DNA from: Gammaproteobacteria bacterium
GTDB taxonomy: Bacteria; Pseudomonadota; Gammaproteobacteria; Steroidobacterales; XN24
Length of the DNA: 64,000 nucleotides
NCBI GenBank assembly: GCA_024640085.1
Contig: JAHEFR010000005.1
Span: 1-64,000 of the forward strand
Direction: 5' to 3'
A program made the position numbers and the translations under genes. Shown in pieces: positions 1 through 64,000 of this stretch. The notes under the pieces are model-generated. The model worked only from the letters and a program-made list of their open reading frames with translations, was not told the DNA's origin and did not search any database. How positions within the stretch are numbered: the first letter of the stretch is position 1; the number at the start of each line of letters is the position of its first letter.

Positions 1-697
1 CCAGATACTTGGCCAGTTCCTTCGCCGGAACGTAGCCGGGCAGCAACTCGCCGTCTTCCATCAGAATCGCGGGGGTTCCCCGCACGCCGATCTTGTTGCC
101 GAGGGCGTAATGTTCCGCCACCGGATTGGGGCAACTGGCGGCCTTGATCTCGTCGCCGTTCTTGGCCGCCGTGAGCGCCGCCTGACGATCCGCGGAGCAC
201 CACACGGACACCGCCGTCGCCCAGGAATCGGAGCCGGGGCCAAAGCGCGGGTAGAATACGTACCTGACGCGGATCCCCTCGTCGTTGATCTGTTTGATCT
301 CCCGGTGGAGCTTCCGGCAATAGGTGCAGTCCACGTCGGTGAAGACCGTGATGGTGTGGGGCGCATCGGCTGGGCCGAAGATCACCATCTGGTCGTCCGA
401 CAGTTCCCCGATCTCGTCGAGACGCAGGCCGCTGCGCCGGGCCTCGGTCAGGCTCTCGTTGGTCGCCAGATCGATGAGGTCGCCCTTGACCAGGTAGCGG
501 CGATCGGCCGTCACGTACACGATCTGGGAGCCGATCGCGACCTCGTACAGACCGTTCACCTCCGAAGGCCGGACGTCATCCACGGTGAGACCCGGAACCA
601 GTTCGGCGATGGCGGCACGGGGATCGGCCGCATCCTCCGCCAGGGACGGAGCTGAGGGCAGGGCGGCGATCAGCAGAAAAGCCAGGATGTTACGCAT
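1..697 (-). CDS. dsbC: Thiol:disulfide interchange protein DsbC (3' end outside window)
   Basis: Periplasmic disulfide isomerase that reshuffles wrong disulfides and is kept reduced by DsbD. I read 232 codons from ATG 695-697: a signal peptide (MRNILAFLLIAALPSAPSLA), an N-terminal dimerisation domain (about 22-100) and a thioredoxin fold with active site C124-T-Y-C127 in the context FTDVDCTYCRKLH. A cis-proline loop (GVRGTPAIL) follows. CXYC (not the CPHC of DsbA) and the dimerisation domain support DsbC over DsbA or DsbG. The frame stays open to base 2, so the stop lies beyond the left edge, probably only a few codons away. It follows xerD on the same strand, the order known in enteric bacteria (xerD-dsbC-recJ). 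The call is secure. Confidence 0.93.
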   Translation of the reverse strand, partial: MRNILAFLLIAALPSAPSLAEDAADPRAAIAELVPGLTVDDVRPSEVNGLYEVAIGSQIVYVTADRRYLVKGDLIDLATNESLTEARRSGLRLDEIGELSDDQMVIFGPADAPHTITVFTDVDCTYCRKLHREIKQINDEGIRVRYVFYPRFGPGSDSWATAVSVWCSADRQAALTAAKNGDEIKAASCPNPVAEHYALGNKIGVRGTPAILMEDGELLPGYVPAKELAKYL

Positions 698-794
698 GTT
701 TTGGACTCGTAGTGGCGACGTCCGTTATGACAGTCGCCGGGTGGGGGAGTTCAGATGGAAGCGGGATTCTAACGGATTTCCGCGGTCCTGGGGG

Positions 795-1733
795 TCAACC
801 CCGGGGATGGTGCCGCGAATGCAGGTCCTTGAGGCGCTGTCGCGCCACGTGGGTGTAGATCTGGGTCGTGGACAGGTCGCTGTGTCCCAGCAACATCTGC
901 ACGACCCGGAGGTCGGCGCCGTGATTGAGCAGGTGAGTGGCGAAGGCATGGCGCAATGTATGCGGAGACAAGCCCTTCTCGACCTTGGACTTGGTCGCAT
1001 AGCGCTTGATCAGGTGCCAGAATGCCTGCCGGGTCATGTGGTCACCGCGACGCGTCGGGAACAGGTAGTCGGACTGCCTGTCCAGCAGGATCTCCGCCCG
1101 TGGGCCGCGGATGAACTGGTCGATCCACTCCAGGGACTCTTCACCGAGGGGGATCAGGCGTTCCTTGTTGCCTTTGCCCACCACCCGCATAACGCCCTGG
1201 TTGAGGTTGACCTGATTGAGCCTGAGGTTGACCAGTTCGGTCACCCGCAGGCCTGTCGCATAGAGCACTTCGAGCATGGTGCGGTCGCGGTGCCCCAGGC
1301 AGGTCGAGGTGTCGGGCGCCTCCAGCAGCGCCTCGACCTCGGACTCCGACAACGACTTGGGCAGGGGCCGCCCTATCTTGGGCATCTCGATCTGGGCCGT
1401 GGGGTCGTCCTTGCGGGCGCCCTCTCGCAACAGGTGCCGGAAGAACCCGCGGAAGCTCGACAACTGCCGGGCAGTGGATCGCGGCCTGGCGCCAGCTTCG
1501 ACGCGCCAGGCGATGTAGTCCAGGAGTTCCCCCCGACGGGCCTGCCCCAGCGTCTTGCCAGACTCATCGAGCCAACGGGCCAGGGAAGTGAGATCGGTCC
1601 GGTAGGCCGCGAGTGTATTCCGGGAAAGCCCGCGCTCCATCCATACGGTGTCGACGAATCGCTCGATCGCCGCCTCGGACTGGTCCAGCGGAGTCTCACT
1701 CGCAGATTTCCTGGTGGCGTTTTTGCTGCCCAT
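795..1733 (-). CDS. xerD: Site-specific tyrosine recombinase XerD
   Basis: Partner of XerC in resolving chromosome dimers at dif. The protein has 312 residues from the ATG at 1731-1733; an in-frame upstream start (1784) would add 17 residues unlike the family and is rejected. The N-terminal SAM-like DNA-binding domain covers about 15-110 and the catalytic domain the rest. The tyrosine recombinase set is complete: R163 (ATGLRVTEL), K190 (GKGNKERL), H258 and R261 (HTLRHAFATHLL), H284 (LGHSDLSTTQ) and nucleophile Y293 (IYTHV). Length matches XerD (about 300), and the neighbour dsbC about 100 bp downstream supports XerD rather than XerC or a phage integrase. There is no sign of an attached mobile element. 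Confidence 0.93.
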   Translation of the reverse strand: MGSKNATRKSASETPLDQSEAAIERFVDTVWMERGLSRNTLAAYRTDLTSLARWLDESGKTLGQARRGELLDYIAWRVEAGARPRSTARQLSSFRGFFRHLLREGARKDDPTAQIEMPKIGRPLPKSLSESEVEALLEAPDTSTCLGHRDRTMLEVLYATGLRVTELVNLRLNQVNLNQGVMRVVGKGNKERLIPLGEESLEWIDQFIRGPRAEILLDRQSDYLFPTRRGDHMTRQAFWHLIKRYATKSKVEKGLSPHTLRHAFATHLLNHGADLRVVQMLLGHSDLSTTQIYTHVARQRLKDLHSRHHPRG

Positions 1734-1994
1734 CCTGCTGTGCACCTCTCCGGCGCTCTTCAACCGTGGCGGGCCGGGCCCCAACGCCCCCCGTGTGTTG
1801 CCCGCTGCGACTGCGGACGTACAATCGGGTCTCCAGCGATCCGGAGACCCGGCGCCGGTACTGCACCGGCCTGTGGCATGAGATTATTGGGGCTCGGTCC
1901 CGGCATGACCGTGACAGCCATCACACAACGCGCCCGTAATTAACATAACGTGACCGAGTTCACATAAGCTTTCAACTCTGGCCGAGACTGAAGC

Positions 1995-2741
1995 ATGGGC
2001 AGCGCGGCGAGAACACTGATCAATACTCTCTGGGGCCTCTACGCGCTGACGGTGTTCACCGTGGTTGCCCTGACCACCACGCTGCTGGTCGCGGTCCTGC
2101 CCGGACTGGACACGAGGCGGCGCGTGGCTCGCGCCGGCGCCCGCCTGATCATGGCGGCCTCCGGGATCACACTGACGGTCATTGAACCCGGAGCCCTCCC
2201 CGAGAGCGCCTGCGTCGTGGTAGCCAATCACGCCAGCTACCTGGATGGGGTCATCCTGACTGCCGCCCTGCCCCCATCATTCAGCTTTGTGATCAAGCGG
2301 GAGATCCGCTCGATCCCGCTGGCTCATCTGCTGCTGCGGCGCCTCGGATCGGAGTTCGTGGAGCGTTTCGACCGCCACCGGGGCGCAACGGACGCCAGGA
2401 GGATCCTGCGCAGAGCCCATGGCGGCGAGGCCCTGGTCTTTTTCCCGGAGGGTACGTTCCAGGCCGAACCGGGGCTGATGCGGTTCCGCACCGGCGCTTT
2501 CGCCGCCGCCGCCCGGGCCCAACTCCCCGTCGTGCCAGTGGTGATACGCGGGACCCGGTCGGTCCTTCCCGCCAGGCGGTGGCTGCCCCGGCGCGTACCG
2601 GTGGAGGTGATAATCACGCCGCCGCTGGATCTCTCTGCCGAGGGGCGCCAGCACAAGGCGAGCCGACTGCTGAGCCTGTCACGGGAACGGATACTGGCTC
2701 ATCTTGGCGAACCGGACCTGACCGCCGCGGCCGGAAAATAG
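1995..2741 (+). CDS. plsC: 1-acyl-sn-glycerol-3-phosphate acyltransferase (PlsC family)
   Basis: Membrane acyltransferase that would add the second acyl chain to lysophosphatidic acid in phospholipid synthesis. The protein has 248 residues, with a hydrophobic N-terminal segment (about 10-40), the catalytic HX4D motif in NHASYLDG (H79, D84) and the glycerophosphate-binding FPEGT motif near 149-154. Length is normal for PlsC (about 240). It stands alone, divergent from xerD, and is followed by a strong hairpin. The family includes paralogues acting on other lysolipids (ornithine lipid or lysophospholipid acyltransferases), so the exact acceptor is inferred. Confidence 0.85.
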   Translation: MGSAARTLINTLWGLYALTVFTVVALTTTLLVAVLPGLDTRRRVARAGARLIMAASGITLTVIEPGALPESACVVVANHASYLDGVILTAALPPSFSFVIKREIRSIPLAHLLLRRLGSEFVERFDRHRGATDARRILRRAHGGEALVFFPEGTFQAEPGLMRFRTGAFAAAARAQLPVVPVVIRGTRSVLPARRWLPRRVPVEVIITPPLDLSAEGRQHKASRLLSLSRERILAHLGEPDLTAAAGK

Positions 2742-2743
2742 AA

Positions 2744-2763
2744 GGGCCCGCGCTAGCGGGCCC
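2744..2763 (+). terminator. GC-rich hairpin between convergent plsC and the tonB operon
   Basis: A perfect inverted repeat, GGGCCCGC (2744-2751) and GCGGGCCC (2756-2763) with a 4-base loop GCTA, begins 2 bases after the plsC stop. The opposing TPR gene ends at 2790. There is no T-run, so this may be a weak or bidirectional terminator or an mRNA 3'-end stabiliser. Confidence 0.6.
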
Positions 2764-2789
2764 CGTATGCGACGTGCGCCGGCCCGGGT

Positions 2790-4076
2790 TCAGCTACGGG
2801 CGACAGCCATGCGGTCTTCGACGAACTTGATCCAGTCCGCCGCCTGGCGCCTGGTGCTGTCATCGTATTTGCGCGCCTCATTGAGGGCGTCCAGGGACTG
2901 TTGCCAGTCCCGGATCTCGTTGGCGGCGATGCCGATCAGCAGATAGGCGCCGCCCGGCTTCTTCAGGCCGCCCTTGTCCAGAGCCTGGCGGGCAGCCGAG
3001 ATGGTCCCGGGCCAGTCGCTCTTCTCCGCGAGCAGCTGGGCCTTCTGCAGATAAAGCTCACCGTCGTCCTTCAGCGGCGCCAGCCGGTCGATGGTAGCGA
3101 TGGCCTTGTCGAATTCCCGGGCCTGGGTCCAGGCGTTCAGCAGCAGCGTCAGGTTCTTCTCGTCCGCCGTGATCCGGCCCTTCCCTATCTCGGTCTCGAG
3201 CATCTGCGCGGCCACGAACGGCACCTCGATGAACATGTTCATGCGGATAATGTTCAGGAGTTTCTTCTCCACCTGATCCGGCGCGGCTTCGTAGATCAGT
3301 CCGTCCCGATAGGCCAGCATCAGGGCGGCCACGGACTCGATGTCCTTCTGCTGTTCCTGATAGGCCCCCGAGAGCATTTCCCAGTACTTCAGCTTTTCGG
3401 GCCACTTGACGATCATTACCGTCAGCTGCCGCGCGGCCGAGGCGTAGTCCTTCTGTTCGAAATAGATAGCGAGCTCAAGCTGGTACCAGGCTTCCTGCGC
3501 CTTGTCGCCGGCCGTTTCAATGGCCTTCCTGACATAGGGCAGCGCATCGTTGAACCGCCCGAGGCTGGCATAGCTCGAGCCGAGGGCGATGTAGGCCTGG
3601 GCCGGAGGATCGCACTGGAACTTCAGGTACTCCAGCATGAGATCGACGGTCCGCTGGTGCTGGTCCTGGCCGGCGTAGAGCTGGGCCAGGGAGTACATCA
3701 GCCCGAAGTGGGCGGAATTGGGCAGGGCGTCGGACTTCAGGGCCTTGTCGAAATAGGGGATGGCCTGGTCGTATTTGCCCTGGGCGGCGTAGACGTAACC
3801 ATAGGTCTGGTTGACCATGGCCACCTCGTAGTCATTCAGGTTGCCCGTGTTGATCGCGTTGAGGCCCTTGAGCGCGTCGGCGTACTTGTTCTCTCCGAGT
3901 TCCTCGTGGATGGCGGACAGGCGGCGGAAGGTGCGCTCGCCGATCAGGTTGGGCCGATCCTTGCGGTCGACGCCCTCGGGGCCCTCGCACTTCGGCTCCT
4001 GAGCCGGCACGGTGACCGGCGCGACCATCGCGACGAACAGCGCGAGCATGGCGAGTATTCGACCTGGTGTTCTCAT
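2790..4076 (-). CDS. TPR-repeat periplasmic protein of the TonB2 cluster
   Basis: A 428-residue protein with a signal peptide (MRTPGRILAMLALFVAMVAP, cleavage near AQEPK) and tetratricopeptide-like repeats throughout, for example YGYVYAAQGKYDQAIPYFDKA, AYIALGSSYASLGRFNDALPY and ELYLQKAQLLAEKSDWPGTI. Its place directly after tonB copies the Vibrio/Shewanella TonB2 clusters, which end in a TPR gene. Work on those systems suggests a scaffolding role for TonB-dependent transport; that role is inferred here. The ATG at 4074-4076 overlaps the tonB stop as TGATG; a GTG one codon upstream (4079) is equally possible. Translational coupling to tonB is likely. Confidence 0.8.
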   Translation of the reverse strand: MRTPGRILAMLALFVAMVAPVTVPAQEPKCEGPEGVDRKDRPNLIGERTFRRLSAIHEELGENKYADALKGLNAINTGNLNDYEVAMVNQTYGYVYAAQGKYDQAIPYFDKALKSDALPNSAHFGLMYSLAQLYAGQDQHQRTVDLMLEYLKFQCDPPAQAYIALGSSYASLGRFNDALPYVRKAIETAGDKAQEAWYQLELAIYFEQKDYASAARQLTVMIVKWPEKLKYWEMLSGAYQEQQKDIESVAALMLAYRDGLIYEAAPDQVEKKLLNIIRMNMFIEVPFVAAQMLETEIGKGRITADEKNLTLLLNAWTQAREFDKAIATIDRLAPLKDDGELYLQKAQLLAEKSDWPGTISAARQALDKGGLKKPGGAYLLIGIAANEIRDWQQSLDALNEARKYDDSTRRQAADWIKFVEDRMAVARS

Positions 4077-4699
4077 CACCCGTTGTCCAGCTTGAAATCG
4101 ATAACCTGTTCAGCCTCCCGCCGGATCGCCTTGCCGTCGACGATCCGCGGCTTGAACTTCCATCGCAGGATCGCGCGAATGGCGGCACGATCGAACAGGC
4201 GGCGGGGCTCCGACTCGACCACCAGGGGATCGTCCACCGTGCCGTCCTCGAGGATGATGAACCGCACCCGCACCCAGCCCTCGATGCCCTTGAGCAGAGC
4301 TTCCCTGGGGTATTGCGGCTCGATGCGGACGATCGGGATGACGTCGCCTTCGGACGACGGATCGCCCGCCTGCCAGGAACCCAGGTAGGGCCCGCTGCCG
4401 CTGAATCCGACATCGATATCGGGCGTTTCTATGTCCATGGGCGTCGGCGGCGGCTGCTGCTGCTGCGCGACTTTCAACTTCGGCGGCGGCGGCGGCTTCT
4501 TGGGCGGTGGCGGCTTCTTGGGGACACGACGGTCCTTGGTCTGAGTCACTTCGTCAGGCCGGACGCGGACGAACTCCACCACCTTGCCGCCGGCGTTCGA
4601 GGCGTCGAATCCTTCCCCGCCCGCCACCAGGCGGTGCATGACGTAGAACAACAGCAACGCCATGATCACGCCCAGGGTGATCGAGACCAGATACCGCAT
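4076..4699 (-). CDS. tonB: TonB family energy transducer (TonB2 type)
   Basis: Inner-membrane-anchored periplasmic protein that passes proton-motive energy from ExbB/ExbD to outer-membrane TonB-dependent receptors. The protein has 207 residues: one N-terminal membrane segment (about 4-24), a proline/lysine spacer (KKPPPPKKPPPPPK), a glutamine/proline stretch, and a TonB C-terminal domain beginning near EPQYPREALLKGIEGWV and ending in FKPRIVDGKAI. The short spacer fits the TonB2 class, shorter than enteric TonB. It overlaps exbD upstream by one base and the TPR gene downstream, so the operon is tightly coupled. The receptor it serves is not in the window. Confidence 0.92.
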   Translation of the reverse strand: MRYLVSITLGVIMALLLFYVMHRLVAGGEGFDASNAGGKVVEFVRVRPDEVTQTKDRRVPKKPPPPKKPPPPPKLKVAQQQQPPPTPMDIETPDIDVGFSGSGPYLGSWQAGDPSSEGDVIPIVRIEPQYPREALLKGIEGWVRVRFIILEDGTVDDPLVVESEPRRLFDRAAIRAILRWKFKPRIVDGKAIRREAEQVIDFKLDNG

Positions 4700-5109
4700 C
4701 AGCCTCCCCCCTCCAACTCGGCAGCCACCGAGATATTGGACACGCCACCGAGGCGGATCTGGTCCATCAGGTCGATCAGTACGCCGGTCGCGGATTTCTC
4801 GTCGGCAATAATGACGACGCTGCTCTCGGGACTCTCGTTCCTGGCCTGTTCGATCATCTGCCTCACCTGGCCCAGCTCGACCTTGCGCTTGTTCATCCAG
4901 ACCTCTCCGACCGAGTTGATCGCGATCAGGATGTTGCCCCGCTCCTGCTTGTAGGCGGTCTCCGCTTCCGGCCGTTTCGGATCGATACCCGTCTCCTTGA
5001 TGAAGGAGGTGGTGACGATGAAGAAGATCAGCATGATAAACACGATGTCCAACATCGGCGTGATGTTAATCTCGGTCTCTTCCTGTTGTACTGCGTGCCG
5101 TCTAGCCAT
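4699..5109 (-). CDS. exbD: ExbD biopolymer transport protein, second copy
   Basis: Proton-channel partner of ExbB. The protein has 136 residues, with one transmembrane helix (about 18-38) carrying the conserved membrane aspartate in NITPMLDIVFIMLIFF, then a periplasmic domain. The N-terminal membrane region is nearly the same in protein and DNA as that of the upstream exbD (5137-5541), while the periplasmic domains have diverged. This suggests tandem duplication followed by specialisation. It ends in EGGG and overlaps the tonB start by one base. Best-studied TonB2 clusters have a single exbD, so the second copy is the unusual feature of this operon. Confidence 0.92.
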   Translation of the reverse strand: MARRHAVQQEETEINITPMLDIVFIMLIFFIVTTSFIKETGIDPKRPEAETAYKQERGNILIAINSVGEVWMNKRKVELGQVRQMIEQARNESPESSVVIIADEKSATGVLIDLMDQIRLGGVSNISVAAELEGGG

Positions 5110-5136
5110 CTGGGTCCTCGGAGATTCGTCCTCGCC

Positions 5137-5541
5137 TCAACGCGCCATGGCCGCGAGTGATACTTTCTCGGCGCCCGCCACTCGCGCCTGGTCGATCACC
5201 CTCACAAGCAACCCCGCATCGGCGTTGCGGTCCGAGATAACCACCACGCTGGCATCCGGCTTTGTCGCCAGCTCACTCTCGATATTGGCGCGGACCGCGC
5301 GGATGTCGACCTCGCGGTTCTGAACCGAAATCAGGCCTGTCTCGTCGATGCGTATGGCGACGACCTCCGACATCTTCTGTTCCTGCACCGGCGCGTTGGA
5401 GGGCCGGTTGACGTCGATACCTACCTCCTTCACGAAAGACGTGGTAACGATGAAGAAGATCAGCATGATGAACACGATGTCCAGCATGGGCGTGATGTTG
5501 ATCTCCGCCTCTTCACCGTGTATCGCAACTCTTCGACGCAT
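5137..5541 (-). CDS. exbD: ExbD biopolymer transport protein, first copy
   Basis: Protein of 134 residues with the same design as its neighbour: cytoplasmic start MRRRVAIHGEEAEINITP, a membrane helix with the functional aspartate (TPMLDIVFIMLIFFIVTTS) and a periplasmic domain ending VSLAAMAR. It lies 10 bases after exbB and 27 bases before the second exbD. Two different ExbD chains could form a heterodimer inside the ExbB pentamer, or each could pair with one of the two ExbB-like channels (exbB and ttpC) of this operon. That is inference; the sequence shows only that both keep the membrane aspartate. Confidence 0.92.
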   Translation of the reverse strand: MRRRVAIHGEEAEINITPMLDIVFIMLIFFIVTTSFVKEVGIDVNRPSNAPVQEQKMSEVVAIRIDETGLISVQNREVDIRAVRANIESELATKPDASVVVISDRNADAGLLVRVIDQARVAGAEKVSLAAMAR

Positions 5542-5551
5542 TCAGGGCCCC

Positions 5552-6079
5552 TCAGTTGTGAGCGAGTTCGTCCTCTATCTTCTGGACTTCACGGGTGGAC
5601 TTCTGTTCCAGCCAGGCGACGAAATACAGGCCTGACAAAGCCGCCACCAGCCCGGACATGGTCGGGATGGTGGCCTTGGATACACCCGCCGCCATCAACC
5701 GGGCATTACCGGTCCCGGCGAAAGCCATGACGTCGAAGACCGAGATCATCCCCGTCACCGTGCCGAGCAGGCCGAGAAGCGGGAGGATGGCCATCAGCGC
5801 CTTGATGATCTGGAGGTAATGCCGGCACTCGACGCCGATCTCCGAGACCATCTGCTGGCGTACCTGTCGCGCGAACCACGAGAACGTGTCCGGGCGGGCC
5901 TCCCATTCAGTGCGGGCCTGCCTTACGCGGCCGGGCAGGACGAAATAATAGAACCAGACCCGCTCGATGATGAGCGTCCACATCAGGATCGTCACGAACA
6001 GGATCCCGAACAGGACGTCCCCGCCAGCCTCGAAGAAGTCGCGGATGGGGACGAACAGGGTCTCGTAGAGGAAGATCAT
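5552..6079 (-). CDS. exbB: ExbB/TolQ/MotA-family proton channel protein ExbB2
   Basis: Protein of 175 residues with three hydrophobic segments: about 20-42 (FGILFVTILMWTLIIERVWF), 88-110 (MAILPLLGLLGTVTGMISVF) and 130-150. The GLLGTVTGMI motif is the family signature for the channel-lining region. Its short length is typical of the ExbB2 class. It starts with ATG and overlaps the ttpC stop by 4 bases (ATGA). It forms the proton channel that powers TonB together with ExbD. Confidence 0.92.
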   Translation of the reverse strand: MIFLYETLFVPIRDFFEAGGDVLFGILFVTILMWTLIIERVWFYYFVLPGRVRQARTEWEARPDTFSWFARQVRQQMVSEIGVECRHYLQIIKALMAILPLLGLLGTVTGMISVFDVMAFAGTGNARLMAAGVSKATIPTMSGLVAALSGLYFVAWLEQKSTREVQKIEDELAHN

Positions 6080-7431
6080 CGATCGGATTCCGCCTTCCGG
6101 GCGATGATGCCGGCCGTCTGCTCCTCCAGGATCTCGATCAGGGCGCGGCTGCGTCCTGCGACCCAGCTATGCATCAGCACCAGCGGGATTGCGACACACA
6201 GGCCCAGTACCGTGGTAACCAGCGCCTGGGAGATACCTCCGGCCATCAGTTTCGGATCGCCCGTCCCGAACAGCGTGATCGCCTGGAAAGTGGCGATCAT
6301 GCCGGTGACGGTTCCGAGCAGACCCAGCAGCGGGGCGACCGCGGCCAGGACCTTGATGGCGCCCTGCCACTTCTCCAGACTGGGCGCCTCGCGGAGGATG
6401 GCCTCGTCCAGTTTGAGCTCCAGGGTCTCGGTGTCGGCGCTGGAATTCTCGTCGTAGACCTTGAGGATCCGTCCCAGGGGGTTCTTCTCGCTCGCGGTCT
6501 CGGACTTGAGCTGCTTCCTGATGCCCGCGCCGACGCCACTCAGGTAGAGCAGCCGCCACAGCGCGATCAGCGCGCCGATGATGCCGAGCACGATGGTCAC
6601 GTAGCCGATCACGCCGCCCTGGTCGATCCGCTCCTGGAGGCTCGGGGCCTGGATCAGCAGGCCGAGCAGGGAACCGCGACTGGGGTCGACCGCCGAGGCC
6701 ACGACTTCACCCGGCGAGGCGTCAAACAGATTTAGAGCCAGGGCACGGAACCGCTTCTGGGGCTGCCGGGCCAGTTCCTCGATGAACGACCGGGTCGGAT
6801 CCTCGATGTTGTACTTGAGGAAACGGTCGCCGGTGATCAGATTGTGGACGCCCACCCGGACCACCTGGGCCGGCTCCGTGTTGCCGTCCGCGGTGACGAT
6901 AGTCGAGTCGAACCGGGTGACCTTGCCGGATTCGACCATCTCTTCGAACAACAGAATCCGCAGTGCGTCCAGATCCGCGATGGAGGGCAGGCCCTTGATC
7001 TCAGCCAGGCGCTTGGCCACCTCGTCCCTTTCCGGATACTGGGCCGACACCAGGGAACTCCGAACCACGCCGACCGTGTCTCCGGCCACCTGCCGGACGA
7101 CGCCGAACATCTCGCCGAAGTTGCCCACCTGCACACGCAGGTTCTCGGACATTTCGGACAGCTGCTGCTCGTTGGAGTTGAACTGGCTGGTCAGGGCGTC
7201 GCTGCGCTTCTCCTCACGGTCCAGTTCCTGCTGCGCCTCTCTCAGGAGCGCCCGTTGGTTGTCCCGCTCACGCTGGAAGCGCGCCTCGCGCTCCTTGTTC
7301 TGGGCGGACATCTCTGTGCGGGCCTTCTTGACCTCCTGCAGCAACTGGTCGAGTGAATCTGCGGCGGTCGCGGCATTGACGGACAGAAGGACGCCGATGG
7401 CGGCAAATGCGATTACGATGGACTTTCTCAT
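6076..7431 (-). CDS. ttpC: TtpC-type MotA/TolQ/ExbB protein with long periplasmic domain
   Basis: Protein of 451 residues starting at the ATG at 7429-7431, which overlaps the DUF3450 stop by 4 bases; an upstream in-frame extension to 7548 runs inside that gene and is rejected. A signal peptide (MRKSIVIAFAAIGVLLSVNA) is followed by a long coiled-coil (about 25-105, rich in K/E/Q/R) and a periplasmic domain. The C-terminal third is an ExbB-like three-helix channel with GLLGTVTGMIATF. This architecture matches TtpC, the fourth component that Vibrio TonB2 systems need for energy transduction. Together with exbB it gives the operon two ExbB-like proteins. Confidence 0.88.
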   Translation of the reverse strand: MRKSIVIAFAAIGVLLSVNAATAADSLDQLLQEVKKARTEMSAQNKEREARFQRERDNQRALLREAQQELDREEKRSDALTSQFNSNEQQLSEMSENLRVQVGNFGEMFGVVRQVAGDTVGVVRSSLVSAQYPERDEVAKRLAEIKGLPSIADLDALRILLFEEMVESGKVTRFDSTIVTADGNTEPAQVVRVGVHNLITGDRFLKYNIEDPTRSFIEELARQPQKRFRALALNLFDASPGEVVASAVDPSRGSLLGLLIQAPSLQERIDQGGVIGYVTIVLGIIGALIALWRLLYLSGVGAGIRKQLKSETASEKNPLGRILKVYDENSSADTETLELKLDEAILREAPSLEKWQGAIKVLAAVAPLLGLLGTVTGMIATFQAITLFGTGDPKLMAGGISQALVTTVLGLCVAIPLVLMHSWVAGRSRALIEILEEQTAGIIARKAESDR

Positions 7432-8222
7432 TGCGCTGCCTCCGGTCCGTTGATGGGCAGCTTCAGCAGATTCGGCGCCGACTGCTTGCGGGCGATCCTC
7501 AGACCGTCCGTGATGGCCGAGCGGTACTCGTCGGGGAGCGGCTCCCACTGGCCGGTGTTCTTGTTCCAGAATCCGGTCTCCTCCTTGTTGGCGGTCTGGT
7601 AGGCGAGCAGGATCCGGCCGATGCGAAGGAACTCGACCTTGCGAGTCTCGCCGCCCGAGGGCAGATCGCCGACAACCGCTTCCATGTCCCGCCCGAAGGC
7701 CACCTCGATCTGGTATGCCTCCATGATCTTCCGGTACTTCTCGGAGATGGTGATCTCCGACTCGTCCATCATCTCCCTCAGCCGCTCGACCCGGTCACGG
7801 CGTTCGGTGAGGTTGAATGGGAGGTCGGCGGCGATGAAGCGGTCTAGGGAATCGATCATGTCGAACATCAGCGGCACGATATCGGTCTGGACCTCCTGGA
7901 AGTCCGTCAGCTGGCGCTGGATGTTCGCCTTCTCGTTCTCCTGATCATTAACGAGGGTCTGCAAATGATTGTTATAGATCTTGACCCGGTCCAGCTTCTG
8001 CAGCGCCAGGCGGTACTCACCCAACAACTCGGTGGTCTGGTCCGCCATCTGTGCGATCTTCTTCTGCGACTGGGCCGAGGCCTGGTCACTCGCCTTCTGT
8101 TCAGCGAGACTGGTCGTAAGCGCCTTCTCGGAGGCGACCGCCGTCGTCAATCCGAGGGTCAGCAATGCTGCAAGCGCCGATCCGAGCCAGGCGGCCAGGC
8201 GCACCTTATTATGTGTTTGCAT
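7428..8222 (-). CDS. DUF3450 periplasmic coiled-coil protein, first gene of the TonB2 operon
   Basis: Protein of 264 residues with a signal peptide (about 1-30, ending TAVASEKA) and a predicted long coiled-coil (about 35-120) containing AQMADQTTELLGEYRLALQK. The remainder is a helical domain with FDMIDSLDRFIAADLPFNL and FGRDMEAVVGDL. This is the DUF3450 family, regularly found in front of ttpC-exbB-exbD-tonB in marine gammaproteobacteria. No biochemical role is established; a periplasmic partner of TtpC is a reasonable inference, since both carry long coiled-coils and are translationally coupled. A ribosome-binding site (GAAGGGA) sits 6 bases before the ATG. Confidence 0.85.
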   Translation of the reverse strand: MQTHNKVRLAAWLGSALAALLTLGLTTAVASEKALTTSLAEQKASDQASAQSQKKIAQMADQTTELLGEYRLALQKLDRVKIYNNHLQTLVNDQENEKANIQRQLTDFQEVQTDIVPLMFDMIDSLDRFIAADLPFNLTERRDRVERLREMMDESEITISEKYRKIMEAYQIEVAFGRDMEAVVGDLPSGGETRKVEFLRIGRILLAYQTANKEETGFWNKNTGQWEPLPDEYRSAITDGLRIARKQSAPNLLKLPINGPEAAQ

Positions 8223-8423
8223 GAGCTTCCCTTCGCTAGAGAGTAATTATTCGAGGAGGCTTCCGGAAGCGACCTAAGCTAGCAGAATACCTCGGGAAAA
8301 AAAAGTAAACCCTGCGTGTCAATCGACCGCACATTATCATTCCAACCTATTGAAAAATCTTCCAAAATCCTACGAGGCGAGATTCCCGTCTCCTCCGATC
8401 CCGGCCTCTTCGTCGATTCTTTG
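8223..8423 (-). promoter_or_regulatory. AT-rich leader and probable promoter of the TonB2 operon
   Basis: This 201-base gap between icmF and the TonB2 operon is much more AT-rich than its surroundings. Read on the minus strand it has a GATAAT hexamer inside AATGATAAT (8333-8341), which is both a plausible -10 box and one half of a Fur-like site; a TTGACA (8317-8322) and a T8 run lie closer to the gene. I cannot choose a single -35/-10 pair, and the second half of a Fur box is missing. Iron control would suit a TonB system but is unproven. Confidence 0.4.
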
Positions 8424-11400
8424 TTACATGTTTCTGCGGTACTGACCGCCGACTTCGTACAAGGCGTGGGTAATGTCGCCCAGGGAACAGACTTTAACGG
8501 CTTCCATCAGCTCAGCAAAGATGTTGCTCTGTCGCGCGGCCACCTCCCGCAACCTGGTCAAGGCCCGACGACCCGCATCGGCATGCAGTTCGCGATAGGC
8601 CGCGATGGCATCCACCTGGGAATCCTTTTCCTCGTCGGTCGACCGTATCAGCTCTGATTCCGCCGCCTGCTCGCGCCGGGGGTGGTCAGAGAGGAAGGTG
8701 TTGACGCCGACGATGGGGAGGCTCCCGTCATGCTTGCGGGATTCGTAGTAAAGACTCTCCTCCTGAATCTTGCCCCGCTGGTACATGGTCTCCATGGCCC
8801 CGAGAACCCCGCCCCGCTCCGAAATCCGCTCGAACTCCCGGTAGACGGCCTCCTCCACGAGTTCTGTGAGGTGCTCCACCAGGAAAGACCCCTGCCAGGG
8901 ATTCTGGTTTTTATTCAGCCCCAGTTCCTGATTGATGATCATCTGGATCGCCACCGCACGCCGGACCGATTCCTCGGTAGGCGTCGTGATGGCCTCGTCA
9001 TAAGCATTGGTGTGGAGGCTGTTGCAGTTGTCCAGCAACGCATACAGGGCCTGCAGTGTGGTCCGGATGTCGTTGAACTGGATCTCCTGGGCATGCAGGC
9101 TTCGGCCCGAGGTCTGGATGTGGTATTTGAGCATCTGGCTCCGCGGGCCGGCGCCGTACAGGCGCCGCATCGCCCGGGCCCAGATGCGCCGCGCAACCCG
9201 GCCGATCACGACGTACTCCGGATCCATACCGTTGGAAAAAAAGAAGCTCAGATTCGGTGCGAAGTCGTCGATCTGCATGCCGCGGCCGAGATAGTACTCG
9301 ACCAGCGTCAGCCCGTTGGCGAGAGTGAAGGCGAGCTGGCTGACGGGATTGGCGCCCGCTTCGGCGATGTGGTACCCGGAGATCGAGACGCTGTAGAAAT
9401 TCCGGACCCTCTGGTCGATGAAGAAATCCTGGACGTCGCCCATCATCCTCAAGGCGAACTCTGTCGAAAATATACAGGTGTTCTGGGCCTGGTCTTCCTT
9501 GAAGATGTCGGCCTGGACGGTGCCGCGGACCTGTGCCAGGGTCTCGGCCCGGATCCGGCCATAGGTCTCATCATCCACCACCATGTCCCCGCTCACGCCG
9601 AGCAGGCCAAGGCCGCTGCCGTCGTGGCCAGGCGGCAGGTCGCCCCGATAGGTGGGCCGTGGCCGGTTGCCGAATATCCCCTCGAGCTTCTTCTCGGTCG
9701 CCGCCCAGTCGCCGGTTTCCCTGAGGTGCCGCTCGACCTGCTGGTCCACTGCCGCGTTCATGAACATGGCCAGGATCATCGGCGCGGGGCCGTTGATGGT
9801 CATGGAAACGGATGTCGTCGGAGAACAGAGATCGAAGCCGGAGTAAAGCCGCTTCATATCGTCCAGGCTGGCGATGGAGACGCCGGAATTGCCGATCCGG
9901 CCGTAGATATCCGGTCGTGGGTCTGGATCCTCGCCATACAGCGTGACCGAGTCGAAGGCGGTCGACAGGCGGGTGGCCGGATGCCCGGCAGACAGGTAAT
10001 GGAACCGCCGGTTGGTCCGCTCCGCCGTGCCTTCGCCGGCGAACATTCGGATGGGATCCTCACGCTCACGCCGGTAGGGATAGACCCCCGCGGTATAGGG
10101 GTAGCCGCCCGGCATATTCTCCTTGAGCAGGAACTCCAGCAATTCACCCCAGTCGCGGTAGTCGGGTGCCGCGATCTTGGGGATACGCAGATGGCTCAGG
10201 GACTCGGCGAAATTCTCGCCCATGACCTCCCGGTCCCGCACCCGGTATGAGTACCTGTCTGCACGGATCGACTCGAGTCGGCCCGGCCAATTCCTGAGGA
10301 GAGCGACGCTGTCCGGATCGAGCTCGGCCAAGGCTTCGTTGTACCGCCGGCGCAAGGCCCTCAGGGTGTTGTCCCCGGATCCGAGATCCTCATCGGGATA
10401 AGGCTCCAGCGGTGCCGGCGTCTCTTCCCCGATCTCCCGGAGGGCCCGGTAACAGGCGTGGGCCCGGGCGGCGATTCCAGCCTGGACCGTCGCCTCCCGG
10501 TTGGCGCTGCGGCCGTCCTCGGCGATCTCCGCCAGGTAACGGACGCGATGGGCCGGGATCAGGGCCCGCTGTCCGTCACCAGGTTCGGGCAGCGACGCCT
10601 GGCCGGACCAGGCTGCCTCCAGATCCGGCATCTTCGCCACCATGGCATCGCAGAGCGCGCGGAACAGTCGATTGACCCCCGGGTCGTTGAAGCGACTGGC
10701 GATGGTAGGGAACACGGGTACGTCAGCGTCCGGGGTGGAGAAGGCGTGCCGGTTGCGTTTCCATTGCTTGCGGACATCCCGGAGAGCATCCTCGGCGCCG
10801 CGCTTCTCGAACTTGTTGAGGGCCACCAGGTCGGCGAAGTCCAGCATGTCGATCTTCTCGAGCTGGCTGGCGGCGCCATAATCGCTGGTCATGACATACA
10901 AGGCGACGTCCACCAGATCCACGATCTCCGTATCGCTCTGACCGATACCCGCGGTCTCGACGATCACCAGATCGAAGCCCACGCTCTTGAGAAAGGAGAT
11001 GCTGTCCTTCAGGACGGCACTGGTAGCGAGATGCTGGCGACGGGTGGCCATGGAGCGCATGAAAACGCGGTCGTCCGAGAGGCTGTTCATGCGGATGCGA
11101 TCGCCCAGAAGGGCGCCGCCGGAGCGACGGCGGGTGGGATCTACAGCCAGAACGGCGATGCGCCGGTCCGGGAACGCGCGCAGGTACCGGTTGAGCAACT
11201 CGTCGGTCAGGCTGCTCTTGCCCGCCCCACCCGTTCCGGTGATGCCTATCACCGGCACCCGTCGCTCGGTATCCGCCCACCTCCGTCTGAGGGCCTCGAT
11301 CCTCTCAGGCTCGTCGACCGATTCCTCCAGCAGCGTCAGCGCCTGGCCGATCCGGCGGTTGTCCCCCGCTTCCACCGGTCCGGGCTCGAATTCGGGGTGC

Positions 11401-11861
11401 GGCCATGCGCGGACCCGGCGGAACACGTCCTCGGTCATCCCCTGGAGGCCCAGAGACATACCCTCGTCGGCATCGTAGATCTTCTCCACGCCGTGGCCTT
11501 CGAGCGCCTCGATCTCGTCGGGGGAGATGGTCCCGCCGCCGCCCACGACGATCCGGATATGCTCGGCTCCGGCTTGCCGCAGCATGTCCGACATGTATCT
11601 GAAATACTCGTTGTGGCCGCCCTGGTACGAGCTGCAGGCAATGGCGTCGGCATCCTCCTGCAACGCTGCACGGACGATGTCCGCCACGCCGCGGTTGTGA
11701 CCGAGGTGGATAACTTCCGCGCCATTTCCCTGGAGCAGTCGGCGCACGATATTGATGGCCGCATCGTGGCCGTCGAACAGGGACGCGGCCGTGATGAACC
11801 GCAGCGGCGATTCGCTGCGGCCGCTGCCCGGCAATCTGGCGTCGTGTGCGGCGGTACTCAT
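8424..11861 (-). CDS. icmF: Fused isobutyryl-CoA mutase IcmF (B12-dependent)
   Basis: Adenosylcobalamin enzyme interconverting isobutyryl-CoA and n-butyryl-CoA, linking valine breakdown to straight-chain oxidation. Start chosen at the ATG at 11859-11861 (1145 residues); a longer frame to 11972 adds an unrelated tail. Three fused parts: a B12-binding domain (about 20-150) with the DXH signature in [11 protein letters not shown]; a G-protein chaperone domain (about 200-430) with P-loop GTGGAGKSS and switch [10 protein letters not shown]; and a mutase TIM-barrel (about 560-1145) with [19 protein letters not shown]. The fusion order B12-GTPase-mutase defines IcmF and rules out methylmalonyl-CoA mutase. 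The G4 motif reads NKFE (residues 349-352) where most GTPases have NKXD. Substrates such as pivalyl-CoA remain possible. It is divergent from the leucine operon. Confidence 0.9.
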
Positions 11862-12193
11862 CAGGGATGACCTGGATCCGGCCCCGTCATTGAGGGGCGT
11901 AATTATAGCGATATTGCCTTGGGCCACTGCCGCTCGTCTTGCTGCGCCGCAACGAAGGACTGTCTCATGCAAGTTTTACCCGTCCCGACTATAATTCCGC
12001 CCGCCGTCGGGGACGGTGCGCGACAGCTTGCTGCCGATCCGCCGGGGGTCCCGGTCGCTGGGGCTCGTCCGCCTGCCCGATCCCGAACATTGATTCCAGA
12101 GACGCCCGGCGGCGACGCCGCCTGTTGCCGCCGGCCGGGTGAATCGCGACCGTCGTGGCGTCGCCTGCACACGAATTCTGATGGAGGAAATAG
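11862..12193. promoter_or_regulatory. Divergent promoter region between icmF and the leucine operon
   Basis: These 332 bases have no gene. Two perfect -10 hexamers face outwards: TATAAT on the plus strand at 11990-11995 and TATAAT on the minus strand at 11902-11907. Neither has a good -35 hexamer at 16-18 bases, as expected for activator-dependent promoters. Between the plus-strand box and the gene, two overlapping hairpins compete: GGCGGC (12108-12113) with GCCGCC (12117-12122), or CCGGCGGC (12106-12113) with GCCGCCGG (12127-12134). A GGAGGAAAT ribosome-binding site precedes the ATG at 12194. No operator for a known regulator is recognisable. Confidence 0.5.
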
Positions 12194-13315
12194 ATGGAGC
12201 TCTTCGAGACGATGCAGAAGAAGGGGCACGAGCAGGTCGTGTTCTTCCAGCACGAGCCGACTGGCCTCAAGTCGATCGTGGCCATCCACGACACGACGCT
12301 CGGTCCCGCCCTCGGCGGTCTCCGCATGTGGCCCTATCAGAACGAGGAGGAAGCACTGCGTGACGTGCTGAGGCTGTCACGAGGCATGACCTACAAGGCG
12401 GCAGTCTCAGGCCTGAACCTCGGCGGCGGCAAGGCTGTACTGATCGGCGATCCGGAGAAGGACAAGAGCGAGGAATTGTTCCGCGCCTTCGGCCGGTTCA
12501 TCGGCTCCCTCGGCGGACGCTACATCACCGCGGAGGACGTCGGCACGAGCGTCGAGGACATGGACTACATCTACCAGGAGACGGACCGGGTCGTCGGGGT
12601 GCACAGGGTGCACGGCGGCAGCGGAGACCCGTCCCCGTTCACCGCCTATGGCACGTTGCAGGGCATCAAGGCATGCCTGCAGCGCAAATTTGGTTTCGAC
12701 GACCCTGGCCAGTCCAGCTTCGCCATCCAGGGGGTCGGCAGCGTCGGCTACTATCTCACCAAGTACCTCCGCGAGGCGGGCGCCAAGGTATTCGTCTGCG
12801 ACATCAATGCGAGGCGGGTCGAGCGGGCCGTTGCGGAACTCGGCGCCGAGGCGGTGCCCATGGAGCAGATCTACGATACGGACGCACAGGTCTTCGCCCC
12901 CTGTGCCCTCGGAGGCGTCATCAACGAGGATACTGTCCCCAAGCTGAAGTGCGACATCGTCGCGGGCAGCGCCAACAACCAGCTTGAGTCGGAAGAGTGG
13001 GGCACGGCCCTCGAGGAGCGCGGGATCCTGTACGCGCCCGACTACGCCATCAACGCCGGCGGCCTGATGAACGTCGCCATCGAACTGCAGGGCTACGACC
13101 GCGACCGCGCGTACCGCACGGTCAGCACCATTTACAACATCATCGGTACCATCTTCGGGATCGCCGAGCGGGACGGAATCCCGAGCTGGAAGGCAGCCGA
13201 CCGGCTCGCCGAGGAGCGCATCGAGGCCATCTCCAAGGTCCGGCGTTTCTACTCCCAGCGGTTCAAGGATCGTCTGTCGGGCAGACGTCCGCATACGACA
13301 GCGACCATCAGCTGA
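12194..13315 (+). CDS. Leucine (branched-chain amino acid) dehydrogenase
   Basis: NAD-dependent oxidative deamination of leucine, valine or isoleucine to the keto acid, the entry step of this catabolic block. The protein has 373 residues, the usual length. The substrate domain carries the two catalytic lysines K68 (GMTYKAAV) and K80 (GGGKAVL) at the numbering known for leucine dehydrogenase. A Rossmann domain follows ([13 protein letters not shown], then acidic D in VFVCDIN, which favours NAD), then the PCALGGVIN and NYAINAGGL-type motifs. Glu/Leu/Phe/Val dehydrogenases share this fold. The call leucine/BCAA rests on K spacing and on the downstream liu genes. It is the first gene of the operon, with a strong ribosome-binding site. 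Confidence 0.88.
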
Positions 13316-13339
13316 GGACGGGGGCGGGAGCGCCCGTCC
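13316..13339 (+). other. Intercistronic hairpin between leucine dehydrogenase and liuA
   Basis: Immediately after the TGA, GGAC plus GGGCG (13316-13326, two-base bulge at 13320-13321) pairs with CGCCCGTCC (13331-13339) around a GGAG loop. There is no T-run. It could be an attenuating terminator or an mRNA-processing/stability element separating the dehydrogenase from the liu genes. Confidence 0.4.
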
Positions 13340-13377
13340 CGTCAACGCACCGACCCGAATCAACCGGAGGAGTCGCC

Positions 13378-14553
13378 GTGAGCGCCTTTAACACCTCCCT
13401 GAACGAAGACCTGGACATGCTGCGCGATTCGGTTCGCCGTTTCGCCGATTCCGAGATCGCGCCGCGGGCGGCGGAGATCGACCGGGCCAACGAGTTCCCA
13501 CAGGATCTGTGGACGGAGCTCGGCAATATGGGGCTGCTCGGCATCACCGTTCCGGAAGAGTACGGTGGGTCGGGACTGGGCTATCTGGCCCACGTGGTAG
13601 CGATGGAAGAGATTTCCAGAGCATCCGCATCGGTGGGGCTTTCCTATGGGGCCCACAGCAACCTCTGCGTCAATAACGTCTATATCAACGGCACCGAGGA
13701 ACAACGCCGGCGCTACCTGCCCCGGCTTTGCAGCGGCGAGTGGGTAGGGGCACTGGCCATGTCGGAGCCGGGTGCCGGTTCGGACGTGGTTGGCTCGATG
13801 AGCTGCCGGGCGGAAAAGCACGGCGACTCGTGGGTGGCCAACGGCTCCAAGATGTGGATTACAAACGGTCCCGAGGCCTCGCTGGCCCTGACCTACATGC
13901 GGACCGCCCCGCCGGAGGCGGGTTCCCGCTCCATGACCGCGTTCCTGGTGGAGAAGGATTTCCCCGGCTATTCGACCGCGCAGAAGATGGACAAGCTCGG
14001 GATGCGGGGTTCGAACACCTGCGAGCTGGTCTTCGAGGACTGCCGCATCCCCGACGCCAACGTTCTCGGTGAGGTGAACAAGGGCGTGTACTGCCTGATG
14101 CGCGGCCTCGATACGGAGCGCCTGGTCCTGTCCGCAGGCCCTATCGGCATCATGCAGGCCTGTATGGACCTGGTGCTGCCCTATGTCAGGGAACGACGTC
14201 AGTTCGGCCAGCCCATCGGCAGCTTCGGCATCATGCAGGCCAAGCTCGCCGACATGTACACCGCTCTCCAGTCCGCCCGCGCGTTCAGCTATCGCGTGGC
14301 CGAGCAATTCGACCGGGGCGAGCCCACGCGGCAGGACGCGGCCGCCTGTCTGCTGCTGGCATCCCAGTCAGCTGTCCATGTCGCCCTAGAGTCCGTCCAG
14401 AGCCTGGGCGGGAATGGCTACATCAACGAATATGCCGCCGGGAGGCTGCTAAGGGACGCAAAGCTATACGAGATCGGGGCCGGGACCAGCGAGATTCGCA
14501 GGATGCTGATCGGCCGGGAACTGGTGGAGGCGGATACCGCGCCGGGCGGTTGA
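13378..14553 (+). CDS. liuA: Isovaleryl-CoA dehydrogenase LiuA
   Basis: FAD enzyme oxidising isovaleryl-CoA to 3-methylcrotonyl-CoA and passing electrons to ETF. The GTG at 13378 has GGAGG 7 bases upstream and gives 391 residues; a longer open frame to 12997 lies inside the preceding gene. Acyl-CoA dehydrogenase motifs are present ([33 protein letters not shown]). The catalytic glutamate sits at the isovaleryl-type position in [13 protein letters not shown] (E247), and the usual medium-chain position reads [10 protein letters not shown] with glycine, the pattern of isovaleryl-CoA dehydrogenase. Electron acceptors etfBA and ETF-QO are encoded further down the same block. Confidence 0.93.
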
Positions 14554-14622
14554 CACGGCCATCTCACCGGACGGCCGACCGCGGCGCCGCGGGCTACACT
14601 CTTCCTCGAGGAGGACAAGACT

Positions 14623-15804
14623 ATGACTGACGCAATTGTCATCGCTGCCGCGAGGCGGACACCGATCGGTGCTTTCCAGGGCGCCCTGGCGCCGGTCAAG
14701 GCGCCGGATCTTGGTGCCACCGCGACGGCCGCCGCCATTCAGGATTCGGGTGTCAAGCCGGAAGAGATTTCCGAGGTGTTCTTCGGCTGCGTGCTCCCTG
14801 CCGGGCTGGGCCAGGCACCTGCGCGCCAGGCGGCGCTGGCCGCCGGAATCCCGTCGTCTGTGGGCTGCACGACCGTCAACAAGGTCTGCGGATCGGGCAT
14901 GAAAGCCGTGATGCTTGCCCACGACATCATCAAGGCCGGGTCCGCCGACATCGTGCTCGCCGGCGGCATGGAATCCATGTCCAACGCCCCCTACCTTCTG
15001 CCGAAGGCGAGGGAAGGCCTCCGGATGGGCCACCAGCAGATCCTCGATCACATGTTCCTCGACGGCCTGCAGAATCCCTATGACAACAACATGATGGGGC
15101 ATTTCGCCGAACAGACCGTGGACCGATACCAGTTCACCCGGGAGGAGCAGGACGCGTTCGCCACCGCGTCGGTGCGCCGCGCCCTCGAGGCGATCCAGAA
15201 GGGAACCTTCGACAAGGAGATCGCGCCGGTCCTGGTCCGCACCCGACGGGGTGAAACACTGGTGGACAAGGACGAGGAGCCATTTCGCTGCGAGATGGAC
15301 AAGATCCCCGAGATGCGGCCCGCTTTCCGCCGCGATGGAGGTACCGTGACCGCGGCCAGTTCCTCGTCCATCTCCGACGGCGCCGCTGCCCTGATCATCA
15401 CGCGCGAGTCCACGGCAGAGGCGAAGGGCCTGGAGCCGCTCGCGCGCATCATCGCCCACAGTGGCTTCGCCCACGCGCCGGAATGGTTCACCACGGCGCC
15501 GGTGTTCGCGATCGAGGCATTGCAGGAGAAGCTCGGCTGGAAGTCGGCGGACGTGGATCTGTACGAAATCAACGAGGCATTCGCGGTGGTCGCCATGGCG
15601 GCTATCAAGGACCTGGGGCTGGATCACGAGAAGGTCAACGTCAACGGCGGCGCCTGCGCCCTGGGTCATCCGATCGGTGCCACGGGGGCACGTCTCCTGG
15701 TGACCCTGGTCCATGCCTTGCGGCACCGGGGGCAGAAACGGGGCATCGCCTCCCTGTGCATCGGTGGCGGGGAAGCCACTGCCGTTGCTGTCGAAGCCCT
15801 GTGA
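14623..15804 (+). CDS. Acetyl-CoA C-acetyltransferase (thiolase)
   Basis: Biosynthetic/degradative thiolase that would split acetoacetyl-CoA into two acetyl-CoA. It has 393 residues, the normal length. All catalytic residues are visible: C89 (VNKVCGSGMKAV), H349 (CALGHPIGATGAR) and C379 (SLCIGGGEATA), with NEAFAVV in between. In this operon it makes the last step of leucine breakdown, after acetoacetate has been activated by the synthetase at 29069-31018; it could also serve isoleucine (2-methylacetoacetyl-CoA). A perfect 14-base palindrome (14579-14592) and GAGGAGG ribosome-binding site lie just upstream. Confidence 0.9.
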   Translation: MTDAIVIAAARRTPIGAFQGALAPVKAPDLGATATAAAIQDSGVKPEEISEVFFGCVLPAGLGQAPARQAALAAGIPSSVGCTTVNKVCGSGMKAVMLAHDIIKAGSADIVLAGGMESMSNAPYLLPKAREGLRMGHQQILDHMFLDGLQNPYDNNMMGHFAEQTVDRYQFTREEQDAFATASVRRALEAIQKGTFDKEIAPVLVRTRRGETLVDKDEEPFRCEMDKIPEMRPAFRRDGGTVTAASSSSISDGAAALIITRESTAEAKGLEPLARIIAHSGFAHAPEWFTTAPVFAIEALQEKLGWKSADVDLYEINEAFAVVAMAAIKDLGLDHEKVNVNGGACALGHPIGATGARLLVTLVHALRHRGQKRGIASLCIGGGEATAVAVEAL

Positions 15805-15818
15805 GGCGAGTCTGAGCG

Positions 15819-17429
15819 ATGCCCCGGATCCGTACCAAGATCGATGTCCATGGCGACGAGTTCCAGGCCAACGCGGAACACATGAGGAGTCTCGTGGCCG
15901 ATCTGCGTCAGCGGGTCGGCGAGGCTGCCCGGGGCGGCAGCGAACGGGCCCGGGAGAAACACACCGAGCGCGGCAAGTTGCTGCCCCGGGACCGGATCGA
16001 CGCCCTGCTCGACGAGGGCAGTCCCTTCCTCGAGTTGTCCTCCCTGGCGGCCTATGGTCTGTACGGCGAGGCCGCCCCGTGCGCGGGCCTGATCACGGGT
16101 ATCGGCCGGGTGCGGGGCATCGAGGCCATGCTTGTGGTCAACGACGCCACCGTCAAGGGCGGGACCTACTTCCCCATGACGGTAAAGAAACACCTGCGGG
16201 CACAGCAGATCGCCCTGGAGAATCACCTCCCCTGCATCTATTTGGTCGACTCGGGCGGAGCCTTCCTGCCCATGCAGGACGAGGTGTTTCCCGATCGGGA
16301 TCACTTCGGCAGGATCTTCTACAACCAGGCCCGTCTGTCGGCAGCCGGCATCCCGCAGATCGCCATCGTAATGGGATCGTGCACCGCCGGCGGCGCCTAC
16401 GTCCCGGCCATGTGTGACGAAGCCATCATCGTCCGCGAACAAGGCACGATCTTCCTCGGCGGACCGCCGCTGGTGAAGGCCGCGACAGGGGAGATCGTGG
16501 ATGCGGAATCCCTTGGCGGCGGCGACGTCCACAGCCGGACATCCGGGGTGACCGACCACCTGGCGAACGACGACGCCCACGCGCTGGCCATGGCGAGAGA
16601 CATCGTCGGCTCACTGAATCACCGCAAGTTCGGGACCGACGGCGTGGCGGAACCGGTTGAACCGGCCTTCGACGCCTCCGAGATCTACGGCATCCTGCCG
16701 CGGGAGATCCGCTACCCCTACGACGTGAGGGAAGTGATCGCCAGGCTGGTCGATGGGTCGGAATTCAACGAGTTCAAGCCACTCTACGGCAAGACACTGG
16801 TCTGCGGATTTGCCCGCCTCCTCGGCTACCCGGTGGGTATCATCGCCAACCATGGCATCCTCTTCTCCGAGTCGGCGTTGAAGGGCGCCCATTTCGTCCA
16901 GCTATGCAACCGCAGGCGAGTGCCATTGCTGTTCCTGCAGAACATCACCGGATTCATGGTCGGCAGGAAATATGAGAACGCGGGCATCGCCAAGGACGGC
17001 GCCAAGATGGTCAACGCCGTGGCGACCTGTACGGTCCCCAAGTACACGGTGATCATCGGCGGCTCGTTCGGCGCCGGGAACTACGCCATGTGCGGGCGGG
17101 CCTATGGCGCTCGCATGCTCTGGACCTGGCCCAACGCGAGAATCTCCGTCATGGGCGGAGAGCAGGCCGCGTCCGTGCTGGCGACAGTGCGCCAGGACAG
17201 CATGACGGCAAAGGGACAGGACTGGCCGGAAGCCGATCGTCAGGTATTCGAGGACGAGATCCGGGGACAGTACGATTCCCAGGGGCACCCGTACTACGCC
17301 AGCGCAAGGCTTTGGGACGACGGCGTCATCGATCCGGTGGATACCCGCCGTGTCCTGGGACTGGCGATCTCGGCCTCCCTCAATGCCCCGCCGGCGGCAG
17401 AAGGACCGTACGGCATATTCAGGATGTAG
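15819..17429 (+). CDS. liuB: Methylcrotonyl-CoA carboxylase, carboxyltransferase (beta) subunit
   Basis: Transfers the carboxyl group from biotin to 3-methylcrotonyl-CoA, giving 3-methylglutaconyl-CoA. The 536-residue length equals that of known MCC beta subunits. It has the two crotonase-like carboxyltransferase halves, with [19 protein letters not shown] and [14 protein letters not shown] in the N-terminal half and [11 protein letters not shown] and [16 protein letters not shown] in the C-terminal half. These stretches are characteristic of MCC rather than propionyl-CoA carboxylase. It is separated from its biotin subunit liuD by liuC, the usual liuABCDE order. Confidence 0.94.
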
Positions 17430-17459
17430 GGGCCGCGCAGGCCCGGGACGGAACGATCA

Positions 17460-18256
17460 ATGGCCGAAACTGTGTTGCTGGATGTGGACGGCGACGGCAT
17501 CGCCAGGTTGACCCTGAACCGGCCGGAGGTCCACAACGCATTCGACAACCACCTGATCGCGAAACTGACAGGTCTGCTGACGGACCTCCAGGCGAGGCGC
17601 GACGTGCGCGTGGTCATACTGACCGGCGCCGGAACGTCGTTCTCCAGCGGCGCCGACATCGCCTGGATGAGGTCGATGGCGGATTACAGCGAGGACCGCA
17701 ACTACGAGGACGCGCTGCAGCTTGCAGAACTCATGGCCACCCTGAACAACCTGACAAGTCCCACAGTCGCCCGGATCAACGGGCACGTTTTTGGCGGCGG
17801 CGTCGGGCTGGTCGCTTGCTGCGATATCGCAGTAGCCTCCGCGGACGTCCGGTTCTCCCTGAGTGAGGTCCGCCTGGGGCTGGTGCCGGCCGTCATCTCC
17901 CCTTACGTCATCGGCGCCATCGGCGCCCGACACGCACGGAGATTTTTCCAGACCGGCGAGGCCATGTCGGCCAGGAAAGCCCGCCGCATCAGCCTGATCC
18001 ACGAGGTCGCCAGAGCGGGCAAGCTCGACTCGGCGGTGGACCACCAGGTCGAGATGCTGCTCAAGGGCGGACCGAACGCTCAGCGGGAGAGCAAGGAATT
18101 GGTGCACATGGTGACCGGGCACTCGGTCACCGCCGACCTGGCCCTGAAGATGCGGACCGCCGAGATCATCGCCCAGATGAGGGTCTCGGACGAGGGGCAG
18201 GAAGGTCTGAAGGCGTTCCTGGAGAAGCGCCCGCCCGGTTGGTGTAAAGACGACTG

Positions 18257-18257
<1 letters not shown>
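17460..18257 (+). CDS. liuC: Methylglutaconyl-CoA hydratase LiuC
   Basis: Crotonase-fold hydratase converting 3-methylglutaconyl-CoA to 3-hydroxy-3-methylglutaryl-CoA. It has 265 residues. The oxyanion-hole motifs are FSSGADIAWMRSM and INGHVFGGGVGLVACCD, and the sequence SEVRLGLVPAVISPYVIGAIG is typical of the LiuC group of the enoyl-CoA hydratase family. The C-terminus (GQEGLKAFLEKRPPGW) is also family-like. Its TGA overlaps the liuD ATG by one base (TGATG), implying coupled translation. The position between the two carboxylase subunit genes supports the specific assignment. Confidence 0.92.
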
Positions 18258-20253
<1,996 letters not shown>

Positions 20254-20257
<4 letters not shown>

Positions 20258-21174
20258 CCGGGACCCCGACACGCGTACGGATCGTCGAGGTCGGGCCCCG
20301 TGATGGCCTGCAGAACGAGAGACGGCCTGTCCCTACGGCCGCGAAGATCGAACTCATCGAGCGTCTCGCCGAAGCGGGACTGCCTGTGGTGGAGGCGACC
20401 AGCTTCGTCAGTCCCCGGTGGGTCCCCCAACTGGCGGATGCGGAAGACGTGCTCAGCGGCCTCAATCGCCGGGCCGGTACGGCGTACCCCGTACTGGTAC
20501 CGAATCTGGCCGGGCTGGAGCGCGCCATCGCAGCCGGCGCCCGCGAGGTGGCGGTCTTCACAGCCGCCTCCGAGACCTTCAATCGCAAGAACATCAATGC
20601 GGGCATCGACGAATCCTTCGACCGCATCCGGGCAGTGAACGACCGTGCCGGGAGCGTCGACCTGCCGGTTCGCGGCTACGTCTCCTGCGTCCTCGGCTGT
20701 CCTTACGAAGGAGACGTGGATGCCGACGCGGTGGTGCGCGTGGCTGAGAGACTGATCGAGGCGGGCTGTTACGAAATCTCCCTCGGAGACACCATCGGTG
20801 CCGGGACACCCACGCGGGCACGCAACCTGGTGCAGGCCGTGGGCGCCAGCATCGGCCTGACAAAGCTTGCTGTGCACTTCCACGATACCCGCGGCCAGGC
20901 CCTGGCCAACGTCTTTGCCTGCCTGGAAGCCGGTGTCGCCACAGTCGATGCCTCCGTGTCCGGACTGGGCGGCTGTCCCTATGCCCGTGGGGCGACCGGC
21001 AACCTGGCGACGGAGGACCTGGTCTACATGCTCCACGGGATGGGCGTGGAGACGGGGGTGGATCTGGACGCACTGGTGGACGCCGGTCTGTTCATCAGCC
21101 GTCTGCTGGGCCGACGCCCGGCAAGCCGGCTCGGCCAGATTGCCGCTCTCCGGGCGGAAGAATCCGACACCTGA
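20254..21174 (+). CDS. liuE: Hydroxymethylglutaryl-CoA lyase LiuE
   Basis: Cleaves HMG-CoA into acetyl-CoA and acetoacetate. It has 306 residues from a GTG that overlaps the liuD stop. Motifs are those of HMG-CoA lyase: VEVGPRDGLQNE at the N-terminus (with the catalytic arginine), VSCVLGCPYEGDVD, the metal-binding HFHDTRGQALAN, and the signature with catalytic cysteine in SGLGGCPYARGATGN. The product acetoacetate is the substrate of the acetoacetyl-CoA synthetase at 29069, which makes the block self-sufficient for this branch. Confidence 0.94.
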
Positions 21175-21218
21175 GCGAGGGCCTGGACGGCTCCGCCAAG
21201 AATCAACGGGAGAAGAAA

Positions 21219-21986
21219 ATGGACATCAGCAAGGCAATCGCGATCATTTCCGGAGGTGCCTCCGGACTCGGTCACGCGGTGGCGCGCCGCGTGGTGGACG
21301 AAGGCGGCAGGGTCGCCATCCTGGATGTCAACGAGGAGACGGGGCAGACCGCGGCGACGGATCTCGGCGACAGGGCGATCTTCATCCGGACGGATGTGAG
21401 CAGCGAAGAGGATGTTGACGGGGCTCTCACCCGCGCCACCGAGGCCTTCGGCACCGTGACATTCTGCGTCAACTGCGCCGGCATCCTCGGCGCCGGGCGC
21501 GTGCTGGGCCGCGATGGCCCCATGCCGGGCAATGCCTTTTCCAAGGTGATCGCCGTGAACCTGATCGGGACCTTCCTGCTCTGTAAGGCGGCAGCCAACC
21601 AGATGCAGCACAACGAGCCGACGGAAGACGGAGAGCGGGGCGTGATCGTCAACACTGCCTCGGTGGCCGCCTTCGAGGGACAGGTGGGCCAGGCAGCCTA
21701 TTCGGCCTCCAAGGCGGGCGTCGCGGGCATGGGCCTGCCCCTGGCGCGGGAGTTCGCCAGAATCGGCGTCCGGGTAAACACCGTAGCCCCCGGGATTTTC
21801 ATGACGCCGATGATGGCGGGCATGCCCGATCACGTCCAGCAGTCCCTGGCGGCCCAGGTGCCTTTTCCGTCGAGGCTGGGCCGGCCGGAAGAATTTGCCG
21901 ATCTCGTGGTCTACTTGTATGGCAACGTAATGCTCAATGCCGAAACTATCCGCCAGGACGGCGCCATCCGCATGCAACCGAAATGA
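21219..21986 (+). CDS. Short-chain 3-hydroxyacyl-CoA dehydrogenase (HSD17B10-like)
   Basis: SDR-family NAD enzyme of 255 residues. It has glycine motif SGGASGLGHAVARR, an aspartate at the NAD-choosing position (VAILDVNEE), NCAGI, and the active-site serine and YxxxK in NTASVAAFEGQVGQAAYSASKAG. The sequence resembles type II 3-hydroxyacyl-CoA dehydrogenase, which oxidises 2-methyl-3-hydroxybutyryl-CoA in isoleucine degradation as well as short 3-hydroxyacyl-CoAs. That would extend this mostly leucine operon to isoleucine; exact substrate is inferred from family and context. A good ribosome-binding site (GGGAGAAG) precedes the ATG. Confidence 0.85.
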   Translation: MDISKAIAIISGGASGLGHAVARRVVDEGGRVAILDVNEETGQTAATDLGDRAIFIRTDVSSEEDVDGALTRATEAFGTVTFCVNCAGILGAGRVLGRDGPMPGNAFSKVIAVNLIGTFLLCKAAANQMQHNEPTEDGERGVIVNTASVAAFEGQVGQAAYSASKAGVAGMGLPLAREFARIGVRVNTVAPGIFMTPMMAGMPDHVQQSLAAQVPFPSRLGRPEEFADLVVYLYGNVMLNAETIRQDGAIRMQPK

Positions 21987-22011
21987 CTTCGGACACGACA
22001 GGAGTGAGGAC

Positions 22012-23412
22012 ATGATGAAACCATGGCTGGCTGCCGCATTGACCGGCGCATTAGTCGTCGCCGGCTGCGCCGGCCCCCGGGCGCCGGATTCCGCGCCGAC
22101 CGCCGATGCGACCGCGTATACGGTCCCGGTGACCTATCACCAGCTGGACAATGGTCTCAGGGTCGTCGTGTCCGAGGACAACACGGCCCCCGTGGTGACC
22201 GTCGCGGTCTACTACAACGTCGGCCTGCGTACCGAGCCAAAGGGGCTCACCGGCTTCGCCCACCTGTTCGAACACATGATGTTCCAGGGCACTACCAATC
22301 TCCCCAAGGGCGGTTTCGACCAGCTGATACAGGGGAACGGGGGCATCATCCAGGGGCAGACCAAACCGGACCTGACCCTGTACTACGAAGTAGTCCCCGC
22401 AAACATGCTGGCGCCCGTGCTGTGGGCGGAAGCCGACCGGATGGTCAACCTGAACGTCACCAGGGAAAACCTCGACAACCAGCGGGAAGTGGTAAAGAAC
22501 GAATACCGGCTGAAGATCGAGAACCAGCCCTACGCCCGGTTCCTTTCCGTCGAACTCAGCGCGACAGCATTCGAGAACTGGCACAACGGGCACAACTTCT
22601 GGGGCGAGATGGAAGACCTGGACGCGGCCACGGTGGAGTCCGCCAGGGAGTTCTATCGAACCTACTACGCCCCTGACAACGCCGCGGTAGTGATCGTCGG
22701 CGATGTCGATCCCGTCGAAGCGCTGGCCATGGTAGAAACCTATTTTGGCGGTCTCCCGGCGCGGGCGCGGCCCGAGCTGCCCGGTCTTTCCGAGCCGCCC
22801 CAGAAAGAAGAGAAACTGGCCACGTTCCTCGACCCCCTCGCCCCTCAGCCGATGCTGGCCTTCGCTTACCACGCGCCACCGCGTAACACGCCCGAGTACA
22901 ACGCCATGGAATTGATCAGCCTGATCATGATCCAGGGCAATGACAGCCTGTTGTACGAGCGGCTGGTCGCCGACAAGGGGTACTCGAGCTTTGTCGGTGG
23001 CGGGCTGAATCTCCAGGGCGACATGTTCGACGCCGTGGGGCCGGTGCTGCTGGCCGGGTACCTGATCCACGACGTGGACGTGGATCCCGCGGAGATCGTG
23101 GCCGAGATCGACACCGTGGTGGCGTCGCTCAGCGATATCGACGTGGACCAGGCCACTCTCGATCGGGCCAGGCTCAAGTTCCTGTCGAGCTTCTATGAAA
23201 CCCAGGGCGGACAATTCGGAATCGGTCGCGCCGATCTACTGGCTGCTTTCGCCCTGTTCGACGACGATCCGTCGCGCATCAACCAGGTCGAGGAGCAGAT
23301 GGCGGCAGTGACCCCGGAACTGATCCGGAAGGTCGCCCGGGACTATCTGAGGTCCTCGAACCGTACCCTGTTGTTCCTCGAGCCGGGCGCCGCCCAAGGG
23401 AGTCAGCCATGA
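22012..23412 (+). CDS. M16 family zinc metallopeptidase, catalytic subunit (lipoprotein)
   Basis: Pitrilysin/insulinase-type peptidase, 466 residues from the ATG at 22012 (ribosome-binding site GGAGTGAGG); a longer frame back to 21937 overlaps the previous gene. The N-terminus is a lipoprotein signal (ALVVAGC, lipobox cysteine near 19), so it is probably membrane-anchored and periplasmic. The inverted zinc motif is intact: H84-L-F-E87-H88, with the third ligand E164 in VVKNEYRLK. It pairs with the next gene, which lacks the zinc ligands; such active/inactive pairs work as heterodimers. Its place inside an amino-acid catabolic run suggests peptide use, by inference. Confidence 0.88.
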   Translation: MMKPWLAAALTGALVVAGCAGPRAPDSAPTADATAYTVPVTYHQLDNGLRVVVSEDNTAPVVTVAVYYNVGLRTEPKGLTGFAHLFEHMMFQGTTNLPKGGFDQLIQGNGGIIQGQTKPDLTLYYEVVPANMLAPVLWAEADRMVNLNVTRENLDNQREVVKNEYRLKIENQPYARFLSVELSATAFENWHNGHNFWGEMEDLDAATVESAREFYRTYYAPDNAAVVIVGDVDPVEALAMVETYFGGLPARARPELPGLSEPPQKEEKLATFLDPLAPQPMLAFAYHAPPRNTPEYNAMELISLIMIQGNDSLLYERLVADKGYSSFVGGGLNLQGDMFDAVGPVLLAGYLIHDVDVDPAEIVAEIDTVVASLSDIDVDQATLDRARLKFLSSFYETQGGQFGIGRADLLAAFALFDDDPSRINQVEEQMAAVTPELIRKVARDYLRSSNRTLLFLEPGAAQGSQP

Positions 23413-24803
23413 CACGGATCGCCCCTATCGTCGCAGCCCTGCTCGGCCTGCTTTCCGCCGGTGCGGGCTTTGCCGCAGACGCGCCGCCTCCCGCGGGGCC
23501 GCCCCGTGACTTCGCCCTACCCCAGAAGACGACGTTCGTCCTCGACAACGGCATGAAAGTCACCATGGTTCCATTCGGACAGTTGCCGAAGGTCAGCATG
23601 GTCTTGCGGGTTAGGACCGGGAATCTGAATGAGGACGGCAACACCTGGCTCGCCGACGTCACCGGCGCCCTGATGCAGGAGGGCACGACGAGCCTGGACG
23701 CAAAGGCGCTGAACCGGAAGGCCGCGGAACTCGGCGGATCCATTGGCATCAGCGTCGGATCCGAGACCACCTCGATCAGCATCAGCAGCCTGTCCGAGAT
23801 GGAAGGGGATGCAATCGGACTGCTGGCAGACGTGGTCCGAAACCCGGCACTGCCGGAGAAAGAGCTGGACCGGATCAAGGCGGACTTCGTCCGTGACCTC
23901 AGCATTTCCCGGGTACGACCCCAGGGGATGGCAGCGGTGGCGTTCAACGCCAGGCTGTATGGCGATCATCCATTCGCGGAGGTCTATCCCACCGAGGAGC
24001 AGTTGATCGGTTACGGCATCGACGACGTACGTCGATATTACGGGCAGAACTTCGGTGCGAGACGGTCCCATCTGTTCGTCAGCGGACGTTTCGATCCGGC
24101 GGCGATGCGGACGGCGGTGGAGCGGAAATTCTCGGACTGGGCTGCTGGTCCCGGGGACTTCATCGATATCCCCGATCCGACCCGGGTCGCCAGCCTGCAG
24201 GTCATCGATCGTCCCGGGGCGCCACAATCCACGATCGTGGTCGGCATCCCTGTCATCGGCGTGGCGGATCCGGATTACAGCCAGCTCATGATGGCCAACG
24301 ACATCCTGGGCGGGGCGGGTTTCCTCTCGCGGCTGTTTCAGAATCTGAGGGAGGACAAGGGCTACACCTATGGCGCCAGCACCCAGACGCGCAATAACTA
24401 CCGCAGCGCGGTGTGGCAGTTCAGCGCCGACGTCGCCACGGAGGCGACAGGGCCGGCTCTGACTGAATTCTTCAGGGAACTCGCCCTGATCAAATCAGTG
24501 CCGCCCTCGGCCGGCGAGATGCAGCGGATCCGCGGCTATCGCGGGGGGATATTCGTGCTGGCCAACGCCTCCAGGGGGGGAATCATCGGCACTTTGGCGT
24601 TTATGGATTTCCATGGCCTGCCGGACACCTATCTGACGGAGTACCTTGGCCGCCTCGGTAAGGTCACCGCCACGGAGGTCAACACCATGGCGACCGGCCA
24701 GTGGCCGGTGGACGGGATGACGATCGTGGTGGTTGGGGACCGCGGCGTCATCGACGGGCAGCTTGCCCAGGTCGAGGCCCTCGCGCCCCTGCTGGCGGAC
24801 TGA
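23409..24803 (+). CDS. M16 family peptidase homologue, non-catalytic subunit
   Basis: Protein of 464 residues with a cleavable signal peptide (ending AGAGFAADA). It has the M16 fold but no HXXEH motif: the corresponding stretch reads WLADVTGALMQEGTTSLD. It keeps the substrate-binding arginine/tyrosine region typical of the partner subunit (FLSRLFQNLREDKGYTYGA). The ATG overlaps the stop of the catalytic subunit by 4 bases, so the two are made together. Followed by a strong terminator-like hairpin, which ends this transcription unit before ETF-QO. Confidence 0.87.
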   Translation: MTRIAPIVAALLGLLSAGAGFAADAPPPAGPPRDFALPQKTTFVLDNGMKVTMVPFGQLPKVSMVLRVRTGNLNEDGNTWLADVTGALMQEGTTSLDAKALNRKAAELGGSIGISVGSETTSISISSLSEMEGDAIGLLADVVRNPALPEKELDRIKADFVRDLSISRVRPQGMAAVAFNARLYGDHPFAEVYPTEEQLIGYGIDDVRRYYGQNFGARRSHLFVSGRFDPAAMRTAVERKFSDWAAGPGDFIDIPDPTRVASLQVIDRPGAPQSTIVVGIPVIGVADPDYSQLMMANDILGGAGFLSRLFQNLREDKGYTYGASTQTRNNYRSAVWQFSADVATEATGPALTEFFRELALIKSVPPSAGEMQRIRGYRGGIFVLANASRGGIIGTLAFMDFHGLPDTYLTEYLGRLGKVTATEVNTMATGQWPVDGMTIVVVGDRGVIDGQLAQVEALAPLLAD

Positions 24804-24829
24804 GCGCCCGGCGATGATGGGCTACAATG

Positions 24830-24854
24830 AATGGCCGCCGCCCTGGCGGCCATT
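24830..24854 (+). terminator. Hairpin after the M16 peptidase pair
   Basis: Perfect 10-base inverted repeat AATGGCCGCC (24830-24839) and GGCGGCCATT (24845-24854) with a 5-base loop GCCCT. The stem ends in TT but no longer T-run follows. A TACAAT hexamer (24823-24828) just before it could be a -10 box for ETF-QO, in which case the hairpin would lie in that gene's leader. Confidence 0.5.
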
Positions 24855-24887
24855 TCCTGATCTTGCTGCGATCTGCGAGGATCACCC

Positions 24888-26489
24888 ATGAGCGACCGTG
24901 ATGTCATGCAATACGACGTAGCTGTAGTCGGTGGCGGACCCGCCGGTCTCGCCTGCGCAATCCGGCTGAAGAACCAGAAACCCGATCTTTCGGTGTGCCT
25001 GCTGGAGAAGGGCTCGGAGCTAGGCGCCCATGCGTTGTCCGGCGCGGTGATGGAGCCCGGTCCGCTGGACGAACTCTGGCCTGGGTGGCGCGACAACCCG
25101 CCGGGAATCTGTGTGCCGGCCGGAGACGACGAATTCCTCTTCCTGTCACGCAAGAAAGCGTATCGCTTGCCAACCCCTCCCCAGATGAATAATCACGGCA
25201 ACTTCATCATCTCGCTTGGCTCGCTGGTAAAGAATCTGGGCGGCGTGGCCGAAACCCTGGGCGTTGACGTCTTCCCGGGCTTCTCAGGGGCGGAATTGCT
25301 GATCGATGAGGAACGGGTCATCGGCGTGCGTTGCGGCGACATGGGAGTACAGGCCGACGGCACGCCGGGGCCGTCCCACGCTCCGGGCGTGGATATCCAC
25401 GCCTCGGTGACTGTCCTCGCCGAGGGCTGCCGGGGCAGCCTGAGCAAGCAGGCGATCCGGCGGTTCCGGCTGGACGCCGACAGCATGCCCCAGACCTACG
25501 GCCTGGGATTCAAGGAGCTATGGCGTCTGCCCGAGGGCCGGTCGCAGCCCGGACTCATACAGCACACTGTCGGCTGGCCGCTGGATGCCAGGACCTACGG
25601 AGGCAGCTTCGTCTATCACCTGGATGACGATCGCGTCTATATCGGCTTCGTGATCGGGCTGGACTACGAGGATCCCGTGTTCTCGCCGTTCGAGGCGTTC
25701 CAGCAGTTCAAGCATCATCCCCGCATGCACGCGCTGCTCGAAGGCGGAGAGATCCTGGCTTCGGGGGCCAGGACCCTGGTGGAGGGCGGTCTGCAGGCGC
25801 TGCCGCGGCTCGAAATGCCCGGTGCCGTGCTCGTGGGCGACGCGGCGGGCACGCTCAACGTCCCCAAGATCAAGGGCATCCACATGGCGCTCGACTCCGG
25901 CATGATCGCCGCCGACCACATCGCCGAAGCAGGATCCGGTGACGGCTTCGACGCCCGCTGGCGCGGATCGGGCGCGGCGGCGGAACTGAAGAAGGTCCGC
26001 AACGTCAGGCCGGGGTTCAATCGTGGCTTGTGGCTGGGCCTGATCAACGCCGCCTGGGAGACCGTCACGGCCGGGCGCAGCCCCTGGACTCTGAAGACAC
26101 GGGCGGATCACGACAGCCTCCGGACGGTCGGGGACGGGACCGCGGCCAGGGACGAGAACTGGCTGGACAAGCGCGACCTGCCGCCGCGGGACCGGCTGGC
26201 TTCGGTCTACTTCGCCAACAACGCCCACGAGGAGGATCAGCCGGTCCACTTGCGCGTCGCGGATACCTCTATCTGTGCTACCCGGTGTTACGAGGAGTTC
26301 CGCAACCCCTGCACGCGGTTCTGCCCGGCCCAGGTCTACGAAATCGTCGAGGACGAAGCCGGGCGGAAGCTGCAGATCAATGCCTCTAACTGCGTCCACT
26401 GCAAGGCCTGCGATATCAAGGACCCCTACCAGATCATCGACTGGGTGCCGCCCGAGGGCGGTTCCGGGCCGAATTACCAGAACCTGTAG
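24888..26489 (+). CDS. Electron transfer flavoprotein-ubiquinone oxidoreductase
   Basis: Membrane-associated FAD/4Fe-4S enzyme moving electrons from ETF to the quinone pool. It has 533 residues, close to the usual 540-550. It has an FAD-binding start VAVVGGGPAGLACAI, VGDAAGTLNVPKIKGIHMA, and a C-terminal ferredoxin-like module with cysteines in CATRCYEEF and NCVHCKACDIKDPYQ, ending PPEGGSGPNYQNL as is standard. It completes the respiratory route for isovaleryl-CoA dehydrogenase with EtfAB. Its last 56 bases overlap the convergent Fe2OG gene. Confidence 0.94.
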   Translation: MSDRDVMQYDVAVVGGGPAGLACAIRLKNQKPDLSVCLLEKGSELGAHALSGAVMEPGPLDELWPGWRDNPPGICVPAGDDEFLFLSRKKAYRLPTPPQMNNHGNFIISLGSLVKNLGGVAETLGVDVFPGFSGAELLIDEERVIGVRCGDMGVQADGTPGPSHAPGVDIHASVTVLAEGCRGSLSKQAIRRFRLDADSMPQTYGLGFKELWRLPEGRSQPGLIQHTVGWPLDARTYGGSFVYHLDDDRVYIGFVIGLDYEDPVFSPFEAFQQFKHHPRMHALLEGGEILASGARTLVEGGLQALPRLEMPGAVLVGDAAGTLNVPKIKGIHMALDSGMIAADHIAEAGSGDGFDARWRGSGAAAELKKVRNVRPGFNRGLWLGLINAAWETVTAGRSPWTLKTRADHDSLRTVGDGTAARDENWLDKRDLPPRDRLASVYFANNAHEEDQPVHLRVADTSICATRCYEEFRNPCTRFCPAQVYEIVEDEAGRKLQINASNCVHCKACDIKDPYQIIDWVPPEGGSGPNYQNL

Positions 26490-27132
26490 ACGCACTCATC
26501 ACGCGGGCTACCTTGCCCGGCGCCTGAGCGGCGGACACATGTTCGGTGTGCTGCGGGACAGGTGAGGCCTGGTGAAGCTGGGTAATGAGGATGTACTTGG
26601 GCCCGCTCTCCGGGGGGTTGCCCCGATGCAGGAACGGCCAGCCGACGGGGCAGAGCAACATCCGGCCCTCGACCGGCTTGATCGCGACGCCCTGCCATCG
26701 ATAGTCGGTCTCCCCGCCTTCCTCCACCGTGTTCAGGTACCAGATGGCCGTAATCACCCGTGTCGGGCTGCGGCCGATGTTGTCGGAATGCCACGCGAGG
26801 AAACCCTCGCCCTCGCGATAGCGAGTGATGCGTGGCTCTTCGGGATAGACGCCGATGGGGAAGGCCTGGCCCCACCGCCCCATATAGTCGCTCAGTCGGC
26901 GCCGCAGGGAGTCCAGGATGACGCGATTGACGTCGTCCCAGCCGTCCCGATGAGTCCACAGCAGGATCTCGGTCGTGGCCTTGACCCGCGTGTCCACCCG
27001 TCCAGCCGCGCCGCCACCGACCATTCCCTTGACCTTGCGCGGGTCCGCTTCGAAACGATCGATCACGTCGCGACAGAAATCCGGGGGCAGTTCCCGATCG
27101 TAAATACCGAACAGCGATTCCGTTGCGTTCAC
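26434..27132 (-). CDS. 2-oxoglutarate/Fe(II) oxygenase, prolyl 4-hydroxylase-like
   Basis: Protein of 232 residues. I start at the GTG 27130-27132, which has GGAGGG upstream; the frame is open to 27369 but that part is low-complexity and inside the etfB promoter. The iron ligands are H115 and D117 (FLAWHSDNIG) and H169 (FLHRG). The 2-oxoglutarate-binding residue is K179 (SGPKYILI), the lysine version seen in prolyl 4-hydroxylases. So the domain looks active. The substrate is unknown. The last 18 codons are antisense to the end of ETF-QO and form an unstructured-looking tail. It is divergent from etfBA. Confidence 0.75.
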   Translation of the reverse strand: MNATESLFGIYDRELPPDFCRDVIDRFEADPRKVKGMVGGGAAGRVDTRVKATTEILLWTHRDGWDDVNRVILDSLRRRLSDYMGRWGQAFPIGVYPEEPRITRYREGEGFLAWHSDNIGRSPTRVITAIWYLNTVEEGGETDYRWQGVAIKPVEGRMLLCPVGWPFLHRGNPPESGPKYILITQLHQASPVPQHTEHVSAAQAPGKVARVMSASTGSGNSARNRPRAAPSR

Positions 27133-27368
27133 GGTCTTCCCTCCGCCACCAAGCCTCTCCCTCGGCCGTCCTGTCCTGAGACGCGGCCTACTCTGAAACC
27201 GGACCATCGGGGCGCCGTCGTGTTTCCTGGTCCGCGACAAGGCGAGACTGAGCCGGGTCAAGGCGATATCCCCTCCGCCGCCGGAAGTCCGCCGGCCCCC
27301 GGGGTCAAGAACCGGCAGGTAAAGCGTTACAATGATCGTTTTCGACCAGGTCCCGAGCGGGAGGGCCA
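27133..27368 (+). promoter_or_regulatory. Promoter region of etfBA
   Basis: A TACAAT hexamer at 27328-27333 is the best -10 candidate for etfB, 36 bases before its ATG, with a GGGAGGG ribosome-binding site just before the gene. The hexamer 17 bases upstream (TCAAGA) is a poor -35. The rest of the gap holds no gene I can support. Confidence 0.4.
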
Positions 27369-28115
27369 ATGAAAGTTCTCGTGGGCATCAAACGGGTCAT
27401 CGACTACAACGTGCGCGTCCAGATCAACCGGGAGGGCACGGACGTGGTCAAGGAAGGGGTCAAGATGAGCATCAACCCCTTCGACGAGATCGCGGTGGAG
27501 GCGGCGCTCCGGATCAGGGAAGCCGGTCAGGCGGACGAAGTTATCGTCGCGACAATAGGTCCCGGCGCCGCCCAGCAGCAGTTGCGCACTGCCCTGGCCA
27601 TGGGCGCTGACCGCGCCATCCTGCTCGAGACCGACCGGGAGATCCAGCCGCTGGCGGCAGCCAGGGCGCTGATGAAACTGGTGGAGAAGGAACAGCCCGG
27701 ACTGGTGCTGCTGGGCAAGCAGGCCATCGACGACGATGCCAACCAGGTGGGCCAGATGCTGGCCGCGCAGTGGGATCGTCCCCAGGCCACGTTCATCTCC
27801 GGCCTCGACCTGTCCGACGGCAAGCTCAAAGCCGTGCGGGAGGTGGATGCGGGTCTCGAGACTGTCGAAGTCAGCCTGCCCGCCGTCCTGACCGTGGACC
27901 TGCGGCTCAACGAGCCCCGCTTCGTGAAGATGCCGGACATCATGAAAGCCAAGCGCAAGCCCCTGGAAACGATCGCCTTCGACAGCATCGGCATCGACAT
28001 GCCGCCGCAACTGGAGAACCTGGGATACGAGGCGCCGCCGAAGCGGTCCGGCGGGGTCAGGGTGGATTCTGTGGAGGCGCTGGTCGCCGCACTGAACGAC
28101 AAGGGGGTGCTGTGA
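27369..28115 (+). CDS. etfB: Electron transfer flavoprotein, beta subunit
   Basis: AMP-binding subunit of the soluble ETF heterodimer that accepts electrons from acyl-CoA dehydrogenases. It has 248 residues, the usual length, starting MKVLVGIKRVIDYNVRV. The signature regions SINPFDEIAVEAALRI, LLGKQAIDDDANQVGQML and VDLRLNEPRF (family PRY/F) are present. The TGA overlaps the etfA ATG by one base, implying strict 1:1 coupled translation. Confidence 0.95.
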   Translation: MKVLVGIKRVIDYNVRVQINREGTDVVKEGVKMSINPFDEIAVEAALRIREAGQADEVIVATIGPGAAQQQLRTALAMGADRAILLETDREIQPLAAARALMKLVEKEQPGLVLLGKQAIDDDANQVGQMLAAQWDRPQATFISGLDLSDGKLKAVREVDAGLETVEVSLPAVLTVDLRLNEPRFVKMPDIMKAKRKPLETIAFDSIGIDMPPQLENLGYEAPPKRSGGVRVDSVEALVAALNDKGVL

Positions 28116-29056
28116 TGGCCACGGTGCTGCTACTTGCCGAGCATGACGGTGAGACGCTCAACGTCTCGACGGCGCGGGCAATGCGTTGCGCCATGGCCCT
28201 GGGCGAGGTGGACGTGGTCGTGCTCGGCGCCGGGACCGACGGGGTCGCCGAACAGGCGTCCCGGCTGGAGGGTGCCCGGCGGGTCCTACATGTAGACCGG
28301 CCGGAGAACGCTCATCCCGTGGCTGCCGTCATGGCGCCCCAGCTGGCGAGTCTGGCCAGCGAGTACGATGTCCTCCTCGCACCGTCATCCACCTTTGGCA
28401 GGGACATCCTGCCGCGGGTCGCGGCGCTATTGGGCGTGCCACAGATCAGCGACATCATGGAAGTGATCGACGAGCGCACGTTCAAGCGCCCCATCTATGC
28501 CGGCAACGTGATCACGACCGTGCGCGTCCCGGGAGACTGCAAGATCATCGGCACCGCCCGGATCGCGTCGTTTGCCGCCGTCGCCGGGGCCCAGGCCCCG
28601 GCCGCCGTGGAGTCGATCCAGGTCGAGGCCGACCTACCCACGGACACGGTTTGGATCGGGCTGGAGGCCTCCGGCGGAGATCGCCCCGATCTGCAGTCCG
28701 CCAACCGCGTCGTCGCCGGCGGGCGCGGCATCGGCAGCAAGGAGAACTTCGACCTGATCTTCCGTCTCGCCGACAGGCTCGGCGCTGCGGTGGGGGCATC
28801 CCGGGCGGCGGTCGATGCCGGTTACGTGCCCAATGACATGCAGATCGGGCAGACCGGCAAGATCATCGCGCCGGATCTGTACATCGCGTTCGGCATTTCA
28901 GGCGCCATCCAGCACATGACCGGCATCAAGGATGCCGGGGTCATCGTGGCCATCAACAAGGACGGCGAGGCTCCGATTTTCGAGGCCGCGGACATCGGGC
29001 TCGTGGGGGACCTGTTCCAGATCCTCCCCGAGCTGGAGAAGGCGCTGGGGGACTGA
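28115..29056 (+). CDS. etfA: Electron transfer flavoprotein, alpha subunit
   Basis: FAD-binding subunit of ETF, 313 residues from the ATG at 28115-28117. A longer in-frame reading from 27770 is an overlap artefact. The C-terminal FAD domain has [23 protein letters not shown], the [14 protein letters not shown] stretch and [21 protein letters not shown], all standard for EtfA. It forms the electron link between LiuA and ETF-QO of this block. Confidence 0.95.
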
Positions 29057-29068
29057 CGGGGGGCGCCG

Positions 29069-31018
29069 GTGAGCCAGACGCCCATGTGGACGCCCTCCGC
29101 CGAGCGGATCGCCGGCAGTCGCATGACCCGCTTCATGGGATACGCTGGTGATCTCGTGGATCGCCAATTCACTGACTACGAAGGGCTCTATCAGTGGAGC
29201 CTGGCGGATCCCGAGCGATTCTGGTCGGCGGTGTGGGACTTCTTCGGCGTCGTGGGACACCGGGGCGCCGTCACGCTGGCCGACGGCGACGCCATGCCTG
29301 GCGCCAGATGGTTCCCCGAAGCCCGTCTCAATTTCGCCGAAAACCTGCTGCGCCGCCGCGACGATCACCCGGCGCTGATCTTCCGCGGAGAGGATGGCCG
29401 CCGCGAGGTGGTCAGCTACCGGGACCTTGGCGATTCCGTTGCCCGCCTGGCTGCCGCCCTGCGGGCAACCGGTGTAGGTGCCGGGGACCGGGTCGCCGGC
29501 GTCATGCCCAACCGGCCGGAGACGGTGATCGCCATGCTGGCCGCCGCCAGTATTGGCGCGACCTGGTCGTCCTGCTCGCCGGACTTCGGCGTCAACGGCA
29601 TCCTCGACCGCTTCAGCCAGATCGAGCCCCGGGTCCTGTTCGTCACCGATGGTTATCTCTACAACGGCAAGCGCCTGGACTCCCTCGGTCGCGCCCGGCA
29701 AGTGCTCGCAGGCCTGGACTGCGTCGAACAGGTGGTCGTGGTGCCGTTCCTCGATCGCAGCCCCGAGATCGGCCAGCTGCGCGGTGCGGTGACCTGGGAC
29801 CGCTTCCTGGCTGACGAGGCGGAACCCGAGTTCGAGCCGTTGCCTTTCGATCACCCGCTCTATGTCCTCTATTCCTCGGGAACGACGGGCGTGCCCAAGT
29901 GCATCGTCCACGGCGCCGGCGGGACGCTGCTGCAGCACCTCAAGGAACACGGCCTGCATACCGACCTGGGCGCCGACGACGTGCTGTTCTACTTTACGAC
30001 CTGTGGCTGGATGATGTGGAACTGGCTGGTGTCCGGGCTGGCACAGGGGGCGAGCCTGGTGCTGTTCGACGGTTCGCCCTTTACGCCGGACCCCGGCGCA
30101 CTGTGGCGCATTGCCAAGGAGGAAGGCGTGACTGTCTTCGGCACTTCCGCCAAGTACCTTTCGGCCCTGGAGAAGGCCGGCGAGCGTCCGGGGGACACGC
30201 GGGACCTGAGCCGTCTGCGCGCGGTCCTCTCCACGGGCTCGCCGCTGGTGCCCGAATCTTTCGACTATGTCTACCGGCACATCAAGCAGGACCTGCAGCT
30301 GTCGTCAATCTCGGGCGGGACCGACATCGTCTCCTGCTTTGCCCTGGGCTGCCCGATCCTGCCTGTCCGTCGCGGAGAATTGCAGTGCCGGGGTCTCGGC
30401 ATGGCCGTGGAGGTGTGGGACCAGAACGGACGCGCGATGGTCGGCCGAAAGGGTGAGCTGGTCTGTGTCCGGCCCTTCCCCTGCATGCCCGTCGGGTTCT
30501 GGAATGACCCCGAGGGGACGAAATATCACGATGCCTATTTCGCGAGGTTCGAAGGCGTCTGGTGCCACGGTGACTATGCGGAACTGACTGCAAGCGGCGG
30601 TCTCGTGATCTACGGCCGGTCGGACACCGTGCTGAATCCCGGCGGCGTGCGGATCGGCACGGCCGAGATCTACCGGCAGGTGGAGAAGCTCGACGAAATC
30701 GTGGAATCACTGGCCGTCGGGCAGGAATGGCGTGACGACGTCCGGATCGTCCTCTTCGTCCGGTTGCGCGAAGGGTTGCGCCTCGATGAAGGACTGGAAC
30801 AGAAAATCTGCGACACGATCCGGACCAACGCCTCGCCGCGGCACGTGCCGGCCAGGATCGTACAGGTGGCGGACCTCCCGCGCACCATCAGCGGAAAGCT
30901 GGTCGAACTGGCGGTGCGCGAGATCATCCACGGCCGCCCGGTCAGGAACACGGACGCTCTCGCCAATCCCGAGTGCCTGGAGGAATTTCGCAACCGCCCG
31001 GAACTGGCCGGGGACTGA
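29069..31018 (+). CDS. Acetoacetyl-CoA synthetase (acetoacetate-CoA ligase)
   Basis: Activates acetoacetate with ATP and CoA. It has 649 residues from a GTG, 12 bases after etfA. It is an acyl-adenylate-forming enzyme with the phosphate loop [15 protein letters not shown], the GGTD motif ([12 protein letters not shown]) and the C-terminal catalytic lysine region ([12 protein letters not shown]). The N-terminal start ([15 protein letters not shown]) and [12 protein letters not shown]-type segment are typical of acetoacetyl-CoA synthetase rather than acetyl-CoA synthetase. With LiuE and the thiolase it turns the acetoacetate from leucine into acetyl-CoA without needing a succinyl-CoA transferase. 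Confidence 0.92.
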
Positions 31019-31021
31019 GGC

Positions 31022-32131
31022 ATGCGCATCGCCGCCGACAGGGGAACGGTTCTCGGCCTCTACCGGGCCGAGCTGGAGTCGGCCACCGTCCTGCCGGACC
31101 CGACCCAGGCGCGCGTGGCGCGCCTGCTCGGGGATCTGCAGCGGCGTCTGGTCCGCTCCGGACGGGGGCGAGGTTCACGCCTGCTTTCGGTGTTCAGGCG
31201 CGGCGGGCAGCGTCCGGAGACGGGTTTGTACATCTGGGGCGATACGGGCAGAGGCAAGACCTGGCTGATGGACCTGTTCTACGAGTCCCTGCCCTTCCCC
31301 GACAAGCTGCGTCGTCACTTCCACCGGTTCATGGCCGACGTCCACGAGGACATGGCCAGATTCCGGTATCGTCAGAATCCCCTCGACGCCGTTGCCGACC
31401 GGCTGGCGCGGTCCACGAGGATTATCTGCTTCGACGAGTTCTTCGTCTCCGATATCGCCGACGCCATGATCCTCGCGAACCTGTTCGAGGCGCTGTTCCG
31501 GCGCGGGGTCGCTCTGGTCGCCACCTCCAACGTCGCACCGGATGATCTCTACCGGGACGGACTGCAGCGGACCCGCTTCCTGCCGGCCATCGATCTCATC
31601 CAGGCCCATACAATCGTAGTGCACATGGACGGTGACAAGGATTTCCGGTTGCGGACACTGGAACGGGCGGAGATCTACCACAGCCCCCTCGACGAGGCTG
31701 CCCGTATCAGCCTGACGGACAGCTTCGAGGCGATCGCACCGAAGGTCTGCAGGCGTGACCACGACCTGAAGATCCTCGGCCGGGTGATCTCCACCGTGCG
31801 TCTCGCTGACGGTGCGGTGTGGTTCGAGTTCGCCGACATCTGTGACGGACCCCGAAGCCAGGCCGATTACATCGAGATCGCGCGCGGCTTCCACAGCGTC
31901 CTGATCTCCGGTGTACCCGTCTTCGACGAGTCCGCCGAAGACCAGGCCCGCCGGTTTATCGCCCTGGTAGACGAGTTCTACGATCGCAACGTGAAGCTCA
32001 TCCTCTCGGCCGCCGCGCCGCCGGACGATCTCTACACGGGAAACAGGCTGGAGTTCGAATTCCGGCGGACTCGCAGCCGGCTCGAGGAGATGCAGTCCCA
32101 CGAATACCTGGGCAGGCCTCATCTCCCCTGA
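31022..32131 (+). CDS. zapE: ZapE/AFG1-like ATPase
   Basis: Protein of 369 residues with Walker A GDTGRGKTWLMD, Walker B IICFDEFFVSDIADAMIL and sensor region VALVATSNVAPDDLY, the AFG1 pattern. In E. coli this family (ZapE) associates with the division ring; in mitochondria AFG1 assists protein quality control. It starts only 3 bases after the acetoacetyl-CoA synthetase stop, so it is probably co-transcribed, though no functional link to leucine breakdown is evident. Length matches the family. Confidence 0.88.
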   Translation: MRIAADRGTVLGLYRAELESATVLPDPTQARVARLLGDLQRRLVRSGRGRGSRLLSVFRRGGQRPETGLYIWGDTGRGKTWLMDLFYESLPFPDKLRRHFHRFMADVHEDMARFRYRQNPLDAVADRLARSTRIICFDEFFVSDIADAMILANLFEALFRRGVALVATSNVAPDDLYRDGLQRTRFLPAIDLIQAHTIVVHMDGDKDFRLRTLERAEIYHSPLDEAARISLTDSFEAIAPKVCRRDHDLKILGRVISTVRLADGAVWFEFADICDGPRSQADYIEIARGFHSVLISGVPVFDESAEDQARRFIALVDEFYDRNVKLILSAAAPPDDLYTGNRLEFEFRRTRSRLEEMQSHEYLGRPHLP

Positions 32132-32189
32132 ACGGCGGAAAACATGGGGCAGGAACCCCGAGACCACTCAACAACACGGGAGCATCGTC

Positions 32190-32561
32190 ATGATCGGATA
32201 CGTCACTCTGGGTACCAACGACATCGAACGGGCCGCCGCCTTTTACGACGCTCTTCTGGGGCAGATCGGCGCCACCCGCTTCATGGACTTCGGCACCTTC
32301 ATCGCCTGGGCCGTCTCCCCCGACAAGCCCGCCCTGGCGCTCACGAAACCCTACGACGGCGGTCCGGCGACGGTAGGGAACGGCGTCATGGTGGCGCTGG
32401 TGATGGACTCGAAGGAGAAGGTGGACGCCCTGCACGCGAAGGCCCTGGAGCTGGGAGGCAAGGACGAGGGCGCGCCAGGACCACGGAGCGACAACTTCTA
32501 CGCGGGGTACTTCAGGGATCCGGACGGCAACAAGCTCAACGCGTTCTGCATCGGGGGATGA
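32190..32561 (+). CDS. VOC (glyoxalase/bleomycin-resistance) family protein
   Basis: A 123-residue single-module vicinal-oxygen-chelate protein, starting MIGYVTLGTNDIERAAAFYD and ending FRDPDGNKLNAFCIGG, the classic ends of the fold. Small glyoxalase-like proteins of this type often belong to uncharacterised subgroups; no substrate can be assigned. It is followed 68 bases later by a GFA-family gene, and the two may form a small detoxification pair, by inference. Confidence 0.8.
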   Translation: MIGYVTLGTNDIERAAAFYDALLGQIGATRFMDFGTFIAWAVSPDKPALALTKPYDGGPATVGNGVMVALVMDSKEKVDALHAKALELGGKDEGAPGPRSDNFYAGYFRDPDGNKLNAFCIGG

Positions 32562-32629
32562 TCCCGGTCTCACGTCCTCGTTGGCGTAACATTCCCGCGA
32601 AACGGCGCGGATAAACGGAGACTCCGACG

Positions 32630-33058
32630 ATGGATGATGGACAGGTGAGAGGGTCCTGCCTGTGCGGTGCGGTGGAATATGCCATCCCGGCAGACACGGG
32701 TAATTTTCAGTACTGCTACTGCAGCCGCTGCCGCAAGACCGGCGGCGCCGCTCACGCGGCCAATCTGATCGTGCCGGCCGACCGGTTCCGCTGGCTGAAA
32801 GGCGCGGACCAAGTCGAACAGTACGTGCACGCCGAGGCCAGCCGATTCTGCAATGCTTTTTGCCGGACGTGTGGCTCAAAGCTGCCCTGGATGACCCGCG
32901 ACGGAAAGTGGGCGGTGGTAACGGCCGGGACCCTGGACGACGACCCAGGGGCCCGTCCCCTCCGCAGCATATTCTGGGGATCGAGGGCGCCCTGGTACGT
33001 GATGCCTCCGGACCTGCCCGCCTTCGACGAACTTCCGCCAAGGACGGGTGGCAGCTAA
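32630..33058 (+). CDS. GFA-family zinc protein (Mss4-like fold)
   Basis: Protein of 142 residues with the family's cysteine pattern: GSCLCGAVEY near the start, CYCSRCRKTGGAAHA, and FCRTCGSKLP. These bind zinc in the glutathione-dependent formaldehyde-activating (Gfa/CENP-V) family. Most members have no proven activity and the original formaldehyde role is disputed, so only the family is claimed. It converges on the large reductase gene with a 50-base gap. Confidence 0.82.
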   Translation: MDDGQVRGSCLCGAVEYAIPADTGNFQYCYCSRCRKTGGAAHAANLIVPADRFRWLKGADQVEQYVHAEASRFCNAFCRTCGSKLPWMTRDGKWAVVTAGTLDDDPGARPLRSIFWGSRAPWYVMPPDLPAFDELPPRTGGS

Positions 33059-33108
33059 CCAGCCCGGCGTCCGCCGACCCGTCAGGAGGCGTCGGTCTCC
33101 GGCCGGCC

Positions 33109-35313
33109 CTAGTGGGGACCTGCGATACGCCTGTCGAGGAAAGCGAACAGGTGAGACAGCCAGGCGTGGGGCAGCCAGGCCGCATGCCTCGACGGCGCCA
33201 CACCCTTGGATGTCACCGGCACATCCGCGATCTTCCGTCCTGCCTCGCTGACAGTCCTGTCCAGAAGGGCCGGATCGGATCTCAGCCGTGCCGCGAGTCG
33301 GCGTTTCTCGGCCAGTTGCTCATCGGTCACGCTGTCGTCGAAGGAGTGGAGGCCCGCGATACGGAAACCGTGTTCGCAGAACAGGCGGTAGATCTCTTTC
33401 ACTTTCTCCATGCTGAGTTCGCGGCCGACTGTGTAATCCTCGAAACGGCCCGCCATCGCCAGCAGACAGGTCTCGGCGAGACAGGCGTAGGACACGCCGG
33501 GCGGCAACCCTATGTCATAGCCAAAGTCGATCGTTCCCGGGATCAGTACCTCTCCTGAGTCGATGACCAGCACGTCGGGGCGAACGGCCGCCTCCTCCGG
33601 ACTGATGTCGTGTGGACGCGCCACGTCACAGACCACGGCTCCGGGCTTGCATCGGGAGATGTCGAGGACGCGCTGGCCGAAAGCGCTGGTCGCGGTAACC
33701 ACGAGGTCGCAGTCGCCCAGGTGATCGTCAGGCCGCGTGCCGATGACCACCCTCGCCCCGGGCGTCTCGCACTGAATGCGGCGCTTGAGGTCGATCAGTC
33801 GCTCCGGCTCGATGGAGATCAGCACCACGTCCTTGATGGCCCTGGCGATCAGGCGGGCGCAGACCGCCCCGATGGAACCGGTGGCGCCGACGATCATCGC
33901 CCGCCCGCGGGTCAGGTCGGTCGCTCCCATCTTGCGGACGGCCTGCTTCGCCGCTTCCAGGGTGGCGGCGACGGTCAGGCTGTTACCGCTGGTAACAGCG
34001 ATGTCGGCCTCGTGAGCCACGGTCCTGCCGGCGTCCCCGATCACCGATGTGAAGGCGCCGAGCCCCATGATCCTGGCACCACGGCGCTGGGCCGAGCGCG
34101 CCACCTGGAGGATCTTGTCATAGGTGCTGCGCACCCCTTGCTGCATCATCCGCCGCGGCGTGGCGCCCAGGGTGTACAGGTACCCTTCGACCTGCTGCCC
34201 GGTCAGGGGAGACACTGCGCCGGTCACGGTCGACACGTACATGGGCGGCAGGAATGACGCGCCCCACTCGACCAGAGGATCCGGCAGCAACCGCAGGTGG
34301 CGGAATCTCGGGTGAGCCTTGATCATCCTTACGGACAGGGGATGGATCACGAAAGCGAAGCGGTTCACACCCGACTGGCCGGGCTGGAGATACCGGATCC
34401 TGGGCGACCACTCCAGGGCGGGGATCTGATCCAGGTACGCGTCCTCGCTCAGGTCCTGGCCGGGATGGCTGTGCAATGCCACCAGAGCCGCCTCGACCAG
34501 TGCCGCCGAGGAACCGCCCCGGCCCTGGTCGCCATCCAGCTCGGGCATCAACGTGATCAGGATGGCCGCGCCCCGCCGGGCGAGATCGGCCACGTCCTCC
34601 GCCGAGGCCCGGTCCACCACAACGGTCTTGCCCCTCAGGTTCCCGGGCGAGAATGAGCGGATGGTGGCTGCGTCCCCGGCCAGCAGGTCGGCCCATCCCA
34701 CAAGTCCGTGCTGGCGGCGGCCCCGGCGAGATTCGGGAGACGGATACAGTCGCTCCAGCGGGTCCTGCCGCAAGGCTTCGAGGATAGGCCCGGCCGCCTG
34801 GGCCAGGGTCGCCTTGCGGGTCAGGCCCGGCACATGGGGCAGCCCGAAGAAGGTCACTGGATCGGCGTAGCGCACCTCGCAGCGATGGGTGGCCAGGGCC
34901 GATGCCAGACCGGTGTGGTTGAGACCGGGCATCATCAGGACCCGCTTGTCCGCGAAGATCCCTGGCTCCGCCCTGTCGGCCAGCACCACACCCCAGCGCT
35001 CCAGCGCGGGTCGGATGCCACTGCCGTCCACGACCGGAATGGTGCCCCCCGCCCGGCCGATGCCCTCGGTCGCTTTGTGGGTCGTCTGGGCGTGCCCCAG
35101 GCGCAGGATCAGAGGCAGGCCTTCAAGCCCGATGGCGCTGACGGCGTCGCCTCGCCCGTCGACCAGTCGCCGCGCCACGTCCAGATTCCGTCTACAGCTC
35201 ACTCGCCGGACGGAAAGGTCCCGGCCGAGGACACGCAGGGTGTCGTCGTGCTCTTCGCCGTCGTAGGCCACCATCAGGATGGTCTTCGTACCCGGCCGCG
35301 ATGCCTGTTGCAT
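33109..35313 (-). CDS. Acyl-ACP-reductase-like dehydrogenase fused to an unrecognised N-terminal half
   Basis: Protein of 734 residues from the ATG at 35311-35313 (a GTG at 35358 lies in promoter-like sequence). The C-terminal half (about 330-734) reads like cyanobacterial long-chain acyl-ACP reductase (COG5322 group): VSTVTGAVSPLTGQQVEGYL, IMGLGAFTSVIG, VTSGNSLTVA, a nucleotide-binding MIVGATGSIGAV near 475, and YACLAETCLL, where C611 aligns with the cysteine that holds the acyl group in the cyanobacterial enzyme. The tail EKVKEIYRLFCEHGFRIAGL also matches. The first 330 residues, including TILMVAYDGEEHDDTL and a stretch GKTVVVDRASAEDVADLARRG, are unknown to me. An acyl-thioester reductase making aldehyde is the likeliest role; no aldehyde decarbonylase gene is nearby. 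Divergent from arfB. Confidence 0.6.
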   Translation of the reverse strand: MQQASRPGTKTILMVAYDGEEHDDTLRVLGRDLSVRRVSCRRNLDVARRLVDGRGDAVSAIGLEGLPLILRLGHAQTTHKATEGIGRAGGTIPVVDGSGIRPALERWGVVLADRAEPGIFADKRVLMMPGLNHTGLASALATHRCEVRYADPVTFFGLPHVPGLTRKATLAQAAGPILEALRQDPLERLYPSPESRRGRRQHGLVGWADLLAGDAATIRSFSPGNLRGKTVVVDRASAEDVADLARRGAAILITLMPELDGDQGRGGSSAALVEAALVALHSHPGQDLSEDAYLDQIPALEWSPRIRYLQPGQSGVNRFAFVIHPLSVRMIKAHPRFRHLRLLPDPLVEWGASFLPPMYVSTVTGAVSPLTGQQVEGYLYTLGATPRRMMQQGVRSTYDKILQVARSAQRRGARIMGLGAFTSVIGDAGRTVAHEADIAVTSGNSLTVAATLEAAKQAVRKMGATDLTRGRAMIVGATGSIGAVCARLIARAIKDVVLISIEPERLIDLKRRIQCETPGARVVIGTRPDDHLGDCDLVVTATSAFGQRVLDISRCKPGAVVCDVARPHDISPEEAAVRPDVLVIDSGEVLIPGTIDFGYDIGLPPGVSYACLAETCLLAMAGRFEDYTVGRELSMEKVKEIYRLFCEHGFRIAGLHSFDDSVTDEQLAEKRRLAARLRSDPALLDRTVSEAGRKIADVPVTSKGVAPSRHAAWLPHAWLSHLFAFLDRRIAGPH

Positions 35314-35420
35314 ATAATCGCCGCTCCCCGACAGGAACCCTTGCTCTAAATAAAGCACAATCTGCGGAAGACGGCGGTGGGCGGGAAGCGCCGTCGATCG
35401 ACAGCCAGCCAGACAGGCAG

Positions 35421-35837
35421 ATGAACATCCGAGTCACATCCAGGGTCAGCATCCCCGACGACGAGGTCGAGATCACTCCGATCCGGTCCCGCGGGCCCGG
35501 CGGCCAGCACGTCAACAAGGCCTCGACGGCGGTGCAGTTGCGCTTCGATGTGTCGGCGTCATCCCTGCCCGAGGAGTGGAAGACGCGCCTGCTGGCGCTG
35601 AAAGACAGGCGGATCACCGAACAGGGCGTCGTCGTCATCAGCGCCATGGAGCACCGCAGCCAAGTCCGCAATCGCCTGGCGGCGCTCGAACGCCTCGAAA
35701 GGCTTGTCGCCAGGGCGGTCCGACAGCCAAAGGCGCGTGTCGCAACGAAACCGACGGAGGCGTCCAGGCAACGGCGACTGGAGGAGAAACGTCGCCGCGG
35801 CAAGGTCAAGGCCCTGCGGGGCGCCGTCGACGACTGA
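35421..35837 (+). CDS. arfB: Alternative ribosome-rescue factor / peptidyl-tRNA hydrolase ArfB
   Basis: Releases ribosomes stalled on mRNA lacking a stop codon. It has 138 residues from the ATG at 35421; upstream in-frame codons to 35301 run through the divergent promoter and are rejected. The release-factor GGQ motif is present in RSRGPGGQHVNKAST, and the C-terminal tail is strongly basic (RQRRLEEKRRRGKVKALRG), the part that enters the empty mRNA channel. Both features and the length define ArfB (YaeJ) rather than a class I release factor. Confidence 0.92.
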   Translation: MNIRVTSRVSIPDDEVEITPIRSRGPGGQHVNKASTAVQLRFDVSASSLPEEWKTRLLALKDRRITEQGVVVISAMEHRSQVRNRLAALERLERLVARAVRQPKARVATKPTEASRQRRLEEKRRRGKVKALRGAVDD

Positions 35838-35960
35838 TCCCCCGAGACGTATCGCACCCGCGAGTCAGCCGCGCCTGGGTACCCTGGCGCCACTGTTCTG
35901 GCTGTCTCCTTTTGACCACATATGAATCGAAACCACCGACTCCATCCGATCACTATTTTG

Positions 35961-35989
35961 TTGTAAAACAGTGGGTAAGATCCTATACT
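35961..35989 (+). promoter_or_regulatory. Sigma-70-type promoter of the porin gene
   Basis: TTGTAA (35961-35966) and TATACT (35984-35989) are separated by exactly 17 bases and lie 35 bases before the porin GTG, in an AT-rich stretch. TGGAGG (36011-36016) is the ribosome-binding site. This is the best-formed promoter in the window and suits a highly expressed outer-membrane protein. Confidence 0.75.
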
Positions 35990-36023
35990 TCCACTGGATT
36001 ATCATCCCTATGGAGGTTGCCTT

Positions 36024-37121
36024 GTGAATAAACCACAGTGCGTTTGGGCAATTTCGTCGCTGCTGTTGACGGGCATGTCGGCCGCCGCAATGGCCGACAT
36101 CAAGGTCGTGGACACGGAAGCGAACCAGCTCAGCCTCTACGGCTTCATCAAGGGAGACGCCACGTACCAGGAACACGACATGAACAGCAAGGTAGCGCCG
36201 CGGTATGCCGTCGAGAGCGGCGACAGCGGCACGAACCTGACAGCCATGCACAGCCGGTTCGGGGTAAAGTGGCACGGTCCCATGCTGGACAATGGCTGGA
36301 ACGCCAGTGCTGTATTCGAGTTTGACCTGTTCGATTCCAGCTCCAACAACCAGATGAAACTCCGTGACCGGCTGGCGGCGTTCACGATCGCCAAGGACAG
36401 GCAGAGCGTCCTGATCGGTCAGCAGTGGGATATCTTCTCGCCTCTCGGGCCGACAACCCTGATGACCAACGGCTACCTGTGGCAGACGGGTAACCTGGGT
36501 TTCCGGCGTGCCCAGGCCCGCTACACCTATAAAGGTGACAGCTTCGACGTCGCGGCCAGCATCAACGATCCCAGTATGAGCGGCGAGTCATCCGAGACAG
36601 ACTCTCCCATGTTGGAGAGCCGGGTCGGCTTCACCCTGGCGGGCGTCAAGCTGGGCGTTTCCGGCGCCTACGGCAAGGATGATAAGAGCCTGCCGAGCAA
36701 GGACGCCGACATATGGGGCATCAGCGGCGACTTCGAGTGGCCGATCACGTCCGCCTACGGCGTCAAGGGTGAAATCGCGACCGGCGAGAACCTGTCCAAC
36801 TTCCTCAGCCGTTCCAAGGTCAACACAGTCACCGGTGACGAGCAGGAGACTCTCGCGGGATGGGCAGAACTGACCTACACCGGGTCGAGTTTCGACTGGT
36901 GGGCGGGAGGCGCCTTCGAGAACGTGGACGACGTCCAATCAGGCACCATCGATGACACCTGGATGGTTTTCGGCGGTGTACAGTGGAAGCTGACCAGCAA
37001 GCTGATGGGCGGGGCTCCCGTGCGCTTCGGCGTGGAGGTGGCGCATTTTGACAGCCAGGTCAAGAGCGGCAGCGAGCCGGACGCCAACCAGATCATTTTC
37101 AGCGGCCAGTTCAACTTCTAA
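36024..37121 (+). CDS. DcaP-like outer-membrane porin
   Basis: Protein of 365 residues from a GTG with TGGAGG 7 bases upstream. A signal peptide (ending SAAAMADIKV) is followed by beta-barrel-like sequence: SLYGFIKGDATYQ near the start, HSRFGVKWHGPM, VLIGQQWDIFSPLGP, and a terminal phenylalanine (FSGQFNF) needed for outer-membrane assembly. The Y-G-F-I-K-x-D start and QQWD segment fit the DcaP/trimeric porin group. Substrate is unknown; DcaP in Acinetobacter takes small anionic solutes. A strong promoter and a strong terminator flank this single gene. Confidence 0.85.
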   Translation: MNKPQCVWAISSLLLTGMSAAAMADIKVVDTEANQLSLYGFIKGDATYQEHDMNSKVAPRYAVESGDSGTNLTAMHSRFGVKWHGPMLDNGWNASAVFEFDLFDSSSNNQMKLRDRLAAFTIAKDRQSVLIGQQWDIFSPLGPTTLMTNGYLWQTGNLGFRRAQARYTYKGDSFDVAASINDPSMSGESSETDSPMLESRVGFTLAGVKLGVSGAYGKDDKSLPSKDADIWGISGDFEWPITSAYGVKGEIATGENLSNFLSRSKVNTVTGDEQETLAGWAELTYTGSSFDWWAGGAFENVDDVQSGTIDDTWMVFGGVQWKLTSKLMGGAPVRFGVEVAHFDSQVKSGSEPDANQIIFSGQFNF

Positions 37122-37141
37122 CAGAAAGCGGCCTCTGATCC

Positions 37142-37169
37142 ACCGCCGCCGGGGATTCCCGGCGGCGGT
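37142..37169 (+). terminator. Hairpin terminator after the porin gene
   Basis: Perfect 12-base stem, ACCGCCGCCGGG (37142-37153) and CCCGGCGGCGGT (37158-37169), with a 4-base loop GATT, 20 bases after the stop codon. No T-run follows; a weaker second inverted repeat (about 37174-37196) comes next. Confidence 0.7.
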
Positions 37170-37278
37170 ACTCCTCCCCGGGAATCCCTCCCGGAGTCCT
37201 CCCGGCAAATAATTAACCCCGTTTGTCTCCTACCGGCGTTTACAGGGGTGATGCCACCCTGCGCCCAAGGAGACCGCC

Positions 37279-39120
37279 ATGTCAGCACTCGTCCGTCCCG
37301 TCTTTGCCGCCGGCCGACAAGCCGTTGTTGTCGTCATCGTGGCCGCGACGGTATTCGTCGTGGGCTGCGCCCGCCCCGAGGCCGACCGTTCCGCCTCGGA
37401 CTCACCGGCCGTTACCCATGCAAACCCCGCCGATGCCACCCCGGACAAGATCGAGGAGGCGAAAGCCGCTGTGCGCGACAGGAATCTCGCCGCGGACCCT
37501 GAATCAGGTGACGAAATCGTTCAGCACCCGGCCGGCAAGCCAGCGGTGCCGTACGCGGCCACCTCGACCGAGGCTGAGTCGATCCCGGCGACCCGCCGGG
37601 ATGCCACAGCAGCCATGGCCCCGGGTCACCAGGTCGCGTCCGGGCAACTCGCATACCTGCGCCCTCCGGCCGAACCGACGGACCGGGAAAACTACGGTCA
37701 CGTCGAGGACAACCCTGTCCGGCTGACCGTCGAGAGTCCGGTCTCCACGTTTAGCATCGACGTGGATACCGCGTCCTACTCCAACGTGCGACGGATGCTC
37801 AACAGCGGTCGCCTGCCTCCGGAGGACGCCGTGCGAGTCGAGGAATTGATCAACTACTTCTCCTACGATTATCCCGCCCCGAACGATGGGGACGCGCCGT
37901 TTTCGATCGACACCGAAATCGCGCCCGCGCCGTGGAACCCGGACGCCCTGCTCCTGCAGGTCGGCATCAAGGGCTACGAACCGGCCCGGGCCGCGCGACC
38001 GGCGGCGAACCTGGTGTTTCTCGTCGACGTCTCCGGGTCCATGCAGAGCCCGGACAAATTGCCGTTGCTCAAGAATGCCTTCCGGCTGCTCACCAATACC
38101 CTGAACGAGGACGACAGCGTGGCCATGGTGGTCTACGCCGGCGCCTCCGGCCTGGTGCTCGAAGCGACGCCGGGCAACAGGAAGGCCGAGATCCTCGGCG
38201 CCCTGGACCGGCTGGAAGCCGGCGGATCCACGAACGGCGCCTCCGGTATCCGTCTGGCCTACCTGGTCGCCCGGGAGCACTTTATCGAAGGCGGGATCAA
38301 CCGGGTCCTGCTGGCCACCGACGGAGACTTCAACGTCGGCACCGTCAGTCACGAGGCTCTGGTGGATCTCATCGAGACCAACCGGGACCAGGGCATCGCC
38401 CTGACCACCCTCGGCTTTGGCCAGGGCAACTACAACGACCACCTGCTCGAGCAGCTGGCTGACAACGGCAACGGCAACTGCGCCTACATCGACACCCTGA
38501 ACGAAGCACGAAAGGTCCTGGTGGAAGAACTGGCCAGCACGCTCCAGACCATCGCCAGCGACGTCAAGGTCCAGATCGAGTTCAATCCCGCGCGGGTCGC
38601 CGAGTACCGGCTCATCGGCTACGAGAATCGCATCCTCCGGCGCGAGGACTTCAACAATGACCGGATCGACGCCGGGGAGATCGGCGCCGGCCACACGGTG
38701 ACCGCCCTGTACGAGCTCAAGCTCGTGGGCAGCGACGCCCGGCTGGTGGACCCGCTGCGCTACGGACGGGACGCGGTCTCGGCGAAGGACACTGCCGCCG
38801 GTGCCGAGCTTGCATTTCTGCGGCTGCGCTACAAGGCACCGGGCGGTGGTGCGTCGAAGCTCATCGAGAGGCCGCTGGTAGCCGAGGACGTCAGGCGCGC
38901 CGCGGACACCAGCGACGATTTCCGCTTTGCCGCGGCGGTGGCGGCCTTCGGCCAGATCCTCCGGGGCGGTGACTACCTGGGCCAATTCGACCTCGACGAC
39001 ACCGCCGACCTCGCCAGGGGCGGCCGCGGTGCGGACTTCCACGGCTATCGTGGGGAGTTCCTGTCCCTGGTCGGGCTGGCGCAGACACTACGGCCCGCCG
39101 ACCAGGTTGCTTCCCGGTGA
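37279..39120 (+). CDS. von Willebrand factor type A domain lipoprotein (YfbK-like)
   Basis: Protein of 613 residues. The N-terminus has a membrane segment ending in a lipobox-like FVVGC (C34), so a lipoprotein is likely. After a low-complexity linker comes the conserved YfbK N-terminal domain (FSIDVDTASYSNVRRMLNSG), then a vWA domain with a complete MIDAS metal site: DVSGSM near 250-255, a threonine loop and ATDGDFNVG near 347. The C-terminal region matches the DUF3520-type end. It likely binds proteins at the cell surface. It precedes an ECF sigma factor and an anti-sigma-like gene by 43 bases, a recurrent arrangement. Confidence 0.87.
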   Translation: MSALVRPVFAAGRQAVVVVIVAATVFVVGCARPEADRSASDSPAVTHANPADATPDKIEEAKAAVRDRNLAADPESGDEIVQHPAGKPAVPYAATSTEAESIPATRRDATAAMAPGHQVASGQLAYLRPPAEPTDRENYGHVEDNPVRLTVESPVSTFSIDVDTASYSNVRRMLNSGRLPPEDAVRVEELINYFSYDYPAPNDGDAPFSIDTEIAPAPWNPDALLLQVGIKGYEPARAARPAANLVFLVDVSGSMQSPDKLPLLKNAFRLLTNTLNEDDSVAMVVYAGASGLVLEATPGNRKAEILGALDRLEAGGSTNGASGIRLAYLVAREHFIEGGINRVLLATDGDFNVGTVSHEALVDLIETNRDQGIALTTLGFGQGNYNDHLLEQLADNGNGNCAYIDTLNEARKVLVEELASTLQTIASDVKVQIEFNPARVAEYRLIGYENRILRREDFNNDRIDAGEIGAGHTVTALYELKLVGSDARLVDPLRYGRDAVSAKDTAAGAELAFLRLRYKAPGGGASKLIERPLVAEDVRRAADTSDDFRFAAAVAAFGQILRGGDYLGQFDLDDTADLARGGRGADFHGYRGEFLSLVGLAQTLRPADQVASR

Positions 39121-39163
39121 GGCCGGCTTTGATACGGTCCCGAGTCGGACTAAGCTCCCACCG

Positions 39164-39748
39164 ATGCTGAACCGCCTCGACGATACGGCTCTGATGCTGC
39201 GCTACCGGGACGACGGCGACATGGCGGCGTTCGAGATGCTGTATTCGCGTCACCGCGGACCGCTGTTTCGTTACCTGCTGAGGCAATGCGGCGACGCCCA
39301 GACGGCCGAGGACATTTTTCAGGAGGCCTGGCTCAAGGTCATCCGGAGCAGGGAGGGATACCGCCCCACGGCACGATTCAACACCTACCTGTACCGTCTG
39401 GCGCACAACTGCCTGGTGGACAGGGTCCGCAAGCAAAGCCGCCAGCCAGGTGAGGCCGACTGCGGACCGGATGACGCCGAGTGCGCGGACGCAGGGGGCC
39501 GGTCGGTGGAAGACGAGGCCGCCATGCTGGAGACCGCGGCCCGACTGCGGGTCGCGCTGGACGCCCTATCCCACGAACAACGGGAAGCGTTTCTGCTCCA
39601 CCAGGAGTCCGGCCTGACGCTCGACGAGATTGCCGGTGTGGTCGGCGTCGGACGGGAGACGGTCAAGAGCCGTCTCCGCTATGCGGTGAATCACCTGCGT
39701 GCGCGACTTTCCGCGCACGCCACGGAACTGACGGGGGTCGCACCTTGA
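39164..39748 (+). CDS. ECF-type RNA polymerase sigma factor
   Basis: Protein of 194 residues from the ATG at 39164; a longer frame back to 38927 lies inside the vWA gene. Region 2 is RHRGPLFRYLLRQCGDAQTAEDIFQEAWLKVI, split here into its RHRGPLFRYLLRQ and AEDIFQEAWLKVI parts, and region 4 has LSHEQREAFLLHQESGLTLDEIA-type sequence, ending with ETVKSRLRYAVNHLRARL for -35 recognition. Regions 1.2 and 3 are missing, as in ECF (group 4) sigmas. The following gene overlaps its stop and is its probable regulator. Target promoters cannot be told from the sequence. Confidence 0.9.
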   Translation: MLNRLDDTALMLRYRDDGDMAAFEMLYSRHRGPLFRYLLRQCGDAQTAEDIFQEAWLKVIRSREGYRPTARFNTYLYRLAHNCLVDRVRKQSRQPGEADCGPDDAECADAGGRSVEDEAAMLETAARLRVALDALSHEQREAFLLHQESGLTLDEIAGVVGVGRETVKSRLRYAVNHLRARLSAHATELTGVAP

Positions 39749-40563
39749 ACGAGCGACGACACGACGGGGATTTCGAGGACTTCCTGGCCGGCCGATCGGA
39801 CCTGTCCGACAGCTACCGGCGACTGGGCGCCGTCGAGCCTCCAGCGGAGCTCGACGCGCGCATACTCGAGGAGGCCCGGCGGGCGATAAGGCCCCGCCGA
39901 TCCAGGTCCTGGTGGCGGACGCCCGGACTCGCGCTGGCGACGGTCCTGGTCTTGGGGCTGTCTGTGATCGTGTCGCGGCAGGCCATGTGGTATGACGCCA
40001 TCATGCTTGAAGAAGACGCGGCAACGCCGGTCCAGCGAACACCCGTGGCCGCGCCGACATCCAAGGGCGCTCCCGCCGAGAGCGAAGTCCCCCTCCCGGC
40101 CGCTCCCCCCGGGTTAGCGACGCAGACCCGGGAGGTCACCGCGTCAGGGCGCCAACAGACGGGCGGCACATCCGAAACGGCCGGCGCGGTCACAGCCCGG
40201 TCCGATATGGCAGCCTCGGCCGAGCGGGATACCTTCCGACAGACCGGAGAGGCATCGGCGTTGTCCGGCAGTCAGCCGCCGGAAGCCATCGAAATGCAGA
40301 AGGCCGAAGAGCGGAGCCACCTCCGTCGCGCACCCGGTGGCGCGAGCGATCAACCGGCTCTGCGCTCCTACTCGCCGACGGATTCAGACATCTCCGCCAT
40401 CCCCGCGAGATCGGCAGACCAGTGGCTGACCCGGATCGAGGCCATGATCGAGCAAGGCGCCACCGACGACGCCAGGAAGGAATTGCTGCGTTTCCGCGAA
40501 GCCTATCCTGACCACGAGTTGCCGAAGGACTTGAGCTACCTGCTGACCGATGGACAGCAGTAG
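39745..40563 (+). CDS. Membrane anti-sigma-factor-like protein
   Basis: Protein of 272 residues from a TTG (39745-39747) that overlaps the sigma stop as TTGA; no ATG or GTG fits the junction. The cytoplasmic N-terminus (about 1-48) contains DDFEDFLAGR-like acidic and SYRRLGAVEPPAELDARIL stretches. One membrane helix follows (about 55-75, WRTPGLALATVLVLGLSVIV), then a Pro/Ala/Ser/Thr-rich periplasmic region and a short C-terminal domain with WLTRIEAMIEQGATDDARKEL. No HXXXCXXC zinc motif is present, so it is not a ZAS anti-sigma factor. The role is inferred from position and topology. Confidence 0.7.
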   Translation: MNERRHDGDFEDFLAGRSDLSDSYRRLGAVEPPAELDARILEEARRAIRPRRSRSWWRTPGLALATVLVLGLSVIVSRQAMWYDAIMLEEDAATPVQRTPVAAPTSKGAPAESEVPLPAAPPGLATQTREVTASGRQQTGGTSETAGAVTARSDMAASAERDTFRQTGEASALSGSQPPEAIEMQKAEERSHLRRAPGGASDQPALRSYSPTDSDISAIPARSADQWLTRIEAMIEQGATDDARKELLRFREAYPDHELPKDLSYLLTDGQQ

Positions 40564-40600
40564 CTGAAGCGTAGCATCGGCGCGGCCGGGCGCCGCCACC

Positions 40601-41197
40601 TCAACCGGCTGCGTCCAGTTCCTGTGCGCGCCGATAGGCCGGCCGTTCCAGGCAGCGTTCCACGTACCCCCCTATGCGATCCGATTCGGGCAGGATATCG
40701 AACATCTTCATGAAGGCTGCGGTGGACCCGACCATGACGTCAGCGGCGGTGAACCGGTCTCCCAGCAACCACGGCCCTTCAGACAGCGCCTCCTCGAGCG
40801 TGCGGGTCATGGTGTCGAAATCACCCCAGCCATGGGCCCCCCGGTTGGGTTGCCAGCCCCCCATCTTTTCGGCCATGGCCGGCTCCATGCTCCCCGGAGC
40901 GAAGAACATCCAGTACAGGAACCGGCCACGTTCCGGATCGTCGGGTGCCGGAGCGAGGCTCCCCGGGGCGTAGCGGTCGGCAACGTACAGGCAGATGGCT
41001 GCCGAGTCTGCCAACCGCGCATCCCCGTCCTCCAGCGCCGGCACCTTCCCCATCGGGCTGGCCGCCAGAAAACCGGTATCCGCTCTGGCCACGGGGTCTC
41101 GCACATCGATGAAGACGCGCTCGTAGTCGACGCCGGCTTCCTCAAGCATCCAGACGGCCCGAGAGGCCCGGGTCCGTGGACACCAGTAGAGTTTCAT
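40601..41197 (-). CDS. Glutathione S-transferase family protein
   Basis: Protein of 198 residues from the ATG at 41195-41197; a longer frame to 41383 is discarded because the family begins at MKLYWCPRT. It has an N-terminal thioredoxin-like domain with the glutathione-binding SPMGKVPALEDGDARLADSA-type region (PMGKVPALEDG, then LADSAAICLYVADRY), and a C-terminal helical domain with LLGDRFTAADVMVGS. Typical length is about 200. Its substrate is unknown. It is divergent from the CDF exporter. Confidence 0.87.
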   Translation of the reverse strand: MKLYWCPRTRASRAVWMLEEAGVDYERVFIDVRDPVARADTGFLAASPMGKVPALEDGDARLADSAAICLYVADRYAPGSLAPAPDDPERGRFLYWMFFAPGSMEPAMAEKMGGWQPNRGAHGWGDFDTMTRTLEEALSEGPWLLGDRFTAADVMVGSTAAFMKMFDILPESDRIGGYVERCLERPAYRRAQELDAAG

Positions 41198-41344
41198 CGC
41201 ATACCCTCCTCTTGACGGATCGTCCCAGTCTGCGCCGTCGGGTGGCAGCCTCGCAAGTCGATCGCCCGGCGGCGGGCTCGTGGAAACCGGTGGACGGGCG
41301 GGACTGTTTTTTTCGCGTGACACGGGTAACCTTGCGTCCCGGTC

Positions 41345-42304
41345 ATGAAGCACGAAGCACCACATTCCCCGGTCCACTCCCATGCTTTCGGCCAGGACCG
41401 CAGGCGGCCGGGCGAGACGCGCACGCTGATCGTCATCGCCATTACCGCGACCATGATGGTAGTGGAGATCTGGGCGGGCCTGGCATTCGGGTCCATGGCT
41501 CTACTCGCAGACGGCCTGCATATGGCCTCCCACTCGGTGGCCCTGGGCATCAATGCGTTCGCCTACGTCTATGCCCGCCGGCACGCTCACGACGAACGCT
41601 TCAGCTTCGGGACAGGGAAGGTCAATGCCCTCGGCGGATTTTCCGGGGCTATCCTCCTGGCGATGTTCGCTGTGATGATGGCATGGGAGAGCCTTCACCG
41701 GCTGATCTTCCCGGTGCCCATCATCTTCAATAACGCGATCCTGGTCGCCGTCGTCGGCCTGGTGGTCAACGGCGCCTCAATGCTGATTCTCGGCCACCAG
41801 CACGAGGGACACGATCACGGCCACGACGAGGACGGTCACGATCACCACGCCCATCATGACGAACATGGCCACCATCACCACGATCACAACCTCAGGTCCG
41901 CTTACCTGCACGTCCTGGCCGACGCCCTGACCTCCGTGCTGGCCATCGTGGCCCTCTTGGCAGCCAAGTACGCGGGCCTGGTCTGGATGGATCCGGTCAT
42001 GGGCATCGTCGGCGCCGTGCTGGTGGCCCGCTGGTCCCTGGGCCTCTTGCGGACGACAGCCGAGATTCTGCTCGACCACCAGGGGCCCGAAGACAAGTGC
42101 CGGGAGATACGGGAGAGCCTGGAGGCGGACGGCGTCACCCGCGTGACGGACCTGCACCTGTGGTGCATCGGCCCAGGCATCTACAGCCTGATCGCGTCGG
42201 TCGCCAGCGCCAGACCCCAACCGCCTTCGGCGTACAGAGACCGCGTCCCCACCGGGTTGGGCATCGTGCATACCAGTTTCGAGGTTCATCCGGACGGCAT
42301 CTGA
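41345..42304 (+). CDS. CDF-family divalent metal cation exporter (DmeF/CzcD-like)
   Basis: Inner-membrane proton antiporter that removes Zn, Co, Cd or Ni ions. It has 319 residues and six predicted membrane helices. Metal-site motifs are in helix 2 (LLADGLHMASHS, an H-x3-H/D pattern) and helix 5 (HVLADALTSVLA). Between helices 4 and 5 lies a loop of about 30 residues with some 15 histidines plus aspartates (about 152-186, for example HEGHDHGHDEDGHDHHAHH), thought to collect metal. The His-rich start (MKHEAPHSPVHSHAFG) fits the DmeF subgroup, which prefers cobalt and nickel; the true ion is unproven. Confidence 0.88.
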   Translation: MKHEAPHSPVHSHAFGQDRRRPGETRTLIVIAITATMMVVEIWAGLAFGSMALLADGLHMASHSVALGINAFAYVYARRHAHDERFSFGTGKVNALGGFSGAILLAMFAVMMAWESLHRLIFPVPIIFNNAILVAVVGLVVNGASMLILGHQHEGHDHGHDEDGHDHHAHHDEHGHHHHDHNLRSAYLHVLADALTSVLAIVALLAAKYAGLVWMDPVMGIVGAVLVARWSLGLLRTTAEILLDHQGPEDKCREIRESLEADGVTRVTDLHLWCIGPGIYSLIASVASARPQPPSAYRDRVPTGLGIVHTSFEVHPDGI

Positions 42305-42361
42305 GGACGTCGGCAGCGATCTGCCGGGGTGCCCGCGGGAACCGGACCGGGACCGGTTCGC

Positions 42362-42952
42362 TCAGGGGACGACCACTTCCATCGTCCCGTCCGTGTTCGT
42401 CCCCAGGTACGGCCGGGCCGCATCGATCAGGATGGGAATCACCCGGCTCAATCCGCCCGAACTGCCATCCATCCACGCGTTGGTCCGCCAAATGGCGTTG
42501 CGATGGTCCTGCTCCGAGACCGCCTGCCAGTCGAAGGCCACGACCTGGAGGGAGGACGTCCGTTCGGCGCGGACCCCGCCCGGTACCACTTCCACGCCGT
42601 ACTGGAGCGAGATGATCAACTCCGCCTGATCCGGAGTCTCCTTTCTGACAAAACCCGCCGAGTCCAGCGCGTCGACGAGTTGGGCCACGAACTTTTCGTG
42701 CCGCTTCCGCTCGTAGGCAGAGCCGACCTCCGCCCCACCGGGCGCGCCCCGCCGGCGAAACTGCGCCAGCAGGTAATAGTCCTGCATGCCTTCAGAGCTG
42801 TGGGCTGCAACGGAGTCCACGTAGACGTACCGGGGCGCGACCGCCGCACAGGCGGGAACACAGAGGGCGGCCATCAGGGCGATACCTGTCACGCGGAGTC
42901 GCCCGCGGAAGGCCTCTGATGCCCTATCTCCTGTGCCTGCGGCCAATGTCAT
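42362..42952 (-). CDS. Probable lipoprotein, DUF4136-like
   Basis: Up to 196 residues. A hydrophobic stretch RVTGIALMAALCVPACAAV ends in a possible lipobox (VPAC), so the start may be the ATG at 42952, a GTG at 42892 or a later ATG. The mature part has FVAQLVDALDSAGFVRKE and AELIISLQYGVEVV, then WRTNAWMDGSSGGL. This alternating pattern resembles DUF4136-type periplasmic lipoproteins, of unknown function. It is a single gene on its strand. The family call is tentative. Confidence 0.5.
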   Translation of the reverse strand: MTLAAGTGDRASEAFRGRLRVTGIALMAALCVPACAAVAPRYVYVDSVAAHSSEGMQDYYLLAQFRRRGAPGGAEVGSAYERKRHEKFVAQLVDALDSAGFVRKETPDQAELIISLQYGVEVVPGGVRAERTSSLQVVAFDWQAVSEQDHRNAIWRTNAWMDGSSGGLSRVIPILIDAARPYLGTNTDGTMEVVVP

Positions 42953-43060
42953 CCGGCGAAGTCCCCGGTTCCCGAATCATGGGTCCTCACCGCATGATCG
43001 CATCTCGGGCCCGGCGCGCAAGGCGGGCATCGTCCCCCGCGCCTCTTCGATCAGGGCGTC

Positions 43061-43717
43061 CTACGGGCGGCTGTGGCTGCCAACGGGGTCGACGGATCGC
43101 TGCTGATGCTTGTGCGTCGCGTACAACAGACGGTAGCCGAGGAGCAACGCCAGGATCGCGGCATATAGCGCCGGCTCCCTGATATCCTCTTTCACCTGCC
43201 ACCAGAAGTGCCAGACGCCGAGCACCGCAACCACATAGACCAGTCGATGCAGTTTCTGCCAGCGGCTGCCCAGTTTCCGGACCATGCCGTTGGTGGAGGT
43301 GACCGCCAGCGGCACCAGCAATAACAGGCCGGTCATGCCGAGGGTGATGTAGGGCCGCTCGATGACATCCTCGATGATGGGTCCCAGGGCGAGACGCTGG
43401 TCGATTACGGCGTAGCAGAGGAAGTGGACGACCACGTAAAAGAAGGCGAACAGCCCGAACATGCGCCGCAGGCGGACCAGCCAGAGCATGCCGGTCATCC
43501 GGCGCAGCGGCGTGATGGCAAGCGTGATCAGGAGGAAACGCAATCCCCACAGACCGTTCCGGTGGATCAGTTCCTCCACCGGGTTCGCCCCCAGGCTGAA
43601 CCCCGCGACACCAAATACGGCCAGTACCGTCATGACGAACGGCACCAAACAGGCGGCGAACAGGGCCACCTTCAAGCCGCGCAACTGCGCCGCGCTGACG
43701 GTCCGGGGAAAGCTCAT
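43061..43717 (-). CDS. msrQ: MsrQ, haem-binding membrane subunit of periplasmic methionine sulfoxide reductase
   Basis: Inner-membrane b-type haem protein that passes electrons from the respiratory chain to MsrP. It has 218 residues from the ATG at 43715-43717, 2 bases after the msrP stop; a longer frame to 44131 overlaps msrP. It has six membrane helices with haem-ligand histidines in FFYVVVHFLCYAVID and KLHRLVYVVAVLGVWHFWWQ, and the family start GLWGLRFLLITLAITPLRR. It forms an operon with msrP, as in E. coli yedYZ. Confidence 0.93.
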   Translation of the reverse strand: MSFPRTVSAAQLRGLKVALFAACLVPFVMTVLAVFGVAGFSLGANPVEELIHRNGLWGLRFLLITLAITPLRRMTGMLWLVRLRRMFGLFAFFYVVVHFLCYAVIDQRLALGPIIEDVIERPYITLGMTGLLLLVPLAVTSTNGMVRKLGSRWQKLHRLVYVVAVLGVWHFWWQVKEDIREPALYAAILALLLGYRLLYATHKHQQRSVDPVGSHSRP

Positions 43718-43719
43718 GG

Positions 43720-44688
<969 letters not shown>

Positions 44689-44954
44689 GAAAACTCCGTG
44701 AGGGTTTCGAGCGGGGTCATGGAATTAGACCGCATCAGCGCGCAAAACATTTCATGCGCCTTCACGATGGTGCGTCAGGGATTCGTGGCGGACAGTCGAC
44801 CCGCGACGGACCCGGCGGCCCACAACGGGCCTGTCCCCCGTGTCCGCATCGATCGATTATGGCAGGATGAAATAGACTCACGGAAACGGGATCTGTGCGT
44901 TGACCCCGCAGCCCGCACGCCGGGTGAAGAGCCAGGCAGAGGAAACCTGAGGCC

Positions 44955-46229
44955 ATGCTGGACACCCGCCCACAAGAAAAGGAATGGCTGTCGTGGTTCT
45001 GGGCCGCGCTGTGGGCGATCGTCATTCTGGTCACCATACCGCTCGCCCGCGTGATCTCGGACCGGGTGGCGGGTTCCTTCGGCGCGCACGTCTTCTTCTG
45101 GCTGACTGCATCCACGATCGTCACAGCTATGCTTCTCGGCCTGAAGGTGCTGGCGGGACGGAATCTGCCGGGTTCCGCTTACCTGGGGTTGACGGTATTT
45201 GGCGGAGCGCTCCTGTGGACGGCCTGGACGCTGCGGGGCAATTCCGTCGAAGCCTTCCACCTGATCCAGTACGGCGTGCTTTCCATCCTTTTCTACCGTG
45301 CGCTTCTGCATCGCGTCAGCGACTACTCCATCTATGTACTCTCGGCCATCCTCGCCGGGATCGTCGGCACCCTGGACGAGTGGATACAGTGGCTGATCCC
45401 GGACCGGTTCTGGGGCATGCGTGACGTCCTGCTCAACTTTACAGCGGCAGCGCTGGCCCAGTGCGCCCTGGCCGCCGGACTGCGCCCGGCCATCGTCCGC
45501 GGATACCCTTCTGGCCACAACGTGCGACGGCTCTGTTATGCCGGCGCTGCCCTTCTCGGCATGCTTTGCGCCAGCTATGCCAACACACCGGATCGCATCG
45601 CCTGGTACGCCAGTCGCATACCCTGGGCAGGGTTCCTGCTCGACAGCCAGAGCATGATGGTGGAATACGGCTATCGATACGAGGACCCGGAGATCGGTCT
45701 GTTCCGATCCCGATTCGACCGGCAGTCACTTCGCCGGCTCGACCAGCAACGCGGGGCAGACGTGGCCGTCATTCTGGGTGATTTCCTCGAAGACGACGAC
45801 TGGCGCCGGTTCCGCAGAATCTACACGGTGCCCAGGGACGCGTACGTGCACGAAATCGGGACGCACCTGTTTCGACGGAACCGCCACCTCAGCCTGGCCC
45901 GGGACGAGACCCGGTCCGACTGGCAGAGGAGGGATTCCTACCTGATCGCGCAGCGGGAAAACCGCATCCTCGAGAAGTATTTCCCGCTCAGCCTCGGCCA
46001 ATCGGTCCACCACTGGGGGCCTTCTACGCGGTCGGAAGTGGACAGCGGCGCCGATGAGCGCGACCACTACGAAAGCTGGGTCAGCGTCAGCCTGATCACG
46101 GAGGTCACGAGGCGGCAGGTCCTGGCGGCTTTCTCCGTGACGATAGCCCTCCTCCTAGTGGTGGGGATAATCTCGGGACGGCCAACACCGAAATGCGTGG
46201 CGGCCGACAGGAGAAGCGAGTCACCATGA
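44955..46229 (+). CDS. Membrane protein with VanZ-like N-terminal domain
   Basis: Protein of 424 residues. The first half (about 10-205) has five or six membrane helices with the VanZ-like pattern FHLIQYGVLSILFYRALL, then AGIVGTLDEWIQWLIPDRFWG and MRDVLLNFTAAALAQ. The second half (about 225-395) is a soluble, charged domain of unknown type with WRRFRRIYTVPRDAYVHEIG and ENRILEKYFPLSLGQS, followed by a last helix (about 397-413). It overlaps the Tat-exported phosphoesterase gene by 4 bases (ATGA), so the two should act together at the cell envelope. VanZ-like proteins have no firmly known biochemical role outside teicoplanin resistance. Confidence 0.7.
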   Translation: MLDTRPQEKEWLSWFWAALWAIVILVTIPLARVISDRVAGSFGAHVFFWLTASTIVTAMLLGLKVLAGRNLPGSAYLGLTVFGGALLWTAWTLRGNSVEAFHLIQYGVLSILFYRALLHRVSDYSIYVLSAILAGIVGTLDEWIQWLIPDRFWGMRDVLLNFTAAALAQCALAAGLRPAIVRGYPSGHNVRRLCYAGAALLGMLCASYANTPDRIAWYASRIPWAGFLLDSQSMMVEYGYRYEDPEIGLFRSRFDRQSLRRLDQQRGADVAVILGDFLEDDDWRRFRRIYTVPRDAYVHEIGTHLFRRNRHLSLARDETRSDWQRRDSYLIAQRENRILEKYFPLSLGQSVHHWGPSTRSEVDSGADERDHYESWVSVSLITEVTRRQVLAAFSVTIALLLVVGIISGRPTPKCVAADRRSESP

Positions 46230-47170
46230 CAGCCAGGATTTCCCGTCGCCAGTTCCTTCGCTACCTGGGATCGGGTGCGCTGACCGGCACGACAGCCCTG
46301 CTGGCCGGTTGCAGCTGGGCTACCGGCAGCAGACGTACTCCGGGCCTGAAGCTGGTCTTCTATACCGACGTGCATGCTCGCGAGGAATGGGAGACCCCGG
46401 AGGCTCTGGCCATGGCCGCTGCAGCCATCAATCGAGAACAGCCTGACGTGGTCATCGGCGGCGGGGACCTCATCACCGACGGGTTCCAGTCGGGGGCAGA
46501 GACGGTCGCGCCCCGGTGGGACGTGTACATGGGCATGCATCGCGCCATCCGGGGTGATCTGCATTCCGCCATCGGTAATCACGACCTGGTCGGAGCCGTC
46601 CCCGAGGACGGGTCGGTCCCCGAGGCCGACCCCCGCGCCGAGTTCCGCAAGCGACTCGGCGTCTCCAGTACCTACTATTCCTTCGACGCTGGCGGGTATC
46701 ACTTCATGCTCCTGGATTCCGTGGATATCGTCGGCGGCAAGCTCAAATACCGGGGCCATATTTCGACAGCTCAACAGGAGTGGATCCGCCAGGATCTCGC
46801 AGCCGTGCCCGCGAATCAGCCGATCGTTCTGGCCATGCACATCCCGCTGGTCACCGGTTTCTACCAGATGACGGAGGGCGCCACGGCGGCGGCGCCCGCC
46901 AACCGGGTGGTCACCAACAACCGGGACGTGCTGGGCCTGTTCGACGCCCACAACCTCCAGCTGGTCCTGCAGGGGCACCTGCACGTATCCGAGCTTATCT
47001 GCTGGGGCGGCACGACCTTCGTCACCGGCGGGGCGGTCTCCGGGAAATGGTGGCGTGGTTCCTGGCAGGGGACGCCGGAGGGATTCGCCGTTCTGACCCT
47101 GCGAGGCGAACGGATCGACTGGGAGTACGTGTCTTACGGCTGGAAGGCGAGGCGCCCGGCCAACGCCTGA
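46226..47170 (+). CDS. Tat-exported metallophosphoesterase, probable lipoprotein
   Basis: Calcineurin-like phosphoesterase of 314 residues from the ATG at 46226 overlapping the previous stop. The signal has both a twin-arginine motif (SRRQFLRYLGSG) and a lipobox (LLAGC, near 30), so it is probably a Tat-exported, membrane-anchored enzyme. Metal-site motifs run in order: YTDVHA (degenerate D-x-H), GGGDLITDG, IGNHDLVG, LAMHIPL and LQGHLHVSE. This complete set predicts a working dinuclear phosphatase/phosphodiesterase. Substrate unknown; coupling to a VanZ-like membrane protein suggests an envelope substrate. Confidence 0.85.
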   Translation: MTARISRRQFLRYLGSGALTGTTALLAGCSWATGSRRTPGLKLVFYTDVHAREEWETPEALAMAAAAINREQPDVVIGGGDLITDGFQSGAETVAPRWDVYMGMHRAIRGDLHSAIGNHDLVGAVPEDGSVPEADPRAEFRKRLGVSSTYYSFDAGGYHFMLLDSVDIVGGKLKYRGHISTAQQEWIRQDLAAVPANQPIVLAMHIPLVTGFYQMTEGATAAAPANRVVTNNRDVLGLFDAHNLQLVLQGHLHVSELICWGGTTFVTGGAVSGKWWRGSWQGTPEGFAVLTLRGERIDWEYVSYGWKARRPANA

Positions 47171-47177
47171 CATCCGG

Positions 47178-48371
47178 TCAGGCTGGTTCCACGACTGGCG
47201 TCAGGACGGTTTCGGCCCCAGGCGCCGGACGGACCGGTACCAGGGTGGAGAATGCCAGTGAGCCCGCAGCCAGTCCCGCCCCCGCCAGGAACACCGCCGC
47301 CGGGGAAACCAGCCACAGGAGCCCGAATAGGACAGGAATGACCACCGCGGCAATGTGGTTGATCGTGAAGCCGACCGCGGCCGTCGAAGCGATGTCCGCC
47401 GGGTCGGCAATCTTCTGGAAATAGGTCTTGATGGCAATGGCCAGGGCGAAAAACATGTGGTCCACCACGTACAGCACCGCGGCCCACGGGCCGGAACTGA
47501 CGAAGGCATAGGACACGAATACCAGGATCAATCCCGAGTATTCGAACAGCAGCGCCCGGCGCTCGCCCCAGCGGCTGATCAGGCGTCCTATCCGCGGGGC
47601 GAGAAAAATATTGATGGCGCCGTTGAGCAGAAACAGCAGGGCGATATCGTCCACGCCGTAGCCGAACTTCTCGACCAGCAGGAAACCGGCGAACACCATG
47701 AAAATCTGCCGGCGTGCTCCGGAGAAGAAGGTCAGCGCGTAATAAAGCCAGTAGCGGCGTCGCAGGACGATCCTGCGGTGCTGGATGACGGCCTCGGGAT
47801 ACCGGGGGAATGCCAGCCAGGCCCCGATAGCGATAACGGTGGTCAGCCCGCCGGCGTACAGGTAGGTCGCCCTGAACCCCACCTCGAAGACCTCGAAGGC
47901 ACACCACACGAGCCCGTAGGCTACCAGCCCGGTGAACGACCCCACGGCAATCAGGCGCCCGAAGGTCTCCGGCGCCCGCTTCTTGTCGATCCACTGCATC
48001 GCCAGGGAACTCTGGATGGTCTCATAGTAGTGGAAGCCGAGGGACATCACGACGGTCGTGCAGTAGAGGCCGATAACCGTGGGGAAGAAGCCCGTGAGCG
48101 CGGTGCCGATGCCAAGCAGCGCCAGCGACACCAGCGCCAGGGTCTGTTCCCGCATCACCAGCAGCACGAACACCACGGCGAAGGCCATGAATCCGGGAAC
48201 CTCCCGGAGGCTCTGCAGCATGCCGATCTCGGCGCCGGTGAAGGAGGCGGCACGGACGGCAAAATTGTTCAGGAGCGCCTGCCAGGTGGCGAAGCTCAGG
48301 GGGACCCCGGCCGCCATCAGCAGCAGCAGGATTTCGGGACGCCTCCAGGAGGGCGGCGAGCGTTCGGACAT
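47178..48371 (-). CDS. MFS transporter
   Basis: Protein of 397 residues with about twelve predicted membrane helices, in two six-helix halves joined by a basic cytoplasmic loop (QHRRIVLRRRYWL). The first half has FTGAEIGMLQSLREVPGFMAF and GLYCTTVVMSLGFHYYETIQ; the second has a loop APRIGRLISRWGERRALL, the usual MFS motif. Substrate cannot be named. It converges on the phosphoesterase gene with a 7-base gap. The 270-base stretch upstream (48372-48641) holds no gene I can support. Confidence 0.85.
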   Translation of the reverse strand: MSERSPPSWRRPEILLLLMAAGVPLSFATWQALLNNFAVRAASFTGAEIGMLQSLREVPGFMAFAVVFVLLVMREQTLALVSLALLGIGTALTGFFPTVIGLYCTTVVMSLGFHYYETIQSSLAMQWIDKKRAPETFGRLIAVGSFTGLVAYGLVWCAFEVFEVGFRATYLYAGGLTTVIAIGAWLAFPRYPEAVIQHRRIVLRRRYWLYYALTFFSGARRQIFMVFAGFLLVEKFGYGVDDIALLFLLNGAINIFLAPRIGRLISRWGERRALLFEYSGLILVFVSYAFVSSGPWAAVLYVVDHMFFALAIAIKTYFQKIADPADIASTAAVGFTINHIAAVVIPVLFGLLWLVSPAAVFLAGAGLAAGSLAFSTLVPVRPAPGAETVLTPVVEPA

Positions 48372-48641
48372 GAGCGCGAATTCTACTCGAAGACGTTTCC
48401 CCCGGCGCTAAGCTTCGCCGTCGCCTCCGGCGCAACCAGGAGCGCGATCACCGGATAGGTTTCACGGGATATCCTCATTGGGGCCTCCGACGCGACGGAT
48501 CACGGCAGCACTGTAGCGCCGGGCGCCGCTGCCCGCACCTCCCGCCACCACGAACCGGCGATCGTCAGCACGGCCACCATGAGGGCGGGCGGTTCGGTGT
48601 AACATCCCGACGTCGCATGGGGGCTTGGGAGATCACCGGAC

Positions 48642-49328
48642 GTGCAGCAGGACATCAGATTGACAGCCATGGAGGCGAGGGTCGTCGGCGCCCTCCTGGA
48701 GAAGGAGGTCGCCACGCCCGACCAGTACCCGTTGTCGTTGAACGCGCTGAAGCTGGCCTGCAATCAGAAGACGAGCCGCGACCCGGTCATGTGTCTGAGC
48801 GACGAGGAGGTTCAGGAAACCCTCGACGGGCTGCGCAAGAAGCACCTGGTACTCGAGCGCTCCGGCTTCGGCAGCCGGGTGCCGAAATTCAAGCAGCGTT
48901 TCTGCAACACCGAATTCTCCGCTCTGCAGTTCAGCGTCCGGGAGCGGGGTATCGTCTGCGCCCTGCTGTTGCGAGGACCGCAGACGCCCGGCCAACTGCG
49001 GACGAACACGCACCGGCTGTGCGAATTCGACGACGTCTCGGAGGTGGAAGCGACGCTGCAGGACTTGATGGAGCGGCCTGACGGCCCGTTTGTATCCAGG
49101 CTGGCCCGCGAACCGGGCAAGCGTGAATCCCGATTTGTGCAACTCTTCAGCGCCGAGTCGCAAAGCCCGGAGGAACCCGACGGCGGGATGGCCGAGGTCA
49201 GCGCCGAGCCCCGGCCCGAGGGAGGCGGGAAACGTGACCCCTTGTCAGCCCTGGATGACAGGGTGGCGGCACTCGAGGCCGAGATCGCCACGATCAAGCG
49301 GCACCTCTTTCCCGATACCGACGACTGA
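48642..49328 (+). CDS. yceH: YceH/DUF480 winged-helix protein
   Basis: Protein of 228 residues from a GTG. The family start is clear: [30 protein letters not shown] and [10 protein letters not shown] are the DUF480 hallmarks, shown here in two parts ([23 protein letters not shown]). Two winged-helix domains occupy about 1-175, with [15 protein letters not shown] beginning the second, and a short coiled-coil ends the protein ([20 protein letters not shown]). The molecular role of this widespread family is not established. It starts a three-gene run with MAPEG and slyX. Confidence 0.9.
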
Positions 49329-49330
49329 GC

Positions 49331-49747
49331 GTGCAGATCCTCTACCCGGTCTTCGCCATGGTCGCCCTCACGGCCGTGACGGTCTTCAGGCTCGGCTATC
49401 TCCGTTACACGGCTGTCGGCCGGAGGGAGGTGGACCCGAGCTTCTACAAGACCTATCAGGGCCAGGGGGAGCCGCCGAGGATCGCGGCCACCTCCCGTCA
49501 CCTGGTCAATCTCTTCGAGACCCCGGTGCTGTTCTACGTTGTCGTCATCCTCGCCTATATGACCGGGCAGGCGGGACCGACCTTGACAGTCCTCGCGTGG
49601 GCATACGTCGCGGCCCGGATCGTGCACGCCTGGATACACCTGCGATCCAACGTGGTGCTGTGGCGATTCCGGGTGTTCATTCTTAGCTGGATTGTCCTGC
49701 TGGCCATGTGGGTAACGCTGGCTGTGGAACTCGCCCGGGGTTCCTGA
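49331..49747 (+). CDS. MAPEG-family membrane protein
   Basis: Protein of 138 residues starting at a GTG 2 bases after the yceH stop. It has four hydrophobic segments and the MAPEG-like pattern ATSRHLVNLFETPVLFYVVV, then YVAARIVHAWIHLRSN. Family members include glutathione-dependent membrane enzymes, but most bacterial ones of this length are uncharacterised. Probably co-transcribed with yceH and slyX. Confidence 0.82.
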   Translation: MQILYPVFAMVALTAVTVFRLGYLRYTAVGRREVDPSFYKTYQGQGEPPRIAATSRHLVNLFETPVLFYVVVILAYMTGQAGPTLTVLAWAYVAARIVHAWIHLRSNVVLWRFRVFILSWIVLLAMWVTLAVELARGS

Positions 49748-49771
49748 GCCGGGATCACGGAGGTCGCCGAG

Positions 49772-49978
49772 ATGAGTGACGATCGGATGGAGCGGGTGGA
49801 GACCCGGCTCGCCTACCAGGAACGGGGGCAGCAGGAACTCAGCGACATGGTCTACCGGCAGGAGCTCAGGATAGAGCGCCTCGAAGCCACACTGAAGATG
49901 CTGACCGAGCGTGTCGCGGAATTCGCCGAGGCCCTGCCGGAGAGTCCGGCGGAGGACGAACCGCCCCCCCATTACTGA
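49772..49978 (+). CDS. slyX: SlyX family protein
   Basis: A small 68-residue protein made almost entirely of a coiled-coil, MERVETRLAYQERGQQELSD followed by LRIERLEATLKMLTERV. It ends in the acidic/proline tail DEPPPHY, which matches the conserved PPHY end of SlyX proteins. Function is unknown. It sits 24 bases after the MAPEG gene with GGAGG upstream, and converges on uup. Confidence 0.9.
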   Translation: MSDDRMERVETRLAYQERGQQELSDMVYRQELRIERLEATLKMLTERVAEFAEALPESPAEDEPPPHY

Positions 49979-49995
49979 CCCCCGCCGGAGGAAGA

Positions 49996-51912
49996 TCAGT
50001 CCGCGCTGGCCTTTCTGGCCGCGTAGCGCTCCCGTCGTTCCTCCAGTTCGACCCAGCGGTCCGTAGTCGCGTCCAGGGCCGCGATCTTCTGCTCCAGTGA
50101 GTCCAGCACCGGGCGGGTCTCCTCGTAGGGCATGGCATAGAAGTCGGGTGCCGAGATCCTCCCCTGCAGGTCCGCTATTTCGGCCTCCAGAGACGCTATC
50201 GTGTCGGGAAGACCCTCCAGTTCCCGCTGGTCCCTGTAGCTCAGCTTGGTGTGCTGCTTGTTCCGCCCGCCCCCCCCGCAGCCGTCTGCCGCCTTTGCCG
50301 GATCAGGCCGATCGACCTCCGACAGGACGCGGCCCCGGCGCTCCCAGTCGCTGTACCCACCGGCGTATTCCACGACGTTGCCGCCAGCTTCGAACACCAG
50401 GATCTTGTTGACCACGTTGTCGAGGAACTGGCGGTCGTGGGTTACGACGATCAGGGTGCCGGGGTAGGCCCTGAGCTGCCGCTCCAGCACTTCCAGTGTC
50501 TCCACGTCCAGGTCGTTGGTCGGCTCGTCCAGGACCAGCAGATTCGTGGGGCGCGTGAACAGCCTGGCCAGGATCACCCGGTTCCGCTCACCGCCCGACA
50601 GGGCCTTCACCGGCGTCATGGCGCGCTTGGCGCTGAACAAGAACCCGGTCAGGTACCCGACCACGTGCTGTGGTTTGCCGTTGATGGTCACGTAGTCCCG
50701 GCCGTCGCCCACGTTGTCGGCCACGCTCTTCTCGAGATCGAGTTCGCCCCTCAGCTGGTCGAAATAACCGATCTCCAGGTTGGTCCCGTGCTTCACTGTG
50801 CCGGACCAGGGCTCGATCTCCTTCAGCAGAATACGGAGCAGGGTGCTCTTGCCGACGCCGTTGTTTCCCACCAGGCCGATACGATCCCCGCGGGCGATTT
50901 TCACGGTCAGGCCTTCGATCAAGCGTTCCTCGCCGAAACCGTGCACGATCCGGTGAGCCAGAATAACCTTTCGGCCGGACGGCTCCGCCTCGCCGATGCG
51001 GATACGTGCGTCCTTCGGACGCGGGATGCGCTGTTCCCGCTCCTCGCGCATTGCCATCAGGGCACGGACCCGGCCCTCGTTGCGGGTCCTCCGGGCCTTG
51101 ATCCCCTGGCGGAACCAGGCTTCCTCGGCGTCGAGGACCTTGTCAAACTCCGCGTTGGTCCGCGACTCCTCCTCGACGGCTTCAGCTTTCCGTCGCAGGT
51201 ACTGGCCATAGTCCCCGGGCCAGCTCACCAGCTTGCCGCGGTCGATTTCCACGATGCGGGTGGCGAGCCGCTGCACGAACAGACGGTCGTGGCTGATGAA
51301 CAGCACGCTGCCGGGATAACCCCTGACCTGGTCTTCCAGCCAGCGTATCGATACCAGGTCCAGATGGTTGGTCGGCTCGTCCAGCAGCAACACTTCCGGC
51401 CGGCTCACCAGGGCCCTGGCCAGCGCCACCCGCCGCCGCCACCCGCCGGAAAGCTCCGCCAGCCGGCGGTCCTCCGGAAGCCGCATCTCTGACATCATGG
51501 ATTCCACCCGGCGATCGAGATGCCAGGCGTCGTGGGCATCGATCCGACGCTGCAGCTCCTCCAGTTCCCGAAGACCGTCCCGGTCCAGTGCCTGCCCGGA
51601 CCTGGCGTGATACTCGTCGCAGAGCGCCTGGAGGTACGACAGCCCGGAGGTGACATGTTCGCGGACCGTGTGGTCGAGAGCGTCGGGAAGAGTCTGTTCC
51701 AGCTGGCTCACGCGCAGTTCGCCACGGAAACTGATCTCTCCCTCGTCGGGGTGGTACTGGCCCGCGATCAGGCGGATCAGTGACGTCTTGCCCGAGCCGT
51801 TGCGCCCGATCAGGCAGACCCTTTCCCCCGGATCGATGGAAAAGGAGGCATCCTTCAGGATGACCTGATCACCGAACGACAGGGACACATCATCGAGTCG
51901 GACGAGGCTCAT
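49996..51912 (-). CDS. uup: ABC-F ATPase Uup
   Basis: Cytoplasmic ABC-F protein without membrane domains; E. coli Uup acts on ribosomes and suppresses transposon precise excision. It has 638 residues from the ATG at 51910-51912 (longer frame to 52170 rejected). There are two ATPase modules: Walker A LIGRNGSGKTS and signature LSGGWRRRVALARAL in the first, LVGNNGVGKST and LSGGERNRVILARLF in the second. A linker lies between them, and a C-terminal coiled-coil (about 560-638, with LPDTIASLEAEIADLQGRI) distinguishes Uup from EttA and YbiT. Confidence 0.92.
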   Translation of the reverse strand: MSLVRLDDVSLSFGDQVILKDASFSIDPGERVCLIGRNGSGKTSLIRLIAGQYHPDEGEISFRGELRVSQLEQTLPDALDHTVREHVTSGLSYLQALCDEYHARSGQALDRDGLRELEELQRRIDAHDAWHLDRRVESMMSEMRLPEDRRLAELSGGWRRRVALARALVSRPEVLLLDEPTNHLDLVSIRWLEDQVRGYPGSVLFISHDRLFVQRLATRIVEIDRGKLVSWPGDYGQYLRRKAEAVEEESRTNAEFDKVLDAEEAWFRQGIKARRTRNEGRVRALMAMREEREQRIPRPKDARIRIGEAEPSGRKVILAHRIVHGFGEERLIEGLTVKIARGDRIGLVGNNGVGKSTLLRILLKEIEPWSGTVKHGTNLEIGYFDQLRGELDLEKSVADNVGDGRDYVTINGKPQHVVGYLTGFLFSAKRAMTPVKALSGGERNRVILARLFTRPTNLLVLDEPTNDLDVETLEVLERQLRAYPGTLIVVTHDRQFLDNVVNKILVFEAGGNVVEYAGGYSDWERRGRVLSEVDRPDPAKAADGCGGGGRNKQHTKLSYRDQRELEGLPDTIASLEAEIADLQGRISAPDFYAMPYEETRPVLDSLEQKIAALDATTDRWVELEERRERYAARKASAD

Positions 51913-52140
51913 GGGGACAGCGCGGAATGCCGCTAGCGGGGTCGCGATTGTGGCGGTATGTACGGCCCAACTCAAGCTGCCTGCCACCGGGAGGCGGGCG
52001 GCCCGCCTGCGTTTCCGGGCCCGGGCTGTTAGCATCTCCCGACATGCGTCTGTCTGCGCACGGCCCGATTTCCGGGCATCCTCCTCTCTGCTGGCAGTGA
52101 GGAGCGCCTTCAACACCCTGCCACCGGACCGGGAGAATCC

Positions 52141-52500
52141 ATGCAACAGCCCAGACTCGATCTCGACCATTTCCGCCGCGAATTGATCAGCCTGCGCGAG
52201 CGGCTGACGGAGGATTCCAGGGATGGGGATCCGGCTGCCGATGTGGTGGAAGTGGATCAGTCACGGGTAGGTCGACTGTCGCGGATGGATGCACTCCTGG
52301 GGCAGGCCATGTCCAAGGAGACCAAACGACGCCGGGCGGCGGCGCTTAAGAGGATCGCCGCGGCGCTGGGCAGGATCGAGTCGGGGGACTTCGGGGTCTG
52401 CCGCGAGTGCGACGAGCCGATCGCTTCCGCCCGCCTTGACTTCGACCCCACGATCACTCTTTGTGTCAGGTGCGCCGAGCGAGCCGAGTCGGAAACGTAA
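52141..52500 (+). CDS. DksA/TraR-type C4 zinc-finger protein
   Basis: A 119-residue protein with an N-terminal coiled-coil (about 7-85) and a four-cysteine zinc finger CREC...CVRC near the end (GVCRECDEPI, TLCVRCAERA). This matches short DksA-like proteins that enter the RNA polymerase secondary channel. The coiled-coil tip reads DGDPAADVVEVDQSRVGR, without the double-aspartate tip arrangement of DksA that I could align with confidence, so a ppGpp-linked role is uncertain. It is divergent from uup. Confidence 0.8.
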   Translation: MQQPRLDLDHFRRELISLRERLTEDSRDGDPAADVVEVDQSRVGRLSRMDALLGQAMSKETKRRRAAALKRIAAALGRIESGDFGVCRECDEPIASARLDFDPTITLCVRCAERAESET

Positions 52501-52597
52501 AGCAGTAGATCGTTCGCCGGCGCTCTGCCCCGGTCAATCCGGTGTTCCGCCACGCTGTGCGATAAACTTCCCGGTGGCCGTCGATCAGGGGGGGGAC

Positions 52598-53560
52598 ATG
52601 ACCGACTATTTCATCTCGGTGCGCAACATCAGGCGGGGCGCTTTCGGTAGCGAGCCCGGCACGACCCGCTTCCTGGAGGTCCCGGACGACGCCATGGAGC
52701 CGCAGCCGAACCACGGTATCGGCCGCACCCGATGGGTGGAACGCGTCATGGAGGACGCCCGCTGCGGCACAGACCCCGCGACGGGAAGGGAATGCGGCGA
52801 CATCCTCGTCTTCGTGCACGGTTACAACAACCATCCGGAAATCGTCGTACAGCGCCATCGCCAGCTGAAATCCGGCCTTGCCCGGGCGGGATTTGACGGT
52901 GTCATGGTCAGTTTCGACTGGCCGAGCAACAACATCGCGCTGAACTATCTGGAAGACCGGAGCGACGCCCGTCTGACCTCCATCAAACTGGTCGACGACT
53001 GCATCAGGCTGTTCACCCTGACCCAGCTCCGCGGGTGCGCCTACAACGTCCACCTTCTGGCCCACTCGACCGGCGCCTACGTCATCCGGGAAGGCTTCGA
53101 CGATGCGGACGACCGCAGGAATATCGCGGCCACAAACTGGACTGCCAGCCAGATCGTACTTATCGCCGCCGACGTCTCAGCCAAATCCATGGGCAGCCAG
53201 GATTCCAAATCGACCTCCCTCTACCGGCACTGCATACGGCTCACCAACTACCAGAATCCCTACGACTCGGTACTGAAGCTCTCCAACATCAAGCGGGTTG
53301 GCGTGGCGCCGAGGGCCGGCCGGATTGGATTGCCCGACAACGCTCCCCAGAAGGCCGTCAACGTCAATTGCGGCGACCACTACCAGACACTGGAACCAGA
53401 GGATTCCGCCGGAGGCGTATGGGGACATTCGTGGTTCTTCGACGACGCCGGATTCGCCCGGGACCTGGTGCATACGCTGAAAGGCGACATCGATCGTAAC
53501 TATATCCCCACCCGGACCCGGGCTGCCGGCGGTAGCCTGTCGCTGACCCCCGGGAAATAG
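52598..53560 (+). CDS. DUF900-type alpha/beta hydrolase
   Basis: Protein of 320 residues from the ATG at 52598 preceded by a G-rich ribosome-binding site; a longer frame to 52289 overlaps the zinc-finger gene. It has an oxyanion-region FVHGYNNHPE, then SFDWPSNN, and a nucleophile elbow HLLAHSTGAYVIRE with serine in A-H-S-T-G. A histidine candidate is in GGVWGHSWFF. The arrangement HGYN...DWPS...HS.G is that of DUF900 hydrolases. Substrate unknown. The next gene starts 5 bases after its stop. Confidence 0.78.
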   Translation: MTDYFISVRNIRRGAFGSEPGTTRFLEVPDDAMEPQPNHGIGRTRWVERVMEDARCGTDPATGRECGDILVFVHGYNNHPEIVVQRHRQLKSGLARAGFDGVMVSFDWPSNNIALNYLEDRSDARLTSIKLVDDCIRLFTLTQLRGCAYNVHLLAHSTGAYVIREGFDDADDRRNIAATNWTASQIVLIAADVSAKSMGSQDSKSTSLYRHCIRLTNYQNPYDSVLKLSNIKRVGVAPRAGRIGLPDNAPQKAVNVNCGDHYQTLEPEDSAGGVWGHSWFFDDAGFARDLVHTLKGDIDRNYIPTRTRAAGGSLSLTPGK

Positions 53561-53565
53561 ACTCC

Positions 53566-54426
53566 GTGAACCGGTCTGATCCGGCCCTATCGACGGTCCT
53601 GCTGACGGCCGTCGCCATGATCGCGTTCGCGGCAAACTCGGTGCTCTGTCGCATGGCTCTGGCGCCTGCGGCCATCGATCCGGCGTCATTCACAAGCCTG
53701 AGGATGGTCTCCGGCGCCGTTACCCTGTGGCTGCTGTCGATGATCCTTGGCGGCAGGAAGGCGGCGCGGGGCGGCAACTGGGAAGGGGCCGCATACCTGT
53801 TCCTTTACGCCATCAGCTTCTCATTCGCCTACATGAGCCTGTCGGCGGGTACCGGCGCGTTGCTGCTGTTCGGTTCGGTACAGATCGCTATGATCGCCTG
53901 GGCGCTGGTCGTGGGAGAACGGCCGAGGCCAGGCCGGTGGATCGGCATGATCGTGGCCCTGGTCGGCTTCGTCTACCTGGTGCTGCCCGGCGTGACCGCG
54001 CCGTCACCGACCGGGGCCGCACTGATGACCACCGCCGGCATCGCCTGGGCGTTCTATTCCCTTCGGCGGCGCGGACATGGCGATCCGCTACCGGAGACGG
54101 CCGGAAACTTCGCCAGGGCCGCTCCCATGGCGCTGGCGGTCAGCCTCGTGCTCGCAGGCAAGGCCCACGTTTCGCCCCAGGGCATCATCCTGGCCGTGAT
54201 GTCAGGCGCCCTTGCCTCCGGCCTCGGGTACGTGGTCTGGTACGCTGCGCTCCGGGGTCTGACGGCGAGCGGCGCGGCGATTTCGCAGATATCGGTCGCC
54301 CCGATCGCTGCTCTCGGCGGCATCATCTTCCTGGGTGAAGCATTGAGCGGCAGGATCGTGATCGCGTCTGTCCTCATCCTCGGAGGCATCGCCCTGGCGC
54401 TGCTCTCCCGGTCGCCGGCACGCTGA
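53566..54426 (+). CDS. EamA/DMT-superfamily transporter
   Basis: Protein of 286 residues from a GTG, with ten predicted membrane helices in two EamA repeats (about 8-140 and 150-284). Repeat features are ASFTSLRMVSGAVTLWLLS in the first and AISQISVAPIAALGGIIFLGE in the second. Members export amino acids or other metabolites; the ligand is unknown. It is 5 bases after the DUF900 hydrolase gene and 83 bases before the decarboxylase, so it might export an amine or amino acid, by inference. Confidence 0.85.
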   Translation: MNRSDPALSTVLLTAVAMIAFAANSVLCRMALAPAAIDPASFTSLRMVSGAVTLWLLSMILGGRKAARGGNWEGAAYLFLYAISFSFAYMSLSAGTGALLLFGSVQIAMIAWALVVGERPRPGRWIGMIVALVGFVYLVLPGVTAPSPTGAALMTTAGIAWAFYSLRRRGHGDPLPETAGNFARAAPMALAVSLVLAGKAHVSPQGIILAVMSGALASGLGYVVWYAALRGLTASGAAISQISVAPIAALGGIIFLGEALSGRIVIASVLILGGIALALLSRSPAR

Positions 54427-54509
54427 AACCTGAAATCCGTGGCCGACGGCGTCTGACGGCCGTTTTGGTGAGTCAGCCCTCCTAGGCCTCTCGAACGGAC
54501 GGCAAGAAG

Positions 54510-55919
54510 ATGAAAGATGAAGACAACGGCATTGCGGCAGGCAGGGCGCAATCCAGGTCCCTGGACGTCCTGCAATCCGCCGCGGCCCGCGGCATCCGGT
54601 TCCGGAACCGACTTGCGGCGCGTCCGGTCGCTCCGGACAGGGCCGCGGTGGATGCGCTCGCCGCTTTCGACACCCCCATGCCCGATGAACCTGTCCCGGC
54701 GGAAGACGTCCTGGAGTTGCTGGACACCCTCGGCTCGCCGGCCACCGTGGCCACCGCCGGCGGCCGGTTCTTCGGCTTTGTCATCGGCTCCTCGACACCC
54801 GTGACGCTGGCGGCGAACTGGCTGGCCAGCGCGTGGGACCAGAACGCCGGCCTGTGGGCCGGAACGCCTGTCGGGTCGCAACTGGAAATCGTCTGCCTCC
54901 GCTGGTTGCGGGAACTGCTCGGGCTCGACGAGCACTGGGGCGGCGCCTTCGTCACCGGCTGTACGATGGCCAATTTCAGCTGCCTCGCCGCCGCCCGCAG
55001 TGGGCTGCTGTCCTCTCTGGGCTGGGACGTGGAGAGGGATGGCCTGTACAGTGCGCCGGAGATTCCGGTCATCGTGGGCGAAGAGGTCCATCCCACCCTG
55101 ACCAAGGCGCTCGGCCTGCTCGGTTTCGGTCGTGAGCGTGTGATCCGGGTGCCGACCGACAGCCGTGGCCGCATGCGCGCAGACGCCTTTCCTCGCCTGA
55201 GCGGACCGTCGCTGCTCTGTCTCCAGGCCGGCAATCTCAATACCGGCGATTTCGACCCGATCCGGGAGATCCGCGAACGAACCGCCGCAACGGGATCGTG
55301 GCTCCACGTTGACGCCGCCTTCGGCCTCTGGGCGGCGGCCAGCCCGGACCTCCGCCATCTCGTCGGCGGCATCGAGTCGGTGGATTCCATCGCCACGGAC
55401 GCCCACAAGTGGCCCAACGTCCCTTGCGACTGCGGCATCGCCCTTGTGCGCGAGGCCGACATCCTCCGGCGCACCATGTCTTTCTCCGTCGCCTACCTGC
55501 CGGAGGATGCCCGGCGGGAACCGTCCCATTACACGCCTGAGCTGTCGCGGCGGGCGCGTGGCGTGGAGGTGTGGGCGGCCCTCATGAACCTCGGCCGCAA
55601 GAGGCTGGCGGCAGCCATAGAATGCAACTGCCGGCAGGCACGTCGCTTCGCCGGGGGTCTCGCTGACGCGGGGTTCGAAATCCTGAACGACATAGTCCTC
55701 AACCAGGTACTGGTGTCCTTCGGCACCGAGGCCCAGACCCTGGAGACCATCCGGCTGATCCAGGAGGACGGCACCTGCTGGTGCGGCGGAACCCGGTGGA
55801 AGGACCGGACGGCAATGCGCATCTCCGTGTGCAGCTTCGCCACCACCGATGCCGACGTGGAGAGCAGCCTGGAAACAATGATCAGGTGCGCGAGGGAGGC
55901 CCGGGCAAGCGTCGGCTGA
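54510..55919 (+). CDS. Pyridoxal-phosphate-dependent group II decarboxylase
   Basis: Protein of 469 residues, normal for group II amino-acid decarboxylases. The PLP-binding lysine is in the family motif TDAHKWPNVPCDCG, preceded by the aspartate-bearing HVDAAFGLWAA. The early region has FGFVIGSSTPVTLAANWLAS and FVTGCTMANFSCLAAARSGL. Glutamate, aspartate, aromatic amino acid and tyrosine decarboxylases share this; the substrate is not evident. Some members act as lyases or aminotransferases instead. Confidence 0.85.
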   Translation: MKDEDNGIAAGRAQSRSLDVLQSAAARGIRFRNRLAARPVAPDRAAVDALAAFDTPMPDEPVPAEDVLELLDTLGSPATVATAGGRFFGFVIGSSTPVTLAANWLASAWDQNAGLWAGTPVGSQLEIVCLRWLRELLGLDEHWGGAFVTGCTMANFSCLAAARSGLLSSLGWDVERDGLYSAPEIPVIVGEEVHPTLTKALGLLGFGRERVIRVPTDSRGRMRADAFPRLSGPSLLCLQAGNLNTGDFDPIREIRERTAATGSWLHVDAAFGLWAAASPDLRHLVGGIESVDSIATDAHKWPNVPCDCGIALVREADILRRTMSFSVAYLPEDARREPSHYTPELSRRARGVEVWAALMNLGRKRLAAAIECNCRQARRFAGGLADAGFEILNDIVLNQVLVSFGTEAQTLETIRLIQEDGTCWCGGTRWKDRTAMRISVCSFATTDADVESSLETMIRCAREARASVG

Positions 55920-55949
55920 CCGCGACCGCAGCCTCCGGCAGGCCCTGCT

Positions 55950-56855
55950 CTACCGGCCGGCTCCGGCGGCCCCCAGCCAGGCGGCGCCGCGCACCCCGCT
56001 GGAGTCCCCGTGGACATTTTTTCGCACGACCACGTCCGGCTGGTCCGTGAACAGGTGAGTGGCCATGGCGTCGCGGGCCCGGTCGGCCAGGCCCGGCAGG
56101 TTCGACATCCCGCCTCCAAGGACGACGATGTCCGGGTCGAGAATATTGACCACCGCGGCAAGGGCGCGGCCGAGACGCTCTGCGTAACGATCGAGGGTTG
56201 CCGCCGAAAGACCGCAGCCCGCCGCTGCCCGGCTGACGATGTCTCGGGTGGCGATCGCTTCACCGGTGGCGCGTTCGTGATCCGCTTCCATGCCGGGGCC
56301 GGACAGGAACGTCTCCACGCAGCCGTGCCTGCCGCAATAACAGAAGGGCCCGGGCGTCTCCTCCCCGCGGGGTCGCGGCAAGGGATTGTGGCCCCATTCT
56401 CCGGCGATGGCCTGGCGTCCGATGTGGATGCGACCATCCACGACGATACCGCCACCAACACCGGTGCCCAGGATGGCGCCGAATACCATCCCTGCGCCGG
56501 CGCCCGCCCCGTCCGTCGCCTCCGACAGGGTGAAGCAATTGGCATCGTTCATCAGGGCAACAGGCCGGCTGAGGGCCGAGGCGAGGTCACGATCCAACGG
56601 ATGCCCGATCAGCCAGGTGGAGTTGGCATTCTTGACCAGGCCCGTGCGCGCCGAGATGGTGCCGGGGAGTCCGACGCCTACGGTGCCCGGCTCGCCAGCG
56701 GACTCCTCGGCCGCCCGCACCAGTCCCGTAATCGTCTCGAGAGTGCCCAGGTAATCCTGCGGCGTCGGCACGCGACGACGCCAGAGTTCGATCCCGTCCC
56801 CATCGAGGACCACGACCTCGATCTTGGTCCCGCCGATATCGACCCCGATCCGCAT
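55950..56855 (-). CDS. ROK-family sugar kinase, fructokinase-like
   Basis: ATP-dependent hexose kinase, 301 residues from the ATG at 56853-56855; the frame runs to 56972 but the ATP motif IGVDIGGTKIEVVVLD should begin at residue 2. The ROK signature is present, with sugar-binding ND in ALMNDANCFTLSEATDG, E and H in AGEWGHNPLP, and the zinc site FCYCGRHGCVETFLSGPG. The sequence is closest in style to E. coli Mak (fructokinase), though glucokinase or N-acetylglucosamine kinase activity is possible. There is no DNA-binding domain, so not a ROK repressor. Confidence 0.87.
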   Translation of the reverse strand: MRIGVDIGGTKIEVVVLDGDGIELWRRRVPTPQDYLGTLETITGLVRAAEESAGEPGTVGVGLPGTISARTGLVKNANSTWLIGHPLDRDLASALSRPVALMNDANCFTLSEATDGAGAGAGMVFGAILGTGVGGGIVVDGRIHIGRQAIAGEWGHNPLPRPRGEETPGPFCYCGRHGCVETFLSGPGMEADHERATGEAIATRDIVSRAAAGCGLSAATLDRYAERLGRALAAVVNILDPDIVVLGGGMSNLPGLADRARDAMATHLFTDQPDVVVRKNVHGDSSGVRGAAWLGAAGAGR

Positions 56856-56919
56856 TACCTGTCTCCCGTGCCGCAGGGCTGTGGCCGGATGGATCCGCCC
56901 GGTTGTTATGCTAGGACTG

Positions 56920-57399
56920 ATGGCGCCGGATTCCCAACCCAACCCCGACCGGATCACCACATCGCCCGGCACCTATGTTCTCGTCCTCACCCTGGGTCGC
57001 AGCAGCCGGATCAAGGTCGGCGCGCTGGGGCGCCGGAGTTTCGCGGCAGGTGTCTACCTCTATGTCGGCAGCGCAAGGGGGCCTGGAGGTCTCCGGGCGA
57101 GGATCGCACACCATCGGCGTGACCCCCGTTCGCTCCACTGGCACATCGACTACCTGCGCAGACATGCCCGGGTTACCGGCGTGTTGCTGGCGACGGGCAG
57201 CAAGAAGCGGGAATGCGACTGGGCCCGCCGTCTCCACGGAAACGATGATCTGGCGTCGGCTGTGGCGGGATTCGGCGCCTCGGACTGCGACTGCGGGACG
57301 CATCTCTTCTTCGTCGCCGAGGCCGGGGGGCGGCTCTTGGAGCGGATCGGGCGGCATTTCCATCCGGTTATCGTACAGTCGGTTTGCTGGTCGGGATGA
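56920..57399 (+). CDS. GIY-YIG domain protein (DUF123 type)
   Basis: Protein of 159 residues if it starts at the ATG at 56920; the ATG at 56908 is an alternative. It has the family's two tyrosine motifs, PGTYVLVLTL and AAGVYLYVGSARG, then an arginine/histidine segment LRARIAHHRRDPRSLHWHIDYL and a cysteine pair DCDCGTHLFF. These are typical of DUF123, a small GIY-YIG family found as a lone protein or fused to endonuclease III-like proteins. A nuclease role in repair is suggested but unproven. Confidence 0.82.
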   Translation: MAPDSQPNPDRITTSPGTYVLVLTLGRSSRIKVGALGRRSFAAGVYLYVGSARGPGGLRARIAHHRRDPRSLHWHIDYLRRHARVTGVLLATGSKKRECDWARRLHGNDDLASAVAGFGASDCDCGTHLFFVAEAGGRLLERIGRHFHPVIVQSVCWSG

Positions 57400-57458
57400 G
57401 GTCAGAAATTTCGTGACAGGGACGGCCCCGAGACCTTAATCTTGGAGCGCCGAGTCGC

Positions 57459-57492
57459 CTCATTCCGGCCGCGAATATCAGGCCGGAATGAG
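57459..57492 (+). other. Perfect 12-base hairpin upstream of the RRM gene
   Basis: CTCATTCCGGCC (57459-57470) and GGCCGGAATGAG (57481-57492) form a perfect stem with a 10-base loop. It stands 60 bases after the GIY-YIG stop and 113 bases before the RRM start, with no T-run, so it could be a terminator for the former or a leader element for the latter. Confidence 0.6.
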
Positions 57493-57545
57493 CGGCTGGA
57501 CTGGTAAAGCGCTCCGTCCGGGACGGTCGGATCCGCCTGTCGGCC

Positions 57546-57586
57546 CGTGTGTTGTCGATCTGGCGGCCTGTTTGATCCAACACACG
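57546..57586 (+). promoter_or_regulatory. Second leader hairpin upstream of the RRM gene
   Basis: CGTGTGTTG (57546-57554) pairs with CAACACACG (57578-57586); an inner GATC (57557-57560) pairs with GATC (57574-57577) after a two-base bulge, giving a 13-pair stem around a 13-base loop. It ends 9 bases before the AGGA ribosome-binding site (57595-57598), so its folding could affect ribosome access. Confidence 0.5.
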
Positions 57587-57604
57587 TGCTCTGCAGGAAA
57601 TCAG

Positions 57605-57880
57605 ATGAATATCTATGTTGGCAACCTCGCCTACCGCACCACTGAAGATGATCTGCGCCAGTTATTTGCACAGTATGGCGAGGTTTCGAGTGTGAAAGTC
57701 ATTACCGACCGGGACACCGGGCAGTCGAAGGGATTCGGTTTTGTAGACATGCCCAACCAGTCGGAGGCCGAAGCGGCCATCAACAATCTCAACGAGACGG
57801 ACCTGGGCGGACGTAACCTCCGCGTCAACGAAGCCCGTCCGCGCACCGACCGGCCCGGACCACGCAGAAACCGTTTCTGA
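57605..57880 (+). CDS. RNA-binding protein with a single RRM domain
   Basis: Protein of 91 residues from the ATG at 57605, with AGGA 6 bases upstream; the frame is open further up but has no other family-like start. It is one RRM domain with RNP2 NIYVGNLAY and RNP1 SKGFGFVDM, and a short arginine/proline tail (RPRTDRPGPRRNRF). Bacterial RRM proteins of this type are often cold-induced, as in cyanobacteria. Two strong hairpins (57459-57492 and 57546-57586) in its leader suggest post-transcriptional or self-control, by inference. Confidence 0.9.
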   Translation: MNIYVGNLAYRTTEDDLRQLFAQYGEVSSVKVITDRDTGQSKGFGFVDMPNQSEAEAAINNLNETDLGGRNLRVNEARPRTDRPGPRRNRF

Positions 57881-57970
57881 CCGATCCGTTTCAGCCGCCA
57901 GGTTGGAGGGGGCACGGACCATGTCCCTCGCTGTCGGAGTTCCAGACCACCATCGCGCCGGGAGTCGGTC

Positions 57971-58336
57971 GTGACAGTTGCCAGGAACGTGCTGGGAGAA
58001 CCACTGGAGACCTGCGGCGTAGACCCGTTGACAGGTTTCGCCCGGGATGGCTGTTGCGTCGCTCACCCGGACGACGGAGGCCTTCATCTGGTCTGTGCCC
58101 GCGTCACGTCTGAGTTCCTCCGGTTTAGTCGCGAGCGGGGCAACGACCTCGTCACCCCGCGTGCGGGCTTCTCCGGCCTGCGCCCCGGAGACCGCTGGTG
58201 CCTTTGCGTCGAGCGCTGGCGGGAAGCGATGATCGCCGGCAAGGCGCCCCGGGTCGTGCTGGGGGCCACTCACGAGAGCGCTCTCCGGTACGTGACACTC
58301 GATCAGTTGAAACGGTATGCCGTCGATCTCAGCTGA
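57971..58336 (+). CDS. DUF2237 family protein
   Basis: Protein of 121 residues from a GTG with GGAG 6 bases upstream. It has the family pattern NVLGEPLETCGVDPLTGFARDGCC, given here in two parts (NVLGEPLETCG, DPLTGFARDGCC), and ends GATHESALRYVTLDQLKRYA. Conserved cysteines and an aspartate-rich start are typical, but function is unknown. It lies 90 bases after the RRM gene. Confidence 0.85.
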   Translation: MTVARNVLGEPLETCGVDPLTGFARDGCCVAHPDDGGLHLVCARVTSEFLRFSRERGNDLVTPRAGFSGLRPGDRWCLCVERWREAMIAGKAPRVVLGATHESALRYVTLDQLKRYAVDLS

Positions 58337-58389
58337 TGACCCGACCTCGGTCCCTGTTATGCTCTCCGGTGCAAACAGGAAGGACTCCC

Positions 58390-58785
58390 ATGAACACCGA
58401 AGACCAGATCACTGAAGCCGCTCACGAGATCCGCGATCTGATCGATAACATCAACCGCACCTGGCTGAAGGGCGATCCCGCGGACCTGGAGATGTTCTTT
58501 CATCCCGACGTCGTCATCCAGCCGCCGGGTGACTCGCCCCGGGTCCACGGCAGGGACCCTTGTATCGCGAGCTACGAGGCCTTCGTCACAGACGCCCACG
58601 TCAGGCAGTTCTCGCCGGGCGACGCGGAGATCGACGTATTCGGTGATACCGCTGTTGCAACGTATCGCTACCGTGTCGTCTACCAGATAGCCGACGACAC
58701 CTATGACGAGACCGGTGGTGAACTGCTCGTCTTTCTGCGCCGGGAAGAGCGCTGGCTGGTCGCCTGGCGGACCATGCTGGCCTGA
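58390..58785 (+). CDS. NTF2-like (SnoaL/DUF4440) protein
   Basis: Protein of 131 residues from the ATG at 58390, preceded by an AGGAAGGA ribosome-binding site. Its pattern fits a cone-shaped NTF2 fold: a first helix (AHEIRDLIDNINRTWLKGDP), then MFFHPDVVIQPPGD, ATYRYRVVYQ and a last strand RREERWLVAWRTML. Members are diverse small enzymes or binding proteins; no substrate is suggested. A TTATGCT sequence (58353-58359) about 30 bases upstream could be a -10 box. Confidence 0.75.
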   Translation: MNTEDQITEAAHEIRDLIDNINRTWLKGDPADLEMFFHPDVVIQPPGDSPRVHGRDPCIASYEAFVTDAHVRQFSPGDAEIDVFGDTAVATYRYRVVYQIADDTYDETGGELLVFLRREERWLVAWRTMLA

Positions 58786-58798
58786 GCACCAGGCAACC

Positions 58799-58942
58799 GT
58801 GTCCGCCGCGCGTACCGAGGTCCGGCTCATCCAATCCGACGACGTCGCCGGGATCATCGCGCCACCGCCGCTGATCCATTGGGCCGCGCTTATCATCGGT
58901 GTCTTCGCGCATCTGGCCCACCGCAGCCGGACCCGCCGATGA
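58799..58942 (+). CDS. 47-residue membrane ORF resembling the start of isoprenylcysteine methyltransferase-like proteins
   Basis: Reads from GTG 58799 to TGA 58942. The peptide has a polar start, then DDVAGIIAPPPLIHWAALIIGVFAHLA, quoted here as DDVAGIIAPPPLIH and WAALIIGVFAHLA, one membrane helix, and a basic end (HRSRTRR). The G-x-I-A-P-P-P-L-I followed by a helix is how many bacterial ICMT/PEMT-like membrane methyltransferases begin, but the rest (about 100 residues with the catalytic part) is absent. It overlaps the GNAT start by 4 bases (ATGA). Either a gene remnant or a real micropeptide coupled to the acetyltransferase. Confidence 0.45.
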   Translation: MSAARTEVRLIQSDDVAGIIAPPPLIHWAALIIGVFAHLAHRSRTRR

Positions 58943-59520
58943 CTGTAGCACTGGTTTTCAGGCCGCTGACCCCGGGGCGATGGCAAGACCTGGAGCACCT
59001 GTTCGGCCCCCGGGGAGCCCATTCCGGTTGCTGGTGCATGTGGTGGCGCTGTACCCGCAAGCAGTTCGAAGCGAATGGCAATGCCGGTAACCGGGAGGCT
59101 TTTCGGGAGCTCGTCGAGCAGGGTGACAAGACGGGGATACTCGCGTACGCAGATGGTGAACCGGTCGGATGGTGTTCGGTCGCTCCGCGTGAAAGTTATC
59201 CGTCCTTACTGCGATCCAGAACGCTGCGATCCATCGACGCGCGGCCGGTCTGGTCCATCGTCTGCTTCTTCGTTTCCAGGCAATGGCGAGGCAAGGGCGT
59301 CGCCAAGGCCCTGGCCAGGGCGTCCGTTGACCACGTGCGCCAACAAGGCGGCACCCTGCTGGAGGCCTACCCCACTCACCCGAGAGGCAGGCGCCTGGCC
59401 GCCGTGTCATCCTACATGGGCACGCCCGACATGCTGCGCGCGGCCGGATTCCGGGAAATCGCCAGGCCGTCGGAAGCCCGTGTGATCATGCGCAGGGAGA
59501 TCCGCCCGCGACGCGGATGA
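58939..59520 (+). CDS. GNAT-family N-acetyltransferase
   Basis: Protein of 193 residues from the ATG at 58939 overlapping the preceding small ORF. It has the acetyl-CoA-binding motif A region VCFFVSRQWRGKGVAKALARA (the R/Q-x-x-G-x-G/A loop is RQWRGKGVA) and a tryptophan/cysteine-rich stretch SGCWCMWWRC near 30-40, seen in a subgroup of bacterial GNAT proteins. It ends with a basic tail. The acceptor substrate is unknown. Confidence 0.83.
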   Translation: MTVALVFRPLTPGRWQDLEHLFGPRGAHSGCWCMWWRCTRKQFEANGNAGNREAFRELVEQGDKTGILAYADGEPVGWCSVAPRESYPSLLRSRTLRSIDARPVWSIVCFFVSRQWRGKGVAKALARASVDHVRQQGGTLLEAYPTHPRGRRLAAVSSYMGTPDMLRAAGFREIARPSEARVIMRREIRPRRG

Positions 59521-59531
59521 GCCCAGCGGCG

Positions 59532-60173
59532 TCACGGCGCCAGCCGTTCGATGCTCCAGCCCGATTCGCATCGCGCAAACAGGAAGCGATCGTGGAGGCG
59601 ATTCTCCCGGCCCTGCCAGAACTCCACTTCCCTGGGCACCACCCGGAAACCTCCCCAGAACGAGGGCAGCGGGATCTTGCCATCGGCGAATCGACGCTTC
59701 ATCTCCTCCAGCTTCATCTCCAGCATGCTGCGCGAGGACACGATGCGGCTCTGCTCCGAGACCCACGCCCCAAGCTGACTACCCCGGGGTCGCTTGACGA
59801 AATACGCCAGCGCCTCCTTCCGCGTCACCGGTCTGGCATCGCCCCGGATGATCACCTGCCGTTCCAGGGTCTGCCAGTAGAAATGCAGGGCAGCTCTCGG
59901 GTTTTCGCTGAGTTGCCTGGCCTTCTCGCTCTCCATATTGGTGAAGAAGACGAAGCCCTCCCGGTCGAAATACTTCAACAGGACGGTCCGGGCCGACGGC
60001 TGCTGGTCGGCGCCGGCCGTCGCCAGGCACATGGCGTTCGGCTCCGGGGCCTCGGCCTCACGGGCCTGGCTGAACCATTGTTCGAACTGGTCCAGGGGAT
60101 CAGTCCGGAGGGACTCCCTCTCCAGCCTGCTCTTGCGATATTCGCGACGAAGGTCGCTGACGTCCATGCTCAC
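59532..60173 (-). CDS. pdxH: Pyridoxamine/pyridoxine 5'-phosphate oxidase
   Basis: FMN enzyme that makes pyridoxal 5'-phosphate, the cofactor needed by PLP enzymes such as the nearby decarboxylase. It has 213 residues, normal length. Family motifs are present: DPLDQFEQWF, ARTVLLKYFDREGFVFFTN (given as ARTVLLKYFD), SEKARQLSENPRAAL, ERQVIIRG, GAWVSEQS and the C-terminal FWQGRENRLHDRFLF. An ATG two codons later is an alternative start. It converges on the GNAT gene. Confidence 0.95.
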   Translation of the reverse strand: MSMDVSDLRREYRKSRLERESLRTDPLDQFEQWFSQAREAEAPEPNAMCLATAGADQQPSARTVLLKYFDREGFVFFTNMESEKARQLSENPRAALHFYWQTLERQVIIRGDARPVTRKEALAYFVKRPRGSQLGAWVSEQSRIVSSRSMLEMKLEEMKRRFADGKIPLPSFWGGFRVVPREVEFWQGRENRLHDRFLFARCESGWSIERLAP

Positions 60174-60242
60174 GTCCGTCCCCGGTCAAATCTCCCTGAA
60201 TCAGTCATAGGTTAACCCGGGCGGACCTGTCCCCGCACCGGA

Positions 60243-63200
60243 TCACGACGTGAGACGAGCGTACAGATCCCGGGTTTCTTCCGCGGGCTCCACCTCGAGT
60301 TCCGCCGCCAGGACGCGCCGGCAGCGGTTGAACGCCTCGATGGCCTCTGCCTTGCGACCCTGGCGCTCGTAACATTGCATCAGGTGCCTGTATAGCGCCT
60401 CCGCAAGTGGATCGGCCTGCAGCCCCCGTTCGTACAGGTCCGCGGCCCGCATCCACTGGCCCATGCTCTGATAATAGTGCCCCAGCGCGCCGACGGACCT
60501 GAGGAAACGGGTCCGCAGCTGTTCCCGGGTCCCGAGGGCCCATGACCGGTCGTACCGGTCGCCCAGGAACGGGCCCTGATAGAGCAGCAGGATTCGATCC
60601 GCCAGGCCCTTGACCAGCCCCTCGTTCAGCAGATCTTCCTGGTCGGATACCTTGCGCTCGACTTCCGAGCAGGCGTGTTCCAAAGCCAGGGAATCGAGCC
60701 AGACGAATCGTCTATCAAGACTCAGCCGGCCGTCGATCAAGGTGAGGGCCCGGTCCTCGCCAAGGGTCTTGCGCAACCGGTGCAGGGTGGTAGTGAATGA
60801 CTTGTGGGCATAGTCGCTGTCGATGCGGGGCCACAGCGCGTCGGTGATTTTCTCCACCGGCACATTCTGACCGCCGTAGGCCACCAGCACCTGCAGGAGT
60901 TCCAGCGGGCGACTCTGGGATTTGCCCGAAGCGGCGTGAGGCACGTCGTTCCTCAGCACCTGGAACTGTCCGAGGGTGTAGATACGGAACGCCCATGGCC
61001 AGCCTTCGATATTCAGCGGCGGCGTGTCCGGGACCAGGTCGCGCTGCCTGATCAGACTCTTCGCATATTCGGTCTCGATGCCGGCCTCGAGGGCGCGGAC
61101 GCAGAGACGGGCCATGATCGACGGTTGCCACCACAGGAAGTGGGTGTACCCCTTCTCGCGACCGAGGGCCATAGCGTACTGGAGTGCCCTCAACGCGCTC
61201 TGCCTGCGTCCGTACCGCAGGGCGGCGTCCGCGTATGTCATCATCCCGAAAAACTCCAGGAACCGGTTCTTGATGCCGCTGATGCCGTTGCGGATCTCGT
61301 GGAGGTAACGCCCGGCCTTGGCCCGGTCGCCGCACTCCAGCAGGGCCTGGACCATGGCCAGACCGCAGATCAGGTCAAAAGTCGGCACTCCGATTTCCTT
61401 GGCCAGTCGCTGGGAAGATCTCAGCCGATGGAACGCCGTGACCACGTCTTTCTCCAGCATCGCGCACCAGGCCGCGAAATAGTTGAGCAGGCACAGTTCG
61501 TAGCGCCTCGACGATCCCGGGTCGGCCTCCATTGCGGAAAGCAGTTCGTGGGCCGTATCCAGATCGGCATCGGCCAGGGCGCCGGCCACACCATGAACCC
61601 GCATGCCGTTATTCCATATATGGACGCCGCTTTTCGCCGCGATTTCGAGACCGTCGTAAACGGCATTGAGACAGGACTCGCGATCGCCCACGAGCATGTA
61701 ATACATGGACTCGACGTATCTGAGGGTGGTCAGCCCCAGGGGAGTCACAAGCGGCGACCTCGCCAGGAGCCGCATCCCGTCGATGGTCTGCATGGCCTGG
61801 GGGAACTGCCCGGTCCACATCAGCCCCACGGCCGAGATCTGCTCCATCAACAGGCGCAGGTTGGGATCGGACTGGCGCTTGGACACGATCGCGTTGCGCT
61901 CTCCCCAACTCTCGATATCCGGATGAAAGGGCTGCCTGAGCACGAGCGTCATGAACGTGTTGCAGGTGATCCTTGCCTCCACTTCCTCGTTCGGGAACTC
62001 GGGGTAGGCACGCTGGAGCTCGTAGACCTCGTCCACCCAGCGGTCGGACAGGGTAAGGTCGTCGAGGTCATGAAGGATGGCACCGAGGACTCCGGCACAT
62101 GCAGAGTACAGCCCCTCCACGTCTGGCAGATCACCTGCCCGGAACCCGTCATAGGCCCGCTCGAACAGGCGCCTGCTCTCCCTGGGCGCGGTTGACAAAC
62201 GGCACACGCCCAACCAGTACTGCATCCATGGATCGGAGGACGATCGCTCCCGGGGCAGATCGTCCAGCCACTGCTCAAGAGTCTCCGCCCGGCCCTGCTC
62301 CACCAGGTCCCCGGCCCGTTCGCGGATAATCTGTTCGAGCTTGTCCCAGTCGCCTGACTCGACCAGGAGCGTGACCGTGTCTTCCGAACGACCGCTCTTC
62401 TCCAGCAACGCCGCCGCCCGGCTCCGGAGTTCCGAGCGCTGACTGTCTTTGAGGCGGGCACGGCCGTGGCTCAACAGGAAGTCGCGCATCAGCGGGTGAT
62501 ACTGGAACACGACCTCTCCGGCGACCTGGCGGGCGGAGACAAGATAGTAGCTTCGGACGAGTTCGGTGAGGATGCCCGACGCATCGGGATTACCCGACAG
62601 GACCTCGGCGTCCGAGGCTGTCATCTGCGGCAGGAACGCCGTCTGGATCAGTAACTCCTGGACGTCCTGCTCGAATCCCTCGAACATCTCGCCGGCCAGG
62701 TAATCGAAAATAGCCTGGGGAGCATTGCCCACCAGGGGATCCGCCGGGTCCCGGCCCCGGGAGAGTTGCTCCATCATCAGCACGAGGCCGGCGGCCCAGC
62801 CCTGGGTGCGCTCGAACAGAAGTTCGCGAGCCCGGGCATCCAGGTTGGGATAGCGCATCTCGGCCATCGCCTCTGTCTCCTCCCGGGTCAGCCGTAACTC
62901 GTCCCAGCCGACCAGATCCAGCGACTGGCTGGCCCGATAGCGGGCCAGCGTAGGCGACGGGTCGCTGCGGCTGATGAAGATCACCGAGCAGCCGGCCGGT
63001 ACTTCCGCCAGACCGTCGCGGATCACTTCGTGGAACCTGGAGTGGATCGGCACGTCCTGGTAGTTGTCGAAGACGATGGCGAAGGGCGCCTGGAGCCGGG
63101 AAAACAATTCCCGAAAATAGAGGTGGGCGAAGGCGCTCAGGTCCCCTGTGTATTCCGGGGCCAGCCGCGGCATCGGCGTGCCGACGCCGGATACGGCTTC

Positions 63201-63458
63201 GACCGCCATGCCCATGTAATAGAAGAAGGTGGCGACGTCGGCCTCGCCCGGATCCATCTGATACCACAGGCTGGCGATATCCCGCTCCTCGATGTAATTG
63301 GCGGCCAGGGTGGTCTTGCCCGAGCCGGGCGGCCCGGACAGCCAGACCACGGGCTTGCGGGTGGCCTGGTCCAGGCGAGAGAACAATCTCTCCCGCGGCA
63401 GGATCCCTGACAGGCTTGGGCGGGTCGTCTTCGCCAACCCGATCTTTGGGATGGACAT
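60243..63458 (-). CDS. Large MalT-like ATPase regulator with C-terminal SARP (winged helix plus BTAD) module
   Basis: Protein of 1071 residues. The N-terminal STAND-type ATPase has Walker A GPPGSGKT (42-49) and Walker B-like FAIVFDNYQDV, followed by VIFISRSDPSPTLARYR, as in MalT. The middle (about 350-810) is a helical repeat sensor region. The C-terminus is not the LuxR helix-turn-helix of MalT: from about 825 it reads FRIYTLGQFQVLRNDVPH, PLELLQVLVAYGGQNVPVEK and HRLRKTLGEDRALTLIDGRL, an OmpR-like winged helix, then a bacterial transcriptional activation domain (about 925-1071, LYERGLQADPLAEALYRHLM). That is the SARP layout best known from actinobacteria. It probably senses a ligand through the helical region. 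Divergent from a 37-residue membrane peptide gene. Confidence 0.85.
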   Translation of the reverse strand: MSIPKIGLAKTTRPSLSGILPRERLFSRLDQATRKPVVWLSGPPGSGKTTLAANYIEERDIASLWYQMDPGEADVATFFYYMGMAVEAVSGVGTPMPRLAPEYTGDLSAFAHLYFRELFSRLQAPFAIVFDNYQDVPIHSRFHEVIRDGLAEVPAGCSVIFISRSDPSPTLARYRASQSLDLVGWDELRLTREETEAMAEMRYPNLDARARELLFERTQGWAAGLVLMMEQLSRGRDPADPLVGNAPQAIFDYLAGEMFEGFEQDVQELLIQTAFLPQMTASDAEVLSGNPDASGILTELVRSYYLVSARQVAGEVVFQYHPLMRDFLLSHGRARLKDSQRSELRSRAAALLEKSGRSEDTVTLLVESGDWDKLEQIIRERAGDLVEQGRAETLEQWLDDLPRERSSSDPWMQYWLGVCRLSTAPRESRRLFERAYDGFRAGDLPDVEGLYSACAGVLGAILHDLDDLTLSDRWVDEVYELQRAYPEFPNEEVEARITCNTFMTLVLRQPFHPDIESWGERNAIVSKRQSDPNLRLLMEQISAVGLMWTGQFPQAMQTIDGMRLLARSPLVTPLGLTTLRYVESMYYMLVGDRESCLNAVYDGLEIAAKSGVHIWNNGMRVHGVAGALADADLDTAHELLSAMEADPGSSRRYELCLLNYFAAWCAMLEKDVVTAFHRLRSSQRLAKEIGVPTFDLICGLAMVQALLECGDRAKAGRYLHEIRNGISGIKNRFLEFFGMMTYADAALRYGRRQSALRALQYAMALGREKGYTHFLWWQPSIMARLCVRALEAGIETEYAKSLIRQRDLVPDTPPLNIEGWPWAFRIYTLGQFQVLRNDVPHAASGKSQSRPLELLQVLVAYGGQNVPVEKITDALWPRIDSDYAHKSFTTTLHRLRKTLGEDRALTLIDGRLSLDRRFVWLDSLALEHACSEVERKVSDQEDLLNEGLVKGLADRILLLYQGPFLGDRYDRSWALGTREQLRTRFLRSVGALGHYYQSMGQWMRAADLYERGLQADPLAEALYRHLMQCYERQGRKAEAIEAFNRCRRVLAAELEVEPAEETRDLYARLTS

Positions 63459-63536
63459 GTCTCCGCGCTCCTTCTGCGGCTGCCGGTCTTCGGCCGGACG
63501 TCCCGCAAGAGTACTCGCACCCGGCCGGATCCGGCA

Positions 63537-63553
63537 CTTACACGTCGCTTACA
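63537..63553 (-). repeat. Direct repeat TGTAAG-N5-TGTAAG, regulator side
   Basis: Two identical hexamers with start-to-start distance of 11 bases, about 80-95 bases before the regulator ATG. SARP proteins are known to bind direct repeats spaced by one helical turn (11 bp), so this is a candidate self-regulatory site. Confidence 0.5.
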
Positions 63554-63622
63554 GGCAGCTGCCTGGACCCGGCGGAGAAGATGCGCCGGTTTGCTGCGGC
63601 ACCGGTCACCAGCGGATGGATC

Positions 63623-63639
63623 TGTATGCCGGCTGTAAC
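63623..63639 (+). repeat. Direct repeat TGTATG-N5-TGTAAC, micropeptide side
   Basis: Two near-identical hexamers, each preceded by C (CTGTA at 63622-63626 and 63633-63637), with an 11-base period and a possible degenerate third unit CAGTCA at 63644-63649. It is in the opposite orientation to the first site and about 93 bases before the micropeptide start. Confidence 0.45.
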
Positions 63640-63731
63640 CGTTCAGTCAGTCGATCGTGGGCGGCGGTGCCTCAGCATGACAACCTCAGCGGGCCGGATC
63701 GTCCGGACCGCAACCGACGAGGGACCGGAAG

Positions 63732-63845
63732 ATGAGAGGCGAAGAACGACCCTGGGACCTGGAACCTTCGATGATCGCCCTGGGCGCCGTTTACGCCGCG
63801 TCCATCCTGGGCAGCATCGTGATGTTCGCCGTCTTCGGCTTTTGA
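63732..63845 (+). CDS. 37-residue single-helix membrane peptide
   Basis: ATG 63732-63734 to TGA 63843-63845. The N-terminal 13 residues are charged (MRGEERPWDLEPS), and the rest is one hydrophobic helix, MIALGAVYAASILGSI then VMFAVFGF, with small-residue A/G spacing typical of helix packing. GAGG (63718-63721) is a possible ribosome-binding site 10 bases upstream. Codon choice is like its neighbours. No homologue is known to me. Its place opposite the SARP-like regulator, behind a matching repeat site, suggests it is a target gene. Confidence 0.45.
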   Translation: MRGEERPWDLEPSMIALGAVYAASILGSIVMFAVFGF

Positions 63846-63874
63846 GCCCGGCGTCGCGCCAGGCCTCACGAGGA

Positions 63875-64000
63875 TCAGGAAGCGTCGACTCGCAACGCTT
63901 CCAGACGTGCCTGCTCGGCAGCGAGCAGCTCCTCGGCCTCGGCGGGGGACATCAACCGCGCCGCCACCGCCGATTCCACGCGGTCCTCGAAGGGACCGTC
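63875..64000 (-). CDS. C-terminal end of a probable FadE-type acyl-CoA dehydrogenase (5' part outside window)
   Basis: Only the last 41 codons are visible, ending at the TGA 63875-63877. They read ...ARLMSPAEAEELLAAEQARL then EALRVDAS. The pattern of a helix pair SPAEAEELLAAE followed by L-R-V-D is like the DUF1974 tail of FadE-type acyl-CoA dehydrogenases (E. coli FadE has a comparable LTKAEESRL...INVDDF end). The rest is outside the window, so the call is tentative. Confidence 0.45.
   Translation of the reverse strand, partial: DGPFEDRVESAVAARLMSPAEAEELLAAEQARLEALRVDAS

Follow-up and report, generated by a model that had tools for sequence, protein, structure and literature searches.

The window analysed here is a stretch of 64,000 nucleotides of a gammaproteobacterial contig (JAHEFR010000005.1). 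On its reverse strand lies an open reading frame of 734 codons which translates without an internal stop into a two-domain protein, a predicted acyl thioester reductase (Table 1). The first-pass annotation had called this protein twice as long as cyanobacterial acyl-ACP reductase (AAR), and the lengths of 734 and about 340 amino acids bear this out. An alternative GTG start at 35358 would yield a protein of 749 amino acids. The gene faces a set of electron-transfer and acyl-activation genes whose order, from ETF-QO to the AFG1-like ATPase, is the same in the sister genome G001. No lipid gene stands beside the window copy. As stated earlier from the sequence, no gene for aldehyde-deformylating oxygenase (ADO) is nearby: a Pfam scan found none among nine neighbouring window genes. 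A 142-amino-acid ORF on the forward strand (32630-33058) adjoins the reductase gene; its CLCG...CRKTGG pattern has, by eye, the look of the GFA family. The same ORF stands beside the copy in the sister genome, and a diverged form is found near the paralogue described below.

Table 1. Features of the two-domain reductase gene and its convergent neighbours in the window.
Feature	Position	Strand	Basis and remarks
ETF-QO, ETF beta, ETF alpha, acetoacetyl-CoA-synthetase-like AMP-binding enzyme, AFG1-like ATPase	24888..32128	+	Convergent with the reductase gene; context, joint action with the reductase only possible
Two-domain acyl thioester reductase gene (predicted), 734 aa	33109..35313	-	ATG at 35313, stop at 33109-33111; ORF translation and full-length homologues
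N-half, residues 1-345, putative degenerate AAR-fold lobe, lacking the catalytic Cys and a complete dinucleotide glycine motif	34279..35313	-	AlphaFold, fold search
N-half segment matching the nucleotide loop, P129-GLNHTGL-136	34906..34929	-	Only the first glycine, G130, kept; matched by eye
N-half segment matching the Cys helix, residues 270-280	34474..34506	-	E274-A275 kept; matched by eye
C-half, residues 346-690, AAR/thioester-reductase domain	33244..34278	-	Profiles, phmmer, fold; fold match begins at about 308
Nucleotide-binding loop V475-G-A-T-G-S-I-G482	33868..33891	-	G476 and G479 invariant; G482 in 55/62
C611, predicted acyl-holding nucleophile, in YACLAET	33481..33483	-	phmmer alignment; invariant in 62/62

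The fusion of the two halves is not a chance event, since dozens of genomes, spread over four or more phyla, encode the full-length protein. Its hosts are Chloroflexota, Acidobacteriota, Myxococcota and some Gammaproteobacteria; among the best 80 loci of one homologue scan, Chloroflexota form the majority and the other three groups are also represented. In the library searched, we found no paper on the fused family and no assay of any of its members. The tree, rooted at its midpoint only, places the window protein within a 36-row set (support 100/99) of Chloroflexota, Myxococcota, Acidobacteriota and unplaced rows. There it forms a long branch of poorly supported exact position. Because it groups away from the gammaproteobacterial copies, this placement suggests that the window gene may have been acquired by transfer. 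The same genome encodes a second two-domain copy (G000:C18:34600-36636), 36% identical to the window protein, which adjoins an Fe-ADH gene in divergent orientation. This paralogue carries a long Lys- and Ala-rich tail, also present in close relatives of the same family and order.

The C-terminal half is, as judged from its predicted structure and conserved residues, an AAR-fold domain, a relative of the cyanobacterial alkane-pathway reductase in which every catalytic part is present. The full-length predicted model has a mean pLDDT of 89.6 and a pTM of 0.86. In Foldseek, the first eleven rows for this half are all AAR chains and chains of the carmabin-pathway TAD domain. VIA-align returns Z-scores of 32-33.5 to AAR (6jzy, 6jzq) and the TAD, against 14.1 for the next fold; the AAR fold is matched over 326 residues with Z 33.3 and rmsd 2.8. 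The likeness to AAR proposed in the first-pass annotation is thus upheld by fold, with a refinement at the level of curated sequence models. Among these, the PigE thioester-reductase domain (NF053554, 6e-54, 183.6 bits, cut-off 850, only the reductase part matched) outscores cyanobacterial AAR (TIGR04058, 6e-20, 71.9 bits, curated cut-off 449.7), both being far under cut-off. The VGATGSIG nucleotide loop was correctly recognised at residues 475-482. So was the cysteine of YACLAETC: in the phmmer alignment C611 coincides with the catalytic Cys294 of Synechococcus AAR. Invariant in the 62 homologues are G476, A477, G479, Y609, A610, C611, L612, E614 and T615. An amino-acid, shikimate or quinate dehydrogenase identity, the alternative which had been named for checking, is rejected, as phenylalanine, shikimate and quinate dehydrogenases reach Z-scores of at most 14.1 against about 33 for AAR/TAD. 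PF01488, of the shikimate/quinate dehydrogenase type, stayed under cut-off in the Pfam scan of the protein.

The N-terminal half had been described as without a familiar motif, which agrees with our searches: none of the 62 members has a Pfam match above cut-off in this half, and no significant PDB sequence match was obtained. An adenylation or acyl-carrier domain was considered for this half and set aside, having no Pfam support in the 62 members. AlphaFold models the half alone with a mean pLDDT of 88.5. In VIA-align, nine AAR/TAD chains head the ranking (Z 12.4-13.4, 252-270 residues, rmsd 4.3-5.1); the best AAR scores 13.4 over 252 residues, and glutamate dehydrogenase follows at 9.8. The N-half shares the AAR order of structural elements and keeps G97, E274 and A275, the residue correspondence being matched by eye from the succession of helices and strands. 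By this match, position 271 is the counterpart of C611 and holds A, N, D, S or V, but Cys in 0 of 62. We call the N-half a degenerate AAR-fold lobe because AAR/TAD is its best fold, its loop keeps only G130 and the Cys is never present. The models thus support a degenerate AAR-fold copy which would have lost the catalytic Cys and most of the dinucleotide glycines. The half also diverges faster than its partner, with about 49% identity against about 72% in the C-half among the closest homologues of the 62. A tandem duplication by sequence alone is rejected: hhalign of the N-half against the C-half profiles gave E 0.53, and E 0.2 when stand-alone halves were added, neither of which is significant. 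The claim of a duplicate lobe therefore rests on the fold; in the E 0.2 alignment, the register is as the fold predicts. The built-in activating domain suggested by the first-pass annotation gives way to this predicted degenerate fold. The docking role proposed with it, or a structural one, is possible from the model, and we consider that the N-half is probably a fixed partner of the C-half in one of these two capacities.

The neighbourhoods of homologues point to wax-ester synthesis. In the gammaproteobacterial genome G002, the gene order is Fe-ADH, two-domain reductase and WS/DGAT, the latter two overlapping by 4 bp. The same 4-bp overlap occurs in two Chloroflexota genomes (G331 and G534) whose reductases are 60-61% identical to the window protein. 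The WS/DGAT of these genomes differs from that of G002, with about 23% identity; it was confirmed in G331 by Pfam and in both by a PF03007 search. Reductase and WS/DGAT are adjacent in G564 and G005, and one Acidobacteriota locus has a WS/DGAT near the reductase. In other Chloroflexota, an epimerase-type SDR, an acyltransferase (PF01553/PF03982) and an SCP2 protein lie downstream. At two loci, an SDR gene of the NAD_binding_4, fatty acyl reductase type (L035:4776-5867 and L075:10241-11356) immediately follows that of the two-domain reductase.

Co-occurrence follows the same trend. Of the 29 genomes that bear a homologue, 24 have WS/DGAT; in the class sample, 17 of 274 genomes score above the cut-off for it. 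Among relatives, all seven carriers have it versus 13 of 32 others (p 0.005), and in Chloroflexota the count is 7 of 8 for genomes with a window-type gene versus 15 of 243 for the rest (p 1e-7), both p values ignoring relatedness. Genome G326 has a window-type gene and lacks WS/DGAT. The window genome itself has three WS/DGAT genes. Searches of this genome for known suppliers detected neither an HMG-CoA-reductase homologue (FcrA type) nor an AcrB above cut-off; NF005539 (Acr1-type) gave matches under cut-off which look generic-SDR-like, one ORF having been inspected, and an Acr1-type reductase may be among them. The Sterile domain (FarA type) search returned zero matches everywhere, controls included.

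A separate subfamily, of the Chloroflexus type, has WS/DGAT in 0 of 16 genomes. At five of its loci, an alpha/beta hydrolase gene lies directly downstream of the reductase. Since the sampled genomes of this type are without WS/DGAT, this hydrolase might be an ester-forming enzyme.

Taken together, these data favour, with a probability of roughly 0.66, a fatty acyl thioester reductase which forms aldehydes for wax-ester synthesis and whose N-half is a dead lobe of the same fold. This agrees with the aldehyde- or alcohol-forming pathway of its own that was envisaged in the first-pass annotation, which is also our best reading. An aldehyde-forming acyl thioester reductase activity is likely, with the catalytic chemistry and the carrier (ACP or CoA) presumed. 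Wax esters as the end product are supported by linkage and co-occurrence in the family, and for the window copy itself we infer them. In the proposed sequence of events, acyl-ACP or acyl-CoA would hand its acyl group to the C-half, where C611 would hold it in thioester linkage. NAD(P)H held at the V475-G482 loop would then reduce this thioester, and a fatty aldehyde would be released. A separate dehydrogenase, such as the Fe-ADH of the paralogue loci, may convert the aldehyde to the alcohol, which WS/DGAT would join to acyl-CoA to give the wax ester.

The aldehyde might have another destination, namely ether lipids, fatty amines or, by way of an unknown oxygenase, alkanes or alkenes. Related enzymes do serve such ends, as AAR feeds ADO in cyanobacteria and PigE and TamH feed aminotransferases. 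The Chloroflexus-type subfamily without WS/DGAT fits this idea as well, and in some Marinobacter the two-domain reductase gene is immediately followed by one for a predicted metal-dependent hydrolase (PF10118; L085:10147-11019, L091:10170-11045). However, the repeated coupling of the reductase to WS/DGAT and Fe-ADH, the frequency of WS/DGAT in homologue-bearing genomes and the absence of ADO from the scanned neighbours render another product unlikely. It is very unlikely that the enzyme runs in reverse or on other thioesters, as an acylating aldehyde dehydrogenase which removes fatty aldehydes or takes part in fatty-acid degradation. The ETF, ETF-QO and AMP-binding genes nearby, in an order kept in the sister genome, would suit such a role. 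Yet they are on the opposite strand and point at the reductase gene, so that the two sets do not form one operon, and at other loci the reductase pairs with acyltransferases.

Doubt may also be directed at the dead lobe, since the N-half could instead be an unrelated Rossmann-like or periplasmic-binding-protein-like domain acting as a ligand-binding regulator. The top Foldseek rows for this half are sugar-binding proteins, at low TM-score, and the sequence link between the halves is not significant. Furthermore, G97 and D151 are invariant in the 62 homologues, so the N-half may still bind something. Against this stand the lead of the AAR/TAD chains in the structural aligner, the AAR order of elements and the E-A pair retained on the Cys helix, which leave an unrelated domain quite improbable.

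The degenerate AAR-fold lobe also exists on its own. Many of the 251 sampled Chloroflexota genomes encode a separate C-half (about 360-390 amino acids) and at least one N-half (about 300 amino acids) at different loci. At six Chloroflexota loci, the stand-alone C-half gene is part of a conserved series of genes which also encodes an alpha/beta hydrolase, a V4R-domain protein, a hexapeptide protein and a response regulator. The stand-alone N-halves, noted at ten loci, have varied neighbourhoods; one of them was scanned and gave no Pfam match. We tentatively put forward, as an idea with somewhat less than even odds, that these proteins form an additional class of fatty acyl reductases for wax esters, built as AAR pseudo-dimers with a live and a dead lobe which are fused in most lineages and split elsewhere; activity, carrier docking or aldehyde hand-over would then depend on the dead lobe.

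The supply of fatty alcohol in many wax-ester bacteria is unsettled, and this family, if the reading is true, adds an AAR-type route. It would account for wax synthesis in genomes which have WS/DGAT and lack AcrB and FcrA, and it would provide an aldehyde-forming reductase from outside the cyanobacteria, usable for oleochemical work. The role of the dead twin lobe as a pseudo-enzyme domain is open to direct deletion testing.

Four groups of known systems offer a comparison. The C-half shares with cyanobacterial AAR the fold, the nucleotide loop and the cysteine (C294 corresponding to C611). In contrast, AAR is a single-domain protein with no extra degenerate lobe, and identity is only about 24%, far under the family cut-off, with no ADO partner found near the window gene. 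The thioester reductase domains of PigE (N-terminal) and TamH (C-terminal), from prodigiosin and tambjamine pathways, possess the same Cys, and among curated models the C-half matches PigE best. For PigE, thioester reduction was reported, as was a homology with AAR that extends to the Cys (PMC8341465); TamH is a reported thioester reductase which does not accept acyl-CoA (PMC9594044). Unlike these, the window protein has no aminotransferase domain, a different partner lobe and another genomic context. The carmabin-pathway TAD domain (9e4s, 9e56) matches the C-half fold with Z 33.5, and the title of entry 9e56 describes a Cys in it as linked to dephospho-CoA; however, identity is about 19% and the TAD is numbered within a protein of more than 2,000 residues. 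No paper on carmabin biosynthesis was found in the library searched. Lastly, a 2025 study names FarA, AcrB, Acr1 and FcrA as wax-ester reductases (PMC11948995). The window protein would resemble them in its proposed role of providing WS/DGAT with fatty aldehyde or alcohol, whereas they belong to SDR and HMG-CoA-reductase type families.

Follow-up and report, generated by a model that had tools for sequence, protein, structure and literature searches.

Phased TGTAAG direct repeats as putative operators of a SARP-type regulator with a MalT-like NTPase at a gammaproteobacterial micropeptide locus

Results

A regulator gene and a micropeptide gene diverge from paired repeats

The window (the whole 64-kb stretch of DNA that was analysed) carries near its end a large regulator gene and a very short gene for a membrane peptide, which diverge from a 273-bp intergenic region. 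The features of this locus, including two candidate −10 elements proposed from the sequence, are:

60243..63458, minus strand: gene for a 1071-residue regulator with a MalT-like NTPase, a TPR-like middle and a C-terminal SARP part (OmpR-type winged helix plus BTAD)
60252..60926, minus strand: SARP domain, residues 845–1069 (alignment with AfsR, 8hvr, E = 3e-11)
62226..63434, minus strand: MalT-like NTPase (STAND-type) region, residues 9–411 (hmmsearch of profile A1 against PDB, 8bob, E = 5e-34)
63508..63513, minus strand: candidate −10 TACTCT of the regulator promoter, lying 7 nt instead of 6 past the degenerate third unit of site A
63521..63531, minus strand: degenerate third unit of site A
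63532..63553, minus strand: site A, two clear 11-bp units, TGTAAGCGACG TGTAAGTGCCG, facing the regulator gene
63623..63666, plus strand: site B, four 11-bp units, TGTATGCCGGC TGTAACCGTTC AGTCAGTCGAT CGTGGGCGGCG, two clear and two degenerate, facing the peptide gene
63673..63678, plus strand: candidate −10 CAGCAT, 6 nt past unit 4 of site B, in the conserved register
63732..63845, plus strand: 37-residue single-span membrane peptide, MRGEERPWDLEPSMIALGAVYAASILGSIVMFAVFGF, with related peptides in some 25 genomes of the order or more and a third-codon-position bias

The regulator gene call (63458–60243, minus strand) was upheld, and the SARP domain read from its translation in the original prediction is present, with matches to Pfam BTAD, NCBIfam AfsR and the AfsR structure 8hvr. 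In Pfam, BTAD covers residues 934–1069 (5.8e-23) and Trans_reg_C residues 850–903 (7.6e-4, below the cut-off), so that an OmpR-type winged helix is followed directly by BTAD, as in the SARP family; the NCBIfam AfsR match spans residues 823–1069 (1.4e-10). At the other end, the NCBIfam MalT model (NF003420) matches residues 15–411 at 5.6e-45, scoring 154 bits where the cut-off is 537, and a MalT-type NTPase region is likewise indicated by 8bob. The query for the PDB matches to MalT 8bob and AfsR 8hvr was a profile of four regulators. The AfsR residues T88 and R92 contact bases (PMC10936776); in the 8hvr alignment these fall on T890 and R894 of the regulator, and AfsR R94 and K95 on R896 and K897. 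This is the only strong BTAD gene in the source genome (G000).

The SARP domain is not N-terminal, the order being NTPase (9–411) and then SARP (845–1069); because this order is reversed, we class the protein as a SARP-domain variant architecture, not a canonical large SARP. Nor does it end in the LuxR-type HTH of the MalT family, its C-terminus being winged HTH plus BTAD, and a Pfam search found no receiver domain of the OmpR/PhoB response-regulator kind. Literature searches returned no description of such a regulator, an absence that is weak evidence.

The repeats in the window

Re-reading of the sequence bore out the coordinates, strands and spacing originally given for both repeat pairs: TGTAAG-N5-TGTAAG at 63553–63537 on the minus strand and TGTATG-N5-TGTAAC at 63623–63639 on the plus strand, each with units 11 nt apart, start to start. 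TGTA-N7-TGTA occurs in the window only at these two places, and dinucleotide-shuffled versions of the window held a mean of 0.11 copies and never reached two. The genome scan that had been suggested for TGTAW-N6-TGTAW found four copies in 3.19 Mb, two of them the window pairs and the other two lying within multi-unit 11-bp arrays. Because the TGTA pattern was picked after the sequence had been seen, a motif-free shuffle control was run on the 273-bp intergenic region; a lag-11 pair of any 4-mer on both strands arose in 16% of shuffles, and in 38% when lags of 10–12 were allowed. Taken alone, the two pairs are weak evidence, since such a pattern arises in 16% of motif-free shuffles, and the weight of the sequence evidence for them comes from other genomes, not from the window itself. 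Scanning the intergenic region for sigma-70 promoters and terminators gave no result. A perfect 14-bp palindrome, CAGGCAGCTGCCTG, at window positions 63552–63565, abuts site A.

TGTAAG arrays accompany the regulator in relatives

Close regulator homologues in G015 and G028, at about 44% identity, were the starting point for finding the TGTAAG arrays, which in regulator-bearing relatives have three to five units at 11-bp spacing and commonly lie beside the regulator gene; they adjoin it in G015, G235, G087, G093, G190, G234, G346 and G316. With a matrix made from the G015 and G028 arrays only, the best array lay less than 500 bp from the regulator at 7 of the 12 loci outside the matrix set (P about 6e-6), namely the window, G087, G093, G234, G346, G316 and G190. 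The homologues in G212, G392 and G164 had no clear array nearby. Among 396 genomes of the order, the three-unit pattern (up to two mismatches) was found in 20 and the regulator (E ≤ 1e-40) in 23, with six genomes having both (Fisher P = 4e-4); 14 of the 373 genomes lacking a regulator match have a match with up to two mismatches, several of which look like chance. Three genomes (G040, G051 and G060) have arrays and no regulator was found in them, the G040 and G051 assemblies being 79–81% complete.

Several further arrays were seen in passing. An eight-unit 11-bp array, TGTCAGACCTG/TGTAAGCCCTG, lies in G013:C83 (L089), in a genome with no detected regulator, and two genomes of family f11 without the regulator, G387 and G074 (L098, L099), have near-identical TCTAAAAGGTG TGTAAGCGGTG TGTAAG sites. 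In G167:C65 (L153/L212), an array and leader resemble those of the G190 regulator, and the reading frame seems to skip from the start to the BTAD part, as in a decayed regulator or an assembly join.

Arrays are in register with the −10

In an alignment of 22 arrays from other genomes, 16 in the register first scanned and six moved by one unit by eye, a −10 of the form NANNNT stands at offset 50, 6 nt past unit 4, in 22/22; at any other offset it appears in 0–1 of 22. Direct 11-bp repeats at a fixed distance from the −10 are a SARP-family trait. The afs box of AfsR extends from −40 to −19 and has essential T residues at −38 and −27 (PMC10936776). If the afsS −10 is taken as −12 to −7, the last two array units cover the afs-box positions, with their invariant T (unit position 3) coinciding with T-38/T-27. 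Within the window, site B fits the common register and site A is off by 1 nt.

Profile R1, built from 18 arrays of which none came from G000, gave an independent view of this genome. It found C32:35034 (E = 2e-4) and C44:149519 (6e-4); a weak match on C17 (0.45) was dropped as it looks intragenic. Matches below 1e-3 occurred in 7/7 genomes with a strong regulator match vs 0/13 without (P = 1e-5), and in those 13 regulator-less relatives no match fell below E = 0.8. Within the 64-kb window, R1 ranked sites A and B first and second, at 12.1 and 10.9 bits (site B over model positions 1–53), the next site scoring 6.5; when the two target loci were added and the resulting 99 kb were scanned unfiltered, they came third and fourth after C32 and C44. 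They score about half as high as C32 and C44, are weaker than the relatives' arrays and are absent from the whole-genome R1 listing, a search with a limited first look.

Predicted targets beyond the divergent pair

The C44 array precedes a BamE-like lipoprotein gene, followed by more small lipoprotein-like genes. This lipoprotein is 55% identical to one in G087 whose gene diverges from the regulator with an array in between, an arrangement also seen in G093 with a divergent lipoprotein gene, and 45% identical to a G167 lipoprotein behind an array. The C32 array precedes an 81-residue ORF (L043 8146–8391) that is apparently truncated, has a GDSL block-I-like motif and shows weak similarity to a GDSL/PlaA-like lipase behind an array in G093, where a DUF805 protein is also found behind an array. 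Elsewhere, arrays precede genes for a distant BamE-like lipoprotein and a PQQ dehydrogenase (G015, G028), an MMPL transporter (G015, G235), outer-membrane barrels (G167, G190, G280), an OmpA-domain protein (G234) and a PLD-like protein (G167, with an apparent counterpart in G190). The predicted targets are thus mostly envelope or lipid proteins, which would be the common theme of the regulon. The 81-residue ORF has a signal-peptide-like start, lies directly after a DUF1329 gene and resembles a truncated lipase.

The locus had been described as a compact regulatory pair, and that description does not stand. The predicted regulon is wider, G000 itself having the lipoprotein operon and the truncated GDSL gene; in G087 and G093 the regulator faces a lipoprotein operon, not the peptide; and in family f7 the peptide occurs mostly without the regulator, behind a different 11-bp array.

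The micropeptide belongs to a conserved family

Compared alone with 29 close relatives, the 37-residue peptide gave chance-level matches only. The family was found because G051 and G040 supplied the query: each has a 33-residue homologue (42 and 36% identity) 32 nt past the −10 of an array. A profile of the three peptides, at E ≤ 0.01, picks up members in 32 of the 396 genomes, mostly in family f7, the weakest few probably being chance. The peptide ORFs that were inspected are short, with ribosome-binding-like sequences, an acidic N-terminus and a shared segment, [VI]I.LG..YA..L...I.W[VI]A. Substitutions by codon position number 862/631/1262 of 2227 sites each, favouring the third. The existence of the family and the third-position bias indicate that the micropeptide is real, upholding the original call of this ORF. 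Neither the window peptide nor four homologues checked matched Pfam or NCBIfam, and the window peptide thus falls outside the small-protein families with curated models.

In family f7, whose genomes mostly lack the regulator and mostly have no TGTAAG array, the peptide lies behind an array of NRTCAG units with 11-bp spacing, and there the peptide may have come under the control of a second regulator. The NRTCAGNNNNN array was seen before the f7 peptide at L188, L191–L194, L196 and L197. Extra micropeptide paralogues occur at G051:C105 and C139, the C139 copy without a clean array.

Distant homologues of the regulator

A single-protein scan of genome contigs for the regulator found nothing; an alignment used as query instead gave 15 regulator loci, with homologues in Desulfobacterota and Nitrospirota. 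At five Desulfobacterota-type loci, TGTRAS-N5-TGTRAS was matched five times, as against 0–1 matches at spacers of 0–4 and 6–15; each pair has TA 11 nt further on (TATAAT in L170), and 3/5 sites are near a regulator end. These loci were reached by the fixed-spacing pattern and not by R1. The cultured Nitrospira moscoviensis NSP M-1 (L172) has a homologue of 34% identity, near which no TGTAAG array was found.

Discussion

The analysis shows by computation that the arrays exist, that they are phased to the −10 and go with the regulator, that their targets are homologous and that the peptide is coding. In the comparison across relatives, TGTAAG arrays recur next to the regulator, their distance to the −10 is constant, and peptide homologues lie behind two of them. 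Because relatives share the repeats, the promoter distance, the regulator and the tiny gene, the window repeats look like real docking sites. We consider it probable, with good confidence, that they are operators of the adjacent SARP/MalT-like regulator, which would bind them, activate its own promoter and that of the peptide, and serve a wider envelope/lipid regulon.

What we infer about binding, activation, the signal and the function of the peptide can be set out as a mechanism. Ligand and ATP would relieve the NTPase/TPR part, allowing SARP protomers to line up along consecutive 11-bp units, four or five at most (consensus TGTAAGNNNNN). With no proper −35 present and the last two units ending 6 nt upstream of the −10, the protomers there would be placed to recruit RNA polymerase, in the manner of AfsR at the afs box. 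Site B would thereby drive the 37-residue membrane peptide and site A the regulator itself, and unlinked targets would include the BamE-like lipoprotein operon (G000:C44) and the truncated GDSL gene (G000:C32). The proposal that the regulator controls both itself and the peptide is favoured by an operator class that travels with the regulator family and by the two peptide homologues behind arrays; autoregulation through site A is plausible and the weaker half, as this site has two clear units only and its −10 is displaced by 1 nt.

Direct repeats of about 11 bp are also used by OmpR-family winged helices of the PhoB/PmrA type. The arrays could therefore be sites of another OmpR/PhoB-type response regulator, with the SARP gene merely one of its targets, and the arrays of G040, G051 and G060, genomes in which the regulator was not detected, fit that idea. 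It is nevertheless unlikely: the regulator and the arrays occur together in several families and adjoin each other, G000 has one strong BTAD gene, related repeats stand beside the distant Desulfobacterota homologues, and the −10 spacing is that of the AfsR afs box (PMC10936776). Co-occurrence, adjacency and the AfsR-like phase together make a different winged-HTH protein the less likely owner of the sites.

It is more improbable still that the window repeats are chance while arrays elsewhere are real, the regulator here acting on the lipoprotein and GDSL promoters only. The 16% of shuffles with lag-11 pairs on both strands and the halved R1 scores speak for such a view; against it, a model from other genomes places these two sites at the top of the window, their orientation is correct, site B is in register, homologous peptides lie behind the G040 and G051 arrays, and arrays precede or flank regulators in several other genomes. 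Since the region behind site B is a short transcription unit of its own ahead of a convergent gene, the site might instead drive a small RNA, the 37-residue ORF being untranslated; the conserved peptide family, the ribosome-binding-site-like sequences and the codon-position substitutions make this very improbable.

SARPs have been known chiefly as activators of antibiotic production in actinobacteria. The operator reading preferred here shares much with the AfsR/SARP family of Streptomyces (PDB 8hvr/8jke/8k60; PMC10936776): an OmpR-type winged helix plus BTAD, 11-bp direct repeats that replace the −35, an essential T at unit position 3, T88/R92 equivalent to T890/R894, and a last unit ending 6 nt before a weak −10, on the above assumption about afsS. 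It differs in its C-terminal SARP and N-terminal NTPase/TPR parts, in an NTPase nearest to MalT rather than to the AfsR-type NOD, in having three to five units instead of two, in the TGTAAG motif, in mostly envelope targets and in its hosts, which are proteobacterial MAGs, Desulfobacterota and Nitrospirota. With MalT of Escherichia coli (PDB 8bob) it shares the N-terminal STAND-type NTPase and the build of a large single-polypeptide sensor-activator, whereas MalT has a LuxR-type HTH end and malT boxes in place of a SARP output and 11-bp direct repeats. Like PhoB/PmrA-type OmpR regulators, it would place a winged helix on 11-bp-spaced direct repeats, but it lacks a receiver domain and has BTAD. 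The peptide resembles CydX (37 residues) and like micropeptides in being a single-span membrane peptide below 40 residues; unlike them, it has no Pfam or NCBIfam match and no fixed operon partner.

On sequence grounds, the window locus forms one part of a larger predicted SARP regulon that has no earlier description. We lean slightly towards the broader view that undescribed one-component regulators with a MalT-type NTPase and an AfsR-type output exist in several proteobacterial lineages, Desulfobacterota and Nitrospirota, and that at least the proteobacterial ones use an 11-bp TGTAAG code in phase with the −10 to control an envelope/lipid regulon that includes a new micropeptide family. SARP promoter logic, down to the phase between last unit and −10, would then operate in distant Gram-negative lineages, where the sensor is exchanged for a MalT-like one and most targets belong to the envelope. 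What emerges is an operator code that can be read precisely, for a regulator family to which no function has been assigned, together with a regulon that can be tested and a micropeptide family that is new.
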